A stretch of DNA of 64,000 bases from Staphylococcus massiliensis CCUG 55927 (GTDB taxonomy: Bacteria > Bacillota > Bacilli > Staphylococcales > Staphylococcaceae). The position numbers and the translations under genes were made by a program. Numbering within the stretch: the stretch's first letter is position 1; each line of letters starts with the position of its first letter. The stretch spans positions 215,519 through 279,518 of the forward strand of contig NZ_JH815593.1 in NCBI RefSeq assembly GCF_000298075.1. The letters are read 5' to 3'. The notes under the pieces were generated by a model. That model did not search any database, was not told where the DNA came from, and saw only the letters and a program-made list of their open reading frames with translations. Of this stretch, positions 1-64,000 are shown piece after piece.

Positions 1-1575
1 GGTTCACTTCCAGTTAAATTAGATGAAATTTACTCTACATCAGTTGGTGCTCAGTTCGGTCAAGATGCACTTAAAAAGACAGTATTCGCGTCATTAATTG
101 GTATCGGACTTATCTTCTTATTTATGTTGTTCTTCTATCGCCTACCAGGCTTAATCGCGATTATCACGTTAACAACATATGTATACTTAACATTAGTCGC
201 ATTTAACTTTATCTCTGGTGTACTTACATTACCAGGTATTGCAGCGTTAGTACTTGGTGTTGGTATGGCAGTAGATGCGAACATCATCATGTACGAACGT
301 ATCAAAGATGAATTACGAATCGGTAGGACATTAAAACAAGCTTATAAACGTGCGAATAAGAGCTCCTTTATTACGATTATCGATGCCAACTTAACAACAG
401 TACTTGCAGCAGGCGTACTTTTCGTATTCGGTGAAAGTTCAGTTAAAGGTTTCGCTACAATGTTATTATTAGCGATTCTGATGAGTTTCATAACAGCGGT
501 GCTTTTAACACGTATTCTAATGTCACTACTTGTTTATTCAAACTTCTTCAAGAAAAAGCCAGGCCTGTTTGGTGTCAACAAGAAGTCACAACATGATATT
601 GGTGAAGGATATGACATCCATGATTTAAAAACACCTTACGATAAAATTAACTTTATGAAACTTGCTAAACCATTATTTGCGCTTAGTGGTATCGTGATTT
701 TAATCGGTGCTATTATCTTATTTATCTTCAAGTTAAATTTAGGCATTGATTTTACAAGTGGTACTCAAGTCAGCATGCAATCTGACAAAGCAATCAAACA
801 AGATAAGATTGAGAAGCAAATGAAAGATCTTGATCTTAAACCTGATCAGCTTTCAGTGTCTGATGGTGAAAAGGCCAACGTTAAAATGCAATTTAAGAAA
901 GATTTAACGAAAGACGAAGAAGCTAAGATTAAATCTAAGATGAAAAAAGAATATGATGCAACGCCAACAGTAAGTAAGGTATCACCAGTAATTGGTCAAG
1001 AACTTGCTAAAAACGCACTCATGGCGTTACTTTACGCATCAATCGGTATGATTATCTACATCTCATTACGATTCGAATGGCGTATGGGTATCGCATCCAT
1101 CATTTCTTTACTTCACGATGCGTTCATGATTATAGCTGTATTTAGTTTATTCAGATTAGAAGTTGATATTACATTCATTGCAGCTGTACTTACGATTATT
1201 GGTTATTCAATTAACGATACGATTGTAACGTTCGACAGGGTTCGTGAAAACTTACGTAAAGTTAAAGTCATTACGAAGGAAAAACAAATCGACGATATCG
1301 TTAACAGCTCAATTAGACAAACGATGACACGTTCAATTAGTACAGTTCTCACTGTAGTAATCGTAGTTATAACATTATTAATCTTTGGTGCTTCAAGTAT
1401 CTTTAATTTCGCATTAGCGTTATTAATTGGCTTAATCTCAGGTGTCTTCTCATCTATCTTCATTGCCGTTCCATTATGGGGTATCATGAAAAAACGTCAA
1501 CTTAAGAAGACAGATAATCATAAACTTGTCGTACACGAAGAAAAACGATCAAACGAAGAGAAAATTCTCGTTTAA
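1..1575 (+). CDS. secDF: SecDF protein-export membrane protein (5' partial)
   Basis: The reading frame is open from the first base of the window, so the gene starts upstream; 524 residues remain. It is a fused SecD-SecF, the RND-type membrane protein that uses proton motive force to help the Sec translocon release exported proteins. The visible part begins in the last periplasmic segment of SecD, continues through the SecD membrane block with the motif GVGMAVDANIIMYERI near residues 88-103, and then the SecF half with LGIDFTSGT and the paired motif IIGYSINDTIVTFDRVREN. Staphylococcal SecDF is about 750 residues, so roughly 230 are missing. The tail is hydrophilic and basic/acidic. A strong terminator follows, so this gene ends its transcript. 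Assignment is firm. Confidence 0.96.
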   Translation, partial: GSLPVKLDEIYSTSVGAQFGQDALKKTVFASLIGIGLIFLFMLFFYRLPGLIAIITLTTYVYLTLVAFNFISGVLTLPGIAALVLGVGMAVDANIIMYERIKDELRIGRTLKQAYKRANKSSFITIIDANLTTVLAAGVLFVFGESSVKGFATMLLLAILMSFITAVLLTRILMSLLVYSNFFKKKPGLFGVNKKSQHDIGEGYDIHDLKTPYDKINFMKLAKPLFALSGIVILIGAIILFIFKLNLGIDFTSGTQVSMQSDKAIKQDKIEKQMKDLDLKPDQLSVSDGEKANVKMQFKKDLTKDEEAKIKSKMKKEYDATPTVSKVSPVIGQELAKNALMALLYASIGMIIYISLRFEWRMGIASIISLLHDAFMIIAVFSLFRLEVDITFIAAVLTIIGYSINDTIVTFDRVRENLRKVKVITKEKQIDDIVNSSIRQTMTRSISTVLTVVIVVITLLIFGASSIFNFALALLIGLISGVFSSIFIAVPLWGIMKKRQLKKTDNHKLVVHEEKRSNEEKILV

Positions 1576-1587
1576 TAGATGCAATTT

Positions 1588-1626
1588 AGGAGTTAAGACA
1601 TGTTAATGTCTTAGCTCCTTTTTTCT
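1588..1626 (+). terminator. Rho-independent terminator of secDF
   Basis: A 14-bp stem (AGGAGTTAAGACAT with ATGTCTTAGCTCCT, one G-T pair) around a GTTA-type loop is followed directly by a run of T. It lies 13 bases after the secDF stop. Confidence 0.9.
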
Positions 1627-1634
1627 TGAAAAGG

Positions 1635-1705
1635 ACTTTAAATATCTAGTTTGTCGTGCTAATTTAAAGTACTTACTTTTGATTTGGTGAATAGTTCGAT
1701 ATAAT
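1635..1705 (+). promoter_or_regulatory. Probable recJ promoter with upstream inverted repeat
   Basis: A perfect -10 hexamer TATAAT lies at 1700-1705, with TTGATT at 1679-1684 as the best -35 (15-bp spacing, short). Upstream is a perfect 9-bp inverted repeat, ACTTTAAAT at 1635-1643 and ATTTAAAGT at 1662-1670, that could be an operator. The -10 overlaps an in-frame GTG at 1704, so transcripts should start near 1712. This supports the ATG at 1731 as the recJ start. Promoter calls are by eye. Confidence 0.5.
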
Positions 1706-1730
1706 GACTTGTGGAAATGAGGAATTGATT

Positions 1731-4004
1731 ATGATTAAATCTAAGTTTGTTTGGGATACAAAATTTACGGACAATCAAATACCTGATGAAGTGAGTACGT
1801 CATTAAACTTAACACCAATCGTTAAGAAAGTACTTGAAAGCAAACATATTACGGATGCTGATTCGATTAATGCTTTGTTCAAATCTAAAGATATAGACCA
1901 CGCGCCAACTCTAATGAGTGATATGGACAAGGCTGTCGAACGCATTAACGAAGCGATAGAGTCCGATGAAAAGATACTCGTCTATGGTGATTATGATGCT
2001 GACGGTGTCACTTCAACAACGATTATGGTTAAAACTTTAAGTTCTTTAGGTGCTGAAGTGGGTTATTACATACCAAACCGTTTTACTGAAGGATATGGAC
2101 CTAATAAAGATGCCTTTATGCAGGCTTATGAAGAAGGCGTAAACTTAATCATAACGGTCGATAACGGGATTCAAGGTCACGATGAAATTGACATGATTCA
2201 AGAATTAGGTGTAGATGTAATCGTTACAGATCACCATGAAATCGGTGAGACATTGCCAAATGCTTTTGCTATTGTGCACCCAATGCATGAATCATTTAAT
2301 TATCCATTCAAGTATCTATGTGGAGCTGGTGTTGCTTATAAGGTTGCTCAAGCACTCATTGATCATCCACCTCAGTCCTTCTTAGCTTTAGCAGCAATAG
2401 GTACGATTGCGGACCTCGTATCATTAACCGATGAAAACCGTGCCATTGTGCAAAAGGGGCTTGAAGTACTGAATCAACATTGCCCTGTAGCTATTGAAGC
2501 GCTATTAAATCAAGCGAATTATAAGGATGATATCAACGAGGAAACGATTGGTTTTATTATAGGACCACGTTTAAATGCTGTAGGTCGATTAGATGATGCG
2601 AGTTTAGCGCTTGAATTACTTATGACTGAAGATATCGAAGAAGCAAGTTTTCTAGCAGAACAAGTGGATGCCTATAATGTTGAACGTAAAGATGTCGTCC
2701 AGTCTATTTATGATGAGGCTTCTGTTATTGCTGAAGAAAAGGTTCAGTCAGGCAGAAAGTTTATTCTGTTAGCCCAAGAAGGTTGGCATGAGGGCGTACT
2801 CGGAATTGTAGCCTCACGCATCGTTGAAATGTATAACTTACCTACGCTCATATTAAATATAGATATTGACCAAAACCACGCGAAAGGTTCAGCTAGAAGT
2901 ATTGAACAAGTATCCATGTTTGATTGCTTATCAGAGAATCAATCGTTAATTTCTAAGTTTGGTGGTCACCACATGGCTGCCGGCATGACATTACCGATTG
3001 AGAACATTGATGAACTTGAAGCGGCATTAGACGCCTATGTTCAAAAGCTCAGTCAGCAATATGATTTATCACCAAAGAAAACCGTTGATATAGAGTTAGA
3101 AGAATCAGATATCACAGTGGAAAATATTCAAGATATCGAACGTTTACGTCCATTCGGAACTGATTTTAATGCACCACTTATACGTATTAATAATATTCGC
3201 ATTCGTGATTCAAAAGCAATCGGACAAGAAAAGCGTCATCTTAAGTTAACGCTAGGTGAACGTTCTATTCAAGCACTATTTTGGAACCAAGGTCAACTGT
3301 CGCAAGAAATGATGACAGATGAGTCACTAAGCTTTATAGGTAAACTACAAGCTAACGAATGGAATGGTAATAAAAATCCTCAAGTCATCTTAGAAGATTT
3401 AAAAAGTGATCATATTCAAGTTCTCGATTATCGTAGTAAAAATAAAGTAAACCAGCTCAAACAAATTGAAGATGAACTCGCATTTTTCATTAACGATTCC
3501 GAAGACAAATTTGGTGACAACTATTACTACTATGGTGAAGCGATTGATAAGCAGTATGACAAATGCGTGTTTAGAGATTTACCGAATACGCTTGATGACT
3601 TTAAGGCAACGCTTAAATTAAACAATGTATCTCAAATCTATTTGATTTTAAAGCATCATCAATCCATTTACTTTGATGGTATGCCACATATGTCTAGCTT
3701 TAAAAATTGTTATAAAGCTATTTATGCGAAGAAGCGTGTGAACTTAGAAGATCAAGGCATGATGCTATGTGAGTATTTAAGAATTAAACCAAATGAATTG
3801 AAATTTATATTAAAAGTATTTCTCGAATTACAGTTTATTAAAGAGGAAAATGGTATAATTGAAATCGTTCCGTTAAATGAGAAAAAGGATATTCAATCGA
3901 GTAAGATTTATCAAAAAAGGGAACAACGCATAATGGTTGAGAAACACTTACTCTATCAGGATTTTGATTCATTAAAAAAATGGATATTAAATGAATTGGC
4001 ATAA
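1731..4004 (+). CDS. recJ: Single-stranded-DNA-specific 5'-3' exonuclease RecJ
   Basis: RecJ degrades single-stranded DNA 5' to 3' in RecF-type recombination and base-excision or mismatch repair. The 757-residue product has the DHH-family signature: YGDYDADGVTST near residue 85, TDHHE near 170, GPRLNAVGRLDDA near 280, the DHHA1 part with HEGVLGIVASRI near 355, and FGGHHMAAGM near 415, followed by the OB-like domain and the extra C-terminal domain seen in Bacillales RecJ. I chose the ATG at 1731 because GAGG at 1719-1722 sits 8 bases before it and because an in-frame start at 1704 falls inside the -10 box. The length equals that usual for staphylococci. apt follows 19 bases later, probably co-transcribed. 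Confidence 0.96.
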   Translation: MIKSKFVWDTKFTDNQIPDEVSTSLNLTPIVKKVLESKHITDADSINALFKSKDIDHAPTLMSDMDKAVERINEAIESDEKILVYGDYDADGVTSTTIMVKTLSSLGAEVGYYIPNRFTEGYGPNKDAFMQAYEEGVNLIITVDNGIQGHDEIDMIQELGVDVIVTDHHEIGETLPNAFAIVHPMHESFNYPFKYLCGAGVAYKVAQALIDHPPQSFLALAAIGTIADLVSLTDENRAIVQKGLEVLNQHCPVAIEALLNQANYKDDINEETIGFIIGPRLNAVGRLDDASLALELLMTEDIEEASFLAEQVDAYNVERKDVVQSIYDEASVIAEEKVQSGRKFILLAQEGWHEGVLGIVASRIVEMYNLPTLILNIDIDQNHAKGSARSIEQVSMFDCLSENQSLISKFGGHHMAAGMTLPIENIDELEAALDAYVQKLSQQYDLSPKKTVDIELEESDITVENIQDIERLRPFGTDFNAPLIRINNIRIRDSKAIGQEKRHLKLTLGERSIQALFWNQGQLSQEMMTDESLSFIGKLQANEWNGNKNPQVILEDLKSDHIQVLDYRSKNKVNQLKQIEDELAFFINDSEDKFGDNYYYYGEAIDKQYDKCVFRDLPNTLDDFKATLKLNNVSQIYLILKHHQSIYFDGMPHMSSFKNCYKAIYAKKRVNLEDQGMMLCEYLRIKPNELKFILKVFLELQFIKEENGIIEIVPLNEKKDIQSSKIYQKREQRIMVEKHLLYQDFDSLKKWILNELA

Positions 4005-4023
4005 GTTTTAGGGAGGCACAAAC

Positions 4024-4545
4024 ATGGATTTAAAACAATATGTTTCAGAAGTACCGAATTGGCCTAAAGAGGGCGTCAACTTTAAGGATATCACTACAAT
4101 TATGGATAACGGTGAGGCGTACGGTTATGCGACAGATCAAATCGTTAAGTATGCGAAAGAAAAAGAAGTAGATATTGTAGTTGGACCAGAAGCACGTGGT
4201 TTTATTATTGGTTGTCCAGTTGCCTACGCAATGGGTATTGGATTCGCACCTGTTCGTAAAGAAGGTAAACTTCCAAGAGAAGTTATCTCATATGAATATA
4301 ATCTTGAATATGGTACGAATACGTTAACAATGCATAGAGATGCGATTAAACCAGGTCAACGTGTACTTATAACTGATGACTTACTTGCTACTGGCGGTAC
4401 GATTGAAGCGGCCATTCACTTAGTTGAAGAACAAGGTGGTATTGTTGCGGGTATCGCATTCATTATAGAATTAAAATACTTAAACGGTATGGAGAAGATT
4501 AAGGACTATGACACAATGTGCTTAATCTCATACGAAGAAGAATAA
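4024..4545 (+). CDS. apt: Adenine phosphoribosyltransferase
   Basis: Apt salvages adenine by joining it to PRPP to give AMP and pyrophosphate in the cytosol. The 173-residue protein carries the type I PRTase PRPP-binding loop [13 protein letters not shown] near residues 115-127, preceded by [10 protein letters not shown] near 55-64. GGGAGG at about 4012-4017 precedes the ATG. It follows recJ closely and precedes relA, the usual Bacillales order; placing a purine salvage enzyme beside the (p)ppGpp synthetase is conserved. The gene ends at a long composite terminator. Firm. Confidence 0.97.
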
Positions 4546-4559
4546 CAAATAATTTAACT

Positions 4560-4730
4560 GAGGCTGGGACATTATTTAAACAATAGAGCATAATTGCTTT
4601 ATTTGTACATTTCCCGTAACAGCTGACTCCTAGGGGAGTAGCGTGAGTCCGGAGACTACAGGCTCCGGCCACGCCCCAGGAAAGCATGCTGTTTAAGGGA
4701 ATTGGTTATTATGTCTTAGACCTCTTTTTT
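4560..4730 (+). terminator. Composite terminator after apt enclosing a structured repeat
   Basis: The outer arms are GAGGCTGGGACAT at 4560-4572 and ATGTCTTAGACCTC at 4711-4724. They pair as GAGG/CCTC and GGGACAT/ATGTCTT with two G-T pairs and a small internal loop, and a T run follows. Within lie a small hairpin (AGCA/TGCT near 4586-4600) and the cloverleaf-like repeat at 4611-4703. The phrase GAGGCTGGGACAT is a common terminator arm in staphylococci, from memory. Confidence 0.65.
4611..4703 (+). repeat. Dispersed cloverleaf-like element, copy A
   Basis: About 93 bp, highly similar to copy B at 8852-8943. It folds into an outer stem (TTCCC..AACAGC with GCTGTT..GGGAA), a first hairpin ACTCC-TAGG-GGAGT, and a second hairpin GCGTG..CCGGAG-loop-CTCCGG.CACGC. 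The core is near-identical between copies, while the outermost arm bases differ but stay complementary. It resembles, from memory, the GACTCCTGCGGGA-type intergenic repeats of Bacillaceae. Its mobility and function are unknown. Confidence 0.75.
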
Positions 4731-4771
4731 TACATATTTGAGTAATCAAACCGATAAGATTCCAAAAACAA

Positions 4772-4906
4772 TTCAATAATAAAAGAAATTATTATATAAT
4801 GTACTCAAAACAAGAAATCAGATTGGATAAAATCTATAAGTAAAATATATTTAATTCATTTTCGGTTATAGAACTATTGAAACATGAACATTTAAATCTG
4901 TATAAA
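4772..4906 (+). promoter_or_regulatory. Candidate relA promoters
   Basis: Two sigma-A-like candidates lie in the 220-bp leader. TTCAAT at 4772-4777 is 17 bp from TATAAT at 4795-4800. TTGAAA at 4877-4882 is 18 bp from TATAAA at 4901-4906. The rest of 4731-4952 is AT-rich and shows no gene. Confidence 0.5.
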
Positions 4907-4952
4907 CTTATAGTAAAATAGAAGAAATTAACTTTTCGTAGGGGGTGTCCTT

Positions 4953-7142
4953 TTGAATAATGAATATCCATACAGTGCTGATGAAGTATTGTATACAGCT
5001 AAAACATATTTAAGTAAGGAAGATTATGAATATGTTCTAAAGAGCTATCATATTGCATATGAGGCACATGAAGGGCAGTTCCGTAAGAACGGATTACCAT
5101 TTATTATGCATCCAATCCAAGTAGCGGGTATATTAACTGAGATGCGCTTAGATGGTCCTACAATTGTAGCAGGGTTTTTACACGACGTAATTGAAGATAC
5201 ATCTTATACGTTTGATGATGTGAAAGGTATCTTCAATGAAGAAATCGCTAGAATTGTGGACGGTGTTACTAAACTTAAGAAAGTAAAATATCGCTCTAAA
5301 GAGGAGCAACAAGCTGAGAACCATCGTAAATTGTTTATCGCCATTGCGAAAGACGTTCGCGTTATCTTAGTTAAGCTTGCTGACCGCTTACATAATATGC
5401 GTACTTTAAAAGCAATGCCCCGTGAAAAGCAAGTGCGTATTTCTAAGGAAACTTTAGAAATATATGCGCCACTCGCTCATCGTTTAGGTATTAACACGAT
5501 TAAGTGGGAGCTTGAAGATATTGCGTTACGTTACATTGATAACATGCAATATTTTAGAATCGTCAATCTGATGAAAAAAAAGCGTAGTGAGCGTGAAGAT
5601 TATATACAAAATGCGATTAAAAACATTCGCCAAGAAATGGATGTTATGTCGATTTCAGGAGACATTAGTGGACGTCCTAAGCATATTTATAGTATCTATC
5701 GCAAAATGATGAAGCAGAAGAAGCAGTTTGAACAAATATTTGATCTCTTAGCAGTACGCGTTATCGTGAATTCTATTAAAGATTGTTACGCGGTATTAGG
5801 CTTAGTGCACACGTTATGGAAACCCATGCCGGGGCGTTTCAAAGATTATATCGCGATGCCGAAACAGAATATGTATCAATCTTTACACACAACGGTAGTA
5901 GGTCCTAATGGCGACCCACTTGAAATTCAAATTCGTACATTTGAAATGCACGAAATTGCGGAACATGGTGTTGCAGCACATTGGGCTTACAAAGAAGGTA
6001 AGCAAATCACGAAAGAAGACGATGATTATCAAAAAAAATTAAGCTGGCTTAAAGAAATCGCTGAAACGGATAACACGACGTCTGATGCAGAAGAATTTAT
6101 TGAGTCACTTAAATTCGATCTTCAAAGTGATAAAGTTTACGCGTTTACGCCTGAGAGTGACGTCATAGAGTTACCTTACGGCGCAGTACCTATAGACTTT
6201 GCTTATAATATTCATAGTGAAGTTGGTAATAAAATGATAGGTGCTAAAGTGAATGGTAAGATCGTGCCGATTGATTATGTCTTGAAAACTGGTGACATTG
6301 TTGAAATTCGTACGAGTAAACATTCTTACGGTCCGAGCCGCGACTGGTTAAAGATTGTGAAGTCTTCAAGTGCGAAGAGTAAAATACGTAGCTTTTTCAA
6401 AAAGCAAGACCGCTCATCAAACATTGAAAAAGGTAAATTTATGGTTGAAGCGGAAATTAAAGAACAAGGTTATCGTGTTGAAGATATTCTAACGGAAGCC
6501 AACATCGAAATTGTTAATGCGAAATACAACTTCTCGAATGAGGATGACTTATATGCTGCTGTCGGTTTCGGTGGTATCACGTCGTTACAAGTTGTGAATA
6601 AACTTTCTGAAAAGCAACGTATTATCGATAAGCAAAAGATGCTAAATGACGTTCAAGAAGTGAGTAAATCAATACCGATTAAGGATAGTATTACAACGGA
6701 CACTGGTGTCTATGTTGAAGGGCTTGAAAATGTTTTAATTAAGCTGTCTAAATGTTGTAATCCAATACCTGGAGATGATATTCTAGGTTATATCACGAAA
6801 GGTCATGGTATCAAAGTTCATCGAAGTGATTGCCCGAATATTCGTAATGAAAAGGATCGTTTAATTGCGGTTGAATGGGTGAAATCTAAAGATGAAACAC
6901 AGCGTTACCAAGTTGATCTTGAGGTTAACGCTTATGATCGTAATGGTCTTTTAAATGAAGTTTTACAAGCAGTGAATAGTACAACAAGCAATTTAGTTAA
7001 AGTTTCAGGTAAATCTGATATCGATAAAAATGCCGTTATTAACTTAAGTATAATGGTTAAAAATGTGAATGAAGTTTATAAAGTCGTAGATAGAATCAAA
7101 CAACTTGGCGATGTTTACACCGTGACACGAGTATGGAATTAG
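4953..7142 (+). CDS. relA: Bifunctional (p)ppGpp synthetase/hydrolase Rel
   Basis: The long RelA/SpoT homologue makes and degrades (p)ppGpp on stalled ribosomes and so runs the stringent response. Domains in order in the 729 residues: the HD hydrolase with HDVIED near 76, a synthetase domain near 240-340 with PGRFKDYIA and QSLHTTV, TGS near 390-450, the helical and conserved-cysteine region with [10 protein letters not shown] and VHRSDCPN near 600-640, and the ACT domain to the end. The intact HD motif argues for hydrolase competence. The start is TTG, set by the strong Shine-Dalgarno AGGGGGTG at 4940-4947. dtd and lytH follow without gaps, so the three probably form one operon. Also named rel or rsh in staphylococci. 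Confidence 0.97.
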
Positions 7143-7155
7143 GAGTGCACCTTAC

Positions 7156-7608
7156 ATGAGAATTGTCTTACAAAGAGTAAAGTCTGCTAAAGTTTCTTTT
7201 GATAAAGAAGAACATGCTATTCAAAAAGGTTTCTGTTTACTAGTTGGTGTTGGCAAGGATTCAACAAAAGAGGATGCTGAGGTGCTCGCAAGAAAGATAG
7301 CCAATACCAGACTTTTTGAAGATGAAAATGGTAAAATGAATCTGAACATACAAGCCGTGTCGGGTGAAATTCTTTCGATTTCGCAATTCACGTTGTATGC
7401 AGATGTACATAAGGGCAATCGCCCTAGCTTTATGAACGCAATGTCGCCAGAAGAGGCTAATTCGTTATATGAATATTTTAATGAATCTCTAAGTCAATAT
7501 GATATCCCTGTTCAAACAGGTGCGTTTGGGCAAGATATGACTGTTGATATCGTCAATGATGGTCCAGTAACAATCATATTTGAAAGTCAGGATGGCAAAG
7601 TAAAATGA
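7156..7608 (+). CDS. dtd: D-aminoacyl-tRNA deacylase
   Basis: Dtd hydrolyses D-aminoacyl- and glycyl-mischarged tRNAs, clearing stereochemical mistakes before translation. The 150-residue protein has the two family signatures that build the active site at the dimer interface: SQFTLYAD near residues 76-83 and NDGPVT near 134-139, with the Gly-cisPro pair. The ATG lies 13 bases after the relA stop, with GGAG upstream. Its stop overlaps the lytH start (ATGA), which suggests translational coupling. This placement between rel and an amidase gene is typical of staphylococci. Confidence 0.96.
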
Positions 7609-8480
7609 AAAAACTACTCGCATGGTTTAAGAAAAAAAGATTAAAACCAGTACCTGTTTTACTTCTCGCTTTAGCGCTTTTACTCGGTTTAATACTGTTA
7701 GCGATCTTAGGGTTTTATCATCTTAAAAATGATGACCGACTTTCTTTAAAAGAAGATGCTGAAATTAGATCAGGTCCTGGCGCACAATACCCAGAGCTTT
7801 ATCAAATTAAAAAAGGCGAAGCCTATGAAATTATAGGTGAAAAAGGTAAATGGGTTGAAGTTAAATCTGGTGATGATAAACGTAAAGGTTGGATAGCAGG
7901 TTGGCATACGGATTTAGGTATTAAAGAAGACGTTAATCCGAATGAACATCCTTTGAAAGGTAAAACCATTGTCTTAGATCCAGGTCATGGTGGTGGTGAC
8001 CAAGGTGCAGCAAGTAGTACGAAAGCACATAGTTTAGAAAAGACAATCACACTTAAAACAGCACAAGAACTTAAGAAACTACTTGAAAAAGAAGGCGCTA
8101 AAGTAGAGCTTACGCGTGAAGAGGATAAGTTTGTAAGCCTTGAGGAACGTAAAGTTGACGGTGATGCGTACTTAAGTATACATAATGACGCACTTAAGTC
8201 ACCTAAAGCTAACGGCGCGACTGTATATTGGTACCATGAACAACAAGAAATTCTTGCTGAAACTCTGAACCAATCGATTCAGAAAAAAGCAGTTCTAAGT
8301 AACCGTGGTGCGCGTCAACAAAACTTCCAAGTATTAAGACAAACAGAAACACCAGCTGTTTTACTTGAGCTTGGCTATATTAGTAATCCTACCGATGAAG
8401 AAATGATTAATGATAAATTACACCGTCACGTTGTTGAACATGCAGTTGTAGATGGCTTAAAATATTACTTTATGGAATAG
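7605..8480 (+). CDS. lytH: Membrane-anchored N-acetylmuramoyl-L-alanine amidase LytH
   Basis: LytH trims stem peptides from nascent peptidoglycan strands and in S. aureus works with the membrane partner ActH to control where wall synthesis occurs; that partnership is literature knowledge, not visible here. The 291-residue protein has a basic N-terminus and one membrane segment (about residues 17-38), an SH3-like domain (about 45-105), and an Amidase_3 domain starting at [13 protein letters not shown] near 123. Catalytic or zinc-ligand candidates are H in DPGHGG, E in HSLEKT, H in SIHNDA and E in LLELGYISN. It overlaps dtd by 4 bases. There is no terminator between dtd and lytH. Confidence 0.94.
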
Positions 8481-8484
8481 GTAC

Positions 8485-8513
8485 TTGCAACTTATTCAAA
8501 AAGCAGTTATGAT
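8485..8513 (+). promoter_or_regulatory. Promoter of the hisS T-box leader
   Basis: TTGCAA at 8485-8490, a 17-bp spacer and TATGAT at 8508-8513 make a good sigma-A promoter, placing the start near 8520, just upstream of the T-box leader. Confidence 0.7.
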
Positions 8514-8519
8514 TGTAAT

Positions 8520-8775
8520 TAATTACAGACATGAACCGTTAATATTCTTGCATGTTAAATAGTGATAGCTAAAGAGACGTTCATCCGTGGCTGAAAGATA
8601 ACGCAAATTCCTATTTAATTTATGGAACACAAGAAGAGGTGTCTTATTAAAAAGTAAGGCCGTTCAACGTACGTTACACGTTACGAGTGAGTAATCATTT
8701 GATTACTAATTAGGGTGGCAACACGGAAATTTCGTCCCTTACATAGTTAAGTACTATGTAAGGGGCTTTTTTTAT
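8520..8775 (+). promoter_or_regulatory. T-box riboswitch (histidine specifier) for hisS-aspS
   Basis: The leader holds the canonical T-box sequence AGGGTGGCAACACG at 8712-8725. A specifier-loop context GGAA-CAC-A gives a His codon, CAC at 8629-8631. The terminator arms CCCTTACATAGT and ACTATGTAAGGG at 8736-8764 are followed by a T run. Uncharged tRNA-His should favour the antiterminator and allow readthrough into hisS. A His specifier matches the downstream gene. The specifier was read from context, without folding stem I. Confidence 0.9.
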
Positions 8776-8851
8776 TGCATGAAACTCAAACTCGAAGTTT
8801 AAAATTCTTAGTTTTTAAACGTTTTTGCTAAATGACAACTTTAATTATCTA

Positions 8852-8943
8852 ATTTCCTAACAGCTGACTCCTAGGGGAGTAGCGTGCGTCCGGAGACTAC
8901 AGGCTCCGGCCACGCCTCAGGAAAGCATGCTGTTAAGGAAATT
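8852..8943 (+). repeat. Dispersed cloverleaf-like element, copy B
   Basis: Second copy of the element at 4611-4703, in the same orientation. The inner core, from AACAGCTGACTCC to GCATGCTGTT, differs from copy A at only about three positions. The outer arms are AATTTCC/GGAAATT instead of TTCCC/GGGAA, so base pairing is kept. It lies between the T-box terminator and hisS, in the readthrough leader, with no T run after it. The remaining spacer (8776-8851 and 8944-9020) shows no gene. Confidence 0.75.
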
Positions 8944-9020
8944 AGGGTGAATTAAATACTTTAACTACTAAGAGATGAATAATCGCACTTACTTATAATC
9001 ACATTAAGGAGATGACCGAT

Positions 9021-10280
9021 ATGATACGTATCCCTAGAGGTACTCAAGATATCTTGCCTACAGAAACAAAGAAATGGCGTTACATCGAAAATAAATTAGA
9101 TGAACTCATGACATATTACAATTATAAAGAAATTCGTACACCGATTTTTGAAAGTACAGAATTGTTCGCACGCGGTGTTGGTGATTCTACTGATGTTGTG
9201 CAAAAGGAAATGTATACATTCAAAGATAAAGGTGACAGAAGTTTAACACTTCGTCCTGAAGGTACAGCTGCAGTTGTTCGTAGCTTTATCGAAAATAAAA
9301 TGCAAGGTGAACCTAATCAACCAATCAAATTATATTACAATGGGCCAATGTTTCGTTATGAACGTAAACAAAAAGGGCGTTACCGTCAGTTTACGCAATT
9401 CGGTGTTGAAGCTATTGGTGCTGAGAATCCAAGTATTGATGCTGAAGTGTTATCTCTAGTGATGCATGTTTACCAAGCATTTGGTTTAAAGAAACTTAAG
9501 CTTGTTATCAATAGTATTGGTGATATGGAATCTCGTAAAGAGTATTACGAAGCTTTACAAGCTCACTTTAAGCCAGTGATTCACGAATTTTGTAGCGATT
9601 GTCAAAATCGTATTGATTCTAACCCAATGCGTATCTTGGATTGTAAAGTAGACCGTAATCATGAAGCTGTTCAAAACGCACCAAAGATTACAGATTACTT
9701 AAATGATTATTCAAAAGCGTATTACCAAAAGGTTAAGGAATTACTCGATGTGCTTGAAATCCCTTATGAAGAAGATCCGAATTTAGTTCGAGGATTAGAT
9801 TATTATACGCACACAGCATTCGAACTCATGATGGATAACGAAGCTTATGACGGTGCTATTACAACGTTATGTGGTGGCGGTCGTTATAATGGTCTACTCG
9901 AGCTTCTTGACGGACCTAAGGAAACAGGTATTGGTTTCGCGTTAAGTATCGAGCGTTTACTACTTGCGCTTGAAGAAGAAGGTATTGAACTACCTGTAGA
10001 TGATGAATTTGACTTATTCATCGCGACGATGGGTGAACGTGCTGATACTTATGCAGTAAAACTATTAGACGCATGTCGCAAAAATAATATTAAAGCAGAT
10101 AAAGATTATCTTTCTCGTAAGTTAAAAGGCCAAATGAAACAAGCGGATCGCTTAAACGCTACTTATACAATTGTACTAGGTGATCAAGAGCTTGATAACG
10201 ATGAAGTTAACCTTAAGACTATGGAAACAGGCGAGCAACAATCTATTAAACTTTCAGAGCTCGTATCGCATTTAAAATAA
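9021..10280 (+). CDS. hisS: Histidyl-tRNA synthetase
   Basis: A class II synthetase that charges tRNA-His. The 419-residue protein shows motif 1 around IRTPIFES, motif 2 FRYERKQKGRYRQF near residues 110-123, the His-specific signature LVRGLDYYTHTAFE near 255-268, and motif 3 GIGFALSIERLLLAL near 305-319, followed by the anticodon-binding domain. The ATG at 9021 is chosen: AAGGAG at 9006-9011 abuts the earlier in-frame ATG at 9012 and is 9 bases from 9021. aspS follows 12 bases later, so both come under the His T-box. The leader between T-box and start is unusually long and carries a structured repeat. Confidence 0.97.
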   Translation: MIRIPRGTQDILPTETKKWRYIENKLDELMTYYNYKEIRTPIFESTELFARGVGDSTDVVQKEMYTFKDKGDRSLTLRPEGTAAVVRSFIENKMQGEPNQPIKLYYNGPMFRYERKQKGRYRQFTQFGVEAIGAENPSIDAEVLSLVMHVYQAFGLKKLKLVINSIGDMESRKEYYEALQAHFKPVIHEFCSDCQNRIDSNPMRILDCKVDRNHEAVQNAPKITDYLNDYSKAYYQKVKELLDVLEIPYEEDPNLVRGLDYYTHTAFELMMDNEAYDGAITTLCGGGRYNGLLELLDGPKETGIGFALSIERLLLALEEEGIELPVDDEFDLFIATMGERADTYAVKLLDACRKNNIKADKDYLSRKLKGQMKQADRLNATYTIVLGDQELDNDEVNLKTMETGEQQSIKLSELVSHLK

Positions 10281-10292
10281 GGAGTGTTATTA

Positions 10293-12056
10293 ATGTCAAA
10301 ACGTACAACATATTGTGGTTTAGTTACAGAATCACTATTAGATAAAGAAGTAACTTTAAAAGGTTGGGTGCATAACCGTCGTGACTTAGGTGGTTTAATC
10401 TTCATTGACTTACGTGACCGTGAAGGTTATGTACAGACAGTATTTAACCCTGACTTTTCAAAAGAGGCATTAGAAATTGCGGAAACGATTCGTTCAGAAT
10501 ACGTTGTTGAAGTTCAAGGTATCGTTAAAAAGCGTGACCCTGAAACAATCAACCCTAAAATTAAAACAGGTAACGTAGAAGTACGAGTTTCTTCAATTAA
10601 AGTTATCAATAAATCTCAAACACCACCATTTGCGATTAATGAAGACAATTTAAATGTAGATGAAAACCTTCGTCTAAAATATCGTTATTTAGATTTACGT
10701 CGTGAAGGTTTAGCGAACACAATGAAGATGCGTTCACAGATTACGCGCTCTTTCCGTAATTATTTAGATGACAATGGATTCTTCGACGTTGAAACGCCAA
10801 TTCTTACGAAATCAACACCAGAAGGTGCACGTGACTATTTAGTACCATCTCGTGTACATGACGGTGAGTTTTACGCATTACCTCAATCACCGCAGTTATT
10901 TAAACAATTGTTAATGATTAGTGGTCTTGATCGCTATTATCAAATCGTAAAATGTTTCCGTGACGAAGACTTACGTGCTGACCGTCAACCTGAATTTACG
11001 CAAGTCGATATCGAAATGAGCTTCGTTGATCAAGAAGACGTGATTCAAATGGGTGAAGAGATGCTGCAACAAGTTGTTAAAGACGTGAAAGGTAAAGACA
11101 TTACGACACCATTCCCACGTATGACATATGATGAAGCAATGGCACGCTATGGTTCAGATAAACCTGATACACGCTTTGGTATGGAACTTCAAGATGTGTC
11201 AGAGCTTGGTGAAATTATGGACTTTAAAGTATTCAAAGGTGCTGTTGAAAGCGGCGGCCAAGTTAAAGCTATCGTAGTCGAAGATGCTGCGAAAGATTAC
11301 ACGCGTAAAGATATCGATGCGTTAACAGAGTTCGTTAACATTTATGGCGCTAAAGGTTTAGCATGGGTCAAAGTAGTAGATGATGGCTTAAGTGGACCGA
11401 TTGCACGTTTCTTTGAGGACCCCCACGTTGAAAAGCTTCAAGCTTTAACAAACGCGAAATCAGGAGACTTAGTACTCTTTGTTGCTGACCAAAAAGATGT
11501 AGTAGCTCAAAGTTTAGGTGCGCTACGTACGAAACTTGCGAAAGAACGTGAACTTTACGACCCAGAACAATTAAACTTCTTATGGGTAATGGATTGGCCA
11601 TTATTTGAATATGACGATGAAGAACATCGTTATGTAGCTGCGCACCATCCATTCACAGCGCCAAAAGATGAAGACTTAGATAAACTATCTTCAAATCCTG
11701 AGGACGCTCAAGCAAAAGCCTATGACGTTGTATTAAATGGTTATGAGCTAGGTGGCGGTTCTATCAGAATTCATGATGGTGATATCCAATCACAAATGTT
11801 TAAAGCATTAGGCTTTTCAGAAGAGGAAGCACAAAAACAATTCGGATTCTTACTAGAAGCATTTAAATACGGTGCACCACCACATGGCGGTATCGCTTTA
11901 GGTTTAGACCGTTTAGTGATGTTATTATCAGGTCGTTCTAACTTACGTGACACAATCGCATTCCCTAAAACAGCGTCAGCATCTTGCTTATTAACAGATG
12001 CACCTGGTGAAGTTTCAGAACGTCAATTAGATGAGTTATCACTTCGCATTAAATAA
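10293..12056 (+). CDS. aspS: Aspartyl-tRNA synthetase
   Basis: A class IIb synthetase of 587 residues. An N-terminal OB fold for the anticodon (about 1-105) comes before the catalytic core with RYLDLRR near 145, motif 2 [16 protein letters not shown] near 215-230, a bacterial-type GAD insertion (about 290-405), and motif 3 [13 protein letters not shown] near 530-542. The ATG at 10293 follows GGAG at 10281-10284 with 8 bases between; an in-frame GTG at 10284 lies inside the Shine-Dalgarno sequence and is rejected. Many bacteria that lack GatCAB-independent Asn charging use a non-discriminating form; discrimination cannot be judged by eye here. It is co-transcribed with hisS. Confidence 0.97.
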
Positions 12057-12068
12057 TAAACGTTAAAC

Positions 12069-12096
12069 TTGCCAATACGTAAAATTATGGTATTAT
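12069..12096 (+). promoter_or_regulatory. 6S RNA promoter
   Basis: TTGCCA at 12069-12074 and TATTAT at 12091-12096 are 16 bp apart, immediately before the 6S RNA. It starts 13 bases after the aspS stop, so 6S RNA has its own promoter; some transcript may also come from aspS readthrough. Confidence 0.65.
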
Positions 12097-12103
12097 ATAA
12101 GTA

Positions 12104-12340
12104 TAAGATAGCCGTCTGAAGTGTTCGTAAGTTCGCTTTATGTATTTTGACCTAACACTCTCTGATCAGGGAGCCCAATAGGTTTTCTTACGGCGCAAAC
12201 GTCTCTATAGGAGGACTTGCAAACTAAGAAACAGGGCACCCACCTGTATTTAGCAGGCCAAAATGATCAAGCACTTATAAAACTACGGCACTATGGATTC
12301 TATCGGTACGCAAGGCATTTATTGTCTTGCGTATTTTTTT
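12104..12340 (+). ncRNA. ssrS: 6S RNA
   Basis: 6S RNA mimics an open promoter and holds sigma-A RNA polymerase in stationary phase. Position supports it: the Bacillus 6S-1 gene bsrA also lies between aspS and the tcdA homologue. The closing stem pairs ATAGCCGT at 12108-12115 with ACGG-CA-CTAT at 12285-12294. Typical 6S elements include the GGGCACCCACCTGT segment near 12234-12247. The transcript ends at a terminator with arms TACGCAAG and CTTGCGTA (12307-12333) and a T run. The mature RNA is probably about 200 nt; the exact ends are inferred. Confidence 0.88.
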
Positions 12341-12377
12341 AGGCTATAAACTGAAACGTGTTAAAGGAGTCTGTTCA

Positions 12378-13151
12378 ATGAAACACCAATTTTCAAGAAA
12401 TGAGTTGGCCTATGGTAGCGAAGGCCTCGATAAGCTAAAGGAACAAACAGTTGCGATACTTGGTGTAGGCGGTGTGGGTTCTTTTGCTGCTGAAGCGCTC
12501 GCGAGAACAAATATCGGCCATATCATATTAATAGATAAAGATGATGTAGATATCACAAACGTCAATCGCCAAATTCATGCGTTAACTACGACAATCGGTC
12601 AAAGTAAAGTTAACCTTATGGAAGAGCGAATTAAATTAATTAATCCAGAATGTAAAGTGACTTCACTTCATATGTTTTATACTGAAGAGACGTATGAGGA
12701 CTTCTTCCAAGATTTTGATATCGATTATATTGTGGACGCTAGTGACACGATTATGTATAAAGTGCACTTAATGAAAGAATGTATCCGTCGTGATATCAAG
12801 ATGATTTCAAGCATGGGTGCTGCGAACAAGACTGATCCAACCCGCTTTGAAATTGCTGATATTTCTAAGACACATAGCGATCCTATGGCAAAGATTATCC
12901 GTCAGAAACTCAAGAAGGATGGTATTAAGAAGGGTGTTAAAGTTGTATTCTCTGATGAGAGTCCGATCGTTATTCGTGAGGACGTCAACGAAGTTGTGGG
13001 TGATAAGAATGCGCCTACCCGAAAAGCCCAAATGCCACCGTCTTCAAATGCATTCGTACCAAGTACAGTAGGATTAATTTGTGCAAGTTATGTCGTAAAT
13101 GATATTTTAAAAGATATTCCAGTACGCCGTGTTAAAGACGGAAAAGGTTGA
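12378..13151 (+). CDS. tcdA: tRNA threonylcarbamoyladenosine dehydratase TcdA
   Basis: TcdA uses ATP to cyclise t6A37 to ct6A in ANN-decoding tRNAs, improving decoding. The 257-residue E1-like protein has the nucleotide-binding motif LGVGGVGSFAAEALAR near residues 30-45, DKDDVDITNVNRQ near 53-65, and VDASDTIMYK near 115-124, as in the ThiF/MoeB superfamily. The ATG at 12378 follows GGAG at 12366-12369 by 8 bases; a longer frame would begin within the 6S terminator and is rejected. It is followed by a terminator and by rarA on the opposite strand. Confidence 0.94.
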   Translation: MKHQFSRNELAYGSEGLDKLKEQTVAILGVGGVGSFAAEALARTNIGHIILIDKDDVDITNVNRQIHALTTTIGQSKVNLMEERIKLINPECKVTSLHMFYTEETYEDFFQDFDIDYIVDASDTIMYKVHLMKECIRRDIKMISSMGAANKTDPTRFEIADISKTHSDPMAKIIRQKLKKDGIKKGVKVVFSDESPIVIREDVNEVVGDKNAPTRKAQMPPSSNAFVPSTVGLICASYVVNDILKDIPVRRVKDGKG

Positions 13152-13171
13152 ACGATTATTGATAAAGAAAT

Positions 13172-13210
13172 AGACGTGAGCACATTGTGAATAGCGTGTC
13201 TCACGTCTTT
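13172..13210 (+). terminator. Terminator of tcdA
   Basis: AGACGTGAG at 13172-13180 pairs with CTCACGTCT at 13200-13208, with CAC/GTG adding to the stem, followed by TT. Confidence 0.75.
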
Positions 13211-13214
13211 AAGT

Positions 13215-13394
13215 TTATGGTATGGATTTGTGGTTATGGGTTGAATTTAAGGTTGTGGTAAGGTTTTAAGTTACAGGAAATGATCTTAGTTAATGGTATA
13301 GATTAGTGGTTATGGATTTAATTTAAGATTGTGGTAAAGATTTGAGCTAATGTTTATGGCATTGATGTGTCTTTAGGAAATGGCATCGTCTTAA
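13215..13394. repeat. Imperfect GT-rich tandem duplication between convergent tcdA and rarA
   Basis: Two degenerate copies lie about 76 bp apart (starting near 13215 and 13291). They share the order ATGGTAT-GATT-GTGGTTATGG-TTTAA-TTGTGGTAA. A further partial echo (AGGAAATG-ATC-TTAG) follows near 13375. No open frame of note is present. It fills the gap between the convergent genes. Confidence 0.55.
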
Positions 13395-14662
13395 GATTTA
13401 TTTTTTAAATTATCATAAATTGTCTTAAATTGATGTTCACTTTTAGATGTGTCTTTTGGTTGATAATATGAACGGTGCTTTAACTTGTCTGGTAAATATT
13501 GTTGAGGCACGAAGCCATTATCATAATTATGCGGATATTTGTAGCCAATAGCACGACCTAAATCTTTCGCTCCTTTGTAATGACCGTCTTTAAGGTGATC
13601 TGGAATTTGGCCGATGAGGCCTTTTCTAATATCAGATAAAGCAGCATCGATTGACTTAATCGCCGAATTTGATTTAGGTGACAGACTAAGTTCGATAACC
13701 GCCTGACTGAGCGGGATTCGCGCTTCTGGAAAGCCGAGACGCTCTGCTGATTCTATCGCAGCGAGTGTACGTTGTGCGGCACCAGGTGAAGCAAGTCCTA
13801 CATCTTCGTAACTGATGACGAGTAAACGTCTCGCAATCGTTGGTAAATCGCCAGCCTCGATTAAGCGGCCTAGGTAATGGAGCGCAGCGTCAACATCGCT
13901 ACCTCTAATGGACTTTTGAAAAGCACTCATCACATCATAATGATGATCGCCATCCTTATCACTAACAATAGCACTCTTCTGAAGACAATCTTTCGCGTCA
14001 GATAACGTTACATGTCGACAGCCATCATCATCAGTATCAGCTGATAACACGGAAAGTTCGAGTGCGTTAAGAGCACTACGCACGTCACCTTGGCTACTTG
14101 TCATAAAGTACGTTAACGCATCGTCGTCTACTTTAGGGTTATAATTTTTAAGTCCCTTGTCGGAATCCTCTAAAGCACGATTGAGTGCAACACGAACGTC
14201 ATCCTCATCTAGTGGATAAAGCTCGAATATTTGAGCACGCGAACGAATGGCTGGGTTTATCGCGTGGTAAGGGTTCGAAGTTGTCGCACCGATGAGCACG
14301 ATTTTACCGTCTTCTAAGTGAGGTAGCAAGAAGTCTTGCTTTGCTTTATCAAGTCGATGAATCTCATCAAGTAATAAGATAACTTGGCCTGACATTTTAG
14401 CCTCATCCACAACCATCTGCATGTCTTTTTTAGTATTGGTAACAGCATTTAACTGTCTAAATTTAAATTTGGAACTACCCGCAATGGCTTTAGCGATACT
14501 CGTCTTACCGATACCTGGCGGGCCGAAAAATATCATAGATGATAGACGTTTGGTCTCAACCATACGTCGGATGATACCTTTCTTTCCCACAAGATGGCCT
14601 TGTGAAATAATATCGTCTATCGTTTCTGGTCGCATTCTAGATGCTAATGGTTCATTCGTCAC
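13391..14662 (-). CDS. rarA: Replication-associated recombination protein RarA (MgsA)
   Basis: An AAA+ ATPase of the clamp-loader clade that acts at stalled replication forks with SSB. The 423-residue protein shows Walker A GPPGIGKTS near residues 47-55, Walker B LLLDEIHRL near 95-103, sensor 1 GATTSNP near 124-130, the SRAQIFEL arginine-finger region, and a C-terminal helical domain with VISYEDVGLASPGA. The start is GTG at 14662 with AGAAAGGTG upstream on the minus strand. It diverges from cymR; about 90 bp of shared upstream DNA holds both promoters. It is one of the few minus-strand genes in the window. Confidence 0.95.
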   Translation of the reverse strand: MTNEPLASRMRPETIDDIISQGHLVGKKGIIRRMVETKRLSSMIFFGPPGIGKTSIAKAIAGSSKFKFRQLNAVTNTKKDMQMVVDEAKMSGQVILLLDEIHRLDKAKQDFLLPHLEDGKIVLIGATTSNPYHAINPAIRSRAQIFELYPLDEDDVRVALNRALEDSDKGLKNYNPKVDDDALTYFMTSSQGDVRSALNALELSVLSADTDDDGCRHVTLSDAKDCLQKSAIVSDKDGDHHYDVMSAFQKSIRGSDVDAALHYLGRLIEAGDLPTIARRLLVISYEDVGLASPGAAQRTLAAIESAERLGFPEARIPLSQAVIELSLSPKSNSAIKSIDAALSDIRKGLIGQIPDHLKDGHYKGAKDLGRAIGYKYPHNYDNGFVPQQYLPDKLKHRSYYQPKDTSKSEHQFKTIYDNLKNKS

Positions 14663-14753
14663 TTTATGTCACACCTTTCTAACTATTATCTTAACGTAAA
14701 AAATGATAAAATGTGAATGAATCGTATTAAGAAGAATTAAGAGAGGGTAAAAT

Positions 14754-15173
14754 ATGAAAATTTCTACAAAAGGGCGTTATGGCTTAACACTTATGATTTC
14801 TTTAGCCAAAAAAGAAGGCTCAGGTTGTGTGTCTTTAAAAACGATCGCTGAAGAAAATGGCTTAAGTGATTTATATTTAGAACAACTTGTGGGCCCACTG
14901 CGTAACGCAGGTTTAATAAAAAGTGTTAGAGGCGCAAAGGGTGGCTACCAATTACGTACGCCAGCAGAAGAAATTACAGCTGGTGATATTATACGCTTAC
15001 TTGAAGGTCCAATTACAATTGTTGAAGGTATTGAATCAGAGCCACCTGCGCAACAACAACTTTGGCTACGTATGCGTGATGCTGTCAAAGAAGTTTTAGA
15101 TGAAACTACTTTGAAATACCTCGCTAACTATCAAGAAAAAGACGCATTAGAAGGGTATATGTTTTACATTTAA
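14754..15173 (+). CDS. cymR: Rrf2-family cysteine-metabolism repressor CymR
   Basis: CymR represses cysteine and methionine uptake and synthesis genes and in Bacillales acts in complex with CysK. The 139-residue protein begins MKISTKGRYGL, typical of Rrf2 regulators, with a winged helix-turn-helix around residues 24-60 (LKTIAEENGLSDLYLEQLV then GAKGGYQL). It lacks the three-cysteine cluster of IscR, so it should not bind Fe-S, which fits CymR. Its position next to rarA and upstream of iscS-mnmA is conserved in staphylococci. GAGAGGG precedes the ATG. Confidence 0.93.
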   Translation: MKISTKGRYGLTLMISLAKKEGSGCVSLKTIAEENGLSDLYLEQLVGPLRNAGLIKSVRGAKGGYQLRTPAEEITAGDIIRLLEGPITIVEGIESEPPAQQQLWLRMRDAVKEVLDETTLKYLANYQEKDALEGYMFYI

Positions 15174-15224
15174 AATAATGTAAATATTTTACAAATAATT
15201 TATATAATGCGCGCGTGAATTGAT

Positions 15225-15250
15225 GTTTAACAACTCTCTTTTAAGGTTAT
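15225..15250 (+). promoter_or_regulatory. Sigma-B promoter of csbD
   Basis: GTTTAA at 15225-15230, a 14-bp spacer and GGTTAT at 15245-15250 match the sigma-B consensus GTTTAA-N12-15-GGGTAT with one difference. The position, about 30 bases before the csbD start, fits the known control of csbD by the general stress factor. Confidence 0.8.
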
Positions 15251-15282
15251 TGACAAGTAAAACCTTGAAAGGAGAATGTGAG

Positions 15283-15474
15283 ATGTCTGAAGAAAACAAT
15301 CAGTTCGAGCAAACTAAAGGTAACGTTAAAGAAACGATCGGTAATATGACGAATAATAAAGATTTAGAGAATGAAGGTAAAGAAGATAAAACGTCTGGTA
15401 AAGCTAAAGAAGTTGTAAACGATGTGAAAGATAAAGCACATGATGTTATTGATAACTTCAAAAGCGACAAATAA
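15283..15474 (+). CDS. csbD: CsbD-like general stress protein
   Basis: A 63-residue hydrophilic protein of the CsbD family, abundant under sigma-B control in Bacillales; its biochemical role is unknown. The sequence is rich in K, E, N and D, with the family pattern [13 protein letters not shown]...[24 protein letters not shown]. The ATG at 15283 is set by AAAGGAG at 15268-15274; an upstream in-frame ATG at 15220 lies before the predicted transcript start. A second small hydrophilic gene follows 37 bases later before a terminator, so both likely form one stress transcript. Confidence 0.88.
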
Positions 15475-15511
15475 TTATCAACTATAGAATTTAACGAAAG
15501 GCTGATTAACT

Positions 15512-15718
15512 ATGAATAAAGAACAATTCGATAAAATTAAAGATACAGCGGAAGACGCTTATAACAAATACCAAGAGTACCAAAACAAAAATGGTGAGAA
15601 TAACGAAAACAACGATAACGACAATAACGATAATAATGAAAATAATGAAAAGAGCGGCGGCAACTTCATGGATCAAGCTAAAGACGCTATCGATAAATTC
15701 ACTGGCGACAAATCATAA
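15512..15718 (+). CDS. Small Asn/Glu-rich protein, function unknown
   Basis: A 68-residue protein with AAAGG upstream of the ATG. The N-terminal part (MNKEQFDKIKDTAEDAYNKY) and the C-terminal part (FMDQAKDAIDKFTGDKS) look like amphipathic helices. Residues about 25-48 are a low-complexity N/D/E tract built from near-repeats of AAC/AAT, GAA and GAT codons. The C-terminus resembles the CsbD-type ending VIDNFKSDK, so it may be a diverged stress paralogue. It shares the csbD transcript and ends at a strong terminator. It is probably a real gene, with no known function I can assign. Confidence 0.7.
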   Translation: MNKEQFDKIKDTAEDAYNKYQEYQNKNGENNENNDNDNNDNNENNEKSGGNFMDQAKDAIDKFTGDKS

Positions 15719-15727
15719 GTATTTACG

Positions 15728-15760
15728 AAGCTACAACGATGTACATGCGTTGTAGCTTTT
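15728..15760 (+). terminator. Terminator of the csbD operon
   Basis: AAGCTACAACG and CGTTGTAGCTT form an 11-bp perfect stem around a 9-base loop, followed by TT. Confidence 0.9.
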
Positions 15761-15810
15761 AGTCTGTTAAAGGTTTGGATTTGGGTTGGATTTGGCTTGG
15801 AATTGTTGGT

Positions 15811-16263
15811 GGTTTATCATGAAAATTGTAACGTGATAAACGGAGGCCCTTGGTTTATCAAGAAAGTCGAAACGTGATAAACGGAGGCCCTTGGTTTATC
15901 AAGAAAGTTGTTATGTGATAAACGGAGGCCCTTGGTTTATCAAGAAAGTTAGAACGTGATAAACGGAGGGGCTTGGTTTATCAAGAAAGTTAGAACGTGA
16001 TAAACGGAGGGGCTTGGTTTATCAAGAAAAGTAGAACGTGATAAACGGAGGGGCTTGGTTTATCAAGAAAGTTGAAACGTGATAAACGGGAGGCCTTAGT
16101 TTATCAAGAAAGTTAGAACGTGATAAACGGAGGGGCTTGGTTTATCAAGAAAGTTGAAACGTGATAAATGAAGGCCCTTGGTTTATCAAGAAAAGTAGAA
16201 CGTGATAAACGGGAGGCTTTGGTTTATCAAGAAAGTTGAAACGTGATAAACGGAGGGCTTATA
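15811..16263. repeat. 41-bp tandem array, family 1 (11 copies)
   Basis: TTTATCA starts at 15813, 15854, 15895, 15936, 15977, 16018, 16059, 16100, 16141, 16182 and 16223, an exact 41-bp step. Each unit holds TTTATCA, AGAAA, a 4-base variable piece, AACG, then TGATAAA, so the arms form an inverted repeat. A 13-bp segment such as CGGAGGCCCTTGG or CGGAGGGGCTTGG follows. The period is not a multiple of three and no long frame runs through it. The first copy is the most diverged (CATGAAAATTG). It is not CRISPR: the segments between arms are near-identical. Confidence 0.95.
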
Positions 16264-16267
16264 CCTT

Positions 16268-16638
16268 CATTTACAAGAAATCGAAAACGTGTAAATGAAA
16301 GGGCTCTAAATTTACAAGAAATCAGAAACGTGTAAACCAAGGCCCTTTAAAATTACAAGAAATCAGAAACGTGTAAATTAAGGGCCTTCAAATTTACAAG
16401 AAATCGAAAACGTGTAAATGAAAGGGCTCTAAATTTACAAGAAATCGAAAACGTGTAAATGAAAGGGCTCTAAATTTACAAGACTTCAAAAACGAGTAAA
16501 CCAAGGGCCTCCAAATTTACAAGAAATTGAAAACGTGTAAACCTAGAGCCATCAAATTTACAAGAAATCGAAAACGTGTAAATCAAGGGCCTCCAAATTC
16601 AAAAGACTTCGAGAACGTGTAAAACAAGCCCCCCTCTA
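16268..16638. repeat. 41-bp tandem array, family 2 (9 copies)
   Basis: Units start at 16270, 16311, 16352, 16393, 16434, 16475, 16516, 16557 and 16598, again exactly 41 bp apart and 47 bp after the last family 1 unit. Each has TTTACA, AGAAAT, AAAACG, TGTAAA, then a segment such as TGAAAGGGCTCTAAA or CCAAGGGCCTCCAAA. The core is shared with family 1, but the arms are TTTACA/TGTAAA rather than TTTATCA/TGATAAA. An 8-bp inverted repeat, TGTACATA at 16644-16651 and TATGTACA at 16666-16673, lies just beyond. Confidence 0.93.
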
Positions 16639-16810
16639 AAAATTGTACATACTTATCTTATCACTTATGTACATTCTAAATTAGCATTTACAGTAAACCC
16701 CAGCAGCACATAATTCTCTCTCATATGGACCCAAAGAAGCAATGGCTTCTTTGCCCCGATTATAACCAGCAATATCAAAGGAACAACACCCAATACCGCT
16801 AAATATCCAT

Positions 16811-16845
16811 AAAAAAGGACCAAAGAAGCGACGGCTTCTTTGACC
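16811..16845 (-). terminator. Terminator of the flavin monooxygenase gene
   Basis: Read on the minus strand, arms CAAAGAAGC and GCTTCTTTG (16821-16829 and 16834-16842) around a 4-base loop are followed by GGTCC and six T (16811-16816). A twin hairpin with identical arms sits at 16732-16753 and may be a second terminator. The rest of 16639-16863 shows no convincing gene. Confidence 0.75.
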
Positions 16846-16863
16846 CTCATTTAATTCAACAAA

Positions 16864-17862
16864 TTATGATTCTAAAGCTTCCTTAAGCAGTTTGTAAGAG
16901 TAATGTTGTTTGTCTTCATCATATATATAGCTTACTGCGATTAACTCATCGAATTCACCATAAGTTTCTTCGAATGCTTCTAACTGTTTCTTAACGGTTT
17001 CTTTAGAACCGACTAACGATTGTTGCATACGTGTTTTAGCAAGTTCATACTCTCTTGGCGTTAGAATTGCTTCTAAGTCTTCTACAGGTGGTTGAACGGG
17101 TTGAAGTTTACCGCGAATGATACTAATCATAACTTGAGCTTGTGTAGTAGCTAGATATTGAGCTTCTTCATCCGTATCAGCTACGATAGCGTTTAAACAT
17201 ACCATCATATAAGGCTCGTCAAGTACATCAGATGGTTCGAATAAGCGTTTGTAAATATCCATTGCTTCTTTCATTTGTTGTGGCGCGAAATGACCAGCGA
17301 ATACATACGGTAGGCCTTTTCGGGCAGCAAGATGAGCAGAATCTGTAGATGAACCAAGAATATATAAAGGCACTTCTTTCTCAGGTGCTGGATAAGCGCG
17401 AACATGTGGTTGTTGAGATGACGGACCGAAGTACATGCGTAACGATTCAACCTCATCAGGGAACTGATGAACGCCTGCATGTTGATCGCGACGTAGAGCA
17501 CTAGCCGTCATCATATCCGTACCTGGTGCGCGACCTAAACCTAAATCAATACGGTCGCCAAAAATCGTAGCTAACGTACCAAACTGTTCTGCAACGACTA
17601 AAGGTGCATGGTTAGGTAACATGATACCACCTGAACCAACGCGAATTGATTTCGTATGATGAAGGGTATGTTGGATGAGTAGCGATGTCGCCGTACTCAC
17701 TAAGTGAGGCATATTATGATGTTCTGCAATCCAGTAACGCTGATAACCTAAATCTTCTACGTGTTGCGCTAAGCGAATAAGTTCATCTATCGCTTCTTTA
17801 TCACTATGGCCTTCACGTATCGGCGCTAAGTTTAATGCAGACAATTTTTTAGCTTGAGCCAT
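16864..17862 (-). CDS. LLM-class (luciferase-like) flavin-dependent monooxygenase
   Basis: A 332-residue TIM-barrel flavoprotein of the bacterial-luciferase superfamily, likely using FMNH2 or F420-like cofactors to oxidise a small molecule; the substrate cannot be told. Features: [12 protein letters not shown] at the N-terminus, RYWIAEHHN near residues 42-50, [12 protein letters not shown] near 76-87, [15 protein letters not shown] near 101-115, and [15 protein letters not shown] near 166-180, the pattern of the YwcH/YhbW-type subgroup. GGGAGGAA precedes the ATG on the minus strand. It is transcribed against its neighbours, stands alone between repeat arrays, and interrupts the usual csbD-iscS neighbourhood, so it looks like an accessory insertion. 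Confidence 0.9.
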
Positions 17863-17921
17863 TTAAATTCCTCCCTCATTAATCGTATATCAATTATATC
17901 AATTACCTTACACCTTCTTAA

Positions 17922-18180
17922 TCTAATTGCTCAAAAGCATTTTGAAGGGGGCACCTATTATCAAATGTTCAAAGACCCTTTTAATGGAAGGGTTGCACCG
18001 ATAATCAAATATTCAAAGGCATTCGAAGGGGGCCACCTACAATCAAATGTTCAAAGGGCCTTTCATCGAGAGTTTAGCACCGATATCAATTATTCAAAGG
18101 GCTTTTCAACGAGAAGTCAGCACCGACAATCAATTGCTCAAAGGGCTTTTCAAGGAGGGGTTTGCACCGACAATCTGCAA
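17922..18180. repeat. Imperfect 38-44-bp tandem array (6 copies plus a fragment)
   Basis: Units begin near 17922, 17961, 18005, 18043, 18086 and 18130, with a fragment at 18174. The shared order is TCAAATGTTCAAAGGGC, then TTTCAA-GAG, then a GCACCGACAA ending. Spacing varies (38, 39, 43, 44), unlike the exact 41-bp arrays. It lies upstream of both the monooxygenase gene and iscS. 18191-18339 after it is a short leader containing small hairpins and no clear promoter. Confidence 0.85.
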
Positions 18181-18339
18181 CCTTTAGAATAGTGGTGTGT
18201 GAAGAAAACGTTACGGTTAGGTTTAAGACCTAGAAGTTTTGATAAATAAGTGCTATCATAGGAACATTGATTATCAACGAATCTATGTGAAAAGCCACCA
18301 TTAAGTGGTATTGAACGTTAAAAGAAGGGAAGTTCTCAA

Positions 18340-19479
18340 ATGCAAGTTTATGCTGATTACGCTGCAACAACGCCAGTTAAACCGGAAGTCATCGATAAAA
18401 TGACAGAGATTTATAAGCATCACTATGGCAATCCTTCATCGATTCATAGTATCGGGCGTGATGCGAGAAAGTTCTTAGACGAATCACGTCGCACGGTTGC
18501 AAAGCATTTAAATGCGAATCCTGAGCAGGTGATCTTCACAAGTGGTGCCACGGAATCTAACAATACGGCGATTCGCGGCATGGCTTATAAGCGTGCTTCA
18601 GAAGGTAAGCACCTCATTACGACTAAAATGGAACATCATGCTGTCTTGCACGTGTTTGAAGCACTTGAAAAGGAAGGCTTTGAGGTAACGTATCTCGATG
18701 TAACGAAAGAAGGTATCGTTAATCTAGACCAGCTACGTGAAGCGTTACGTGAAGATACGACACTTGTGTCAATTATGCTTGTTAATAATGAAGTCGGTAC
18801 AGTGCAACCCATATTTGATATAGAAATGATCCTACAAGACTCGAACGCCCAACTTCATGTTGACGCTGTTCAAGCTGTCGGTCACATGCCAGTAGAATTT
18901 AATGAACTCGCGATAGATGCCTTAAGTATTACGGCTCATAAGTTTGGCGGACCTAAAGGTGTTGGTGTCTTACTTGTTAAGAAGGATACGGATTTAACAT
19001 TTAGTCAACTTGGCGGTGAACAAGAAACTAAGCGCCGTGCTGGTACTGAGAATCTAGCTCAAATTGTTGGTATGGCAGAAGCTTTAAAATTAGCGGATGA
19101 TAATCGCGATCAACACAATATTCATTTGATGTCTTTAAAAGAAACATTCCTCGTACAGCTTCAAGAACGCGCAGTTCCATTTGAAGTGAACGGTTCTATG
19201 GTTGATACGACGGGTCATATCGTTAATTTATACTTGCCATTTATTGACGTTGAAACGCTTCTAACGTTACTCGACATGGCGAATATTTATGTGTCATCAG
19301 GCTCAGCATGTACTGCTGGTTCAACAAAACCGTCTCACGTATTAAACGCGATGTATGGTGAAGATGACCGTGTTTATCGTTCAGTACGATTTAGTTTCGG
19401 TTCAGAAACTACAGAAGTAGAAGTTAAGACCATTGCGGCTGAATTACAGAAGATTTATCACAGATTTAAGGAGGACTAG
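18340..19479 (+). CDS. iscS: Cysteine desulfurase (NifS/IscS family) paired with MnmA
   Basis: A PLP enzyme that takes sulfur from cysteine as a protein persulfide. The 379-residue protein has DYAATTP near the start, TSGATESNN near 66-74, the PLP-binding lysine in ITAHKFGGPKG near 195-205, and the catalytic cysteine in SSGSACTAGS near 322-331, class I type with a short loop. It is followed 3 bases later by mnmA, as in the Bacillus yrvO-mnmA pair, so its main job is probably tRNA 2-thiouridine sulfur rather than general Fe-S assembly. GAAGGGAAG precedes the ATG. Confidence 0.94.
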   Translation: MQVYADYAATTPVKPEVIDKMTEIYKHHYGNPSSIHSIGRDARKFLDESRRTVAKHLNANPEQVIFTSGATESNNTAIRGMAYKRASEGKHLITTKMEHHAVLHVFEALEKEGFEVTYLDVTKEGIVNLDQLREALREDTTLVSIMLVNNEVGTVQPIFDIEMILQDSNAQLHVDAVQAVGHMPVEFNELAIDALSITAHKFGGPKGVGVLLVKKDTDLTFSQLGGEQETKRRAGTENLAQIVGMAEALKLADDNRDQHNIHLMSLKETFLVQLQERAVPFEVNGSMVDTTGHIVNLYLPFIDVETLLTLLDMANIYVSSGSACTAGSTKPSHVLNAMYGEDDRVYRSVRFSFGSETTEVEVKTIAAELQKIYHRFKED

Positions 19480-20592
<1,113 letters not shown>

Positions 20593-20596
20593 CGTT

Positions 20597-20632
20597 AGGC
20601 TTAGGCATAGAGATGTGTCTAGGCCTCCATTT
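20597..20632 (+). terminator. Probable terminator of iscS-mnmA
   Basis: AGGCTTAGGCAT pairs with ATGTGTCTAGGCCT (20597-20626) with a few G-T pairs. The following CCATTTATTT is a weak T tract. Confidence 0.6.
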
Positions 20633-20657
20633 ATTTAAAGCGATTTCTTTCAGCAAA

Positions 20658-20686
20658 ATGAAATTCAATAACATTTCTATTATAAT
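20658..20686 (+). promoter_or_regulatory. Candidate promoter of tpr-recD2
   Basis: A perfect TATAAT lies at 20681-20686. The best -35 at 17-bp spacing is ATGAAA (20658-20663), so the match is partial. Confidence 0.45.
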
Positions 20687-20715
20687 AGAAGAAAAAGATG
20701 AGGAGCTAAAACACT

Positions 20716-21381
20716 ATGACACGTCAAGAAGAGATCTATGACTTAATCAAAAAGGGTCAATATGAGCAAGCACTTAGCGCACTTTTTGAGAATATCGAAC
20801 AATCTCCTGAAGAAGTTGAAAACTATATCAATGCAGGTGTACTTTTAGCTGAAGCCAATCAAGTTGACAAAGCAGAACGCTTCTTCCAACGTGCGATAAC
20901 GTTAAAGCCAGAACATGGCGCAACGTACTATAATCTTGCGAACATGTATTACAATCAAGGTCGCTATAAAGAAGCGATTAAATTGTATCAACTTGCGAGC
21001 CAGAAAGGCTTTGATTCAGTTGACACAAATTATATGATTGGCATGTCATTCAATCAGCTTGAGGCATTTAACGAAGCGATGCCATTCTTAATGCGTGCTG
21101 CCGAACTTGATCCTAGGGACACTGAAGTACAGTTTCAATACGGTTTAGTTTTATGCCATTTAGAGATGTTTGAAGAGGCCATCAAACAGCTTAATCATGT
21201 ACTTGAAGTCGATCCGAAACACGTTGACGCAAGCTACAATTTAGGACTTGCTACTTATATGGCGCATGAGGACACAGATGGTGCGATTGCTTCCTTTGAA
21301 AAGGCCATTGAAATCGACCCGGGTCATTTACTAAGTCAACATGCTTTAAAGACGTTTAAAGGTATTAAAGAGGAGGAGTAG
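20716..21381 (+). CDS. TPR-repeat protein
   Basis: A 221-residue soluble protein made almost entirely of tetratricopeptide repeats, 34 residues each. Clear repeat ends include AERFFQRAITLKPEHG, EAIKLYQLASQKG, EAMPFLMRAAELDPRD, EAIKQLNHVLEVDPKH and GAIASFEKAIEIDPGH, giving about five to six repeats. TPRs bind other proteins; the partner is unknown. It sits 3 bases before recD2, an arrangement conserved in staphylococci and Bacillus, and is probably translationally coupled to it. GAGGAGC precedes the ATG. Confidence 0.88.
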   Translation: MTRQEEIYDLIKKGQYEQALSALFENIEQSPEEVENYINAGVLLAEANQVDKAERFFQRAITLKPEHGATYYNLANMYYNQGRYKEAIKLYQLASQKGFDSVDTNYMIGMSFNQLEAFNEAMPFLMRAAELDPRDTEVQFQYGLVLCHLEMFEEAIKQLNHVLEVDPKHVDASYNLGLATYMAHEDTDGAIASFEKAIEIDPGHLLSQHALKTFKGIKEEE

Positions 21382-21384
21382 GAA

Positions 21385-23859
21385 ATGTCAGAACCTACAT
21401 TGTTTGATTATTCCATCATCAAAGGTACGGTTGAAATCGTTCTTTTCCAGAATAAGGAAAATTTCTATACGGTATTAAAAGTAGATAAAATTGAATCAAA
21501 CGAAGACTTTGATGATTCACCGACGATTGTAGGTTTCTTTCCGAATATCCAAGAAGGCGATACATACACGTTTAAAGGTCAAATTGTCGAACACCCGAAG
21601 TATGGTAAGCAGCTAAAAACAGAAACGTTTGAAAAGGAAATACCTCAAACCAAAGACGCTATCATTAATTATTTATCGAGTGACTTATTTAAAGGTATAG
21701 GTAAAAAGACAGCTACTACGATTGTCGAAACACTTGGTGAAAATGCGATTAATGATATCCTTAACGATAAAACGGTGCTAGATCAGGTACCACGCTTAAA
21801 TAAGAAGAAAAAAGATCAAATTGCTGAACAAATCCAAAGTAACCAAGAAACTGAAAAAATTATGATTCAGCTTCATGATTTAGGCTTTGGTGCAAAGCTT
21901 GCGATGGCGATTTATCAAGTATATTTCGGTGATACGTTAGATGTTATTAATAAGGAACCGTATCGACTCGTATATGATGTAAAGGGCATAGGGTTTAATA
22001 AAGCTGACCAGTTAGCGACTAAAATTGGCATTGCTTTTAACGATGATGAACGGATTAAAGCAGGATTGCTCTACGTCTTAGAGGAACAATGCGTTAAGGA
22101 AGGTCATACGTATTTAACGATTGAAACGCTTACTCAAGAAGCGCTGAAAATCTTAAGTCGTAGTGATGAAGAAGCCATACAATCAGATCAGTTAGAAAAT
22201 ATGATTGAGCAACTTAGCGAGGAACGTAAACTCATCAAAGATAATGGTGTCGTATCAATTCCAAGTCTATATTACTCTGAGCTTAAAAGTGCGCAAAATA
22301 TCTTCCGCACTGTGACGCATGACCACCAATTTAAGACGATTGAACAGTCCGATTTGCAACTTCGAATCGGTGAAATTGAAGAACATAACAATGTTACTTA
22401 TGCGAAGTCTCAACGTGAGGCTTTAGAGACTGCAATGAATTCGAAAGTCATGCTATTAACAGGTGGTCCTGGTACAGGTAAGACAACGGTAATCAAAGGA
22501 ATTGTTGAACTTTATGCAGAGGTGCACGGAATTTCACTAGATTATGATGATTATCAAGAGGACGACTATCCCGTCGTTCTAGCTGCTCCGACTGGACGTG
22601 CGTCAAAGCGTCTTTACGAATCGACAGGTTTAGAAGCGATGACCATTCATCGACTTATAGGTTGGAGTCAAGATACGAAACCTGAAGATATTCTAGATAA
22701 TGAAATTAACGCGAAATTGATTATTATTGATGAAATGTCGATGGTAGATACATGGTTGTTCCACCAATTTATGAGCGCTGTGCCAATAGACGCCCAAGTC
22801 ATTCTTGTCGGGGATGAAGACCAATTGCCTTCAGTAGGGCCCGGGCAAGTCTTCAAGGACTTGATTGACGCGAATGTGTTAAAGCGTATTAACCTTACCG
22901 AAGTATATCGACAACAAGACGGTTCAAGTATTATCCAACTTGCGCATCAAATTAAGCATAAGGCGCCGGTTGATGTTACTGCGCGTTTCCATGACCGTAG
23001 TTTTATTCCATGTGATACAAGTCAGATTGCTGACGTCGTTGAGAAGATTGTGAAGAACGCCGTTACTAAAGGTTACGATATGACAGATATCCAAGTATTA
23101 GCTCCGATGTATCGTGGTAATGCAGGGATCAAACGTCTGAACCAAGTACTGCAGAACATTTTAAATCCGCTTGAAGATGATAAGCGTCAAATTGAGTTTG
23201 GCGATGTTCTTTTTCGAAAAGGCGATAAAGTCTTGCAACTCGTTAATCGTCCGAATGATAATATCTTTAACGGTGATATCGGCGAAATTATTGGTGTCTT
23301 TTGGGCAAAAGAGAATGCTTTAAATAAAGACGTCCTTATCGTCGACTTTGATGGCAATGAAATCACATTTACGAAGCAAGATATGATGGAGTTGACCCAT
23401 GCGTATTGTACATCCATTCATAAAGCTCAAGGGTCTGAATTTCCGATTGTCATAATGCCAATGGTTAAACAATACTTTAGAATGTTGCAACGACCGATAT
23501 TATATACTGGTCTCACGCGAGCTAAGCAGTCGTTAGTATTCTTAGGTGATCCGAGTGCTTTCGAACTAGGACTTAATACGGAAGGGCAAATGCGCATGAC
23601 GCGCTTGAAATCGTATCTTGAGGCATATTTCGATGGTAAGAGCGTCAATGAAGTTGAAGTGGAATCGAAAGATAAGGTTCAGTCTTCACCTGATTCAAAA
23701 GACAATCAAAGTGTACGAAATGAAACTGAGGATGAACCCTCTAGTGAAGATGAAGCTTTAATTACGCTTTCTGAATCGACGATATATCATATTAACCCTA
23801 TGATTAATATGGGTGACATCACGCCATATGACTTCTTAGAAATTGACAATGAAGCTTAA
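21385..23859 (+). CDS. recD2: ATP-dependent DNA helicase RecD2
   Basis: RecD2 is a 5'-3' superfamily 1B helicase found in bacteria with AddAB rather than RecBCD; it helps replication-fork progress and repair. The 824-residue protein has the RecD2-specific N-terminal region with helix-hairpin-helix-like segments (GIGKKTATTIVE near 102, GIGFNKADQLA near 205), then Walker A LTGGPGTGKTTV near residues 356-367, Walker B LIIIDEMSMVD near 443-453, VGDEDQLPSVGPG near 475-487, and helicase motifs to THAYCTSIHKAQGSEFP near 673. A polar low-complexity stretch (about 755-790) precedes the end. The -35 of the next promoter lies inside its last codons. Confidence 0.95.
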   Translation: MSEPTLFDYSIIKGTVEIVLFQNKENFYTVLKVDKIESNEDFDDSPTIVGFFPNIQEGDTYTFKGQIVEHPKYGKQLKTETFEKEIPQTKDAIINYLSSDLFKGIGKKTATTIVETLGENAINDILNDKTVLDQVPRLNKKKKDQIAEQIQSNQETEKIMIQLHDLGFGAKLAMAIYQVYFGDTLDVINKEPYRLVYDVKGIGFNKADQLATKIGIAFNDDERIKAGLLYVLEEQCVKEGHTYLTIETLTQEALKILSRSDEEAIQSDQLENMIEQLSEERKLIKDNGVVSIPSLYYSELKSAQNIFRTVTHDHQFKTIEQSDLQLRIGEIEEHNNVTYAKSQREALETAMNSKVMLLTGGPGTGKTTVIKGIVELYAEVHGISLDYDDYQEDDYPVVLAAPTGRASKRLYESTGLEAMTIHRLIGWSQDTKPEDILDNEINAKLIIIDEMSMVDTWLFHQFMSAVPIDAQVILVGDEDQLPSVGPGQVFKDLIDANVLKRINLTEVYRQQDGSSIIQLAHQIKHKAPVDVTARFHDRSFIPCDTSQIADVVEKIVKNAVTKGYDMTDIQVLAPMYRGNAGIKRLNQVLQNILNPLEDDKRQIEFGDVLFRKGDKVLQLVNRPNDNIFNGDIGEIIGVFWAKENALNKDVLIVDFDGNEITFTKQDMMELTHAYCTSIHKAQGSEFPIVIMPMVKQYFRMLQRPILYTGLTRAKQSLVFLGDPSAFELGLNTEGQMRMTRLKSYLEAYFDGKSVNEVEVESKDKVQSSPDSKDNQSVRNETEDEPSSEDEALITLSESTIYHINPMINMGDITPYDFLEIDNEA

Positions 23860-23872
23860 TATCTTTTATAAT
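23843..23872 (+). promoter_or_regulatory. Promoter of the alaS T-box leader
   Basis: A perfect TTGACA at 23843-23848, an 18-bp spacer and a perfect TATAAT at 23867-23872. The -35 lies within the recD2 coding end. Confidence 0.85.
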
Positions 23873-23878
23873 TTAATT

Positions 23879-24070
23879 AAATTAACGATAAAGATGAGTA
23901 AATAATCTTGTGCTTTTCAGAGACATACTGGTTGGTGTAAAGTATGACACAAATTATTGAACGCTACTTTATTTGATAACCGAAATACGCATTTAGAGTG
24001 ATGATGATAAATCATAATTAGGGTGGTACCGCGAAGCATTCGTCCCTTTGATAGGACGGGTGTTTTTTTA
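23879..24070 (+). promoter_or_regulatory. T-box riboswitch (alanine specifier) for alaS
   Basis: The T-box sequence AGGGTGGTACCGCG lies at 24020-24033. GAAC-GCT-A at 23959-23966 gives an Ala specifier, GCT at 23963-23965. A short terminator follows, with CGTCC and GGACG arms near 24041-24057 and a T run at 24062-24068. It is shorter than the hisS leader. The specifier matches the downstream gene. Confidence 0.9.
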
Positions 24071-24090
24071 TTTTATGAGGAGTGATTGTT

Positions 24091-26721
24091 ATGAAAAAGC
24101 TTAAGGCAAGTGACATTAGGCAAAGTTATATTGATTTCTTTAAAGAAAAGGGACATATGGTCGAACCTTCTCAACCATTAGTGCCTATCGATGATGATAC
24201 ATTATTATGGATTAACTCAGGTGTAGCGACATTGAAGAAATACTTTGATGGTCGTGAAACACCGAAGCAACCAAGAATTGTGAATGCTCAAAAAGCAATT
24301 CGTACAAATGATATTGAGAACGTTGGCTTCACTGCAAGACATCATACGTTCTTTGAGATGTTAGGTAATTTCTCTATTGGCGATTACTTTAAGAAGGAAG
24401 CGATTGAGTTTGCTTGGGAATTCTTAACAAGCGATAAGTGGATGGCAATGGAACCAGAACGCCTTTATGTAACGATTCATCCTGAAGATACGGAAGCTTA
24501 TAAATTATGGCATGAAGACATCGGTTTAGAAGAAAGTAGAATTATTCGTATTGAAGATAACTTCTGGGATATCGGTGAAGGTCCATCAGGTCCTAACACT
24601 GAAATTTTCTATGACCGTGGATCTGAATATGGTCAAGATGATCCTGAAGAAGAAATGTACCCAGGTGGCGAGAATGAACGTTATCTTGAGGTATGGAACC
24701 TTGTATTTAGTGAGTTCAACCATAATAAAGACCATAGTTACACACCTCTACCAAGTCAAAACATTGATACTGGTATGGGTCTTGAACGTATGGCATCTAT
24801 TTCTCAAGATGTGCGTACGAACTATGAAACGGATTTATTTGTTCCTATAATTAAAGAAGTTGAGAACGTTTCAGGTAAAACGTATTTAAAAGATGAAACA
24901 CAGGATGTGGCTTTTAAAGTAATTGCAGACCACATTCGAACAATTTCGTTCGCGATTTCAGATGGCGCATTACCAGCCAACGAGGGACGCGGATACGTAC
25001 TACGCCGCTTATTACGTCGTGCTGTGAGATTCAGTCAAACACTAGATATCAACGAGCCGTTTATGTATGCATTAGTTGATACAGTGGCTGAAATTATGGA
25101 ACCATATTACCCTAACGTCAAAGAAAAATCTGATTTCATTAAACGTGTGATTAAATCAGAAGAAGAGCGTTTCCATGAGACATTAGAAGAAGGTTTATCT
25201 ATCTTAAATCAATTTATGAAAGATGCGAAATCTAACAACAATGAAATTAACGGTAAAGATGCCTTTAAACTATATGACACTTACGGCTTTCCAATTGAGT
25301 TAACTGAAGAAATTGCTTCTAATGAAGGCTTATCAATTGATATGGCAACGTTTGATACTGAAATGGATAAGCAAAAAACGCGCGCGAGAGAGGCACGTCA
25401 AGCTTCACAATCAATGCAAGTTCAAAGTGAAGTACTTGGACAAATTGATACCGAAAGCAAGTTTGTTGGTTATGATGTGATGGATACGACGACTACAATA
25501 ACTGACTTAATTAAAGATGGTGAACGTGTTGATAGTGTTGAAGCGGGCGACGAAGTTCACTTTATACTAAAAGAAACGCCGTTCTATGCGGTAAGTGGTG
25601 GTCAGGTAGCTGATAAAGGTACTGTTTCAAATGAGACATTTGAGATTGAGGTTACTGAAGTTATTAAGGCACCTAATGGTCAGAATTTACACACAGGTAA
25701 AGTTAAGTTTGGTGAGCCATCAATTCATCAAAATGTTGAAGCGTCTGTTAACCATGTTGAACGCCAAGATATTAAGAAGAATCACAGTGCAACGCATTTA
25801 CTTCATGCTGCTTTAAAAGAAGTCTTAGGCGATCACGTTAACCAAGCTGGTTCACTTGTAGAAAGTACGCGTTTACGCTTTGACTTCTCTCACTTTGGCG
25901 CTATGACAGATGACGAAATTAAGCAAGTTGAGCAACGTGTAAACGAGGAAATTTGGAATAACTTACATGTTTCTATTGAAGAGATGCCAATTGAAGAAGC
26001 TAAGGCTAAAGGAGCGATGGCACTATTCGGTGAGAAATATGGTGATGTCGTAAGAGTTGTAGATATGGGGCCATTCTCTATTGAGCTATGCGGTGGTATT
26101 CATGTCACGAATACTTCAGAAATCGGTTTATTTAAGATTGTATCTGAATCGGGTACGGGCGCTGGTGTTCGTCGTATTGAAGCCTTAACTGGTAAAGAAG
26201 CATTCCGATACCTTGAAACAATTCAAAACCATTTCAACGACGTGAAGGCCTCCGTTAAAGCCAAAACTGATGATCAAGTGCTTCAAAAAGTAACGGAGCT
26301 TCAAAGTAAGGAAAAAGAACTTGCTAAAACGTTAGAACAACGAAACAAAGAAATTACGAAGCTTAAGATGGGTAATGTTGAAGATCAAGTTGAAACGATT
26401 AATGGAATTAAAGTCATTGCCACTGAAGTAGAGGTTTCAAATCCAAAAGAAATTCGTTCAACGATGGATGATTTTAAATCTAAATTACAAGATACTGTTA
26501 TCATTTTAATTAGTGATGTAGGCGGTAAAGTATCAATGATTGCGACAGTTCCTAAGGACTTAACTCAAACGATTAAAGCTGGCGACATTATTAAGGAAAT
26601 GGCCCCTGTTGTTGATGGTAAAGGCGGCGGCCGACCTGACATGGCGCAAGGTGGCGGAACGAATCCTGATAAAATAACAGACGCGTTACAATTCATTAAA
26701 AACTACATTAAATCACTATAA
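24091..26721 (+). CDS. alaS: Alanyl-tRNA synthetase
   Basis: A class II synthetase of 876 residues with its own editing domain. Features: N-terminal [14 protein letters not shown], motif 2-like [21 protein letters not shown] near residues 85-105, the editing domain with [11 protein letters not shown] near 565-575 and the zinc-type CGGIHV near 665-670, then a coiled segment (about 715-760) and the C-Ala domain ending with [12 protein letters not shown]. The ATG at 24091 is preceded by GGAG at 24079-24082 (8 bases); an in-frame GTG at 24082 overlaps the Shine-Dalgarno sequence and is rejected. yrzL follows 60 bases later. Confidence 0.97.
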
Positions 26722-26781
26722 GTTCTGAAACACATCGTGTAGAATGTAATTAAAGGATTTATCTATTAAGGAGTGTTGAAG

Positions 26782-27045
26782 ATGAACAATTTCGATAAAA
26801 CAATGAAATTTAGTTATGAAGATATCCCAACAGAAGATGTAAAATCTGTATTAGACAACGTCAATAAAACTTTAGAAGAACGTGGCTACAATGCTGTAAA
26901 CCAAATCGTTGGTTACTTACTTTCAGGAGACCCTGCTTACATTCCTCGTCATAATGAAGCAAGAAACCAAATTAGACGCATTGACCGTGATGATATTATG
27001 AAAGAGCTTGTATCTTCATATCTAGAGCAAAATAAAAAGTCATAA
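26782..27045 (+). CDS. yrzL: UPF0297 family protein YrzL
   Basis: An 87-residue protein of the UPF0297 (IreB-like) family, recognisable by [11 protein letters not shown] near residue 5, [23 protein letters not shown] in the middle and [18 protein letters not shown] near the end. The Enterococcus homologue IreB is a phosphorylation target of the PASTA kinase IreK that affects cephalosporin resistance; whether that applies here is inference. AAGGAG at 26768-26773 sets the ATG at 26782; a GTG at 26773 is rejected. It forms the conserved trio yrzL-ruvX-yrzB after alaS. Confidence 0.93.
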
Positions 27046-27046
27046 T

Positions 27047-27475
27047 ATGTTAAAACATAAAATTATAGGATTAGACGTTGGAAGTAAGACTGTCGGAATT
27101 GCCATTAGTGATCTAATGGGATGGACAGCACAAGGGCTAGATACACTCCGAATTAATGAAGATAAAGGCGAGCTTGGTATTGATCGAATCGTTGAAATTA
27201 TTAATAAAGAAGACGTAGGTTCTGTTGTTATTGGTTTACCTAAGAACATGAACAATTCTATTGGATTTAGAGGCGAAGCATCGTTACAATATAAAGAGAA
27301 GTTAGCAGAAGCATGTCCTAACTTAGAACTGATAATGTGGGATGAACGCCTAAGTACTATGGCAGCTGAGCGCTCATTATTAGAAGCAGATGTTTCAAGA
27401 CAAAAAAGAAAGAAAGTAATTGATAAAATGGCCGCAGTGTTTATCCTTCAAGGCTATTTAGATTCTTTAAATTAA
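27047..27475 (+). CDS. ruvX: Holliday junction resolvase-like / pre-16S rRNA nuclease YqgF
   Basis: A 142-residue RNase H-fold protein of the YqgF family. In E. coli it finishes the 5' end of 16S rRNA; in other bacteria it has been proposed as a Holliday junction resolvase. Signature segments: [17 protein letters not shown] near residues 6-22 with the first catalytic Asp, [11 protein letters not shown] near 63-73, and [13 protein letters not shown] near 99-111 with further acidic residues. The ATG follows the yrzL stop by one base, suggesting coupling. Confidence 0.93.
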
Positions 27476-27488
27476 GGAGCGTAATACT

Positions 27489-27809
27489 ATGACAGAACAA
27501 AATAATCAAGATGCAAATTTAGAAATTAACGAGAAAGAGGAACTTTTAACATTATTTGATGAAGATGGTAACGAAGTTCTTTATCGTAAAGTATTAGAAT
27601 TTTATCACCCTGAATTCAAAAAAGATTATGTGATCTTAGCTGAAGAAGGTGCATCTGGTGATGAGGATGACTTAGTTGAGTTAATTCCGATGATTAACGA
27701 ACCAGATGAATCAGGTGACGGTGGTAAATTCTTACCAGTTGAAACTGATGAAGAGTGGGACATGATTGAAGAAGTTGTTCATACAAATTTAGATGAACCA
27801 GAAGAATAA
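27489..27809 (+). CDS. yrzB: DUF1292 / UPF0473 family protein YrzB
   Basis: A 106-residue acidic protein of the DUF1292 family, with [17 protein letters not shown] near residues 22-38, DYVILAEEG near 46-54 and [11 protein letters not shown] near 89-99. Its function is unknown. It is the conserved third member of the alaS-downstream trio. AAGGAGCG precedes the ATG. It ends at a strong terminator. Confidence 0.92.
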
Positions 27810-27821
27810 TTCATTAAAGTT

Positions 27822-27853
27822 GAGCGCGATACTTACGTATCGCGTTCTTTTTT
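27822..27853 (+). terminator. Terminator of the alaS-yrzB operon
   Basis: GAGCGCGATAC and GTATCGCGTTC form a stem around TTAC, followed by a T run. Confidence 0.92.
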
Positions 27854-27882
27854 GAGGTTAAAAGATAAAAATAGAATAATAT

Positions 27883-27950
27883 TTTACATAAAAGAAATAT
27901 TGTGTATACTTAAATTAAAAGTTAGAAGCGCATTGTTTTTACGTTATACT
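27883..27950 (+). promoter_or_regulatory. Candidate promoters of the bacteriocin-type transporter operon
   Basis: TTTACA at 27883-27888 with TATACT at 27905-27910 (16 bp) is the better pair. TTAGAA at 27922-27927 with TATACT at 27945-27950 (17 bp) is a second option. A short inverted repeat (AGAAC..GTTCT, about 27968-27985) lies downstream in the leader and could be an operator. Confidence 0.5.
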
Positions 27951-28018
27951 CAGGGCCTTTTACGAAAAGAACGTAAGAAGTTCTAAACTAGAATTTACAT
28001 CAGGAGTAGTTATTCACC

Positions 28019-28390
28019 ATGAAAAAATTCTTAATTTTTATAATTAGTATTATTGTTATTGGCGTGATATTAAGTTTCAGCTTGAGGCATTTCAATCATT
28101 TTGTCGATAGATTAAATCCGCTCGAACCAAGGACAAAAAGTTACGCTAAAGTACCTCATACAATACAAGAAGAGATGAAAAAATTGTCTGATAAAGCACT
28201 CATGAACTTACAAGACTATCGAAACATCAATATCTATGATGAAAAAGGTATTGAACGCACATATCATCTAGATTTTGAAGGCCATGATCCGCTAGGAACA
28301 TATGTGGTTATTGATCATAAAGGACTGTGGGTTTTTAGCATAGAATACATAGATAAGCATACATTTAAGCATCAAACAGGTAAGGAATAA
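28019..28390 (+). CDS. Membrane-anchored YxeA-like (DUF1093) protein
   Basis: A 123-residue protein with one N-terminal membrane segment (about residues 4-22) and no lipobox cysteine, so it is anchored and faces outward. The rest (LQDYRNINIYDEKGIERTYHLDF then GTYVVIDHKGLWVFSIEYI) resembles the small YxeA/DUF1093 family, whose members often sit beside bacteriocin-type ABC transporters. GGAG precedes the ATG. It is the first gene of an AT-rich four- to five-member operon not expected in the core order. Its role, perhaps immunity or stress sensing at the envelope, is inference; the family call is moderate. Confidence 0.65.
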   Translation: MKKFLIFIISIIVIGVILSFSLRHFNHFVDRLNPLEPRTKSYAKVPHTIQEEMKKLSDKALMNLQDYRNINIYDEKGIERTYHLDFEGHDPLGTYVVIDHKGLWVFSIEYIDKHTFKHQTGKE

Positions 28391-28418
28391 AAAAGTTTAC
28401 AACTAAGGTGAGGACATC

Positions 28419-28472
28419 ATGAAAAGATTACTAATAACTGATTCACTTAAGAGGTTTGAGGCTTATGGTTAA
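28419..28472 (+). CDS. Mini-ORF (17 codons) overlapping the transporter start
   Basis: ATG at 28419 preceded by AAGGTGAGG at 28405-28413. It encodes MKRLLITDSLKRFEAYG and stops at 28470-28472, eight bases into the next gene, whose ATG is at 28465 in another frame. The next gene's ribosome-binding site lies within it. It may be a coupling leader or chance; no conservation data are available. Confidence 0.35.
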   Translation: MKRLLITDSLKRFEAYG

Positions 28473-30471
28473 ATTAAAGGTAATCATCTATGCATTCATA
28501 TTTTTAATACTTAACTTTATATATGTACAATTCTTTAATAACCTAGAAGAAATCAAACTTCCTAACTATACACATAGTTTAACCATTGTGAGCTGGGATC
28601 AAAAACTTTCCAAAAAAGAAATAGAAGAAGAGATAGATAAAATTTCAATCAGGCATAACGAGGTATTTATATGTGTTAGTGATAAGTATAAGGGCGAACA
28701 TTTAATTAAGACGGTGACGTATTTTCCGAGTAACGTAAAACACGATAAAATAACACCATTTAGTCCTAATGTTGACTATGAATATTTAAAGGTAGGTAGT
28801 ACAGAAAGTTTGAAGTTACCGATAACATCAACTTTTTACACGACTAGACCCTTCTCTAAATCAATAGAAAATGATTTTGAAAAATTAGGACTCAAAGTTG
28901 TTTATTCGTATCAAACACCTGGATTAATTTTTAATGATTTTATTCAAATTTATTCAATTATACCACTACTCATCGTTATCTTAATACTCGTATTAATGCT
29001 AAATATAGTTGATACAAGTAAAAATTTGTATCAATTTGCGATTCAACGCTTGAATGGTTGGTCAATGAAAAGGGTTTTTTGGGTTTCTTTTAATAAGGAA
29101 ATGAAAATTATTCTAATAACTTATTCCATATCCGCTATGATCATGTTTATAATTTTGATTTTTTATAATCAGTTGGCCCAATTTAAAACGTTTCTGTATC
29201 AATATCTAATATATTCAGTATCAATCATTGTAATAATTATAGGTTTATTTATTATCAGTTTTGGCATCATTGCACGTGCTTCATCACAAATAAGTAAATT
29301 TATAAAAGGGGCTATGTTATCGAGGGTATTGAATTTTTTACCACAAACAATGAAAATGATTTTAATTGTCATTGTGTTGACAACGATGTCTGTAAGTTTA
29401 AATAACTTAAAGACGTACCAAAGTAGCACGGAGGCTCAAAATAAATGGAAGAAAATTGAAGATCTTTATGTAATTGACTTTGTGCCTCTACATAATAGCA
29501 GACAAAAATATCATGACAAAATCACCATTGAATCTTACAAGCTTTTACAGCATCAGAAGTCTAATAATGTTATCATTTCGCGGAGTGATGCGAAATATGG
29601 TGAAATGTCTATAAGTGATTCATATGATAGATATATGTGGGTTAATCGAACATTTTTACAAGATCAATTGAATTTCAATGAAATTAATCGACGTGTGAAG
29701 CAATTTTCTAACAATACATTACTAGCTTTATATCCACAAAGAGATTTTAATAAAGACGACGTATCTCAACTCAAATCTGATATAAATAATAGTTTAGATA
29801 TGTATTACGAATTAGATAAAAGATTAGATTACACTAAGGTAAATAAACCATTAGTCAAGATCGTCCCATACCAAGAACAGATACGTGCATTTAATTATAA
29901 CTCAAGAATCGGCTTAGAATTTAGCTTTGAAACAAACCCAGTCCTTATTGTAATACCTGATCAATTACCTCTTCATGATCTTTATTATTCAGCATTGACT
30001 AAAAATGAAATTTTATTTAAGGATTTTGAGGAACTTGCTTCATACATTGAAAATAGCGTCCTAAAGCATTTCTTGAATGGTATTACAGACATAAAGTATG
30101 TGGTTGATAAAGATATTAAAGTTCTAGAATCTAACCTGTATTACAACTTTATTGCTTTAAGCGTAAGTATGATTATATATGGGTTCACGTTGTATTTTAC
30201 TACTCAAACTCACTTTGAATTACATAAAGACAAAATATTTATAAAGTATTTATATGGTAGTCATTTTTTACATCGACATAGAACCTTCCTAATATATGAC
30301 TTATTGCTTACTGTAATTGTAAGTTATCTCATCTACCATTTTAACTTGGCGTCGTTCTCACCATATCTATATGGGGCCATCCTACTAGCAAATACATTAA
30401 TAATGACGTTGTTACTGCGAATTTTAGAACGACCTGCATTTAACCGTTATCAAGAATTACTTAAAGAATAA
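28465..30471 (+). CDS. Bacteriocin-associated multi-pass membrane protein (lactococcin-972-type ABC transporter permease/immunity)
   Basis: About 668 residues. There is one N-terminal membrane helix (about 6-24) and an outward domain of about 135 residues. A block of four helices follows (near 165-185, 220-240, 255-280 and 305-320), then a second outward domain (about 325-565) and three C-terminal helices with KIFIKYLYGSHFLHRHR between them. This 1+4+3 layout and length match the family of bacteriocin-associated integral membrane (putative immunity) proteins of lactococcin 972 loci. The ATG at 28465 is favoured over TTG at 28456 because AAGAGG at 28449-28454 is 10 bases upstream. It works with the ATPase at 30552. 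No bacteriocin precursor is visible nearby. Confidence 0.75.
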   Translation: MVKLKVIIYAFIFLILNFIYVQFFNNLEEIKLPNYTHSLTIVSWDQKLSKKEIEEEIDKISIRHNEVFICVSDKYKGEHLIKTVTYFPSNVKHDKITPFSPNVDYEYLKVGSTESLKLPITSTFYTTRPFSKSIENDFEKLGLKVVYSYQTPGLIFNDFIQIYSIIPLLIVILILVLMLNIVDTSKNLYQFAIQRLNGWSMKRVFWVSFNKEMKIILITYSISAMIMFIILIFYNQLAQFKTFLYQYLIYSVSIIVIIIGLFIISFGIIARASSQISKFIKGAMLSRVLNFLPQTMKMILIVIVLTTMSVSLNNLKTYQSSTEAQNKWKKIEDLYVIDFVPLHNSRQKYHDKITIESYKLLQHQKSNNVIISRSDAKYGEMSISDSYDRYMWVNRTFLQDQLNFNEINRRVKQFSNNTLLALYPQRDFNKDDVSQLKSDINNSLDMYYELDKRLDYTKVNKPLVKIVPYQEQIRAFNYNSRIGLEFSFETNPVLIVIPDQLPLHDLYYSALTKNEILFKDFEELASYIENSVLKHFLNGITDIKYVVDKDIKVLESNLYYNFIALSVSMIIYGFTLYFTTQTHFELHKDKIFIKYLYGSHFLHRHRTFLIYDLLLTVIVSYLIYHFNLASFSPYLYGAILLANTLIMTLLLRILERPAFNRYQELLKE

Positions 30472-30508
30472 TTTATTATCTATATTGAATAAATAGGTGT
30501 GCTACTTC

Positions 30509-30547
30509 ATGAACACTTGGAAAGCATATTGTATTAAAGAGGTGTAA
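30509..30547 (+). CDS. Mini-ORF (12 codons) before the ATPase gene
   Basis: ATG at 30509 with AGGTG upstream. It encodes MNTWKAYCIKEV and stops at 30545-30547, four bases before the ATPase ATG. The ATPase Shine-Dalgarno sequence AAAGAGGTG (30536-30544) forms its last sense codons. It parallels the mini-ORF at 28419. It may be a coupling leader or chance. Confidence 0.3.
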   Translation: MNTWKAYCIKEV

Positions 30548-30551
30548 GCAT

Positions 30552-31178
30552 ATGATTCAATTAAATAACTTTACAAAAAGGTACGGACAAAATACCATTT
30601 TTGATTCATATTATTTAAGTATAGCTGAAGGGGTTATGGTTGCTATAACAGGTAAGAGTGGATCGGGTAAATCTACATTGTTAAATTGTATATGCGGATT
30701 GGAAAAATTTGATACTGGAGAAGTATGGATTAACTCTAAGAATATCGCGAAACTTTCTCGACGCCAAAAGATGTTGATGTATCGGAATGAGTTTGGTTAC
30801 TTGTTCCAAAACTATGCCCTCGTTTCATATGAGACGATTGAATACAACTTGAACCTTGTCTTAACATATATGAAGTTATCTCAGAAAGAAAAGCGTGAAC
30901 GCATGAGAAATGTGCTTGAGAAAGTAGGGTTAGAGCATCCACTCAAAACGAAAGTATTTACATTAAGTGGTGGTGAACAACAACGTGTGGCACTCGCGCG
31001 TTTGTTACTTAAAAAACCTAAAATTATTTTTGCTGATGAACCAACAGGTGCATTAGATGATAAAAATAAGCACGAAGTCATGCAACTTATCACTTCTTTA
31101 AAGGGTCAATCTACGATATGTATCGTAACCCATGATCCAGAAGTGATTCAATACTGTGATTATGAAGTTAAGCTATAA
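30552..31178 (+). CDS. ABC transporter ATPase, bacteriocin export/immunity type
   Basis: A 208-residue ATPase with Walker A GKSGSGKST near residues 34-42, Q-loop YLFQNYALVSYETI near 84-97, signature LSGGEQQRVALARLLL near 137-152, Walker B KIIFADEPTGALD near 158-170 and the switch His in IVTHDP near 191-196. It is of the MacB/LolD-like clade that powers lactococcin-972-group transporters. It is the last gene of the operon and presumably drives the 28465 membrane protein. Its small size, with no fused membrane domain, fits the two-gene transporter plan. Substrate unknown. Confidence 0.88.
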   Translation: MIQLNNFTKRYGQNTIFDSYYLSIAEGVMVAITGKSGSGKSTLLNCICGLEKFDTGEVWINSKNIAKLSRRQKMLMYRNEFGYLFQNYALVSYETIEYNLNLVLTYMKLSQKEKRERMRNVLEKVGLEHPLKTKVFTLSGGEQQRVALARLLLKKPKIIFADEPTGALDDKNKHEVMQLITSLKGQSTICIVTHDPEVIQYCDYEVKL

Positions 31179-31275
31179 ATCAAATGCCCCCTAAAATAAA
31201 TCGTATTGAATTTAAAGGGCTTTTCAAAATGGGGAAGATTATTAGCACTGCTTAAAATTAAACTTTAACTCAACT

Positions 31276-31321
31276 GAGTAGGTAATTGAAATTTCTATTA
31301 ATTTCGTGCCTGCTCTTTTAA
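31276..31321 (+). terminator. Terminator before trmR
   Basis: GAGTAGG..GAAATT (from 31276) pairs with AATTTC..CCTGCTC (to 31316), followed by TTTTA. It separates the transporter operon from trmR. A weaker GCCC/GGGC pair followed by TTTT (about 31185-31226) may be the ATPase gene's own terminator. Confidence 0.6.
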
Positions 31322-31404
31322 TTTTACACTTATAATTTTGGTCAATATATGATAGAATATTTAAAGTTAAATTACGACACAGATGAAAACGCGAGAAATA
31401 GTAC

Positions 31405-31437
31405 AAATCAGTCACCGATGACTGATTTATTTTATTA
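31405..31437 (+). promoter_or_regulatory. Leader hairpin upstream of trmR
   Basis: AAATCAGTCA at 31405-31414 and TGACTGATTT at 31419-31428 form a perfect 10-bp stem with a CCGA loop, followed by ATTTTATTA. It lies 28 bases before the trmR Shine-Dalgarno region. It could be an attenuator or a stabilising leader; no antiterminator was worked out. Confidence 0.55.
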
Positions 31438-31464
31438 TGTGTTCATTTAGAAGGAAGTATGTTT

Positions 31465-32109
31465 ATGTCAGAGAAAGATCTAAATTATCTCGTTAACTTA
31501 CATCAAGTTTTAAAGGAAAATGATACAATAGAACAATTGCGTGAATATGCCGAAGCACATCAAGTTCCTATCGTTCATCCTTTAACTTTAGATATGATTA
31601 AACAGTTAATACGTATGAAAGACGTTCGATCAGTTTTAGAAATTGGAACTGCGATAGGTTATAGTAGTATGCAGTTTGCTTCAGTTAAATCGGGTATCCA
31701 TGTCACAACGGTTGAACGAAATCCTGACATGATTCAACGCGCTAAAGAAAATATTCAACACTATAGATATGAGGACAATATCACGCTTGTTGAAGGTGAT
31801 GCGTCTGAGCGACATGATGCGATCTTCAATCAAACGTACGACATGTTATTTATTGATGCAGCAAAAGCCCAATCAAAACGTTTCTTTGAAATGTACGCGC
31901 CATTAGTTAAGCCAGGCGGTCTCATCTTAACGGACAACGTGTTGTATCATGGATTTGTTGCAGATATCGATGTTGTACGTAGTCGTAACGTGAAACAAAT
32001 GGTTAAGAAAGTACAAAAATATAACGAGTGGCTTATTCAATTAGAAGGTTATCATACGAACTTTTTAGATATAGAAGATGGACTAGCAATTACGATAAAA
32101 GGAGAATGA
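31465..32109 (+). CDS. trmR: tRNA 5-hydroxyuridine methyltransferase TrmR
   Basis: A SAM-dependent O-methyltransferase of 214 residues. In B. subtilis the homologue YrrM/TrmR methylates ho5U34 to mo5U34 in several tRNAs. SAM-binding features: VLEIGTAIGYSSMQFA near residues 56-71 and VERNPDMIQRAKENI near 81-95; a catalytic-metal site is suggested by LFIDAAKAQSKRF near 127-139 and LTDNVLYHG near 155-163. AAGGAAG at 31451-31457 is 7 bases before the ATG at 31465 and too close to the ATG at 31459, so 31465 is chosen. It sits directly before trhP1 and trhP2, which make its substrate. Confidence 0.9.
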   Translation: MSEKDLNYLVNLHQVLKENDTIEQLREYAEAHQVPIVHPLTLDMIKQLIRMKDVRSVLEIGTAIGYSSMQFASVKSGIHVTTVERNPDMIQRAKENIQHYRYEDNITLVEGDASERHDAIFNQTYDMLFIDAAKAQSKRFFEMYAPLVKPGGLILTDNVLYHGFVADIDVVRSRNVKQMVKKVQKYNEWLIQLEGYHTNFLDIEDGLAITIKGE

Positions 32110-32111
32110 GA

Positions 32112-33035
32112 ATGACTGAATTATTAGTAACACCTAAGTCTATAGACCATATCGAAACGCTAATCGATAAGGGTGCTGATGCATTTGTTATCGGTGAAGA
32201 AAAATTCGGTTTACGTCTAGCAGGTGAATTTAAACGTGATGATATGAAACAAGCTGTTGAACTGATTCATGCGAATGGTAAAAAAGCTTACGCTGCAGTT
32301 AATGGTCTTTATCATAACTATCATATCAATGCTTTAGAAGACTATATTCAATTCTTACATGACATTAGAGTAGACCGTATTATCTTTGGTGATCCTGCGG
32401 TAGTTATGATTGTTAAAGAACAAGAAAATCCAATTCCATTGAACTGGGATGCTGGCACACTTGTCACAAACCACTTTCAATGTAATTATTGGGGACGTAG
32501 AGGCTCTAAACGTGCCGTACTCGCTAAAGAATTAAGTTTAGAAGAAATCATTAATATTAAAGAAAATACTAATGTAGAAGTAGAAGTTCAGGTTCATGGT
32601 ATGGCATGTATGTTCCAATCTAAACGTATGTTACTTGGTAACTATTATACATTCCAGGAACGTCAAATGAAGATTGAACGTAACCAATCTGAAAAGACAT
32701 TACTACTATACGATGAGGAACGTGATAATAAATACCCAGTCTTTGAAGATTACAATGGTACACATATCATGTCGCCAAACGATATGTGCCTAATTGAAGA
32801 GTTAGAACCTTTATTTGAAGCGGGTATTGATAGTCTTAAAATCGATGGCGTACTTCAAACAGAAGCATATATCAATGTGTGTACAGAACAATATCGTGAA
32901 GCCATTGATTTATACAATGAAGATCCTGAGCTATATGAAGATGAGAAATTCATGTTAGTTGATCCAATTGAAGATATTCAACCTGAACATAGACCTTTTG
33001 ATGAAGGGTTCTTATTCAAACAAACTGTATATTAA
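32112..33035 (+). CDS. trhP1: U32-family tRNA hydroxylation protein TrhP1 (YrrN)
   Basis: A 307-residue U32 'peptidase-like' protein. The Bacillus homologue YrrN is needed with YrrO for prephenate-dependent hydroxylation of U34 in tRNA. Seen here: KGADAFVIGEEKFGLRLAGEF near residue 20, VQVHGMACMFQSKRMLLGNY near 160-180, and IDSLKIDGVLQTEAYI near 238-253, the shortened U32 core lacking the C-terminal half seen in TrhP2. GGAG at 32101-32104 sets the ATG at 32112. It starts 2 bases after trmR stops; the longer overlapping frame is rejected. Confidence 0.9.
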   Translation: MTELLVTPKSIDHIETLIDKGADAFVIGEEKFGLRLAGEFKRDDMKQAVELIHANGKKAYAAVNGLYHNYHINALEDYIQFLHDIRVDRIIFGDPAVVMIVKEQENPIPLNWDAGTLVTNHFQCNYWGRRGSKRAVLAKELSLEEIINIKENTNVEVEVQVHGMACMFQSKRMLLGNYYTFQERQMKIERNQSEKTLLLYDEERDNKYPVFEDYNGTHIMSPNDMCLIEELEPLFEAGIDSLKIDGVLQTEAYINVCTEQYREAIDLYNEDPELYEDEKFMLVDPIEDIQPEHRPFDEGFLFKQTVY

Positions 33036-33070
33036 TGAACTGATTGATAAATTTATAGGAGGGTTTAAGT

Positions 33071-34339
33071 TTGAAAACTTTAGAAGCAGTAAAACCGAAA
33101 TCTAAACCCGTTATGAAAAAGCCAGAACTACTTGCACCTGCTGGTAACTTAGAAAAACTAAAAATTGCCGTTCACTACGGTGCAGATGCGGTATTCTTAG
33201 GTGGACAAGAATACGGGTTACGTTCTAACGCTGATAACTTTACAATGGAAGAAATTAAAGAAGGCGTTGATTTCGCTAAACAATACGGCGCTGAAATCTA
33301 TGTAACAACGAATATTATTGCGCATGATGAAAATATTGAAGGCTTAGAAACGTATTTAAGAGACCTAGATGCGACAGGAGCTACAGGAATTATTGTGGCA
33401 GATCCACTTATTATTGAAACATGTAAAGAAGTGGCACCTAGACTTGAAATTCATTTATCTACACAACAATCTCTAAGTAACTATAAAGCGGTTCAATACT
33501 GGAAAGAAGAAGGTCTTGACCGCGTTGTACTTGCGCGTGAAACAGGCGCAATGGAAATGAAAGAAATTAAAGATAAAGTCGATATTGAAATTGAGGCATT
33601 TATCCATGGTGCGATGTGTATCGCGTACTCTGGTCGTTGTACATTAAGTAACCATATGACTGCGCGTGACTCTAACCGTGGTGGTTGTTGTCAAAGTTGT
33701 CGTTGGGATTATGATTTACTTGAAGTAGAAGATGACGGCGAACTTGATTTAGTATATGATGAAGATGATGTTGTACCGTTTGCGATGAGCCCTAAAGACC
33801 TAAAGCTTATCGAATCTATTCCAAATATGATGGATATTGGTATTGATTCTCTTAAAATCGAAGGTCGTATGAAGTCTATCCATTATATTGCGACTGTTGT
33901 TTCGGTTTATCGTAAAGTCATTGATGCTTACTATGATGATCCTGACAACTTTAAAATTAAAAAGGAATGGTTAGTAGAACTTGATAAATGTGCGAACCGT
34001 GACACTGCACCCGCATTCTTTGAAGGTACGCCAGGTTATCATGAACAAATGTTTGGAGATGAATCTAAGAAGAAATCACCATATGATTTCTGCGGCTTAG
34101 TACTTGATTATGATGAATCAACACAAATGGCTACAATTCAACAACGTAATAACTTTAAGCCTGGACAAGAAATTGAATTCTTCGGACCGGAAATTGATAC
34201 ATTTACTGAAACAATCGATAAAATCTATGATGAAGAAGGTAATGAACTCGACGCTGCGAGACATCCACTTCAAATCGTCCAAATTAAAGTTAGTCATAAA
34301 ATTCATAAGAATAACATGATGCGAAAGGAAATTGGATGA
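33071..34339 (+). CDS. trhP2: U32-family tRNA hydroxylation protein TrhP2 (YrrO)
   Basis: A 422-residue U32-family protein, partner of TrhP1 in forming 5-hydroxyuridine at tRNA position 34. It has [26 protein letters not shown] (read in two parts from residue 17), the family signature [16 protein letters not shown] near 175-190 followed by [13 protein letters not shown] near 201-213, whose cysteines may hold an Fe-S cluster, [12 protein letters not shown] near 257-268, and a C-terminal beta-rich domain. The start is TTG with AGGAGGG at 33057-33063. Its stop overlaps the udk start. Confidence 0.92.
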
Positions 34340-34965
34340 TGAATAACGTTACGATTATTGGTATTGCTGGTGGCTCTGGTTCAGGTAAAACAACAGTTAC
34401 AAATGAGATTATGAAAAATCTAGAAGGGTATAATGTTGCATTACTAGCTCAAGATTATTACTACAAAGATCAATCTCATTTAACATTTGATGAGAGATTA
34501 AAAACCAACTATGACCACCCATTTGCATTCGACAATGAATTGTTAATAGAGAATCTAGAATCGCTTAAAAACGGTGAATCAGTTGAAGTACCTACTTACG
34601 ACTATACTGAGCATACGAGAAGTGACAAAACGGTTTACTTTGAACCAAAAGATGTTATTATCGTAGAAGGTATATTTGCATTAGAAAACAAGGCATTAAG
34701 AGACATGATGGATGTTAAAATCTATGTTGATACAGATGCGGACATCAGAATTTTACGCCGTTTAATTCGTGATACGAAAGAACGTGGAAGAACGATGGAC
34801 TCTGTAATCAATCAATATCTTAATGTCGTACGCCCAATGCATATTCAATTTATTGAACCAACGAAACGATATGCAGATATCATTATTCCTGAAGGTGGAA
34901 GTAACAAAGTTGCTATTGATATCATGACTACAAAAATCCAAACGTTGGTTAAAAATCACGACTAA
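34336..34965 (+). CDS. udk: Uridine kinase
   Basis: Udk phosphorylates uridine and cytidine with GTP or ATP in pyrimidine salvage. The 209-residue protein has the P-loop [13 protein letters not shown] near residues 8-20, AQDYYYKDQ near 37-45, NYDHPFAFD near 57-65, and [12 protein letters not shown] near 109-120. The first ATG at 34336 overlaps the trhP2 stop (ATGA); a second ATG at 34339 is 9 bases from AAAGGA and may be used instead. greA follows 23 bases later. Confidence 0.96.
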
Positions 34966-34988
34966 CATTTTGTAAAGGAAGATGACGA

Positions 34989-35471
34989 ATGGAAAATCAA
35001 AAGCAATATCCTATGACCAAAGAAGGTTTTCATAAGTTAGAACAAGAACTTGAAGAATTAAAAACCGTTAAACGACCTGAAGTTGTTGAAAAAATTAAGA
35101 TCGCACGTAGCTTTGGTGACCTTTCAGAGAATTCAGAGTACGATGCAGCTAAAGACGAACAGGGTTTCATTGAACAAGACATTCAACGTGTTGAAACAAT
35201 GCTACGTAACGCTTTAATCATCGAGGATACTGGTGATAACGGCGTAGTTCAAATTGGTAAAACTGTAACTTTTGTTGAATTACCAGGTAATGAAGAAGAA
35301 TCATATCAAATCGTTGGTTCTGCAGAAGCAGACGCTTTTAACGGTAAAATTTCTAACGAATCGCCAATTGCTCAAAGCTTAATTGGTAAAAAACTTAACG
35401 ATGAAGTTCGCGTACCACTTCCTAACGGTGGCGAAATGACTGTTCAAATTAAGAAAATCGAAAGCAACTAA
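34989..35471 (+). CDS. greA: Transcription elongation factor GreA
   Basis: GreA enters the secondary channel of RNA polymerase and triggers cleavage of backtracked RNA. The 160-residue protein has the N-terminal coiled-coil (about residues 8-78) with the tip [20 protein letters not shown] carrying the acidic residues, and the C-terminal FKBP-like domain ending [23 protein letters not shown] in pieces. AAAGGAAG precedes the ATG by 7 bases. It ends at a long terminator. Confidence 0.96.
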
Positions 35472-35495
35472 TAATCGTATACATGTAGACATTTA

Positions 35496-35570
35496 AACTC
35501 AATTTCTGAAGGCGTTACAGTAGGTTATCCTCCTTACTAACGTTACTCAGGAATTGAGTTTTCTTTTTTA
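35496..35570 (+). terminator. Long hairpin terminator of greA
   Basis: AACTCAATT..CTGA (from 35496) pairs with TCAG.AATTGAGTT (to 35561). The interior also pairs in part (CGTTA..GTAGG with CCT..TTACTAACG), and a T run follows. Confidence 0.8.
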
Positions 35571-35945
35571 AAAGGACTTTTAAATAAGGGAAAGCGACTA
35601 GGCAGTAGGTATACGCTTAGACCGCGTCTCATAGTATAAGGTCTCGATAAAATGGTAGATCAGATAAATTGCAGGATACATTACATATCCATGTCATTTA
35701 CAAATTTCCTATTGTTAATTGTTCGTCTTAATTAGTATAATATATATAGGAAATGTATGAATATTCGTGTTCATGCTTTTTTATTAACTGTAAAAGCTTT
35801 AAACTTAAATTTTTATAATAAATATTGCGAAAACTTAAAATATTAGGTAGCTTTTTAAATAGTTATCGTTTACAATTAAGTAAATTTTAAAATTTATTTA
35901 AGTTTACATCTTTAAAATGACTAAAGTCTTCGCTATTTCATGAAA
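35571..35945. other. Non-coding stretch before the pxp operon, with an isolated promoter
   Basis: No convincing gene on either strand. TTGTTA at 35712-35717 and TATAAT at 35736-35741 (18 bp) make a good promoter. It is flanked by an 8-bp inverted repeat, ATTTCCTA at 35704-35711 and TAGGAAAT at 35748-35755. A short hairpin, ATGAA/TTCAT followed by GCTTTTTT, ends near 35785, so a transcript of about 40 nt is possible. The remainder is AT-rich and featureless to me. Confidence 0.45.
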
Positions 35946-35974
35946 TTGCCCTTAGTAATTATAGATGATAAAAT
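35946..35974 (+). promoter_or_regulatory. Promoter of the pxpB-accC-pxpA operon
   Basis: TTGCCC at 35946-35951, a 17-bp spacer and TAAAAT at 35969-35974. It lies 31 bases before the pxpB ATG, with a leader that pairs weakly (CCCTTA with TAAGGG). Confidence 0.65.
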
Positions 35975-36005
35975 GACATGTAAGGGTTTTCTAGGGGGAG
36001 TGAAA

Positions 36006-36737
36006 ATGGAGATAATTCAAATCAATGAGCAATCTTTGATGATTTACTTTAAACCTGAAATTAGCGAGCAGGTTTATGGGCAAGTTGCTTCAGTAGTTGA
36101 ATACATAAAAGATTTTAACCATGCAGCAATCACTGAAGTTATACCGTCGTATAGAGCAGTGATGTTGCATTTTGATTTTCTGAAAGCAAGTAAAGAAGAG
36201 ATTATTGATGATTTAAAATTAAATGAATTAGATTTAGACAAGCAATCATCAACTGAATCCAGACGTATTATTCATATTCCAGTCGTATATGGAGGCGCGT
36301 ATGGACCTGATATTGAAAATGTAGCTCAACATCATGATTTAAGTGTAGAAGACGTTATAAAACGTCACACCGAGAACGCTTATCTCGTATATATGCTAGG
36401 GTTTTTACCAGGTTTTCCTTTCTTAGGTGGCTTAGATGAAAAGCTACATACGCCTAGACGCGAAGAACCAAGACTTAAAATTGACGCAGGTTCAGTTGGT
36501 ATCGCGAATAACCAAACTGGTCTTTATCCATTAGATTCTCCTGGTGGTTGGCAAATTATTGGTCGTACACCAATCGATGTATTTAATCAATATCGTAAAC
36601 CGATGTGTGTATACGAAGCTGGAGATAAGATTCAATTTTATGAAATCACTGAATCTCAGTTTAAAGACATTAAAGCTGAAATCGAAGCAGATAAACTTGA
36701 TTATAGTAAATGGGTGGTGATTAAAGATGACAATTAA
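36006..36737 (+). CDS. pxpB: 5-oxoprolinase subunit PxpB (KipI family)
   Basis: PxpB works with PxpA and PxpC as an ATP-dependent 5-oxoprolinase that opens pyroglutamate to glutamate. The 243-residue protein has the KipI-type allophanate hydrolase subunit 1 features: IPVVYGGAYGPDIENVA near residues 88-104, YMLGFLPGFPFLGGLDEKL near 130-148 and LDSPGGWQIIGRTP near 178-191. The ATG at 36006 follows AGGGGGAG; an upstream in-frame ATG at 35940 lies before the predicted promoter. It overlaps pxpC by 11 bases. In Bacillus the homologue KipI also inhibits the KinA sporulation kinase, which is not relevant in a non-spore former. Confidence 0.93.
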   Translation: MEIIQINEQSLMIYFKPEISEQVYGQVASVVEYIKDFNHAAITEVIPSYRAVMLHFDFLKASKEEIIDDLKLNELDLDKQSSTESRRIIHIPVVYGGAYGPDIENVAQHHDLSVEDVIKRHTENAYLVYMLGFLPGFPFLGGLDEKLHTPRREEPRLKIDAGSVGIANNQTGLYPLDSPGGWQIIGRTPIDVFNQYRKPMCVYEAGDKIQFYEITESQFKDIKAEIEADKLDYSKWVVIKDDN

Positions 36738-37746
36738 GATTTTAAAACCAGGACTATTTACTACAATTCAAGATGAAGGTCGCTATGGCTACGAGGATGC
36801 TGGATTCTCTACAAGCGGTGCTATGGACATCTTTAGTTATCAATTAGGGACGTGCCTTTTAGAAAAGGACAAGTCACCAGCTCTTGAAATGACAATGATA
36901 GGTCCTACGGTTCAATTCTTAGTACCGAACACTTTCGTGATAACTGGGGCTAAATTTAATGCGAAACTTAACGGTGAACCAGTTCAACCTCAAACCGTTA
37001 CGTATGTTTCGAAAGGTGATGTATTAGAAGTAGGTGCCGCAACAGAAGGTATTCGAGGTTATCTTAACTTTGGAAAAGCACTAGATGCGTCATATATTGC
37101 AGATAGTTACGCGACTCATACACGAAGCAAAATTGGTGGCTTTAAAGGCCGTACATTACAAAAAGGTGATATCATACCATCTAAAAACGAAGCGCTTAAT
37201 CACGATTTAATTGGTCGTACGACAGACTTTGAAACGATACTAACACGTACGAGCAACGTGATTCGAGTTATGGCTGGACCTCAGTTCGATAAATTCAGTA
37301 AAGAAAGTCATGAAATGCTAAGTCGTGATACGTATAAAGTTACTGAAAGTTCTGACCGTATGGGGTATAGACTTAAGGGTAATCAAGTACCTCCAATTGA
37401 ATCGGCAGATATTATTTCTGAACCAGTTGCTCTCGGTAGTATTCAAGTGCCAAACGATGGTAATCCAATCATTTTAATGAATGATAAACAAACAGTAGGT
37501 GGCTATACTAAAATTGCTACTGTCATCAAAGCAGATCTTCCTAAAGTTGCTCAAATCAAACCAGGTGAGGAAATTAAGTTTGAATGGGTTACTGTAGAAG
37601 AAGCGACAGAAGTTTACAAAGGTATGTTACAACGCTTTAGTGAAGTGAAACATGCACTTAAACGTACGCCAAAACGTGATATAACAGGTATCAGACACAC
37701 GGCTAAAAAGATTAATCAAGTAATAGAAAGGGATATTGAATTATGA
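36727..37746 (+). CDS. pxpC: 5-oxoprolinase subunit PxpC (biotin-dependent carboxylase-like, KipA)
   Basis: The 339-residue partner of PxpB (allophanate hydrolase subunit 2 family). Signature parts: ILKPGLFTTIQDEGRYGYEDAGFSTSGAMD near the N-terminus (seen in two blocks), LEMTMIGPTVQFL near 54-66, and ESSDRMGYRLKG near 208-219, SEPVALGSIQVPNDGNPI near 233-250. It begins inside pxpB and overlaps accB by 4 bases, so translation of the three is probably coupled. Older annotation calls such proteins urea amidolyase-like. Confidence 0.93.
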   Translation: MTIKILKPGLFTTIQDEGRYGYEDAGFSTSGAMDIFSYQLGTCLLEKDKSPALEMTMIGPTVQFLVPNTFVITGAKFNAKLNGEPVQPQTVTYVSKGDVLEVGAATEGIRGYLNFGKALDASYIADSYATHTRSKIGGFKGRTLQKGDIIPSKNEALNHDLIGRTTDFETILTRTSNVIRVMAGPQFDKFSKESHEMLSRDTYKVTESSDRMGYRLKGNQVPPIESADIISEPVALGSIQVPNDGNPIILMNDKQTVGGYTKIATVIKADLPKVAQIKPGEEIKFEWVTVEEATEVYKGMLQRFSEVKHALKRTPKRDITGIRHTAKKINQVIERDIEL

Positions 37747-38186
37747 ATTTAAATCAAATTGAACAAACGTTACAACTACTTAAAGCACATGGTGCTAAGC
37801 ACTTAAGATATAAAGATGAAGATTTAGAATTAGAACTTGATTTAAATACTGCACAAATTGAATCAGATGGTACTGCTCAAGCTACAAGCACACCTCAACC
37901 AGCTCAAAGTCAAGCTTCTGAGCAAACTGCAGCTAATGATAATCAAGAAGCTAAAGAAGTGCGTTCTCAAATGATCGGAACATTCTACCTTCAAGATGAA
38001 AAGGAACTTACAGATCCAATCATCAAAGTAGGCGACGAAGTTAATGAAGGTGACGTTATTGGTTACGTTGAAGCAATGAAAGTTATGAATGAAGTAACTG
38101 CTGACCAATCAGGTAAAATCACGGAAATTTTAGTAGAACACGGAGAAAATATTGAGCATAATCAACCAATCATTAAATTGAAGTAA
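37743..38186 (+). CDS. accB: Biotin carboxyl carrier protein (BCCP), operon-specific copy
   Basis: A 147-residue biotin carrier. The C-terminal biotinyl domain holds the acceptor lysine in VEAMKVMNEV near residues 116-125; an N-terminal segment and an Ala/Gln/Thr-rich linker (about 38-75) precede it. It lies between pxpC and accC. Staphylococci usually also carry a fatty-acid accB elsewhere, so this is probably a second copy tied to 5-oxoproline metabolism; the exact carboxylation is unknown. The 14 bases to accC include GGGGAG. Confidence 0.93.
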   Translation: MNLNQIEQTLQLLKAHGAKHLRYKDEDLELELDLNTAQIESDGTAQATSTPQPAQSQASEQTAANDNQEAKEVRSQMIGTFYLQDEKELTDPIIKVGDEVNEGDVIGYVEAMKVMNEVTADQSGKITEILVEHGENIEHNQPIIKLK

Positions 38187-38200
38187 GGGGAGATTTATAA

Positions 38201-39559
38201 ATGTATCGTTGTTTAGTCGCAAATAGGGGTGAAATCGCAGTCCGCATTATTCGTGCGTTGCGAGAAGCAAATGTTGAATCAGTTGCAGTGTATGCTGAAG
38301 GAGACGAAGACAGTTTACACGTTAAATTAGCTGACAAAGCAGTTTGTATAGGTGGCGCAAATCCTTTAGACAGTTACTTAAATATTCCAAAGTTAATTAC
38401 TGCTTGTGAAATTACAGGTGCAAATGCAGTGCATCCTGGTTATGGTTTCTTATCAGAAAGTCCAAAGTTCGCTGAAGAACTTGAAAAAGAAGGTCTTTAT
38501 TTCATGGGACCTACTAAAGAAACAATGGAAATGATGGGAGACAAAATTACTGCCCGTCAAACCGTTAAAAACGCAGGTGTACCTATTATTCCTGGTTCTA
38601 CTGATGCAGTTGAATCAATTGATGAAGTTAAAGCATTCGCTAAAGATTTAGGCTTTCCAATTGTATTGAAAGCTGCAAGCGGTGGTGGCGGTAAAGGTAT
38701 CCGTATCATTAAAGAAGAAAGTGAAATTGAGCAAAAGTTCAAAGAAGCTAAAAGCGAAGGCGAAAAATACTTCGGCGATGATCGTGTATACATTGAAGCC
38801 TTTATTCCAGTAGCTAAGCACGTAGAAGTTCAAGTCTTAGGTGATGGCAAAGATACTTACATACATTTAGGTGAACGTGACTGTTCTGTTCAACGTAAAA
38901 ACCAAAAGCTTATTGAAGAATCACCATGTGCTTCGTTAACTGATGAAAAGCGTATTAAGATGTGTGAGGATGCTGTTAAAGTTGCGAAAGCTTCTAATTA
39001 TCGTAGTGCTGGTACAATCGAATATCTCGTTACGGACGATGCGTACTATTTCATCGAGATGAACGCAAGAATTCAAGTTGAACATACCGTTACAGAAATG
39101 CGTACAAACATTGATTTAGTTGGTCAACAAATCGAACTAATGAAACAAGGCACATTATCGCTTAAACAAGATGACATTCACTTCAGTGGTCATGTTATTG
39201 AAGCGCGTATTAATGCGGAGGATCCTAAGCAAGGATTCCGTCCTACACCAGGTAAAGTGCGTGGTTTACACTTACCACATGGTTTCTTAGTGCGTGTAGA
39301 TTCACTATTATATCCAGGTTATACCGTTTCTCCTTACTATGATTCTCTTGTAGCAAAAGTCATTGTAAGTGGTAATGACCGTGACCATGCAATTGAAAAA
39401 CTTAAAGTAACATTAGATGAAATGGTTATCGATGGATTTACAACTACAGCAGACTTCTTATATGCGTTATTATCTTATCCACCATACTGTGATGGTGACG
39501 CAAGTGAAGTTGATATTAAATTCTTAGATCGTCATCCGATTTATAAGGAGGATTCATAA
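38201..39559 (+). CDS. accC: Biotin carboxylase, operon-specific copy
   Basis: Carboxylates BCCP-biotin with ATP and bicarbonate. The 452-residue ATP-grasp protein shows [16 protein letters not shown] near the start, HPGYGFLSE near residues 73-81, the glycine-rich loop [14 protein letters not shown] near 157-170, [16 protein letters not shown] near 225-240, and [14 protein letters not shown] near 286-299 with the catalytic Glu and Arg. Its stop shares one base with the pxpA start (TAATG). With no carboxyltransferase subunits in the operon, PxpB/PxpC may fill that place; this is inference. Confidence 0.94.
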
Positions 39560-40320
39560 TGGTTAAAGTTGATTTAAACTGTGACTTAGGTGAAAGTTTT
39601 GGTAATTATAAAATTGGTAATGACGCAAACATTCTTCCTGTCATCACGTCTGCAAACGTAGCATGTGGCTTTCATGCAGGTGATGAAAATGTGATGCACC
39701 AAACTGTCAAATTAGCTAAAGAAAATAGCATTAGTATTGGTGCACACCCTGGTTTACCAGATTTACAAGGCTTTGGCCGTCGTAACATGGATATTAATCC
39801 AGATGAAATTTACAACCTTGTCGTTTATCAAGTAGGTGCTTTAAAAGCATTCTGTGATATTTACGGGGTTCCATTAAATCACGTTAAACCACATGGTGCT
39901 TTATATAACATGGGGGCTCGTGATTCAGAAATTGCGACAGCAATTGCTAAAGCTATTTATGATATTGACCCTAATCTCATTTTAGTAGGTTTATCTAATT
40001 CTAAATTGATTGACGCAGCAAAAGAAGTTGGCTTAAACGCAGCTTCAGAAGTTTTTGCCGATCGTCGTTATGAAGAAGATGGTCAATTAGTAAGTAGAAA
40101 AAAATCTAATGCTGTTATCGAAAATACAGAAGATGCAATCAACCAAGTAGTAAAAATGGTAACAGAAGGTAAAGTCACTTCAGTATCTGGAAAAGAAATC
40201 GATATTGATGCAGACACGATTTGTGTCCATGGGGATGGAGCACACGCGTTTGAATTCGTATCACAAATTAGAACAAAATTGAAAGAGGCGAATGTAGAAG
40301 TTATACGCCTAGGGGGTTAA
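39559..40320 (+). CDS. pxpA: 5-oxoprolinase subunit PxpA (LamB/YcsF family)
   Basis: The third subunit of the PxpABC 5-oxoprolinase. The 253-residue protein has [13 protein letters not shown] near residues 4-16, [16 protein letters not shown] near 31-46, [16 protein letters not shown] near 57-72, [11 protein letters not shown] near 107-117, and [17 protein letters not shown] near 163-179. Together with pxpB and pxpC the operon carries the complete enzyme. GGAGG lies inside the accC end. A transporter gene follows 4 bases later. Confidence 0.95.
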
Positions 40321-40323
40321 GTT

Positions 40324-41550
40324 ATGGGGAATAGACCAGAACAGCAAGAGTTTGAGTTCACAAAAGCGCATAAACGCTTATTACTAGGATCAGTGTTCTT
40401 AATGGCGACATCAGCCATTGGGCCTGCCTTTTTAACACAAACTGCAGTATTTACAGAACAATTTTTAGCAAGTTTTGCATTTGCGATTTTAATTTCTATT
40501 ATCATTGATATTGGTGCTCAAATAAACATTTGGCGTGTTCTAGTAGTTACTGGCAAACGTGGCCAAGAAGTTGCTAATGACGTATTTAAAGGTTTAGGGA
40601 CATTTATATCAGCTTTAATTGCAATAGGTGGATTAGCATTCAATATTGGTAACGTTGCTGGTGCAGGACTTGGTCTGAATGCGATATTTGGATTAGACGT
40701 TAAATGGGGTGCAGCTTTAACTGCAATTTTTGCAATTCTTATCTTCACAAGTAAACGTGGTCAAAAGATTATGGACATAGTCACAATGGTATTAGGTACG
40801 TTAATGATTTTAATCGTAGCATTCGTAATGGTTAAATCAAATCCACCATACGCAGATGCAGCAGTTCACACAGTTATGCCTGAAAATCCAGGCGCTCTCG
40901 TATTACCAATTATTACTTTAGTTGGTGGTACAGTAGGTGGTTACATCTCATTCGCAGGTGCACACCGTATCTTAGATGCAGACATTAAAGGTAAATTCTA
41001 TTTACCATTTGTTAACAGAGCAGCGATTTCTGCTATTTTAACTACTGGAGTTATGCGTACATTACTTTTCTTAGCAGTACTTGGTGTTGTAGCAACTGGT
41101 GCAGTTTTAAATCCAGACAACCCACCTGCATCCGTATTTGAACATGCTTTAGGTCCGATTGGTAAGAATATATTCGGTGTCGTATTATTCGCAGCAGCAA
41201 TGTCTTCAGTTATAGGTTCAGCTTATACAAGTTCGACGTTCTTAAAAACAATGCACAAATCACTTTATAATAGAAGTAACTTAATCGTTATCGTCTTCAT
41301 CGTGATTTCAACAATTGTATTCTTATTTATTGGTAAACCAGTTAAGTTATTAATTTTAGCAGGTGCCTTAAACGGTTTAATCCTTCCAATCGTATTAGCT
41401 ACAGTACTAATTGCGTCTAGGAAGAAAAGCATTGTTGGTGATTACAAACACCCTATGTGGATGATTGTATTCGGTGCCATAGCTGTTTTAGTGACAGTTT
41501 ATACTGGTGTATTATCTTTCCAAAGTTTAGGGGACTTATGGTCAAAATAA
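40324..41550 (+). CDS. NRAMP-like transporter of the pyroglutamate operon (YcsG type)
   Basis: A 408-residue integral membrane protein with about eleven helices, related to NRAMP metal transporters but in the YcsG-like branch that accompanies 5-oxoprolinase genes. SAIGPAFLTQTAVFTEQ near residues 21-37 replaces the DPGN metal motif of true NRAMPs, so metal transport is doubtful. An uptake role for 5-oxoproline or a related amino acid fits the context and is inference. TTAAG and GGGG lie before the ATG. It is the last gene of the operon, with a strong terminator after it. Confidence 0.85.
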   Translation: MGNRPEQQEFEFTKAHKRLLLGSVFLMATSAIGPAFLTQTAVFTEQFLASFAFAILISIIIDIGAQINIWRVLVVTGKRGQEVANDVFKGLGTFISALIAIGGLAFNIGNVAGAGLGLNAIFGLDVKWGAALTAIFAILIFTSKRGQKIMDIVTMVLGTLMILIVAFVMVKSNPPYADAAVHTVMPENPGALVLPIITLVGGTVGGYISFAGAHRILDADIKGKFYLPFVNRAAISAILTTGVMRTLLFLAVLGVVATGAVLNPDNPPASVFEHALGPIGKNIFGVVLFAAAMSSVIGSAYTSSTFLKTMHKSLYNRSNLIVIVFIVISTIVFLFIGKPVKLLILAGALNGLILPIVLATVLIASRKKSIVGDYKHPMWMIVFGAIAVLVTVYTGVLSFQSLGDLWSK

Positions 41551-41567
41551 TAAATAAAGTTGTTTTA

Positions 41568-41607
41568 AAAGCAATTTAAGGTCAATGCGGCCTTAAATTG
41601 CTTTTTT
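41568..41607 (+). terminator. Terminator of the pxp operon
   Basis: AAAGCAATTTAAGG and CCTTAAATTGCTTT form a perfect 14-bp stem followed by a T run. Confidence 0.95.
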
Positions 41608-41729
41608 GTATTTCGGTAGTCATTGAAACTGTGGTAATATTGTACAAGTCGACTTTAGTTAAATTTTCTTAGCATATCTGAAATATGTTAAAATATTGGT
41701 GTTATGAGTATATGAGGAGGGCATCCATC

Positions 41730-42416
41730 ATGATCGGAATCATTGGTGCAATGGAAGAAGAAGTTGAAATTCTAAAAAATAAAATACAAGATATAGAAGA
41801 AATCAAGATTGCGCACGTTATCTTTTACAAAGGACAACTTAACAATAAAGACATTGTTCTTACTCAATCAGGAATCGGGAAAGTGAACGCAGCAATCTCA
41901 ACAACACTTTTAATCGAGAAATTTAATCCTGAATATATTATTAACACTGGCTCAGCAGGTGCTTTAGACGCTTCGTTAAATATCGGAGACGTTGTTGTAA
42001 GTAACGAAGTCATTTATAGCGATGCAGATGCACGTGCGTTTGGTTATACTTTCGGTCAAATTCCAAATATGCCTGCATCATTCAAGGCGAACGATGAGTT
42101 ACTTAAACAAACATTAGATGTGTTACCTCAAATGTCTTTAAATGGTAAATCTGGATTAATTGTTAGTGGGGATAGCTTTATCGGCACTAAGGAACAAAAA
42201 GATGGTATTAAAGCTCAGCTCCCTAAAGCGATGGCTTGTGACATGGAAGCTACTGCGATTGGTCAAGTTTGCTATCAATTCGACGTGCCATTCATCGTTA
42301 CGCGTGCAATCTCAGATTTAGCAGACGGTAACGCGGATGTATCTTTCGAAACATTCTTAAAGGATGCCTCAGTGTCATCTAGTGAGATGGTTGAGCATCT
42401 TTTAAAAGCCATTTAA
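41730..42416 (+). CDS. mtnN: 5'-methylthioadenosine/S-adenosylhomocysteine nucleosidase
   Basis: MtnN (Pfs) splits MTA and SAH, recycling methionine and adenine and feeding the LuxS step. The 228-residue protein has [14 protein letters not shown] at the start, NTGSAGAL near residues 72-79, VSGDSFIG near 145-152, and [13 protein letters not shown] near 170-182 followed by [10 protein letters not shown] with the catalytic Asp. GAGGAGGG at 41714-41721 sets the ATG at 41730; a longer frame from 41685 has no good site. It is followed by the yqeG operon, the usual order. Confidence 0.96.
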
Positions 42417-42460
42417 ACAGTATCAAACATTATATTTGAGTAGTTAAGGGGAATCTACAC

Positions 42461-42985
42461 ATGAGCTTAATAAAAAAGTATTTTATGCCTAATGAATATG
42501 TAAATTCAATTTATGAAATCAAACCTGAAAAGCTTGTTGAAATGAACATTAAAGGTATTATTACAGACCTAGATAATACATTAGTAGGTTGGGACGTTGA
42601 AGCGCCAACTGAACTTGTCGAGAGATGGTTTAAAGAAGCTGATGCAAAAGGCATCAAAGTAACCATCGTTTCAAATAATAATGAAGAACGTGTTTCTGTG
42701 TTCTCAAAACCTCTAGGCGTCGATTATATTTGTCGTGCACATAAACCTAGAGGTAAATCATTCAGAAAGGCCGTTGACCTCATGAATATTAAACCAGAAG
42801 AAACACTAGTTATAGGTGACCAAATGTTAACTGACATCTTCGGTGGTAATCGAAATGGCTTATATACCATTATGGTGGTACCTGTAAAGAATACAGATGG
42901 TTTTACGACACGAATCAATCGTGTTTTCGAACGTCGTTTACTTAAATACTTTAAAAGAAAAGGATATATAGATTGGGAGGAATAA
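42461..42985 (+). CDS. yqeG: HAD-family phosphatase YqeG
   Basis: A 174-residue HAD phosphatase, subfamily IIIA, with the nucleophile motif ITDLDNTLVGWD near residues 34-45 and motif III/IV VIGDQMLTDIFGGNRNGL near 113-130. The plant relative PGPP1 dephosphorylates phosphatidylglycerophosphate, so a lipid phosphatase role is possible but unproven here. It heads the conserved yqeG-yqeH-aroE-yhbY-nadD-yqeK-rsfS-yqeM run. AAGGGGAA precedes the ATG. Confidence 0.93.
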   Translation: MSLIKKYFMPNEYVNSIYEIKPEKLVEMNIKGIITDLDNTLVGWDVEAPTELVERWFKEADAKGIKVTIVSNNNEERVSVFSKPLGVDYICRAHKPRGKSFRKAVDLMNIKPEETLVIGDQMLTDIFGGNRNGLYTIMVVPVKNTDGFTTRINRVFERRLLKYFKRKGYIDWEE

Positions 42986-42988
42986 CGA

Positions 42989-44089
42989 TTGCAAGAAACG
43001 TATAAATGTATCGGTTGTGGTGCTACACTTCAATCAGAAGATCCTAAGAAGTCTGGATATGTACCCGCGCACAATATTGGTAAAGAAGATGTTATATGTA
43101 AACGTTGCTTTCGCTTAAAGCATTACAATGAAGTGCAAGATGTAGGTATGGATAGTGAAGACTTCTTAGACTTACTTACTGGTCTCTCTGACAAGAAAGG
43201 TATCGTTGTCAATGTAATTGATATTTTCGACTTTGAAGGATCATTTATTCATGCCATCAAACGTATCGTTGGTAATAAACCAATTATCTTAGCAGCTAAT
43301 AAGATTGATCTATTACCAAAACAAATCAATAAGAGACGCGTTACCGAGTGGATTAAACGTACTGCACGTTCATACGGCTTAGAAACGGAAGTAGTTGTAT
43401 TATTATCAGCTGAAAAGAATATCGGTCTTGAAACGCTTCTCGAAACGATTGAGAAATACCGTGGTCAAGATGACGTGTATATCGTAGGAACGACAAATGT
43501 TGGTAAATCGACTTTAATCAATAAATTAATTGAAACTAGTGTTGGAGAGAAAGACGTTGTGACAACTTCTCGCTTCCCTGGGACAACGTTAGACATGATA
43601 GATATACCTTTAAATGACGATAGCTTTATGTTTGATACACCGGGTATTATCCAAGAACATCAAATGACGCATTTGGTTTCTGATAAAGAACTTAAAATCA
43701 TTATGCCTAAAAAGGAAATCAAGCAGCGCGTCTTTCAATTAAACGAAGGCCAAACATTATACTTTGGTGGTCTAGCACGCATTGATTATCATGAAGGTGG
43801 AAAGCGACCACTCGTGTGTTACTTTTCAAATGAGTTACACATACATCGTACAAAAACTGAAAATGCCGATCGTTTATGGGAAACAAAACTTGGTGATGTT
43901 CTAGAACCACCTAAAGATCCATCTCAATTCAATTTGGATCAAATCAAGACAGTTAAACTTGAAACGGGTAAACACAAGAAAGATGTTATGATATCTGGAT
44001 TAGGTTTTATTACGATTGAAAGCGGTGCGAAGTTCGTTGTTAAAGTCCCTAGAAATGTAGATGTTACGTTAAGACCATCAATTATGTAG
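42989..44089 (+). CDS. yqeH: Circularly permuted ribosome-biogenesis GTPase YqeH
   Basis: YqeH helps assemble the 30S subunit. The 366-residue protein has an N-terminal treble-clef zinc finger (CIGCGATLQ near residue 6 and [10 protein letters not shown] near 47) and a circularly permuted G domain, with G4 NKIDLLP near 106 before G1 [12 protein letters not shown] near 167-178, G2/G3 FPGTT and FDTPGI near 213-218, then a C-terminal RNA-binding part. The start is TTG at 42989 with GGGAGGAA at 42975-42982. Confidence 0.95.
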
Positions 44090-44100
44090 GAGTGAATGTC

Positions 44101-44898
44101 ATGAAATTTGCAGTTATCGGTCATCCAATTGACCATTCATTATCACCAGTCATGCATCATGCGAATTTTCAAGCACTTAACTTAGACTACGGCTATGAGG
44201 CCTTAAATGTTCCACCTAAAGATATGCATTTAATTAAAGAAATTATCACTTCAAAAGGCCTAGATGGCTTTAATGTCACGATTCCTCATAAAACTGAGAT
44301 CATGTCGTACCTCGATGTGATTGATGAAGCTAGCTGTGCGATTGGTGCTGTAAATACCGTGAAGATCGAAAATGGTAAATGGATAGGCTATAATACAGAT
44401 GGCATTGGATATGTTAAAGGATTAATTGAACTAGACCTACATTTAAAACATCGAAAGATACTCATATTAGGTGCAGGCGGTGCGAGTAAAGGTATCGCGC
44501 ACGCTTTAGATAAAATTACCGAACATAAGGTTACTGTAGCGAACCGTACGCTATCAAGATTTGATTCTTGGCAATTAGATGTTCATACAATGTCACTCAA
44601 TGAAGCGGCCTTAGAATTAGACCAATTTGATATCGTTATTAACACAACGCCACTAGGTATGAAAGATAATCAAGAACTACCTATCGAACTTACAAATCTT
44701 AAAAGAGGGGCACTCGTTAGTGATATCGTTTATACGCCGAGTGAAACGCCTTTTCTAAAAGCAGCAAAGGCACAAGGCAACCCTATATATAATGGTTTAG
44801 ATATGTTTGTGCAACAAGGTGCCGAAAGCTTTAAAATTTGGACAGGTCACACTGCTGATATAGAAGCTATGAAGAATAAAGTTATCGAATATTTATAA
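44101..44898 (+). CDS. aroE: Shikimate dehydrogenase
   Basis: AroE reduces 3-dehydroshikimate with NADPH in the aromatic amino acid pathway. The 265-residue protein has [17 protein letters not shown] near residues 7-23, [12 protein letters not shown] near 57-68 with the catalytic Lys, GAVNTVK near 82-88, the NADP loop [13 protein letters not shown] near 121-133 and NTTPLGM near 182-188. TAGGAG sets the ATG at 44101; a GTG at 44092 overlaps that site and is rejected. Confidence 0.96.
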
Positions 44899-44913
44899 AA
44901 AAGGAGACTAGAT

Positions 44914-46334
<1,421 letters not shown>

Positions 46335-46348
46335 AAAAGGATGATTGA

Positions 46349-46723
46349 ATGAATTCAAAAGATTTACTAATTGAAAGCACTCGTGCCATTGGCGATAAAA
46401 AAGGTGAAGATATTATTGCTTTAGATATGAAAGGTATCCATGATATATCGGATTACTTTTTAATTTGCCATGGTAATAATGAACGTCAAGTTCAAGCAAT
46501 TGCTAAAGCTGTTAAAGATAAAGCGTATGAAAAAGGATATGACGTAAAACGTATGGAAGGGTATCAAGAAGCACGTTGGACATTAGTTGATTTATCAGAT
46601 GTCGTTGTGCACATCTTCCATAAAGATGAACGTGATTATTATAATTTAGAGCGCTTATATCAAGATGCAACGTCTTATTCATACGACGAGGTTATGAATT
46701 TATGTCACAGTACACAGAACTAA
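46349..46723 (+). CDS. rsfS: Ribosomal silencing factor RsfS
   Basis: RsfS binds uL14 on the 50S subunit and blocks subunit joining when nutrients are low. The 124-residue protein has ISDYFLICHGNNERQVQAIA near residues 32-51, EGYQEARWTLVDL near 69-81, and VVHIFHKDERDYYNLERL near 86-103. AAAGGATG precedes the ATG. The C-terminus overlaps yqeM by 22 bases. Confidence 0.95.
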   Translation: MNSKDLLIESTRAIGDKKGEDIIALDMKGIHDISDYFLICHGNNERQVQAIAKAVKDKAYEKGYDVKRMEGYQEARWTLVDLSDVVVHIFHKDERDYYNLERLYQDATSYSYDEVMNLCHSTQN

Positions 46724-47424
46724 GTCAGTACTACGATCGATTAACAGAAGACCAACCTTATGACTTATGGCAAGATATCGTTGAAACGTATGTGCCCAAG
46801 CGTAGTAATTTAAAAATTTTCGATATCGGTTGTGGTACAGGAAGCTTAACGCATCGATTAACGCGCCTAGGTCAGGTTACTGGGATGGATTTGAGCGTAG
46901 AGATGCTCGCATTAGCGCGTGCTAAATCACGTGATGTGAGATGGCTTGAAGGTGATATGTCTGACTTCGACTTAAAAACAACGTTCGATGTTATCACGAT
47001 ATTTTGTGATGCACTGAATTATTTGAAGGACACTGAAGCAGTCAAAGCAACCTTTGAAAATGTATACAAGCATTTAGATCAAGATGGCGTCTTTATATTT
47101 GACGTGCACACGATTTACAAGATGGAAACGCTGTTTCATAATCAAACATACCGTGATGAGCAAGAAGACTTTATGCTTGTATGGGACGCTGTCGAAGGTG
47201 AAGAACCATATAGTGTTTGGCACGATATGACATTTTTTATACAAGACAACAATGACTTATATCGACGTGTTGATGAAAGTCATTACCAACAAACGTATAC
47301 GCTCGAGACTTATGCTACTTGGTTAAAAGAAGCGGGCTTCAGTGACATCGAAACATTTTATGATTTTGATCGTCATCGTAAGGACGAACATAGCGATCGT
47401 TTATTCTTTGTTGTGAAAAAGTAA
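46702..47424 (+). CDS. yqeM: Class I SAM-dependent methyltransferase YqeM
   Basis: A 240-residue methyltransferase with SAM motif I KIFDIGCGTGSLTHRL near residues 38-53, motif II VTGMDLSVEMLALAR near 58-72, and ITIFCDALNYL near 97-107. The substrate is unknown; it is the conserved last gene of the yqeG operon in Bacillales. Its start lies within rsfS, so translation is probably coupled. A terminator follows, overlapping the comEA leader. Confidence 0.9.
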   Translation: MSQYTELSQYYDRLTEDQPYDLWQDIVETYVPKRSNLKIFDIGCGTGSLTHRLTRLGQVTGMDLSVEMLALARAKSRDVRWLEGDMSDFDLKTTFDVITIFCDALNYLKDTEAVKATFENVYKHLDQDGVFIFDVHTIYKMETLFHNQTYRDEQEDFMLVWDAVEGEEPYSVWHDMTFFIQDNNDLYRRVDESHYQQTYTLETYATWLKEAGFSDIETFYDFDRHRKDEHSDRLFFVVKK

Positions 47425-47439
47425 AAGTAAAAATTTGAT

Positions 47440-47473
47440 CTCCCTCGTTTATATATATGAGGGAGGTTTTTTT
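47440..47473 (+). terminator. Terminator whose 3' arm holds the comEA ribosome-binding site
   Basis: CTCCCTC at 47440-47446 pairs with GAGGGAG at 47459-47465, followed by G and seven T. GGGAGG in the 3' arm is also the only good Shine-Dalgarno sequence for the comEA ATG at 47476, 9 bases away. The element may therefore both end yqeM transcription and hide the comEA ribosome-binding site. Confidence 0.85.
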
Positions 47474-47475
47474 GT

Positions 47476-48156
47476 ATGGATATTAATCAATTTAAGTCGT
47501 TAGTCATGAAGTATAAAGTGCATGTATTAATAGGTATTGGTGCACTCATTTTAATTGTGATGGGTTATAGCCAGTTCGGTGCTTCAGATATGAATTCTCA
47601 AGAATCCATGAAACCGATTAACGAACAACCTCAACCTATACTAGGTGACAAAACATATGATACAAAAAAGCATTCGAAAGTAGGTGAGACTAAGTCGAAG
47701 GATAAACGATTAATGGTTGATATTAAGGGTGCTGTAAGGTCTCCAAATGTGTATGAGATGAAAGAGAATGATCGCATCAAGCAATTGTTAGATCGTGCTG
47801 GTGTCTTACCAGAAGCGGATTTATCTCAAATCAATTTATCTGAAAGACTTCAAGATCAAAAACTCATTTATATACCTTCTAAATATGACGAAGGACCTAA
47901 ACCAAATGGTGTTCATACTACGTCTATGGAACCGACCTCGAGTACAAGTAATAATAGCGGTGAAGTAAGCGTTAATTTAAATCAAGCAACTGAACAAGAC
48001 ATTACTAAAGTACCAGGTATTGGTCCTCAAAAAGCGAAAGCGATCATTGATTATCGAAATGAGAAAGGAGCCTTTCAGTCAGTAGAAGAATTGAAAGAAG
48101 TAAAGGGCATTGGAGAGAAAACCTTTGAGAAATTAAAAGATTATTTTACAATATAG
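47476..48156 (+). CDS. comEA: Competence DNA-binding protein ComEA
   Basis: ComEA binds incoming double-stranded DNA at the membrane during transformation. The 226-residue protein has an N-terminal membrane anchor (about residues 16-34), a linker, an SLBB-like domain (about 78-140, starting VDIKGAVRSPNVYEM), a Ser/Thr-rich linker, and a C-terminal double helix-hairpin-helix (VPGIGPQKAKAIIDYR and VKGIGEKTFEKL). It heads the comE operon with comEB and comEC. Its ribosome-binding site lies in the hairpin just upstream. Confidence 0.95.
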   Translation: MDINQFKSLVMKYKVHVLIGIGALILIVMGYSQFGASDMNSQESMKPINEQPQPILGDKTYDTKKHSKVGETKSKDKRLMVDIKGAVRSPNVYEMKENDRIKQLLDRAGVLPEADLSQINLSERLQDQKLIYIPSKYDEGPKPNGVHTTSMEPTSSTSNNSGEVSVNLNQATEQDITKVPGIGPQKAKAIIDYRNEKGAFQSVEELKEVKGIGEKTFEKLKDYFTI

Positions 48157-48184
48157 GTATCACACGTATCTAGGAGGTGAGTTG

Positions 48185-48646
48185 ATGGAACGTATTAATT
48201 GGACGGACTATTTTATGGCTCAAAGTTATCTTTTATCACTACGATCAACTTGTATAAGATTATCTGTAGGTGCCACGATTGTGAAAGATAACCGTATTAT
48301 CGCCGGCGGATATAATGGCTCGGTTGCTGGTGAAGTACATTGTATTGATGAAGGTTGTTTAATTGAAGATGGACACTGTATAAGAACGATACATGCTGAA
48401 ATGAATGCTTTATTACAATGTGCGAAACAGGGTGTTTCAGCACATAATGCAACGATATATGTGACGCATTTTCCTTGTCTAAATTGTACGAAGTCTATAA
48501 TTCAAGCAGGTATTACGACAGTCTATTACGCTGAAAATTATCATAACCATGATTATGCAATTCAATTACTAGAACAATCTGGCATTACATATCAAAAGGT
48601 ACCTTTCAATCCGAAACATATTGCCCAGTATTTCTTGGAGCGCTAA
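48185..48646 (+). CDS. comEB: ComEB, dCMP deaminase-family protein
   Basis: A 153-residue zinc-dependent deaminase-fold protein with HAEMNALLQCAK near residues 71-82 and the zinc ligands in HFPCLNCTKSI near 95-105, plus the extra ligands typical of dCMP deaminases (CIRLSVGAT near 23). It converts dCMP to dUMP in related enzymes. AGGAGGTGA at 48172-48180 favours the ATG at 48185 over a TTG at 48182. It lies between comEA and comEC as in Bacillus. Confidence 0.93.
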   Translation: MERINWTDYFMAQSYLLSLRSTCIRLSVGATIVKDNRIIAGGYNGSVAGEVHCIDEGCLIEDGHCIRTIHAEMNALLQCAKQGVSAHNATIYVTHFPCLNCTKSIIQAGITTVYYAENYHNHDYAIQLLEQSGITYQKVPFNPKHIAQYFLER

Positions 48647-50857
48647 TTGTTTCATATCGCTTTAAGTTTTTTAATTGGAGCTTTGTTTCATTATAATATT
48701 TATCTTTCAATCACTTTATGCTTGCTAAACGGCTTTATCTTATTACGAAAGTCGCTTTTTAAATTATTCGGTGGTTTGTCTTTAATCGCAATGTTAGGCG
48801 GATTCTACTGGTATACGCCTGAAAGCCATGATGATAGTCAAACCACCCAAATGTTAGCTACGAAATCAACTTACACATTACAATTTCTCGATGAATTTGA
48901 ACTTAAAGAACCTAACTTGTTAACTGACATCACGTACCAAGACGAACCATACAAATTTTTGATACCAAGAAAAGCTTTAGATAAACAAGCTATATATATT
49001 ACTTATCATACGTGCCAAGTAGAAGGCTCCTTTAAGCAAAATACCTCGCAACAATACAAGTCTAAAGGCATTTTTATCGCACAAAACATACACTTTGAAA
49101 CATGTAAGCCCCTACCTAAAAATGTGATATCGCACATTAACGTATTCCGCTCACATATTATACAACGTATTCAAGCGCACCCGCATTTTGGGTCAGATAA
49201 AATTGTTTCCTTAATGTCAGGTAGCACTAAAACAATAGATTCAAGTGAACTCGACTTGATACGTCAACTAGGTATCTATCATTTGTTTGCGGTAAGTGGC
49301 ACACATGTAGGCTTATTTTGTCTATGCGTACGATACATCATGCTGCGTTTGAATATACCTATTATTTATATCAATATAGCGCTCGTCGTCTTACTACCCA
49401 GTTATGCTATCTTCACAGGCATGCAACCTAGTGCGATTCGAGCGGTATCGATGTGTTTAATTTTATTGTTTTTACCTAAGGTATGCCGGCCTTATTTATT
49501 AGAGATACTGAGTGTATTATTTATATGTATATGCTTAATAAATAAAGAAATATTATTTCATTTAGGGTTTCAATTTTCTTATCTTATAACATGCTTTCTA
49601 ATATTATCTAAAACATTTGTAAGTCAATTAAGCAGGTTCCAACAGCTTATAAGTATCACTGCGATAGCACAGTTTGGTGCCATGATAATTAGTATATATG
49701 CTTTTAACGAGGTCCAATGGATTGGGCTCATTTCAAACATTGTATTCGTTCCACTATATTCAATCATCATTTTACCATTCGTATTTCTGTACTTCTTAAT
49801 CGTACTCACTTTCGGACAAGCACCATTCCTCATAACTTTTATCGCAAGTTGGTTGTTTCGACTACAAGATATATTATTACGACTCTTTGAACCACTTACG
49901 CGCTTTAAATGGCACGTCCAAGACTTAACGCCATTATATTTATGTATAACGTTTATCCTAGTTTTAACGATTTTCGTTTGTTTCACTCATAAAAAGCCCA
50001 AAGCCGCAATAGTATGTTTGCTCACGTTAATACTATGTCTAAAGTTTATATTTATATTTCATGGTACTAAATTAACGTTTATCGATGTTGGACAGGGTGA
50101 TTCAACGTTGTTTGAAACTAAAAAGCATCATTATATTATGATTGATACAGGAGGGTTAGAGCACGAGCACTCAAGTCGGAAATCTTCTAAAAGTATTACA
50201 GAACGCAACACGTATCCTTTATTGAAAAGACACTGTATTACTCACTTAGACCATTTGATTATTACACACCCTCATAAAGATCATTACGGCGAAATCGAAA
50301 ACTTGCTTCAAAAAGTGCCTATCAAGCATGTCATTATTAATAAAGGTAGCTTTGAACCATCTTTATTACAAGCTTTTGAAACACTTTCAAAAACATATCG
50401 TTTTCAATTAACAGATGTTAAATCAATGAATCAGCTACAAGTTGACGAGGTAGAATTTAATTTTTTAGATGGCTACATTGATACAAGCGATGATCCGAAT
50501 GAACACTCAATCGTTGTTTTAGCTAACATCAATCAGTATCGTCTTCTCTTTATGGGAGATGCTACCGCGCGCAATGAAGAAAAGCTCTTAAATCAATATG
50601 ATTTTCCGCATATCGATATATTTAAGGTAGGACATCACGGAAGTAAAACAAGCTCTAGTCCTAAGTTTATTGAAACGATTCATCCAACCTTTAGTGTCAT
50701 ATCTAGCGGTAAAAACAATGTGTACCGGCTTCCTAATAAAGAGGTCGTGTCACGGTTGCTTCAACACCAAACGATATTATACGATACGCAAAAGCATGAA
50801 CATGTTGTTTTTGAGTTAGGGGATCAGCTCCAAATTTATCAAGAAAGTGTCCGTTAA
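48647..50857 (+). CDS. comEC: Competence DNA-uptake channel ComEC
   Basis: ComEC forms the inner-membrane channel for single-stranded transforming DNA. The 736-residue protein has two N-terminal helices, an outward OB-like domain (about 75-160), the Competence multi-helix domain with LFAVSGTHVGLF near 210-221, and a C-terminal metallo-beta-lactamase domain with VGQGDSTLFET near 478, HPHKDHYGE near 540-548, FMGDAT near 630 and KVGHHGSK near 655, a putative nuclease. The start is TTG at 48647 with GGAG about 7 bases before. It looks intact, with no frameshift. Confidence 0.93.
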   Translation: MFHIALSFLIGALFHYNIYLSITLCLLNGFILLRKSLFKLFGGLSLIAMLGGFYWYTPESHDDSQTTQMLATKSTYTLQFLDEFELKEPNLLTDITYQDEPYKFLIPRKALDKQAIYITYHTCQVEGSFKQNTSQQYKSKGIFIAQNIHFETCKPLPKNVISHINVFRSHIIQRIQAHPHFGSDKIVSLMSGSTKTIDSSELDLIRQLGIYHLFAVSGTHVGLFCLCVRYIMLRLNIPIIYINIALVVLLPSYAIFTGMQPSAIRAVSMCLILLFLPKVCRPYLLEILSVLFICICLINKEILFHLGFQFSYLITCFLILSKTFVSQLSRFQQLISITAIAQFGAMIISIYAFNEVQWIGLISNIVFVPLYSIIILPFVFLYFLIVLTFGQAPFLITFIASWLFRLQDILLRLFEPLTRFKWHVQDLTPLYLCITFILVLTIFVCFTHKKPKAAIVCLLTLILCLKFIFIFHGTKLTFIDVGQGDSTLFETKKHHYIMIDTGGLEHEHSSRKSSKSITERNTYPLLKRHCITHLDHLIITHPHKDHYGEIENLLQKVPIKHVIINKGSFEPSLLQAFETLSKTYRFQLTDVKSMNQLQVDEVEFNFLDGYIDTSDDPNEHSIVVLANINQYRLLFMGDATARNEEKLLNQYDFPHIDIFKVGHHGSKTSSSPKFIETIHPTFSVISSGKNNVYRLPNKEVVSRLLQHQTILYDTQKHEHVVFELGDQLQIYQESVR

Positions 50858-50918
50858 TAGTCTAAATAAACCGTAGATGATATAATGAAGCAATGATAAT
50901 TAGAAAGGGCGCTTGAAG

Positions 50919-51893
50919 ATGTCGAATAATCTGATTGCAGTTTATGGCGAAGTACCAGAACTCATTCGTAAATTCTCTAATGAAAAAGTAGAAGCTTATC
51001 TCGATGAACCTAAAGATGACTTTAACTTTGTTAAGTTTGATTTGTATCATACTGAAATCACACAATGTATTGAAGAAGCGTTAACTTTACCTTTTTTATC
51101 AGATAAGAAAGTCGTACTCATTCAAAATGCGTTTGTTTTTACAGGTGAAAAAGCGCCTAAGGATGTTAACCATAATCTTCAACAACTTATGGAATTTATT
51201 GAAAAATACGATGATCATACATTAGTCATATTTGAAATATATAATCAAAAGTTAGATGAACGTAAGAAGCTTGTTAAAACACTTAAGAAACATGCTACAT
51301 TAAAAAAGATTGACCAAATGACCGAAGAGGAAATGAAAGCATGGATTAAACGCTATTTAAACGATCACTATAAAGATATCAAACAGGATGCACTTGATTT
51401 ACTTATCGAACTTACAGGCATTCATTACAACATTATTAAACAAGAACTTGAGAAACTCATGCTCTTCTTAGGCGATAATCCTACGATTACAAAGCGTGAT
51501 GTTTCACAAATTGTAAGTCGTAGTTTGGAACAAAATGTGTTTTTACTTACTGAATATATTCAAAAAGGGAAGAAAGAAAAAGCAAATCATTTAGCTAAAG
51601 ATTTAGTATATATGAAAGAGGAACCAATCAAGTTATTGGCGCTCATTACAAGTAACTATCGCTTATTCTATCAATGTAAGATATTGAGTCAGAAAGGGTA
51701 TAGTGGTCAACAAATTGCCAAAACAGTAAGTGTTCACCCATATCGCGTTAAACTTGCTTTAGGTCAAGCACGTAAGTATGATCTAGAAACATTACTCAAA
51801 ATTATGGATTCCTGTGTTGAGACAGATTACAAATTAAAGTCATCTTACATGGATAAAGTGCTTATACTCGAATTATTTATACTAAGTCTCTAA
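50919..51893 (+). CDS. holA: DNA polymerase III delta subunit
   Basis: HolA is the wrench subunit of the clamp loader that opens the beta clamp. The 324-residue protein shows the Bacillales delta pattern: VYGEVPELI near residue 8, a diverged AAA+ domain, and the C-terminal LEQNVFLLTEYIQKG near 203-217 and LLALITSNYRLFYQ near 243-256. AGAAAGGG at 50902-50909 is 9 bases from the ATG at 50919 and too close to a TTG at 50913. rpsT lies convergently downstream. Confidence 0.93.
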   Translation: MSNNLIAVYGEVPELIRKFSNEKVEAYLDEPKDDFNFVKFDLYHTEITQCIEEALTLPFLSDKKVVLIQNAFVFTGEKAPKDVNHNLQQLMEFIEKYDDHTLVIFEIYNQKLDERKKLVKTLKKHATLKKIDQMTEEEMKAWIKRYLNDHYKDIKQDALDLLIELTGIHYNIIKQELEKLMLFLGDNPTITKRDVSQIVSRSLEQNVFLLTEYIQKGKKEKANHLAKDLVYMKEEPIKLLALITSNYRLFYQCKILSQKGYSGQQIAKTVSVHPYRVKLALGQARKYDLETLLKIMDSCVETDYKLKSSYMDKVLILELFILSL

Positions 51894-51908
51894 AAGAAGG
51901 CATAAAGA

Positions 51909-51971
51909 AAGGGTTAAAGTTCATATAGAAATGAGCTTTAACCCTAATTTCATACTGAGACGTATCTCAGT
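51909..51971. terminator. Bidirectional terminators between holA and rpsT
   Basis: The first hairpin pairs AGGGTTAAAG..TCAT with ATGA..CTTTAACCCT (51909-51945), with T-rich sequence on the minus-strand side. The second is ACTGAGA-CGTA-TCTCAGT (51954-51971) followed by TGTTTT on the plus strand. Between them they can end both convergent genes. Confidence 0.8.
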
Positions 51972-51983
51972 TGTTTTATAACA

Positions 51984-52235
51984 TTATTTTGCAGCTGTCA
52001 TTAATTTAGATTTCATGCGGTCAGCTTTATTTGAGTGAATTAAGTTGCTTTGAGCTGCTTTGTCGATTTTTTTAATCGCAACATTTACTAACTCAGCTTT
52101 GTTATCAGCATTGTTTTCAATAGCTGATTTAGCACGTTTAACTGCTGTACGCATATTGTTCTTTTGAGAAATGTTTCTTTCTTCAGCAACTTCAGTTCTT
52201 CTTACACGTTTGATTGCAGATTTAATGTTTGGCAT
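51984..52235 (-). CDS. rpsT: 30S ribosomal protein bS20
   Basis: An 83-residue basic protein that binds 16S rRNA early in 30S assembly. It starts MPNIKSAIKRVRR and has the family helices rich in K, R and A (MRTAVKRAKSAIE, IHSNKADRMKSKL). AGGAGGTGA on the minus strand sets the ATG at 52235, not the GTG three codons earlier. TTGCTA-N17-TAAAAT on the minus strand (52324 to 52296) is a good promoter. A palindrome ATCAAAT-AA-ATTTGAT (52267-52282) lies in its leader and may serve autoregulation, which is inference. Confidence 0.96.
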   Translation of the reverse strand: MPNIKSAIKRVRRTEVAEERNISQKNNMRTAVKRAKSAIENNADNKAELVNVAIKKIDKAAQSNLIHSNKADRMKSKLMTAAK

Positions 52236-52374
52236 TTCGGTCACCTCCTAAAAGTGAACTAGAATGATCAAATAAATTTGATTACAACAAAAAATATTTT
52301 ACCAAAATCACGTTCTTTTAGCAATCATTAATTATTAAAGTTCTTTTACTTAAGGCAAAGCGAACGATCAAGAT

Positions 52375-52403
52375 TTGCAATTATGTTGTAAAAACGTTAT
52401 TAT
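52375..52403 (+). promoter_or_regulatory. Promoter of lepA
   Basis: TTGCAA at 52375-52380, a 17-bp spacer and TATTAT at 52398-52403, divergent from the rpsT promoter. Confidence 0.75.
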
Positions 52404-52460
52404 ATCAAAGATGCAATAGAAAGCTACAGGTAATTCTTTTTAGAAAGTGAGTCGGATGTA

Positions 52461-54284
52461 ATGGATAAACAAGAGCGTATTAATAGAAGAGAGAAGATCA
52501 GAAATTTTTCTATCATCGCGCATATTGATCATGGTAAATCTACCATCGCTGATAGAATTTTAGAGAATACGAAATCTGTTGAGTCACGAGATATGCAAGC
52601 GCAACTATTAGATTCAATGGACTTAGAACGTGAACGCGGAATCACAATCAAACTTAACGCAGTTCGTTTAAAATATGAAGCTAACGATGGAGAAACATAC
52701 ATATTCCATTTAATCGATACACCTGGGCACGTCGACTTCGCATATGAAGTATCACGTTCTTTAGCAGCTTGTGAAGGTGCGATTCTTGTTGTAGATGCTG
52801 CTCAAGGTATCGAAGCACAAACGTTAGCTAACGTATATTTAGCTTTAGATAATGATTTAGAACTATTACCTGTAATCAATAAAATCGACTTACCTGCCGC
52901 TGAACCTGAACGTGTAGCAGAAGAAGTCGAAAATGTAATTGGTTTAGACAAGGACGATGTTGTGTTTGCGAGTGCTAAATCTAACATTGGTATCGAAGAA
53001 ATTCTTGAGAAAATCGTAGATATGGTACCTCCTCCAGAAGGTGATCCTGAAGCACCCCTTAAAGCACTTATCTTTGACTCTGAATATGACCCATACCGCG
53101 GTGTAATTTCATCTATTCGAGTAATTGATGGTGTCGTTAAACCTGGAGATAAAATCAGAATGATGGCTACAGGTAAAGAATTTGAGGTAACTGAAGTAGG
53201 GATTAATACGCCAAAACCATTATCAATTGAAGAGTTAACAGTCGGCGATGTAGGTTACATTATCGCAAATATTAAGAATGTTGATGACTCTCGTGTTGGT
53301 GATACGATTACCCATGCTGAACGTCCTGCAGACAACCCATTAAAAGGGTATAAGAAATTAAACCCAATGGTATTCTGTGGTCTATTCCCAATTGATAATG
53401 CGAAATATAATGACTTACGTGAAGCCTTAGAGAAACTTCAACTTAACGATGCTTCGCTAGAGTTCGAACCTGAGTCTTCTCAAGCTTTAGGCTTCGGTTA
53501 CCGTACTGGTTTCTTAGGTATGTTACACATGGAAATTATTCAAGAACGTATTGAGCGTGAGTTTGGTATCGAACTCATCGCTACTGCACCATCTGTTATA
53601 TATACCGTTCACATGAAGAATGGTGAAGAAATCTTTGTTGATAACCCAGCACAAATGCCTGAGCGTGACCAAATTGAAGCGATTTACGAACCATTCGTAA
53701 AAGCTACAATGATGGTTCCAAATGATTATGTTGGACCTGTTATGGAACTGTGCCAACGTAAGCGTGGTCAATTTGTAAACATGGATTATTTAGATGATAT
53801 TCGAGTGAACATCGTTTATGAACTTCCATTATCTGAAGTCGTTTTCGATTTCTTTGACCAACTTAAATCTAATACAAAAGGTTATGCATCATTTGATTAT
53901 GAATTCATCGAGAATAAAGAAAGTACGCTTGTTAAGATGGATATTCTTTTAAATGGTAGTAAAGTTGATGCGCTAAGCTTCATCGTACACAGAGACTTTG
54001 CTTATGAACGTGGTAAAGCACTTGTTGAAAAGCTTAAAACGCTCATTCCGCGCCAGCAGTTCGAAGTACCTGTTCAAGCAGCGGTAGGTCACAAAATTGT
54101 AGCCCGCACTAATATTAAATCAATGGGTAAAAACGTTCTATCTAAATGTTACGGCGGTGACATTAGTCGTAAACGTAAACTACTTGAAAAGCAAAAAGCT
54201 GGTAAAGCTAAGATGAAAGCAGTAGGTAATGTTGAGATTCCTCAAGACGCTTTCTTAGCAGTATTAAAAATGGATGATGAATAA
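52461..54284 (+). CDS. lepA: Elongation factor 4 (LepA)
   Basis: EF4 is a ribosome-bound GTPase that can back-translocate tRNAs and affects initiation and assembly. The 607-residue protein has G1 AHIDHGKST near residues 19-27, G2 ERGITIK near 58-64, G3 DTPGHVDF near 81-88, G4 NKIDLP near 135-140, then domains II and III and the LepA-specific C-terminal domain ending [19 protein letters not shown] in part and [25 protein letters not shown] is a modest ribosome-binding site. A terminator follows. Confidence 0.97.
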
Positions 54285-54293
54285 TAAGATGAC

Positions 54294-54328
54294 AAACGGG
54301 TTAGGGTCTCCCTACCCGTTTTAATTTA
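54294..54328 (+). terminator. Terminator of lepA
   Basis: AAACGGGT-T-AGGG and CCCT-ACCCGTTT form a stem around TCT (54294-54322), followed by TAATTT. Confidence 0.8.
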
Positions 54329-54348
54329 TGAAAGTTGAGATGATAGTT

Positions 54349-55470
54349 ATGGCTAAAAGTGTTTATATACATATCCCGTTTTGTGTCCGCATATGCACAT
54401 ATTGTGATTTCAACAAATACTATATTCAAAACCAACCCGTAGATACCTATCTAGAGTGCTTAAAAGCAGAAATGGCAACGATCCCTAAACAAACGATTCA
54501 AACACTTTTTGTCGGGGGTGGAACGCCGACAGCACTTTCGATGCATCAACTTGAATATCTTTTAAAAGCCATTCAAAATCAATTTAAAATTACTAAAGAG
54601 TTTTCTTTTGAAGCAAACCCCGATGAATTAACGAGAGAAAAAGTACAGCTCCTTAAAGACTATGGTGTTAACCGTATATCAATGGGGGTGCAAACGTTTG
54701 AACCTCGCTTATTAGAAATATTAGGACGCACACATCGTACTGAGGATATATATCGCTCAGTTGACGATGCAAGAGCGGTGGGTATCCCGTCTATAAGTCT
54801 TGACTTAATGTACCACTTGCCAACTCAAACCATGAATGAGTTTGGAGATAGTCTTAACCGTAGTATTGAAATGGATATTGATCATATTTCGAGTTATGGG
54901 CTTATACTCGAACCTAAAACGCAGTTCTATAATATGTATCGTCAAGGCAAATTGAAACTACCTAATCAAGATATTGGTGCTGAAATGTATGAATATCTGA
55001 TGCATCGACTTGTCGAAACGCCTTTTCAACAATATGAATTATCCAACTTTGCGAAAAAAGGACATGATTCAATCCATAACCAAGTTTATTGGAAGAACGA
55101 TTATTACTATGGGTTTGGTGCTGGAGCTAGTGGTTATGTAGATGGCGAACGTTACACTAACGTGAATCCTGTTAATCATTACATCAAACATATTAAGCAT
55201 AACGAACGACCATTGTTGCACGCGTCTCGCCCAACGCTTAAAGAACAAATGGAAGAAGAGATGTTTCTAGGACTCAGAATGAATCAAGGCGTTAATAAAG
55301 ATCGCTTTTACAAGAGGTACCATCAAACACCAAACGACGTCTTTGGTCAAACGATACCTAAATACGTTGAGAAAGGTTTGCTTATTGAAGATGGTCAAAA
55401 TATCGCTTTGACGAATCGAGGTAGAGTAATCGGTAATGAAGTCTTTGAAGCCTTTCTGATAGGGGATTAA
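54349..55470 (+). CDS. hemW: Radical SAM heme chaperone HemW
   Basis: HemW binds heme and a 4Fe-4S cluster and is thought to deliver heme to respiratory enzymes; it is often misnamed coproporphyrinogen oxidase. The 373-residue protein has the cluster motif CVRICTYCDF (C12, C16, C19). It has CDF where true HemN has a fourth cysteine. GGGTPTAL near residues 60-67 and GVQTF near 114-118 follow. Starts at 54328 or 54340 are also in frame; I prefer 54349 by family length, but no candidate has a strong ribosome-binding site. Confidence 0.92.
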   Translation: MAKSVYIHIPFCVRICTYCDFNKYYIQNQPVDTYLECLKAEMATIPKQTIQTLFVGGGTPTALSMHQLEYLLKAIQNQFKITKEFSFEANPDELTREKVQLLKDYGVNRISMGVQTFEPRLLEILGRTHRTEDIYRSVDDARAVGIPSISLDLMYHLPTQTMNEFGDSLNRSIEMDIDHISSYGLILEPKTQFYNMYRQGKLKLPNQDIGAEMYEYLMHRLVETPFQQYELSNFAKKGHDSIHNQVYWKNDYYYGFGAGASGYVDGERYTNVNPVNHYIKHIKHNERPLLHASRPTLKEQMEEEMFLGLRMNQGVNKDRFYKRYHQTPNDVFGQTIPKYVEKGLLIEDGQNIALTNRGRVIGNEVFEAFLIGD

Positions 55471-55498
55471 ATAAAAAATTAAATTCAAAAGCGTTCAC

Positions 55499-55528
55499 GT
55501 TGACTTACTTTGACCTTTTTGTTAAATT
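55499..55528 (+). promoter_or_regulatory. Heat-shock promoter with CtsR operator
   Basis: Read on the minus strand, GGTCAAA-GTA-AGTCAAC is a CtsR-type direct repeat (heptads with 3-bp spacing) at 55499-55515. It overlaps TTGACT at 55500-55505, which with TAAATT at 55523-55528 (17 bp) forms the promoter. CtsR bound here would block polymerase. S. aureus is known to place the dnaK operon under both CtsR and HrcA. Confidence 0.8.
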
Positions 55529-55532
55529 ATAA

Positions 55533-55559
55533 TTAGCACTTGAAAGTGATGAGTGCTAA
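55533..55559 (+). promoter_or_regulatory. CIRCE operator (HrcA site)
   Basis: TTAGCACTT-N9-GAGTGCTAA matches the CIRCE consensus with one arm difference, 12 bases before the hrcA start. HrcA, stabilised by GroEL, should repress from here. Confidence 0.96.
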
Positions 55560-55571
55560 TGAGGTGATAAC

Positions 55572-56540
55572 ATGATTACAAAACGGCAATTTCGCATACT
55601 TAATGCGGTTGTTGAAGATTATGTTGATTTAGGACAACCTATCGGCTCAAAAAGTTTAATTGAAAGACATGGTGTGAATGTAAGTCCAGCGACAATTCGT
55701 AACGATATGAAACGCTTAGAAGAAATGTCTCTCATAGAGAAGACGCACACGTCGTCAGGGCGTGTACCTTCAAATTTAGGTTTTCGCTTTTACGTTAACC
55801 ACATTTTAGATCAACATTCATTCCAAAATAATGAAAGATTAAATCATATAAGTGACATGTTAGTGAATAATCATTATGATATGACCTCGACTTTGAACGA
55901 GTTTGCTAATGAAATATCATCAATGTCAGAGTATACAACGCTTGTGGTTGGTCCTAATCATTCAGAGCACCAAATTAACACTGTGCATCTAATTAAAGCT
56001 ACAGAACACCATCTTGTAATGGTAGTTGTCTTTAATACTGGTCACGTCGATCATCTTCATTTATCAACGCCGGATTCTTACAGTACTGATGATTTGATAA
56101 TGTTATCAAATTACATCACGAACGAAATCCAAACTCGTAATGAAGTTGGAATGCGAGATGATTTTGATGCAACGTCTTATCAAAAGTTGATACAACAGAT
56201 TAATACATTAATTAAAACTGAGATTAGTAATAATGCTTACGGTGTCTTTATGGGTGGTAAGGTGAAACTGATTGATGCTTTAAATGAATCTAATGTTTCA
56301 TCGATACAACCTATCTTGCAGTACATCGAATCTAATCAAATTATGTCGTTAATTGATCACATGAATGATGCACGTATTAATGTAAAAATCGGTAAAGAAA
56401 TCGATGAAGGGCTAGATGAAATATCAATCATCATAAGTGATTACCATATTGATGATGAATCTAAAGGCCATATTGCGGTTATCGGTCCTACCGCAATGAG
56501 ATATCATGATGTTATCCAATTATTAGGACGTATTTGGTAA
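55572..56540 (+). CDS. hrcA: Heat-inducible transcription repressor HrcA
   Basis: HrcA binds CIRCE and represses the dnaK and groE operons, sensing free GroEL. The 322-residue protein has the winged helix MITKRQFRILNAVVEDY at the start and VSPATIRNDMKRLEEMSLI near residues 38-56, HTSSGRVPSNLGFRFYV near 60-76, then the GAF-like and dimerisation domain ending VIGPTAMRYHDVIQLLG. GAGGTGATAAC precedes the ATG. It is autoregulated through the CIRCE just upstream and is first in the hrcA-grpE-dnaK-dnaJ operon. Confidence 0.97.
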   Translation: MITKRQFRILNAVVEDYVDLGQPIGSKSLIERHGVNVSPATIRNDMKRLEEMSLIEKTHTSSGRVPSNLGFRFYVNHILDQHSFQNNERLNHISDMLVNNHYDMTSTLNEFANEISSMSEYTTLVVGPNHSEHQINTVHLIKATEHHLVMVVVFNTGHVDHLHLSTPDSYSTDDLIMLSNYITNEIQTRNEVGMRDDFDATSYQKLIQQINTLIKTEISNNAYGVFMGGKVKLIDALNESNVSSIQPILQYIESNQIMSLIDHMNDARINVKIGKEIDEGLDEISIIISDYHIDDESKGHIAVIGPTAMRYHDVIQLLGRIW

Positions 56541-56564
56541 ATATATTATTATGGAGGGCTAGTA

Positions 56565-57188
56565 ATGGCAGAACATGATGAAGATTTAAAACAACAAAAT
56601 GAAGCTGCTAACGAAGAAGCTGAAAACAAAACTCAAGCTTCTAATGAGAATGAAGAAGTTCAGTCTCAAGATTCAGAAGATAATCAAAATGAAAACAATG
56701 AAGAACAATCTGAATCTAATGAGCAAGTAGATGAAAAAGATCAAGAAATTGAACAACTTAAAAAAGAAGTAGACGAAAAAGAAGATCAATTCTTACGTTT
56801 ACGTGCAGAATTTGAAAACTACAAGAGACGTATTCAGAAAGAGAATGAAACACTTAAAAAGTATCAGTCTCAACAAGTATTAACAGACATTTTACCTACA
56901 TTAGACAATCTTGAACGTGCACTTCAAATTGAAGGTTCTGATGAATCATTCCAATCACTTAAAAAAGGCGTTCAAATGGTTTATGATAGTTTAGGTAAAG
57001 CCTTAGAAGAAAATGGTATGGAAGTTATTGAAACTACTGGTCATGAATTTGACCCTAATGTCCACCAAGCAGTTATGCAAGATGACAATTCAGAATATGA
57101 TTCTGGTATTGTTACAGCTGAGCTCCAAAAAGGATACAAGCTTAAAGAGCGTGTCTTAAGAGCTGCAATGGTTAAAGTAAATCAATAA
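56565..57188 (+). CDS. grpE: Nucleotide exchange factor GrpE
   Basis: GrpE releases ADP from DnaK. The 207-residue protein has a long acidic, Asn/Glu/Gln-rich N-terminus (about residues 1-62), a coiled coil (about 55-115, with [12 protein letters not shown]), and the C-terminal beta domain with the signature ending [13 protein letters not shown] and [22 protein letters not shown] precedes the ATG. The 67-base gap to dnaK shows no terminator. Confidence 0.96.
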
Positions 57189-57240
57189 TTTTGACGAATA
57201 GAAACCATTATGTAAAAATAAAATTGTTTTGACTAAATAG

Positions 57241-59091
<1,851 letters not shown>

Positions 59092-59108
59092 GTTCTAGCT
59101 TCAATCAT

Positions 59109-59149
59109 TAAAAGTCAAAGTCAATGCTATTGGCTTTGACTTTTTTCTT
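59109..59149 (+). terminator. Intra-operon terminator between dnaK and dnaJ
   Basis: AAGTCAAAG..CAA pairs with TTG.CTTTGACTT (about 59111-59143), followed by a T run. It probably lowers dnaJ transcription relative to dnaK. Confidence 0.8.
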
Positions 59150-59204
59150 GAATAAAATATAAACGTAATCATTTCACGATTTTAAACATAAAGGAGAGAT
59201 AACT

Positions 59205-60341
59205 GTGGCAAAACGAGACTACTATGAAGTCCTTGGTGTAAGTAAAAGTGCTTCTAAGGATGAAATAAAAAAAGCTTACCGCAAATTATCTAAAAAATAT
59301 CATCCAGATATTAACCACGAAGAAGGTGCGGATGAGAAGTTCAAAGAAATTTCTGAAGCTTATGAAGTCCTAAGTGATGAAAATAAACGTGCTAACTACG
59401 ACCAATTTGGCCATGCAGGTGCTCAAGGCGGCTATGGCAGCCAAGGATTTGGTGGTCAAGACTTTGGTGGATTCTCTGGCGGTGGCTTCGAAGATATCTT
59501 TAGTTCATTCTTTGGTGGAGGCGCACGTCAACGTGATCCAAACGCGCCACGTAAAGGTGACGACCTTCAATACACTATGACTGTTACATTCGAAGAAGCA
59601 GTCTTTGGTGGCGAAAAAGAGATATCTATACGTAAAGATGTTAAGTGTGATACTTGTGATGGTGAAGGTGCTAAACCTGGTACTAAAAAGAAAACTTGTA
59701 ACTACTGTCACGGTGCAGGAAGTGTATCAGTTGAACAAAATACGATCCTTGGTCGCGTAAGAACTGAAAAAGTATGTCCATCATGTAATGGTTCAGGTCA
59801 AGAATTTGAAGAACCATGCCCAAATTGTCATGGTAAAGGTACTGAAACGAAAAATGTTAAATTACAAGTAACAATCCCTGAAGGTGTTGACAACGAACAA
59901 CAAATTAGACTTCAAGGTCAAGGTTCACCAGGTGAAAATGGTGGTCCAGAAGGTGATTTATTCATCGTATTTAGAGTCAAACCTTCTCAAACATTCGAAC
60001 GTGATGGCGACCACATTCTGTATCACTTAGACATCAGTTTCCCACAAGCTGCTTTAGGTGATGAAGTCAAAATACCTACGCTAAATGGTAATGTTATGCT
60101 TACAATCCCTGCAGGTACGCAAACAGGTAAGCAATTTAGATTAAAAGAAAAAGGTATTAAGAACGTACATGGATATGGCTACGGTGACTTATTCGTAGAC
60201 GTTAATGTTAGAACGCCAGACAAATTAACTGAAAGACAACGTGAACTTATGAAAGAATTTGCTGAAATTAGTGGGGAGTCAATTAATGACCAACCATCAA
60301 GTTTCACAGATAAAGCGAGACGTTTCTTTAAAGGAGAATAA
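59205..60341 (+). CDS. dnaJ: Chaperone DnaJ (Hsp40)
   Basis: The J-protein partner of DnaK, 378 residues. J domain with [10 protein letters not shown] near residues 29-38, a Gly/Phe-rich stretch (about 72-108), four zinc-finger repeats [27 protein letters not shown] and CPNCHGKGT (about 146-212), and the C-terminal substrate domains with [12 protein letters not shown]. The start is GTG at 59205 with AAGGAGAG upstream. prmA begins 2 bases after its stop. Confidence 0.97.
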
Positions 60342-60343
60342 TC

Positions 60344-61282
60344 ATGAAATGGATTGAATTATCAATCAATATCAATCGTGAGATAGAATCTTTAGTGACG
60401 TCTCTCTTAGTTGACTTTGGTTCTTCAGGTGTCGTCATTGAAGACCCTGAAGAATTAACGAAAGAACGTCAAGATCAATACGGAGAAATTTATGATCTTA
60501 ATCCAGATGACTATCCTGAGGAAGGTATACGTGTAAAGTGTTATTTCAATGAGTTAGACTTCAGTGAAACCTTACAACAAAACATTGAACAAGCGATTCT
60601 TAACTTAGATGATGCTGATCAAAACTTTATTCAACTGCATGTTAAGCATCTACAAGAATCTGACTGGGAAAATGAATGGAAACATTATTTTCATCCATTT
60701 AAAGCCTCAAAACATTTTACAATTGTGCCAAGTTGGGAAGATTACGAAACGCAAGATACTGAAGAAAAATGTATAGAGTTAGACCCTGGTATGGCCTTTG
60801 GAACAGGGGATCACCCAACTACTTACATGTGTCTGAGTGCAATTGAAGACATCGTTAAACCAGAACATTCGGTTATAGACGTGGGTACTGGTTCAGGTGT
60901 TTTAAGTATTGCAAGTCACCTCATGGGGGCTAAGCGAATTAAAGCAATTGACCTTGACCAAATGGCAGTTAACGTTGCGGTTGAGAACTTTGAAAAGAAT
61001 AACTGTGCTCAAGATATTGAAGCCGCAACTGGCAACCTTTTAAAAGAAGAAACTGGCAAATATGACGTTATAATCGCAAATATATTAGCACATATTATTG
61101 AACAAATGATTGAAGATGCATATGATAAATTGAATGATGGTGGTTACTTTATCACATCGGGTATTATAATAGAAAAAAGTAATCAAATCATTGAACAATT
61201 AAAGCGCGTTGGTTTTAAACACATCAATTTAAAAGAAGACAACGGTTGGGTATGCATCGTTTGTCAGAAAGTGAGCGAATAA
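60344..61282 (+). CDS. prmA: Ribosomal protein L11 methyltransferase PrmA
   Basis: PrmA methylates several lysines of uL11. The 312-residue protein has an N-terminal recognition domain (about 1-110) and a SAM domain with [15 protein letters not shown] near residues 148-162, [15 protein letters not shown] near 176-190, and IANILAHII near 241-249. AAAGGAG lies within the dnaJ end. It forms a run dnaJ-prmA-rsmE-mtaB with gaps of 1-4 bases, the standard Bacillales order. Confidence 0.96.
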
Positions 61283-61283
61283 T

Positions 61284-62036
61284 ATGCAACGATATTTCCT
61301 AACAGAAAGCGCTGATTTAAACCAGCGTTTTTTTATACAAGAAAAAAATGATATCCATCATATCTCTAAGGTGATGCGCATGCAGCCTGAAGATCACATC
61401 GTCATCACGTTTAACGATGAAAAGGTATTTAAGTGTGAGATCATAGACATTTCTAACGAAGCCATCGAAGTTGAAACTATCGAAGCTTTAGATGTTATGA
61501 GTGAAATGCCTGTTGAAGTTACGATTTTAAGCGGACTCATCAAAGCCGATAAATACGAATGGATGTTACAAAAAGCAACTGAATTAGGTGCTAAACACTT
61601 TATTGGTACTGAAATGGAACGAAATGTAGTTAAGTTACAACCAAATAAAGCCTCTAAAAAGCTATCGCGTTGGGAAAAGATCATTAAAGAAGCTGCTGAG
61701 CAGAGTTATCGTTTATCGATACCTTCTATTAAATACATGTCGAACTTTAATGAAATATATGATATTATTAATCAATATGATTATGTCATTATCGCATATG
61801 AAGAGTCAGCCAAACGTGGTGAAGTTAGTCATTTGAAAGCTTTAACTCAAAAGTTTAAAGCAGGTGACAAAATCTTATTTGTATCAGGTCCTGAAGGTGG
61901 CTTTAGTGAAAACGAAATCGAGAAGTTAACTGAAGTAGGCTGTGCCGTAGGTTTAGGGCCTCGTATATTACGCGCAGAAACAGCACCACTTTATGTATTA
62001 AGTGCGATAAGCTATGAATTAGAATTAATGAGGTGA
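61284..62036 (+). CDS. rsmE: 16S rRNA m3U1498 methyltransferase RsmE
   Basis: RsmE methylates N3 of U1498 in 16S rRNA. The 250-residue SPOUT-fold protein has a small N-terminal PUA-like domain (about 1-70), LQKATELGAKHF near 95-106, and the knot motifs VSGPEGGFSENEI near 199-211 and LGPRILRAETAPLYVLS near 223-239. It starts one base after prmA stops. Confidence 0.96.
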   Translation: MQRYFLTESADLNQRFFIQEKNDIHHISKVMRMQPEDHIVITFNDEKVFKCEIIDISNEAIEVETIEALDVMSEMPVEVTILSGLIKADKYEWMLQKATELGAKHFIGTEMERNVVKLQPNKASKKLSRWEKIIKEAAEQSYRLSIPSIKYMSNFNEIYDIINQYDYVIIAYEESAKRGEVSHLKALTQKFKAGDKILFVSGPEGGFSENEIEKLTEVGCAVGLGPRILRAETAPLYVLSAISYELELMR

Positions 62037-62040
62037 TTAA

Positions 62041-63387
62041 ATGTCAACAGTTGCTTTTCATACTTTAGGTTGTAAAGTAAATCATTATGAAACTGAAGCA
62101 ATTTGGCAATTATTTAAAGATGCGGATTATGAACGCGTTGATTTCAATCAAAACGCTGACGTATTCGTTATTAATACATGTACAGTAACAAACACTGGCG
62201 ATAAGAAGAGTCGTCAAATTATTCGTCGTGCAATTCGTAAAAATCCTGATGCAGTTATTTGCGTGACAGGTTGCTACGCTCAAACATCTTCAGCAGAAAT
62301 TATGGAAATTCCTGGTGTGGATATTGTAGTAGGTACAGAAGGTCGTTCACGCTTATTAGATTACATTGAAACGTATCGTAAAGAACGTGAACCAATCAAC
62401 GGTGTCGGTAATATCATGAAGAACCGTACATACGAAGAACTTGAAGTGCCTTACTTTACAGACCGTACGCGTGCATCACTTAAGATTCAAGAAGGCTGTA
62501 ATAACTTCTGCACGTTCTGTATCATCCCTTGGGCACGTGGTTTAATGCGTTCAAGAGATCCTGAGAAAGTGGTTGAACAAGCAACAACACTTGTGAATTC
62601 AGGTTATAAAGAAATCGTTCTAACTGGTATTCACACTGGTGGTTATGGTCAAGACCTTAAAGATTATAATCTCGCGCAATTACTACGAGATCTTGAAACG
62701 GTTGATGGCTTAGAGCGTATTCGTATTTCTTCAATCGAAGCAAGCCAATTAACAGACGAAGTGATTGAAGTGTTACAACAGTCTACTAAAGTAGTGCGTC
62801 ACTTACACGTACCATTACAATCAGGTTCAGACTCAGTGTTAAAACGTATGAGACGTAAATATTCAATGGCACATTTCTCTGAGCGTTTAACGAAATTACA
62901 TGAAGCTTTACCTGGCTTAGCAGTTACAAGTGACGTTATAGTTGGGTTCCCAGGTGAAACAGAAGAAGAATTCCAACAAACATACGACTTTATTGTCGAC
63001 CATCACTTCTCAGAACTACACGTATTCCCATATTCTCCAAGAATTGGTACGCCAGCCGCTCGTATGGACGATCAAGTTGACGAAGAAGTGAAGAATGAGC
63101 GTGTGCATCGTTTAATCAATTTAAGTAATCAGCTTGCGAAACAATATGCTTCTAAATTTGACCAAGATGTTCTTGAAGTGATCCCTGAAGAAAAAGGCTC
63201 TCACGATGGCATCTTAGTTGGCTATGCTGATAATTACATGAAAGTGGAATTTGACGGTGACGAATCATTAATTGGTGAACTTGTCAAAGTAAAGATTACA
63301 GAACCTAACTATCCAATAAATAAAGGTCAACTCTTAAGAGTCGTTGAACATGCTACAAATCAGTCAAATAAAGAAGTATTAGTTTAA
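62041..63387 (+). CDS. mtaB: tRNA t6A37 methylthiotransferase MtaB
   Basis: MtaB converts t6A37 to ms2t6A37 using two 4Fe-4S clusters. The 448-residue protein has the N-terminal MTTase cluster cysteines in HTLGCKVNHYE, NTCTVTN and VTGCYAQ (about residues 11, 47 and 81), the radical SAM motif CNNFCTFC near 153-160, and a C-terminal TRAM domain (about 375-440). It is followed by an rpsU-specific promoter and no clear terminator. It complements TcdA in this window, which also acts on t6A37. Confidence 0.95.
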   Translation: MSTVAFHTLGCKVNHYETEAIWQLFKDADYERVDFNQNADVFVINTCTVTNTGDKKSRQIIRRAIRKNPDAVICVTGCYAQTSSAEIMEIPGVDIVVGTEGRSRLLDYIETYRKEREPINGVGNIMKNRTYEELEVPYFTDRTRASLKIQEGCNNFCTFCIIPWARGLMRSRDPEKVVEQATTLVNSGYKEIVLTGIHTGGYGQDLKDYNLAQLLRDLETVDGLERIRISSIEASQLTDEVIEVLQQSTKVVRHLHVPLQSGSDSVLKRMRRKYSMAHFSERLTKLHEALPGLAVTSDVIVGFPGETEEEFQQTYDFIVDHHFSELHVFPYSPRIGTPAARMDDQVDEEVKNERVHRLINLSNQLAKQYASKFDQDVLEVIPEEKGSHDGILVGYADNYMKVEFDGDESLIGELVKVKITEPNYPINKGQLLRVVEHATNQSNKEVLV

Positions 63388-63411
63388 ATGTAAATTTTAT
63401 GAAATTCGCAT

Positions 63412-63440
63412 TTGACCGTAAAAGCGACTTATATTATACT
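63412..63440 (+). promoter_or_regulatory. Promoter of rpsU
   Basis: TTGACC at 63412-63417, a 17-bp spacer and TATACT at 63435-63440, a strong sigma-A promoter 74 bases before the rpsU start. Confidence 0.85.
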
Positions 63441-63445
63441 TGTTG

Positions 63446-63467
63446 TACATAGTTATAAGACTATGTA
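63446..63467 (+). promoter_or_regulatory. Hairpin at the 5' end of the rpsU leader
   Basis: TACATAGT and ACTATGTA form a perfect 8-bp stem with a 6-base loop, starting at about +1. It may protect the 5' end of the mRNA or serve regulation; no protein site is known to me. Confidence 0.6.
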
Positions 63468-63513
63468 AAGATAATATAAAGCTTTCTTGAGATTTGGAGG
63501 GAGGGAAATACAG

Positions 63514-63690
63514 ATGTCTAAAACAGTAGTCCGTAAAAACGAATCAATCGATGACGCTTTACGTCGTTTCAAACGTTCTGTTTCTAAGAGCGGTACGATT
63601 CAAGAAGTACGTAAACGTGAATTCTACGAAAAACCAAGTGTTAAGCGTAAGAAAAAATCAGAAGCTGCACGTAAGCGTAAATTTAAATAA
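63514..63690 (+). CDS. rpsU: 30S ribosomal protein bS21
   Basis: A 58-residue, very basic ribosomal protein placed near the anti-Shine-Dalgarno end of 16S rRNA. It starts [19 protein letters not shown] and ends in a Lys/Arg-rich tail ([15 protein letters not shown]). The ATG at 63514 follows GGAGGGAGGG; a longer frame from 63487 lies across that site and is rejected. Confidence 0.97.
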
Positions 63691-63733
63691 TTAATGAATC
63701 TGTTGATCTCCCTCAACACATAAATTCATTATG

Positions 63734-63773
63734 AATAACAGTCTAAGACACATGTCTTAGGCTGTTATTTTTA
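63734..63773 (+). terminator. Terminator of rpsU
   Basis: AATAACAG.CTAAGACA and TGTCTTAG.CTGTTATT form a long stem around CATG, followed by a T-rich tail. Confidence 0.93.
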
Positions 63774-64000
63774 TATCTGAAAAGCCAAGTTATAGGGGTA
63801 TGGCTTTTCAAAAGGAGGCAACCTTGAACGCGCATAAATGCAAGAAGTATGCATAAAAATGCGTTTCAATCATAATGATTCTTTAAATTTTAGAGGGTGA
63901 TATAAAAAGGTTGATAATATATTCAATTCTAAATAAAAAACCTATTTATACGCTTGTATTTAATGTATACTTAAATTAGGGAGTGAGGTGAAAGGTTATC
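63774..64000 (+). other. Non-coding end of the window: hairpin, mini-ORF and leader of the next gene
   Basis: GAAAAGCCA at 63779-63787 and TGGCTTTTC at 63801-63809 form a 9-bp stem. AAAAGGAGG at 63810-63818 then precedes a TTG (63824) that opens only ten codons. The last bases (GGGAGTGAGGTGAAAGG, near 63979-63995) look like a ribosome-binding region of a gene starting beyond the window; yqeY usually follows rpsU. No complete gene is visible. Confidence 0.5.

Follow-up and report, generated by a model that had tools for sequence, protein, structure and literature searches.

Repeats between bacterial genes are often taken as selfish or neutral debris. Several described systems come close to the array analysed in the present study. 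STAR elements are short intergenic repeats found at many loci, differing between species and described as being of unknown function (PMC3532100). REP/BIME elements are described as extragenic, regularly spaced palindromes of 20–40 bp with more than 100 copies per genome, located between convergent and co-directional genes (PMC2817692, PMC3733652), and BIME-2 is described as binding gyrase (PMC2817692; gyrase also in PMC3733652). The main text of the RepRanger survey of REP sequences does not mention Staphylococcus (PMC12306157). The pneumococcal BOX is presented as an intergenic composite whose middle module is tandemly repeated (PMC3049150). For transposed non-coding families with long repeats, the passages of one survey devoted to them name only Leptospira interrogans and Methanocella conradii (PMC6749651). 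Tandem and STAR-like arrays, as one report describes, can be mis-called as CRISPR (PMC5294841).

The window, that is, the whole stretch of 64000 nucleotides analysed here (Staphylococcus massiliensis CCUG 55927, contig NZ_JH815593.1, positions 215519–279518), contains a tandem array composed of two blocks, hereafter named A and B. An earlier note on this DNA had counted 11 units followed by nine, and this count was borne out, with all of the within-block steps being 41 bp. The features of the array and its surroundings are as follows.

15280–15474, plus strand: gene of a CsbD-like protein (PF05532)
15512–15718, plus strand: small acidic ORF of 68 amino acids, the left neighbour, without a Pfam match
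15730–15760, plus strand: probable intrinsic terminator serving the left-hand genes, some 54 bp upstream of the array, found by a simple custom scan and absent from a stricter terminator scan
15811–16261, plus strand: block A, 11 units of 41 bp, dyad TTTATCA-AGA-N7-AACG-TGATAAA, 13-nt linker
16262–16268, plus strand: A-to-B junction, core-to-core distance 46 bp rather than 41 bp, left arms 47 bp apart
16269–16637, plus strand: block B, nine units of 41 bp, dyad ATTTACA-AGA-N7-AACG-TGTAAAT, 13-nt linker
16815–16848, minus strand: intrinsic terminator that serves the right-hand gene and points towards the array, found by both the custom and the stricter scans
16864–17862, minus strand: luciferase-like monooxygenase gene (PF00296), the right neighbour, convergent

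The window array is not a product of chance, as its TRF scores of 649 and 429 and the presence of the family at 15 further loci (see below) demonstrate. It lies where the earlier note placed it, between a terminator and the 3′ end of a minus-strand gene, with a plus-strand terminator before it and a minus-strand terminator plus the monooxygenase 3′ end after it. The view that the array is non-coding also held, as stops occur throughout the six frames (14–21 per frame) and no open run exceeds 40 codons. However, the middle said to be common to all units was overstated: AAGAAA is present in 17 of the 20 units, AACGTG in 18 and both in 16. The arms described for the first block, TTTATCA and TGATAAA, were each found in 11/11 units, and those of the second block were confirmed in part, TTTACA occurring in 7/9 and TGTAAA in 8/9 units. 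Aligned by their centres, the A and B arms have the same length (TTTATCA versus ATTTACA) and differ by an AT/TA swap and usually by the outermost base, with no deletion.

Other repeats were also seen in the window. A T/G-rich degenerate repeat of 38 bp (13208–13344) takes up a large part of the other convergent gap present in the window (13152–13390). A second tandem family, with irregular 38–44-bp steps and a AAAGGGCTTTTCA core, is located at 17919–18175, in the gap from which the monooxygenase gene and a probable NifS/IscS-like gene diverge. In a search that scored 40 of 126 candidates, this AAAGGGCTTTTCA family had short matches at at least six other places in the genome; by eye, it was also present in the flanks of several 41-bp arrays.

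Using the window array as the query, 30 BLAST matches were obtained and grouped into 16 loci of the 2.37-Mb genome, the window array included. Units were extracted by the core CAAGA-N7-AACGTG with up to three mismatches and then chained, giving 235 units in 19 sub-arrays, with up to 30 units in the largest arrays; the copy numbers are minima, as N runs lie within three arrays, and at L014 one A unit fell outside the chained set. Most of the steps between units (205/216) were exactly 41 bp, and the remaining 11 were of 40 bp (one), 42 bp (four), 46 bp (four) and 83 bp (two). All four 46-bp steps were at A-to-B junctions (the window array, L011, L012 and L013, with L014 likewise by eye), and both 83-bp steps span a unit with one extra base. 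An exact generic pattern gave 80 + 80 matches genome-wide, of which 160/160 were inside the 16 loci, and no solitary exact unit was detected by this pattern in the whole genome. The window array is not a lone slippage product.

Within each sub-array all units are on one strand and only the half-sites alternate. The class order, read by eye, was A then B in eight arrays, B then A in three and one class in five, the assignment at L149 and L150 depending in each case on one ambiguous end unit. Hybrid A/B units that switch within the centre were observed at L009, L148 and L155, with L150 ambiguous. Higher-order repeats of 82 and 123 bp are present in the arrays. Across the A/B junction, the window array and L011 share 98 identical bp, which suggests recent copying between loci. 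Array strand had no consistent relation to genes or GC skew, orientation with respect to the latter being mixed. The first units at L012:4318-4352 and L155:5302-5336 (minus strand, approximate) are perfect palindromes with arms of 10–11 bp, TTATCACGTT...AACGTGATAA, and are perhaps the ancestral form of the unit.

The unit is an imperfect 28-bp dyad, TTTATCAAGA-N7-AACGTGATAAA in class A or ATTTACAAGA-N7-AACGTGTAAAT in class B. Half-site centres are 21 bp apart inside the unit and 20 bp apart across the linker, with alternating orientation, and as each of these distances is about two helical turns, the half-sites would lie on roughly one face of the helix. Constraint was determined on 217 of the 233 tiled units, after removal of hybrids, units without a class and groups of fewer than three; N-bearing units had been taken out earlier. 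Deviation from the locus-and-class consensus was found in 70 of 4123 cells (1.7%) at the 19 half-site positions, in 351 of 1519 cells (23%) at the seven N7 positions and in 544 of 3255 cells (17%) at the 15 linker positions. The number of allele gains per position was 2.3 for the half-sites compared with 20.5 for N7 and linker together, nine-fold fewer. Eleven core positions had served in finding the units and four in classing them, which favours conservation at those positions; the half-site positions 5, 6, 29 and 30, used for neither, showed 9, 1, 2 and 6 allele gains respectively. Within N7 there were 14–32 gains at six of the seven positions and 8 at the seventh, which adjoins AACG. N7 and the linker drift in sequence but hardly in length. 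AGA and AACG, which are unpaired in the stem, were conserved as strongly as the arms. Read from the sequence, this uneven conservation together with the fixed spacing says that something probably recognises the half-sites.

The arrays are not placed evenly among the gaps between genes. Convergent gaps accounted for 11 of the 16 array loci, compared with four of 51 other gaps of at least 100 bp in the same stretches (Fisher p 3e-6); the other five array gaps were co-directional by script, with L012 divergent by eye (between a 5′-nucleotidase gene and thiC). In the simple custom scan, terminators faced the array from both sides within 330 bp at 10/16 loci (25/32 sides), against 1/16 loci (9/32 sides) with the direction reversed and 0.4/16 loci (5.1 sides) with pair-shuffled flanks. 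A Pfam scan of 33 adjoining or near-adjoining proteins, among them neither the right-hand neighbour at L154 nor the closest ORF to the right of L014, gave matches for 31, all to ordinary cellular families; the left neighbour at L150, which makes that gap convergent, had no match. Also at L150, an 87-amino-acid ORF with internal repeats of the type IEFKGLFK/IEYKGLFK (C1:829657-829920, minus strand) lies beside a NERD-domain gene. Positive supercoils are expected to meet at convergent gene junctions. Placement alone, however, does not prove function, because convergent gaps are without promoters and tolerate neutral insertions.

We analysed the ends of the arrays further. In the mean over the 16 loci, the likeness to each array's own unit drops at the outer half-site edges of the dyad. 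A change-point estimate placed 12 of the 16 right ends at the half-site edge, +21 to +26 relative to the start of the core, and the other four were at +31, +34, +47 and +54, the last of them (L013) being a further degenerate unit. The left starts were scattered from 0 to −22, with the half-site edge at about −5. Right ends are therefore largely in phase. No similarity between loci was detected among the 32 flanks (up to 450 bp) at E 0.01. Several arrays are flanked by T/G-rich sequence on the left and A/C-rich sequence on the right, for example at window 15768–15810 and L147, and the flanks of L009 carry GGGCGGTCGTAGGGG and its near inverse CTACGACCGCCCCTC.

When patterns of the unit were searched across the genus genomes, arrays were found in the genome itself and in none of the 83 others, the main pattern matching 1/84 genomes (its own) and 0/83 others. 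A looser pattern gave single matches in 4/24 other genus genomes. BLAST, with six candidates scored per genome, detected matches in 21/83 other genus genomes at E 0.1, the best of which (G082, E 6.7e-6) was one isolated stretch with no array. With a profile built from 39 two-unit stretches (60 candidates per genome, strict filters), matches were detected in 12/83 others at E 0.01, the best being 0.0017. No array was present among 120 loci from other genomes; in 15 of these a pair of three-mismatch cores lay approximately 41 bp apart, and nothing better was seen. Among GTDB genome contigs, a collection from which the species itself is possibly absent, a single exact match was found in each of 53 stretches, with no array and no Staphylococcus titles. 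Viral contigs gave 11 stretches with one exact match each and no array, and phage and plasmid collections gave no blastn match. In the 29 of the 83 relatives in which this locus was compared, no 41-bp array lies beside the orthologous monooxygenase gene. The adjoining monooxygenase is at most 76% identical in relatives, indicating that the nearest relative is a distant one. The array family is thus restricted to one species as far as searched, and the lack of an array in the 83 other genus genomes implies that it has no conserved essential role. The family is apparently undescribed: a search for 41-bp staphylococcal repeats, mostly of non-subscription literature, returned no description of it among the matches listed.

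Our tentative reading, the likeliest of those considered but not a settled account, is that this species-specific family of arrays is a DNA-level lattice of putative protein-binding half-sites. A dimeric or polymerising host protein would bind the half-sites cooperatively along the array, the candidates being a nucleoid protein, a topoisomerase such as gyrase, or another factor. N7 and the linker would act as spacers, variable in sequence and fixed in length, and the islands between convergent transcription units may serve as topological or organisational anchors. The arrays would grow through slippage or unequal crossing-over and would now and then be copied from one locus to another, of which the 98 bp shared with L011 may be a trace. 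The convergent setting and the analogy with BIME-2, which binds gyrase, suggest that the likeliest use may be in topology or chromosome organisation. The five non-convergent gaps, the scattered left ends, the four off-edge right ends and the lack of a strand rule weaken the protein-lattice reading. A comparison of the motif letters with the literature gave no bacterial regulator among the matches listed, as judged by title and the start of the abstract; DnaA, Fur and dif sites were also weighed as possible counterparts of the half-sites and provisionally set aside. A bolder form of the protein-lattice reading, which we consider unlikely, is a chromosome-organising system of one Staphylococcus lineage, in which a dedicated protein would polymerise on the two-turn half-sites to form approximately 16 insulator or anchor islands with two recognition classes.

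A strong rival, if a rather less probable one than the protein lattice, is that the family is a neutral self-homogenising satellite, in which a functionless 41-bp unit spreads within gaps that lack promoters, through slippage, unequal crossing-over and ectopic gene conversion. The higher-order 82- and 123-bp repeats, the degenerate end units, the copying of 98 identical bases between loci, the restriction to one species and the scattered left-end phases would all be consistent with such a satellite, and dispersed non-coding satellites are described in Leptospira (PMC6749651). However, drift of this kind does not readily account for half-sites with nine-fold fewer allele gains per position (2.3 versus 20.5), for the small number of indels (5/216 steps of 40 or 42 bp) or for the clustering of right ends (12/16). 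A selfish use may also be envisaged, in which a recogniser of the half-sites spreads the repeat.

The unit might instead be an element recognised by a recombinase or transposase, the enzyme spreading or reshuffling the units. The inverted arms of 10–11 bp, with a variable centre of 7 bp between them (28 bp in total), resemble a tyrosine-recombinase core site; moreover, the hybrid units at L009, L148 and L155 (L150 being ambiguous) switch in that centre, and the flanks of different loci are dissimilar. Yet no match to Y1_Tnp (PF01797) was detected in this genome at E 0.001, whereas 32/84 genus genomes have one, no transposase or recombinase was found by Pfam among the 33 proteins near the arrays, and hybrids would also be expected from ordinary homologous recombination. 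We regard this explanation as quite unlikely.

We consider it still more improbable that the arrays are RNA elements, which when transcribed would form long hairpins stabilising or terminating the transcripts of both sides. Fold z-scores were −17.4 (plus) and −11.1 (minus) for block A and −6.7 and −6.5 (plus and minus) for block B; folding stronger than that of shuffled sequences on both strands is, however, what arrays of inverted repeats are expected to give. The earlier note had argued for selection on a palindrome from arm changes matched on the other side. This covariation proved to be one split between classes A and B only: within either class the arms do not co-vary, stem pairing being close to the shuffled expectation at every pair. 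Over 39 two-unit rows, covariation was 0.284 for the within-unit stem (shuffle 0.093) and 0.302 for the across-linker stem (shuffle 0.098). Furthermore, arm changes without matching changes, which the note had named as evidence against its view, were retained in 15 of 90 A units at two loci, in which an A faces a G in the stem uncompensated (13 being exactly TTTATCA/TGAGAAA), and this weakens the hairpin argument. Rfam gave a single sub-threshold match, located outside the array, and a known RNA family was rejected on this basis. As bases outside the stem (AGA and AACG) are as conserved as paired ones, a protein site would fit the sequence better than a hairpin. Taken together, the conservation of the unpaired bases, the lack of within-class covariation and the position of most arrays beyond terminators lead us to favour recognition of DNA by a protein, as far as sequence can indicate, over an RNA hairpin. 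Thus the selected palindrome of the earlier note stands in part: the strongly constrained unit and the fixed spacing of about four turns are compatible with a repeated dimeric protein site, but the RNA version is weakened.

An array of promoters, with TTTACA-N16-TAAATT recurring in block B on the minus strand, has scarcely any probability. Block B units supply 5/11 promoter-like sites in 15400–17000, where shuffling expects 4.2 (sd 2.2) sites, but the second hexamer matches at just 4/6 positions, block A has no repeated site, and the setting is convergent with terminators on both sides.

This species-limited family joins signs of sequence recognition, namely rigid half-sites and length-fixed spacers, with a strong bias to convergent junctions, and offers a clean test case for arrays as topological devices. 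The arrays are also candidate variable-number loci for strain typing.

Of the known systems, STAR resembles the present family in that the arrays occupy 16 intergenic loci and the orthologous monooxygenase locus is arrayless in 29 relatives. In contrast, the STAR motif is 14 bp long, successive motifs are separated by 40 bp or more and there are at most seven units, whereas here the step is 41 bp, there are up to 30 units and the sequence is another. The STAR motif TNTGTTGNGGCCC had no exact match in this genome, compared with at least one in 28/84 genus genomes, and its two one-mismatch matches in the window were both outside the arrays; membership of STAR is ruled out by the absent motif, as the earlier note had held. 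In the genus, G068 had the highest number of STAR motifs of the 84 genomes searched (271, as 142 + 129). In G046, a 59-bp STAR array (L174:1021-1251) lies 5′ of the orthologous monooxygenase gene, the same side as the AAAGGGCTTTTCA family in the genome analysed here; by eye it contains a GAATTTC/GAAATTC inverted repeat, and resembles the present arrays in having an AT-rich inverted repeat, there combined with a GGCC part.

Unlike BOX, the arrays have no common end modules, the 32 flanks being dissimilar at E 0.01. CRISPR arrays have diverse spacers of ~30 bp, whereas the linkers here are related and of 11–13 nt and the most variable part is the 7 bp inside the dyad; no cas genes were found among the 33 proteins scanned near the arrays. 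As in the bacterial satellites, the array is non-coding and tandem, and several other loci of the same species carry related arrays; the satellites of Leptospira interrogans (37–46 bp) are likewise described as tandem, non-coding and dispersed through a single species (PMC6749651). The unit here is a dyad with sharply uneven conservation. In REP/BIME the units alternate, whereas here the units of a sub-array share one strand and solitary exact units are lacking, and RAYT-driven spread is ruled out by the lack of a Y1_Tnp match. Nevertheless, with 235 extragenic copies of a 28-bp imperfect dyad, the present family is similar to REP/BIME in size, number and place.
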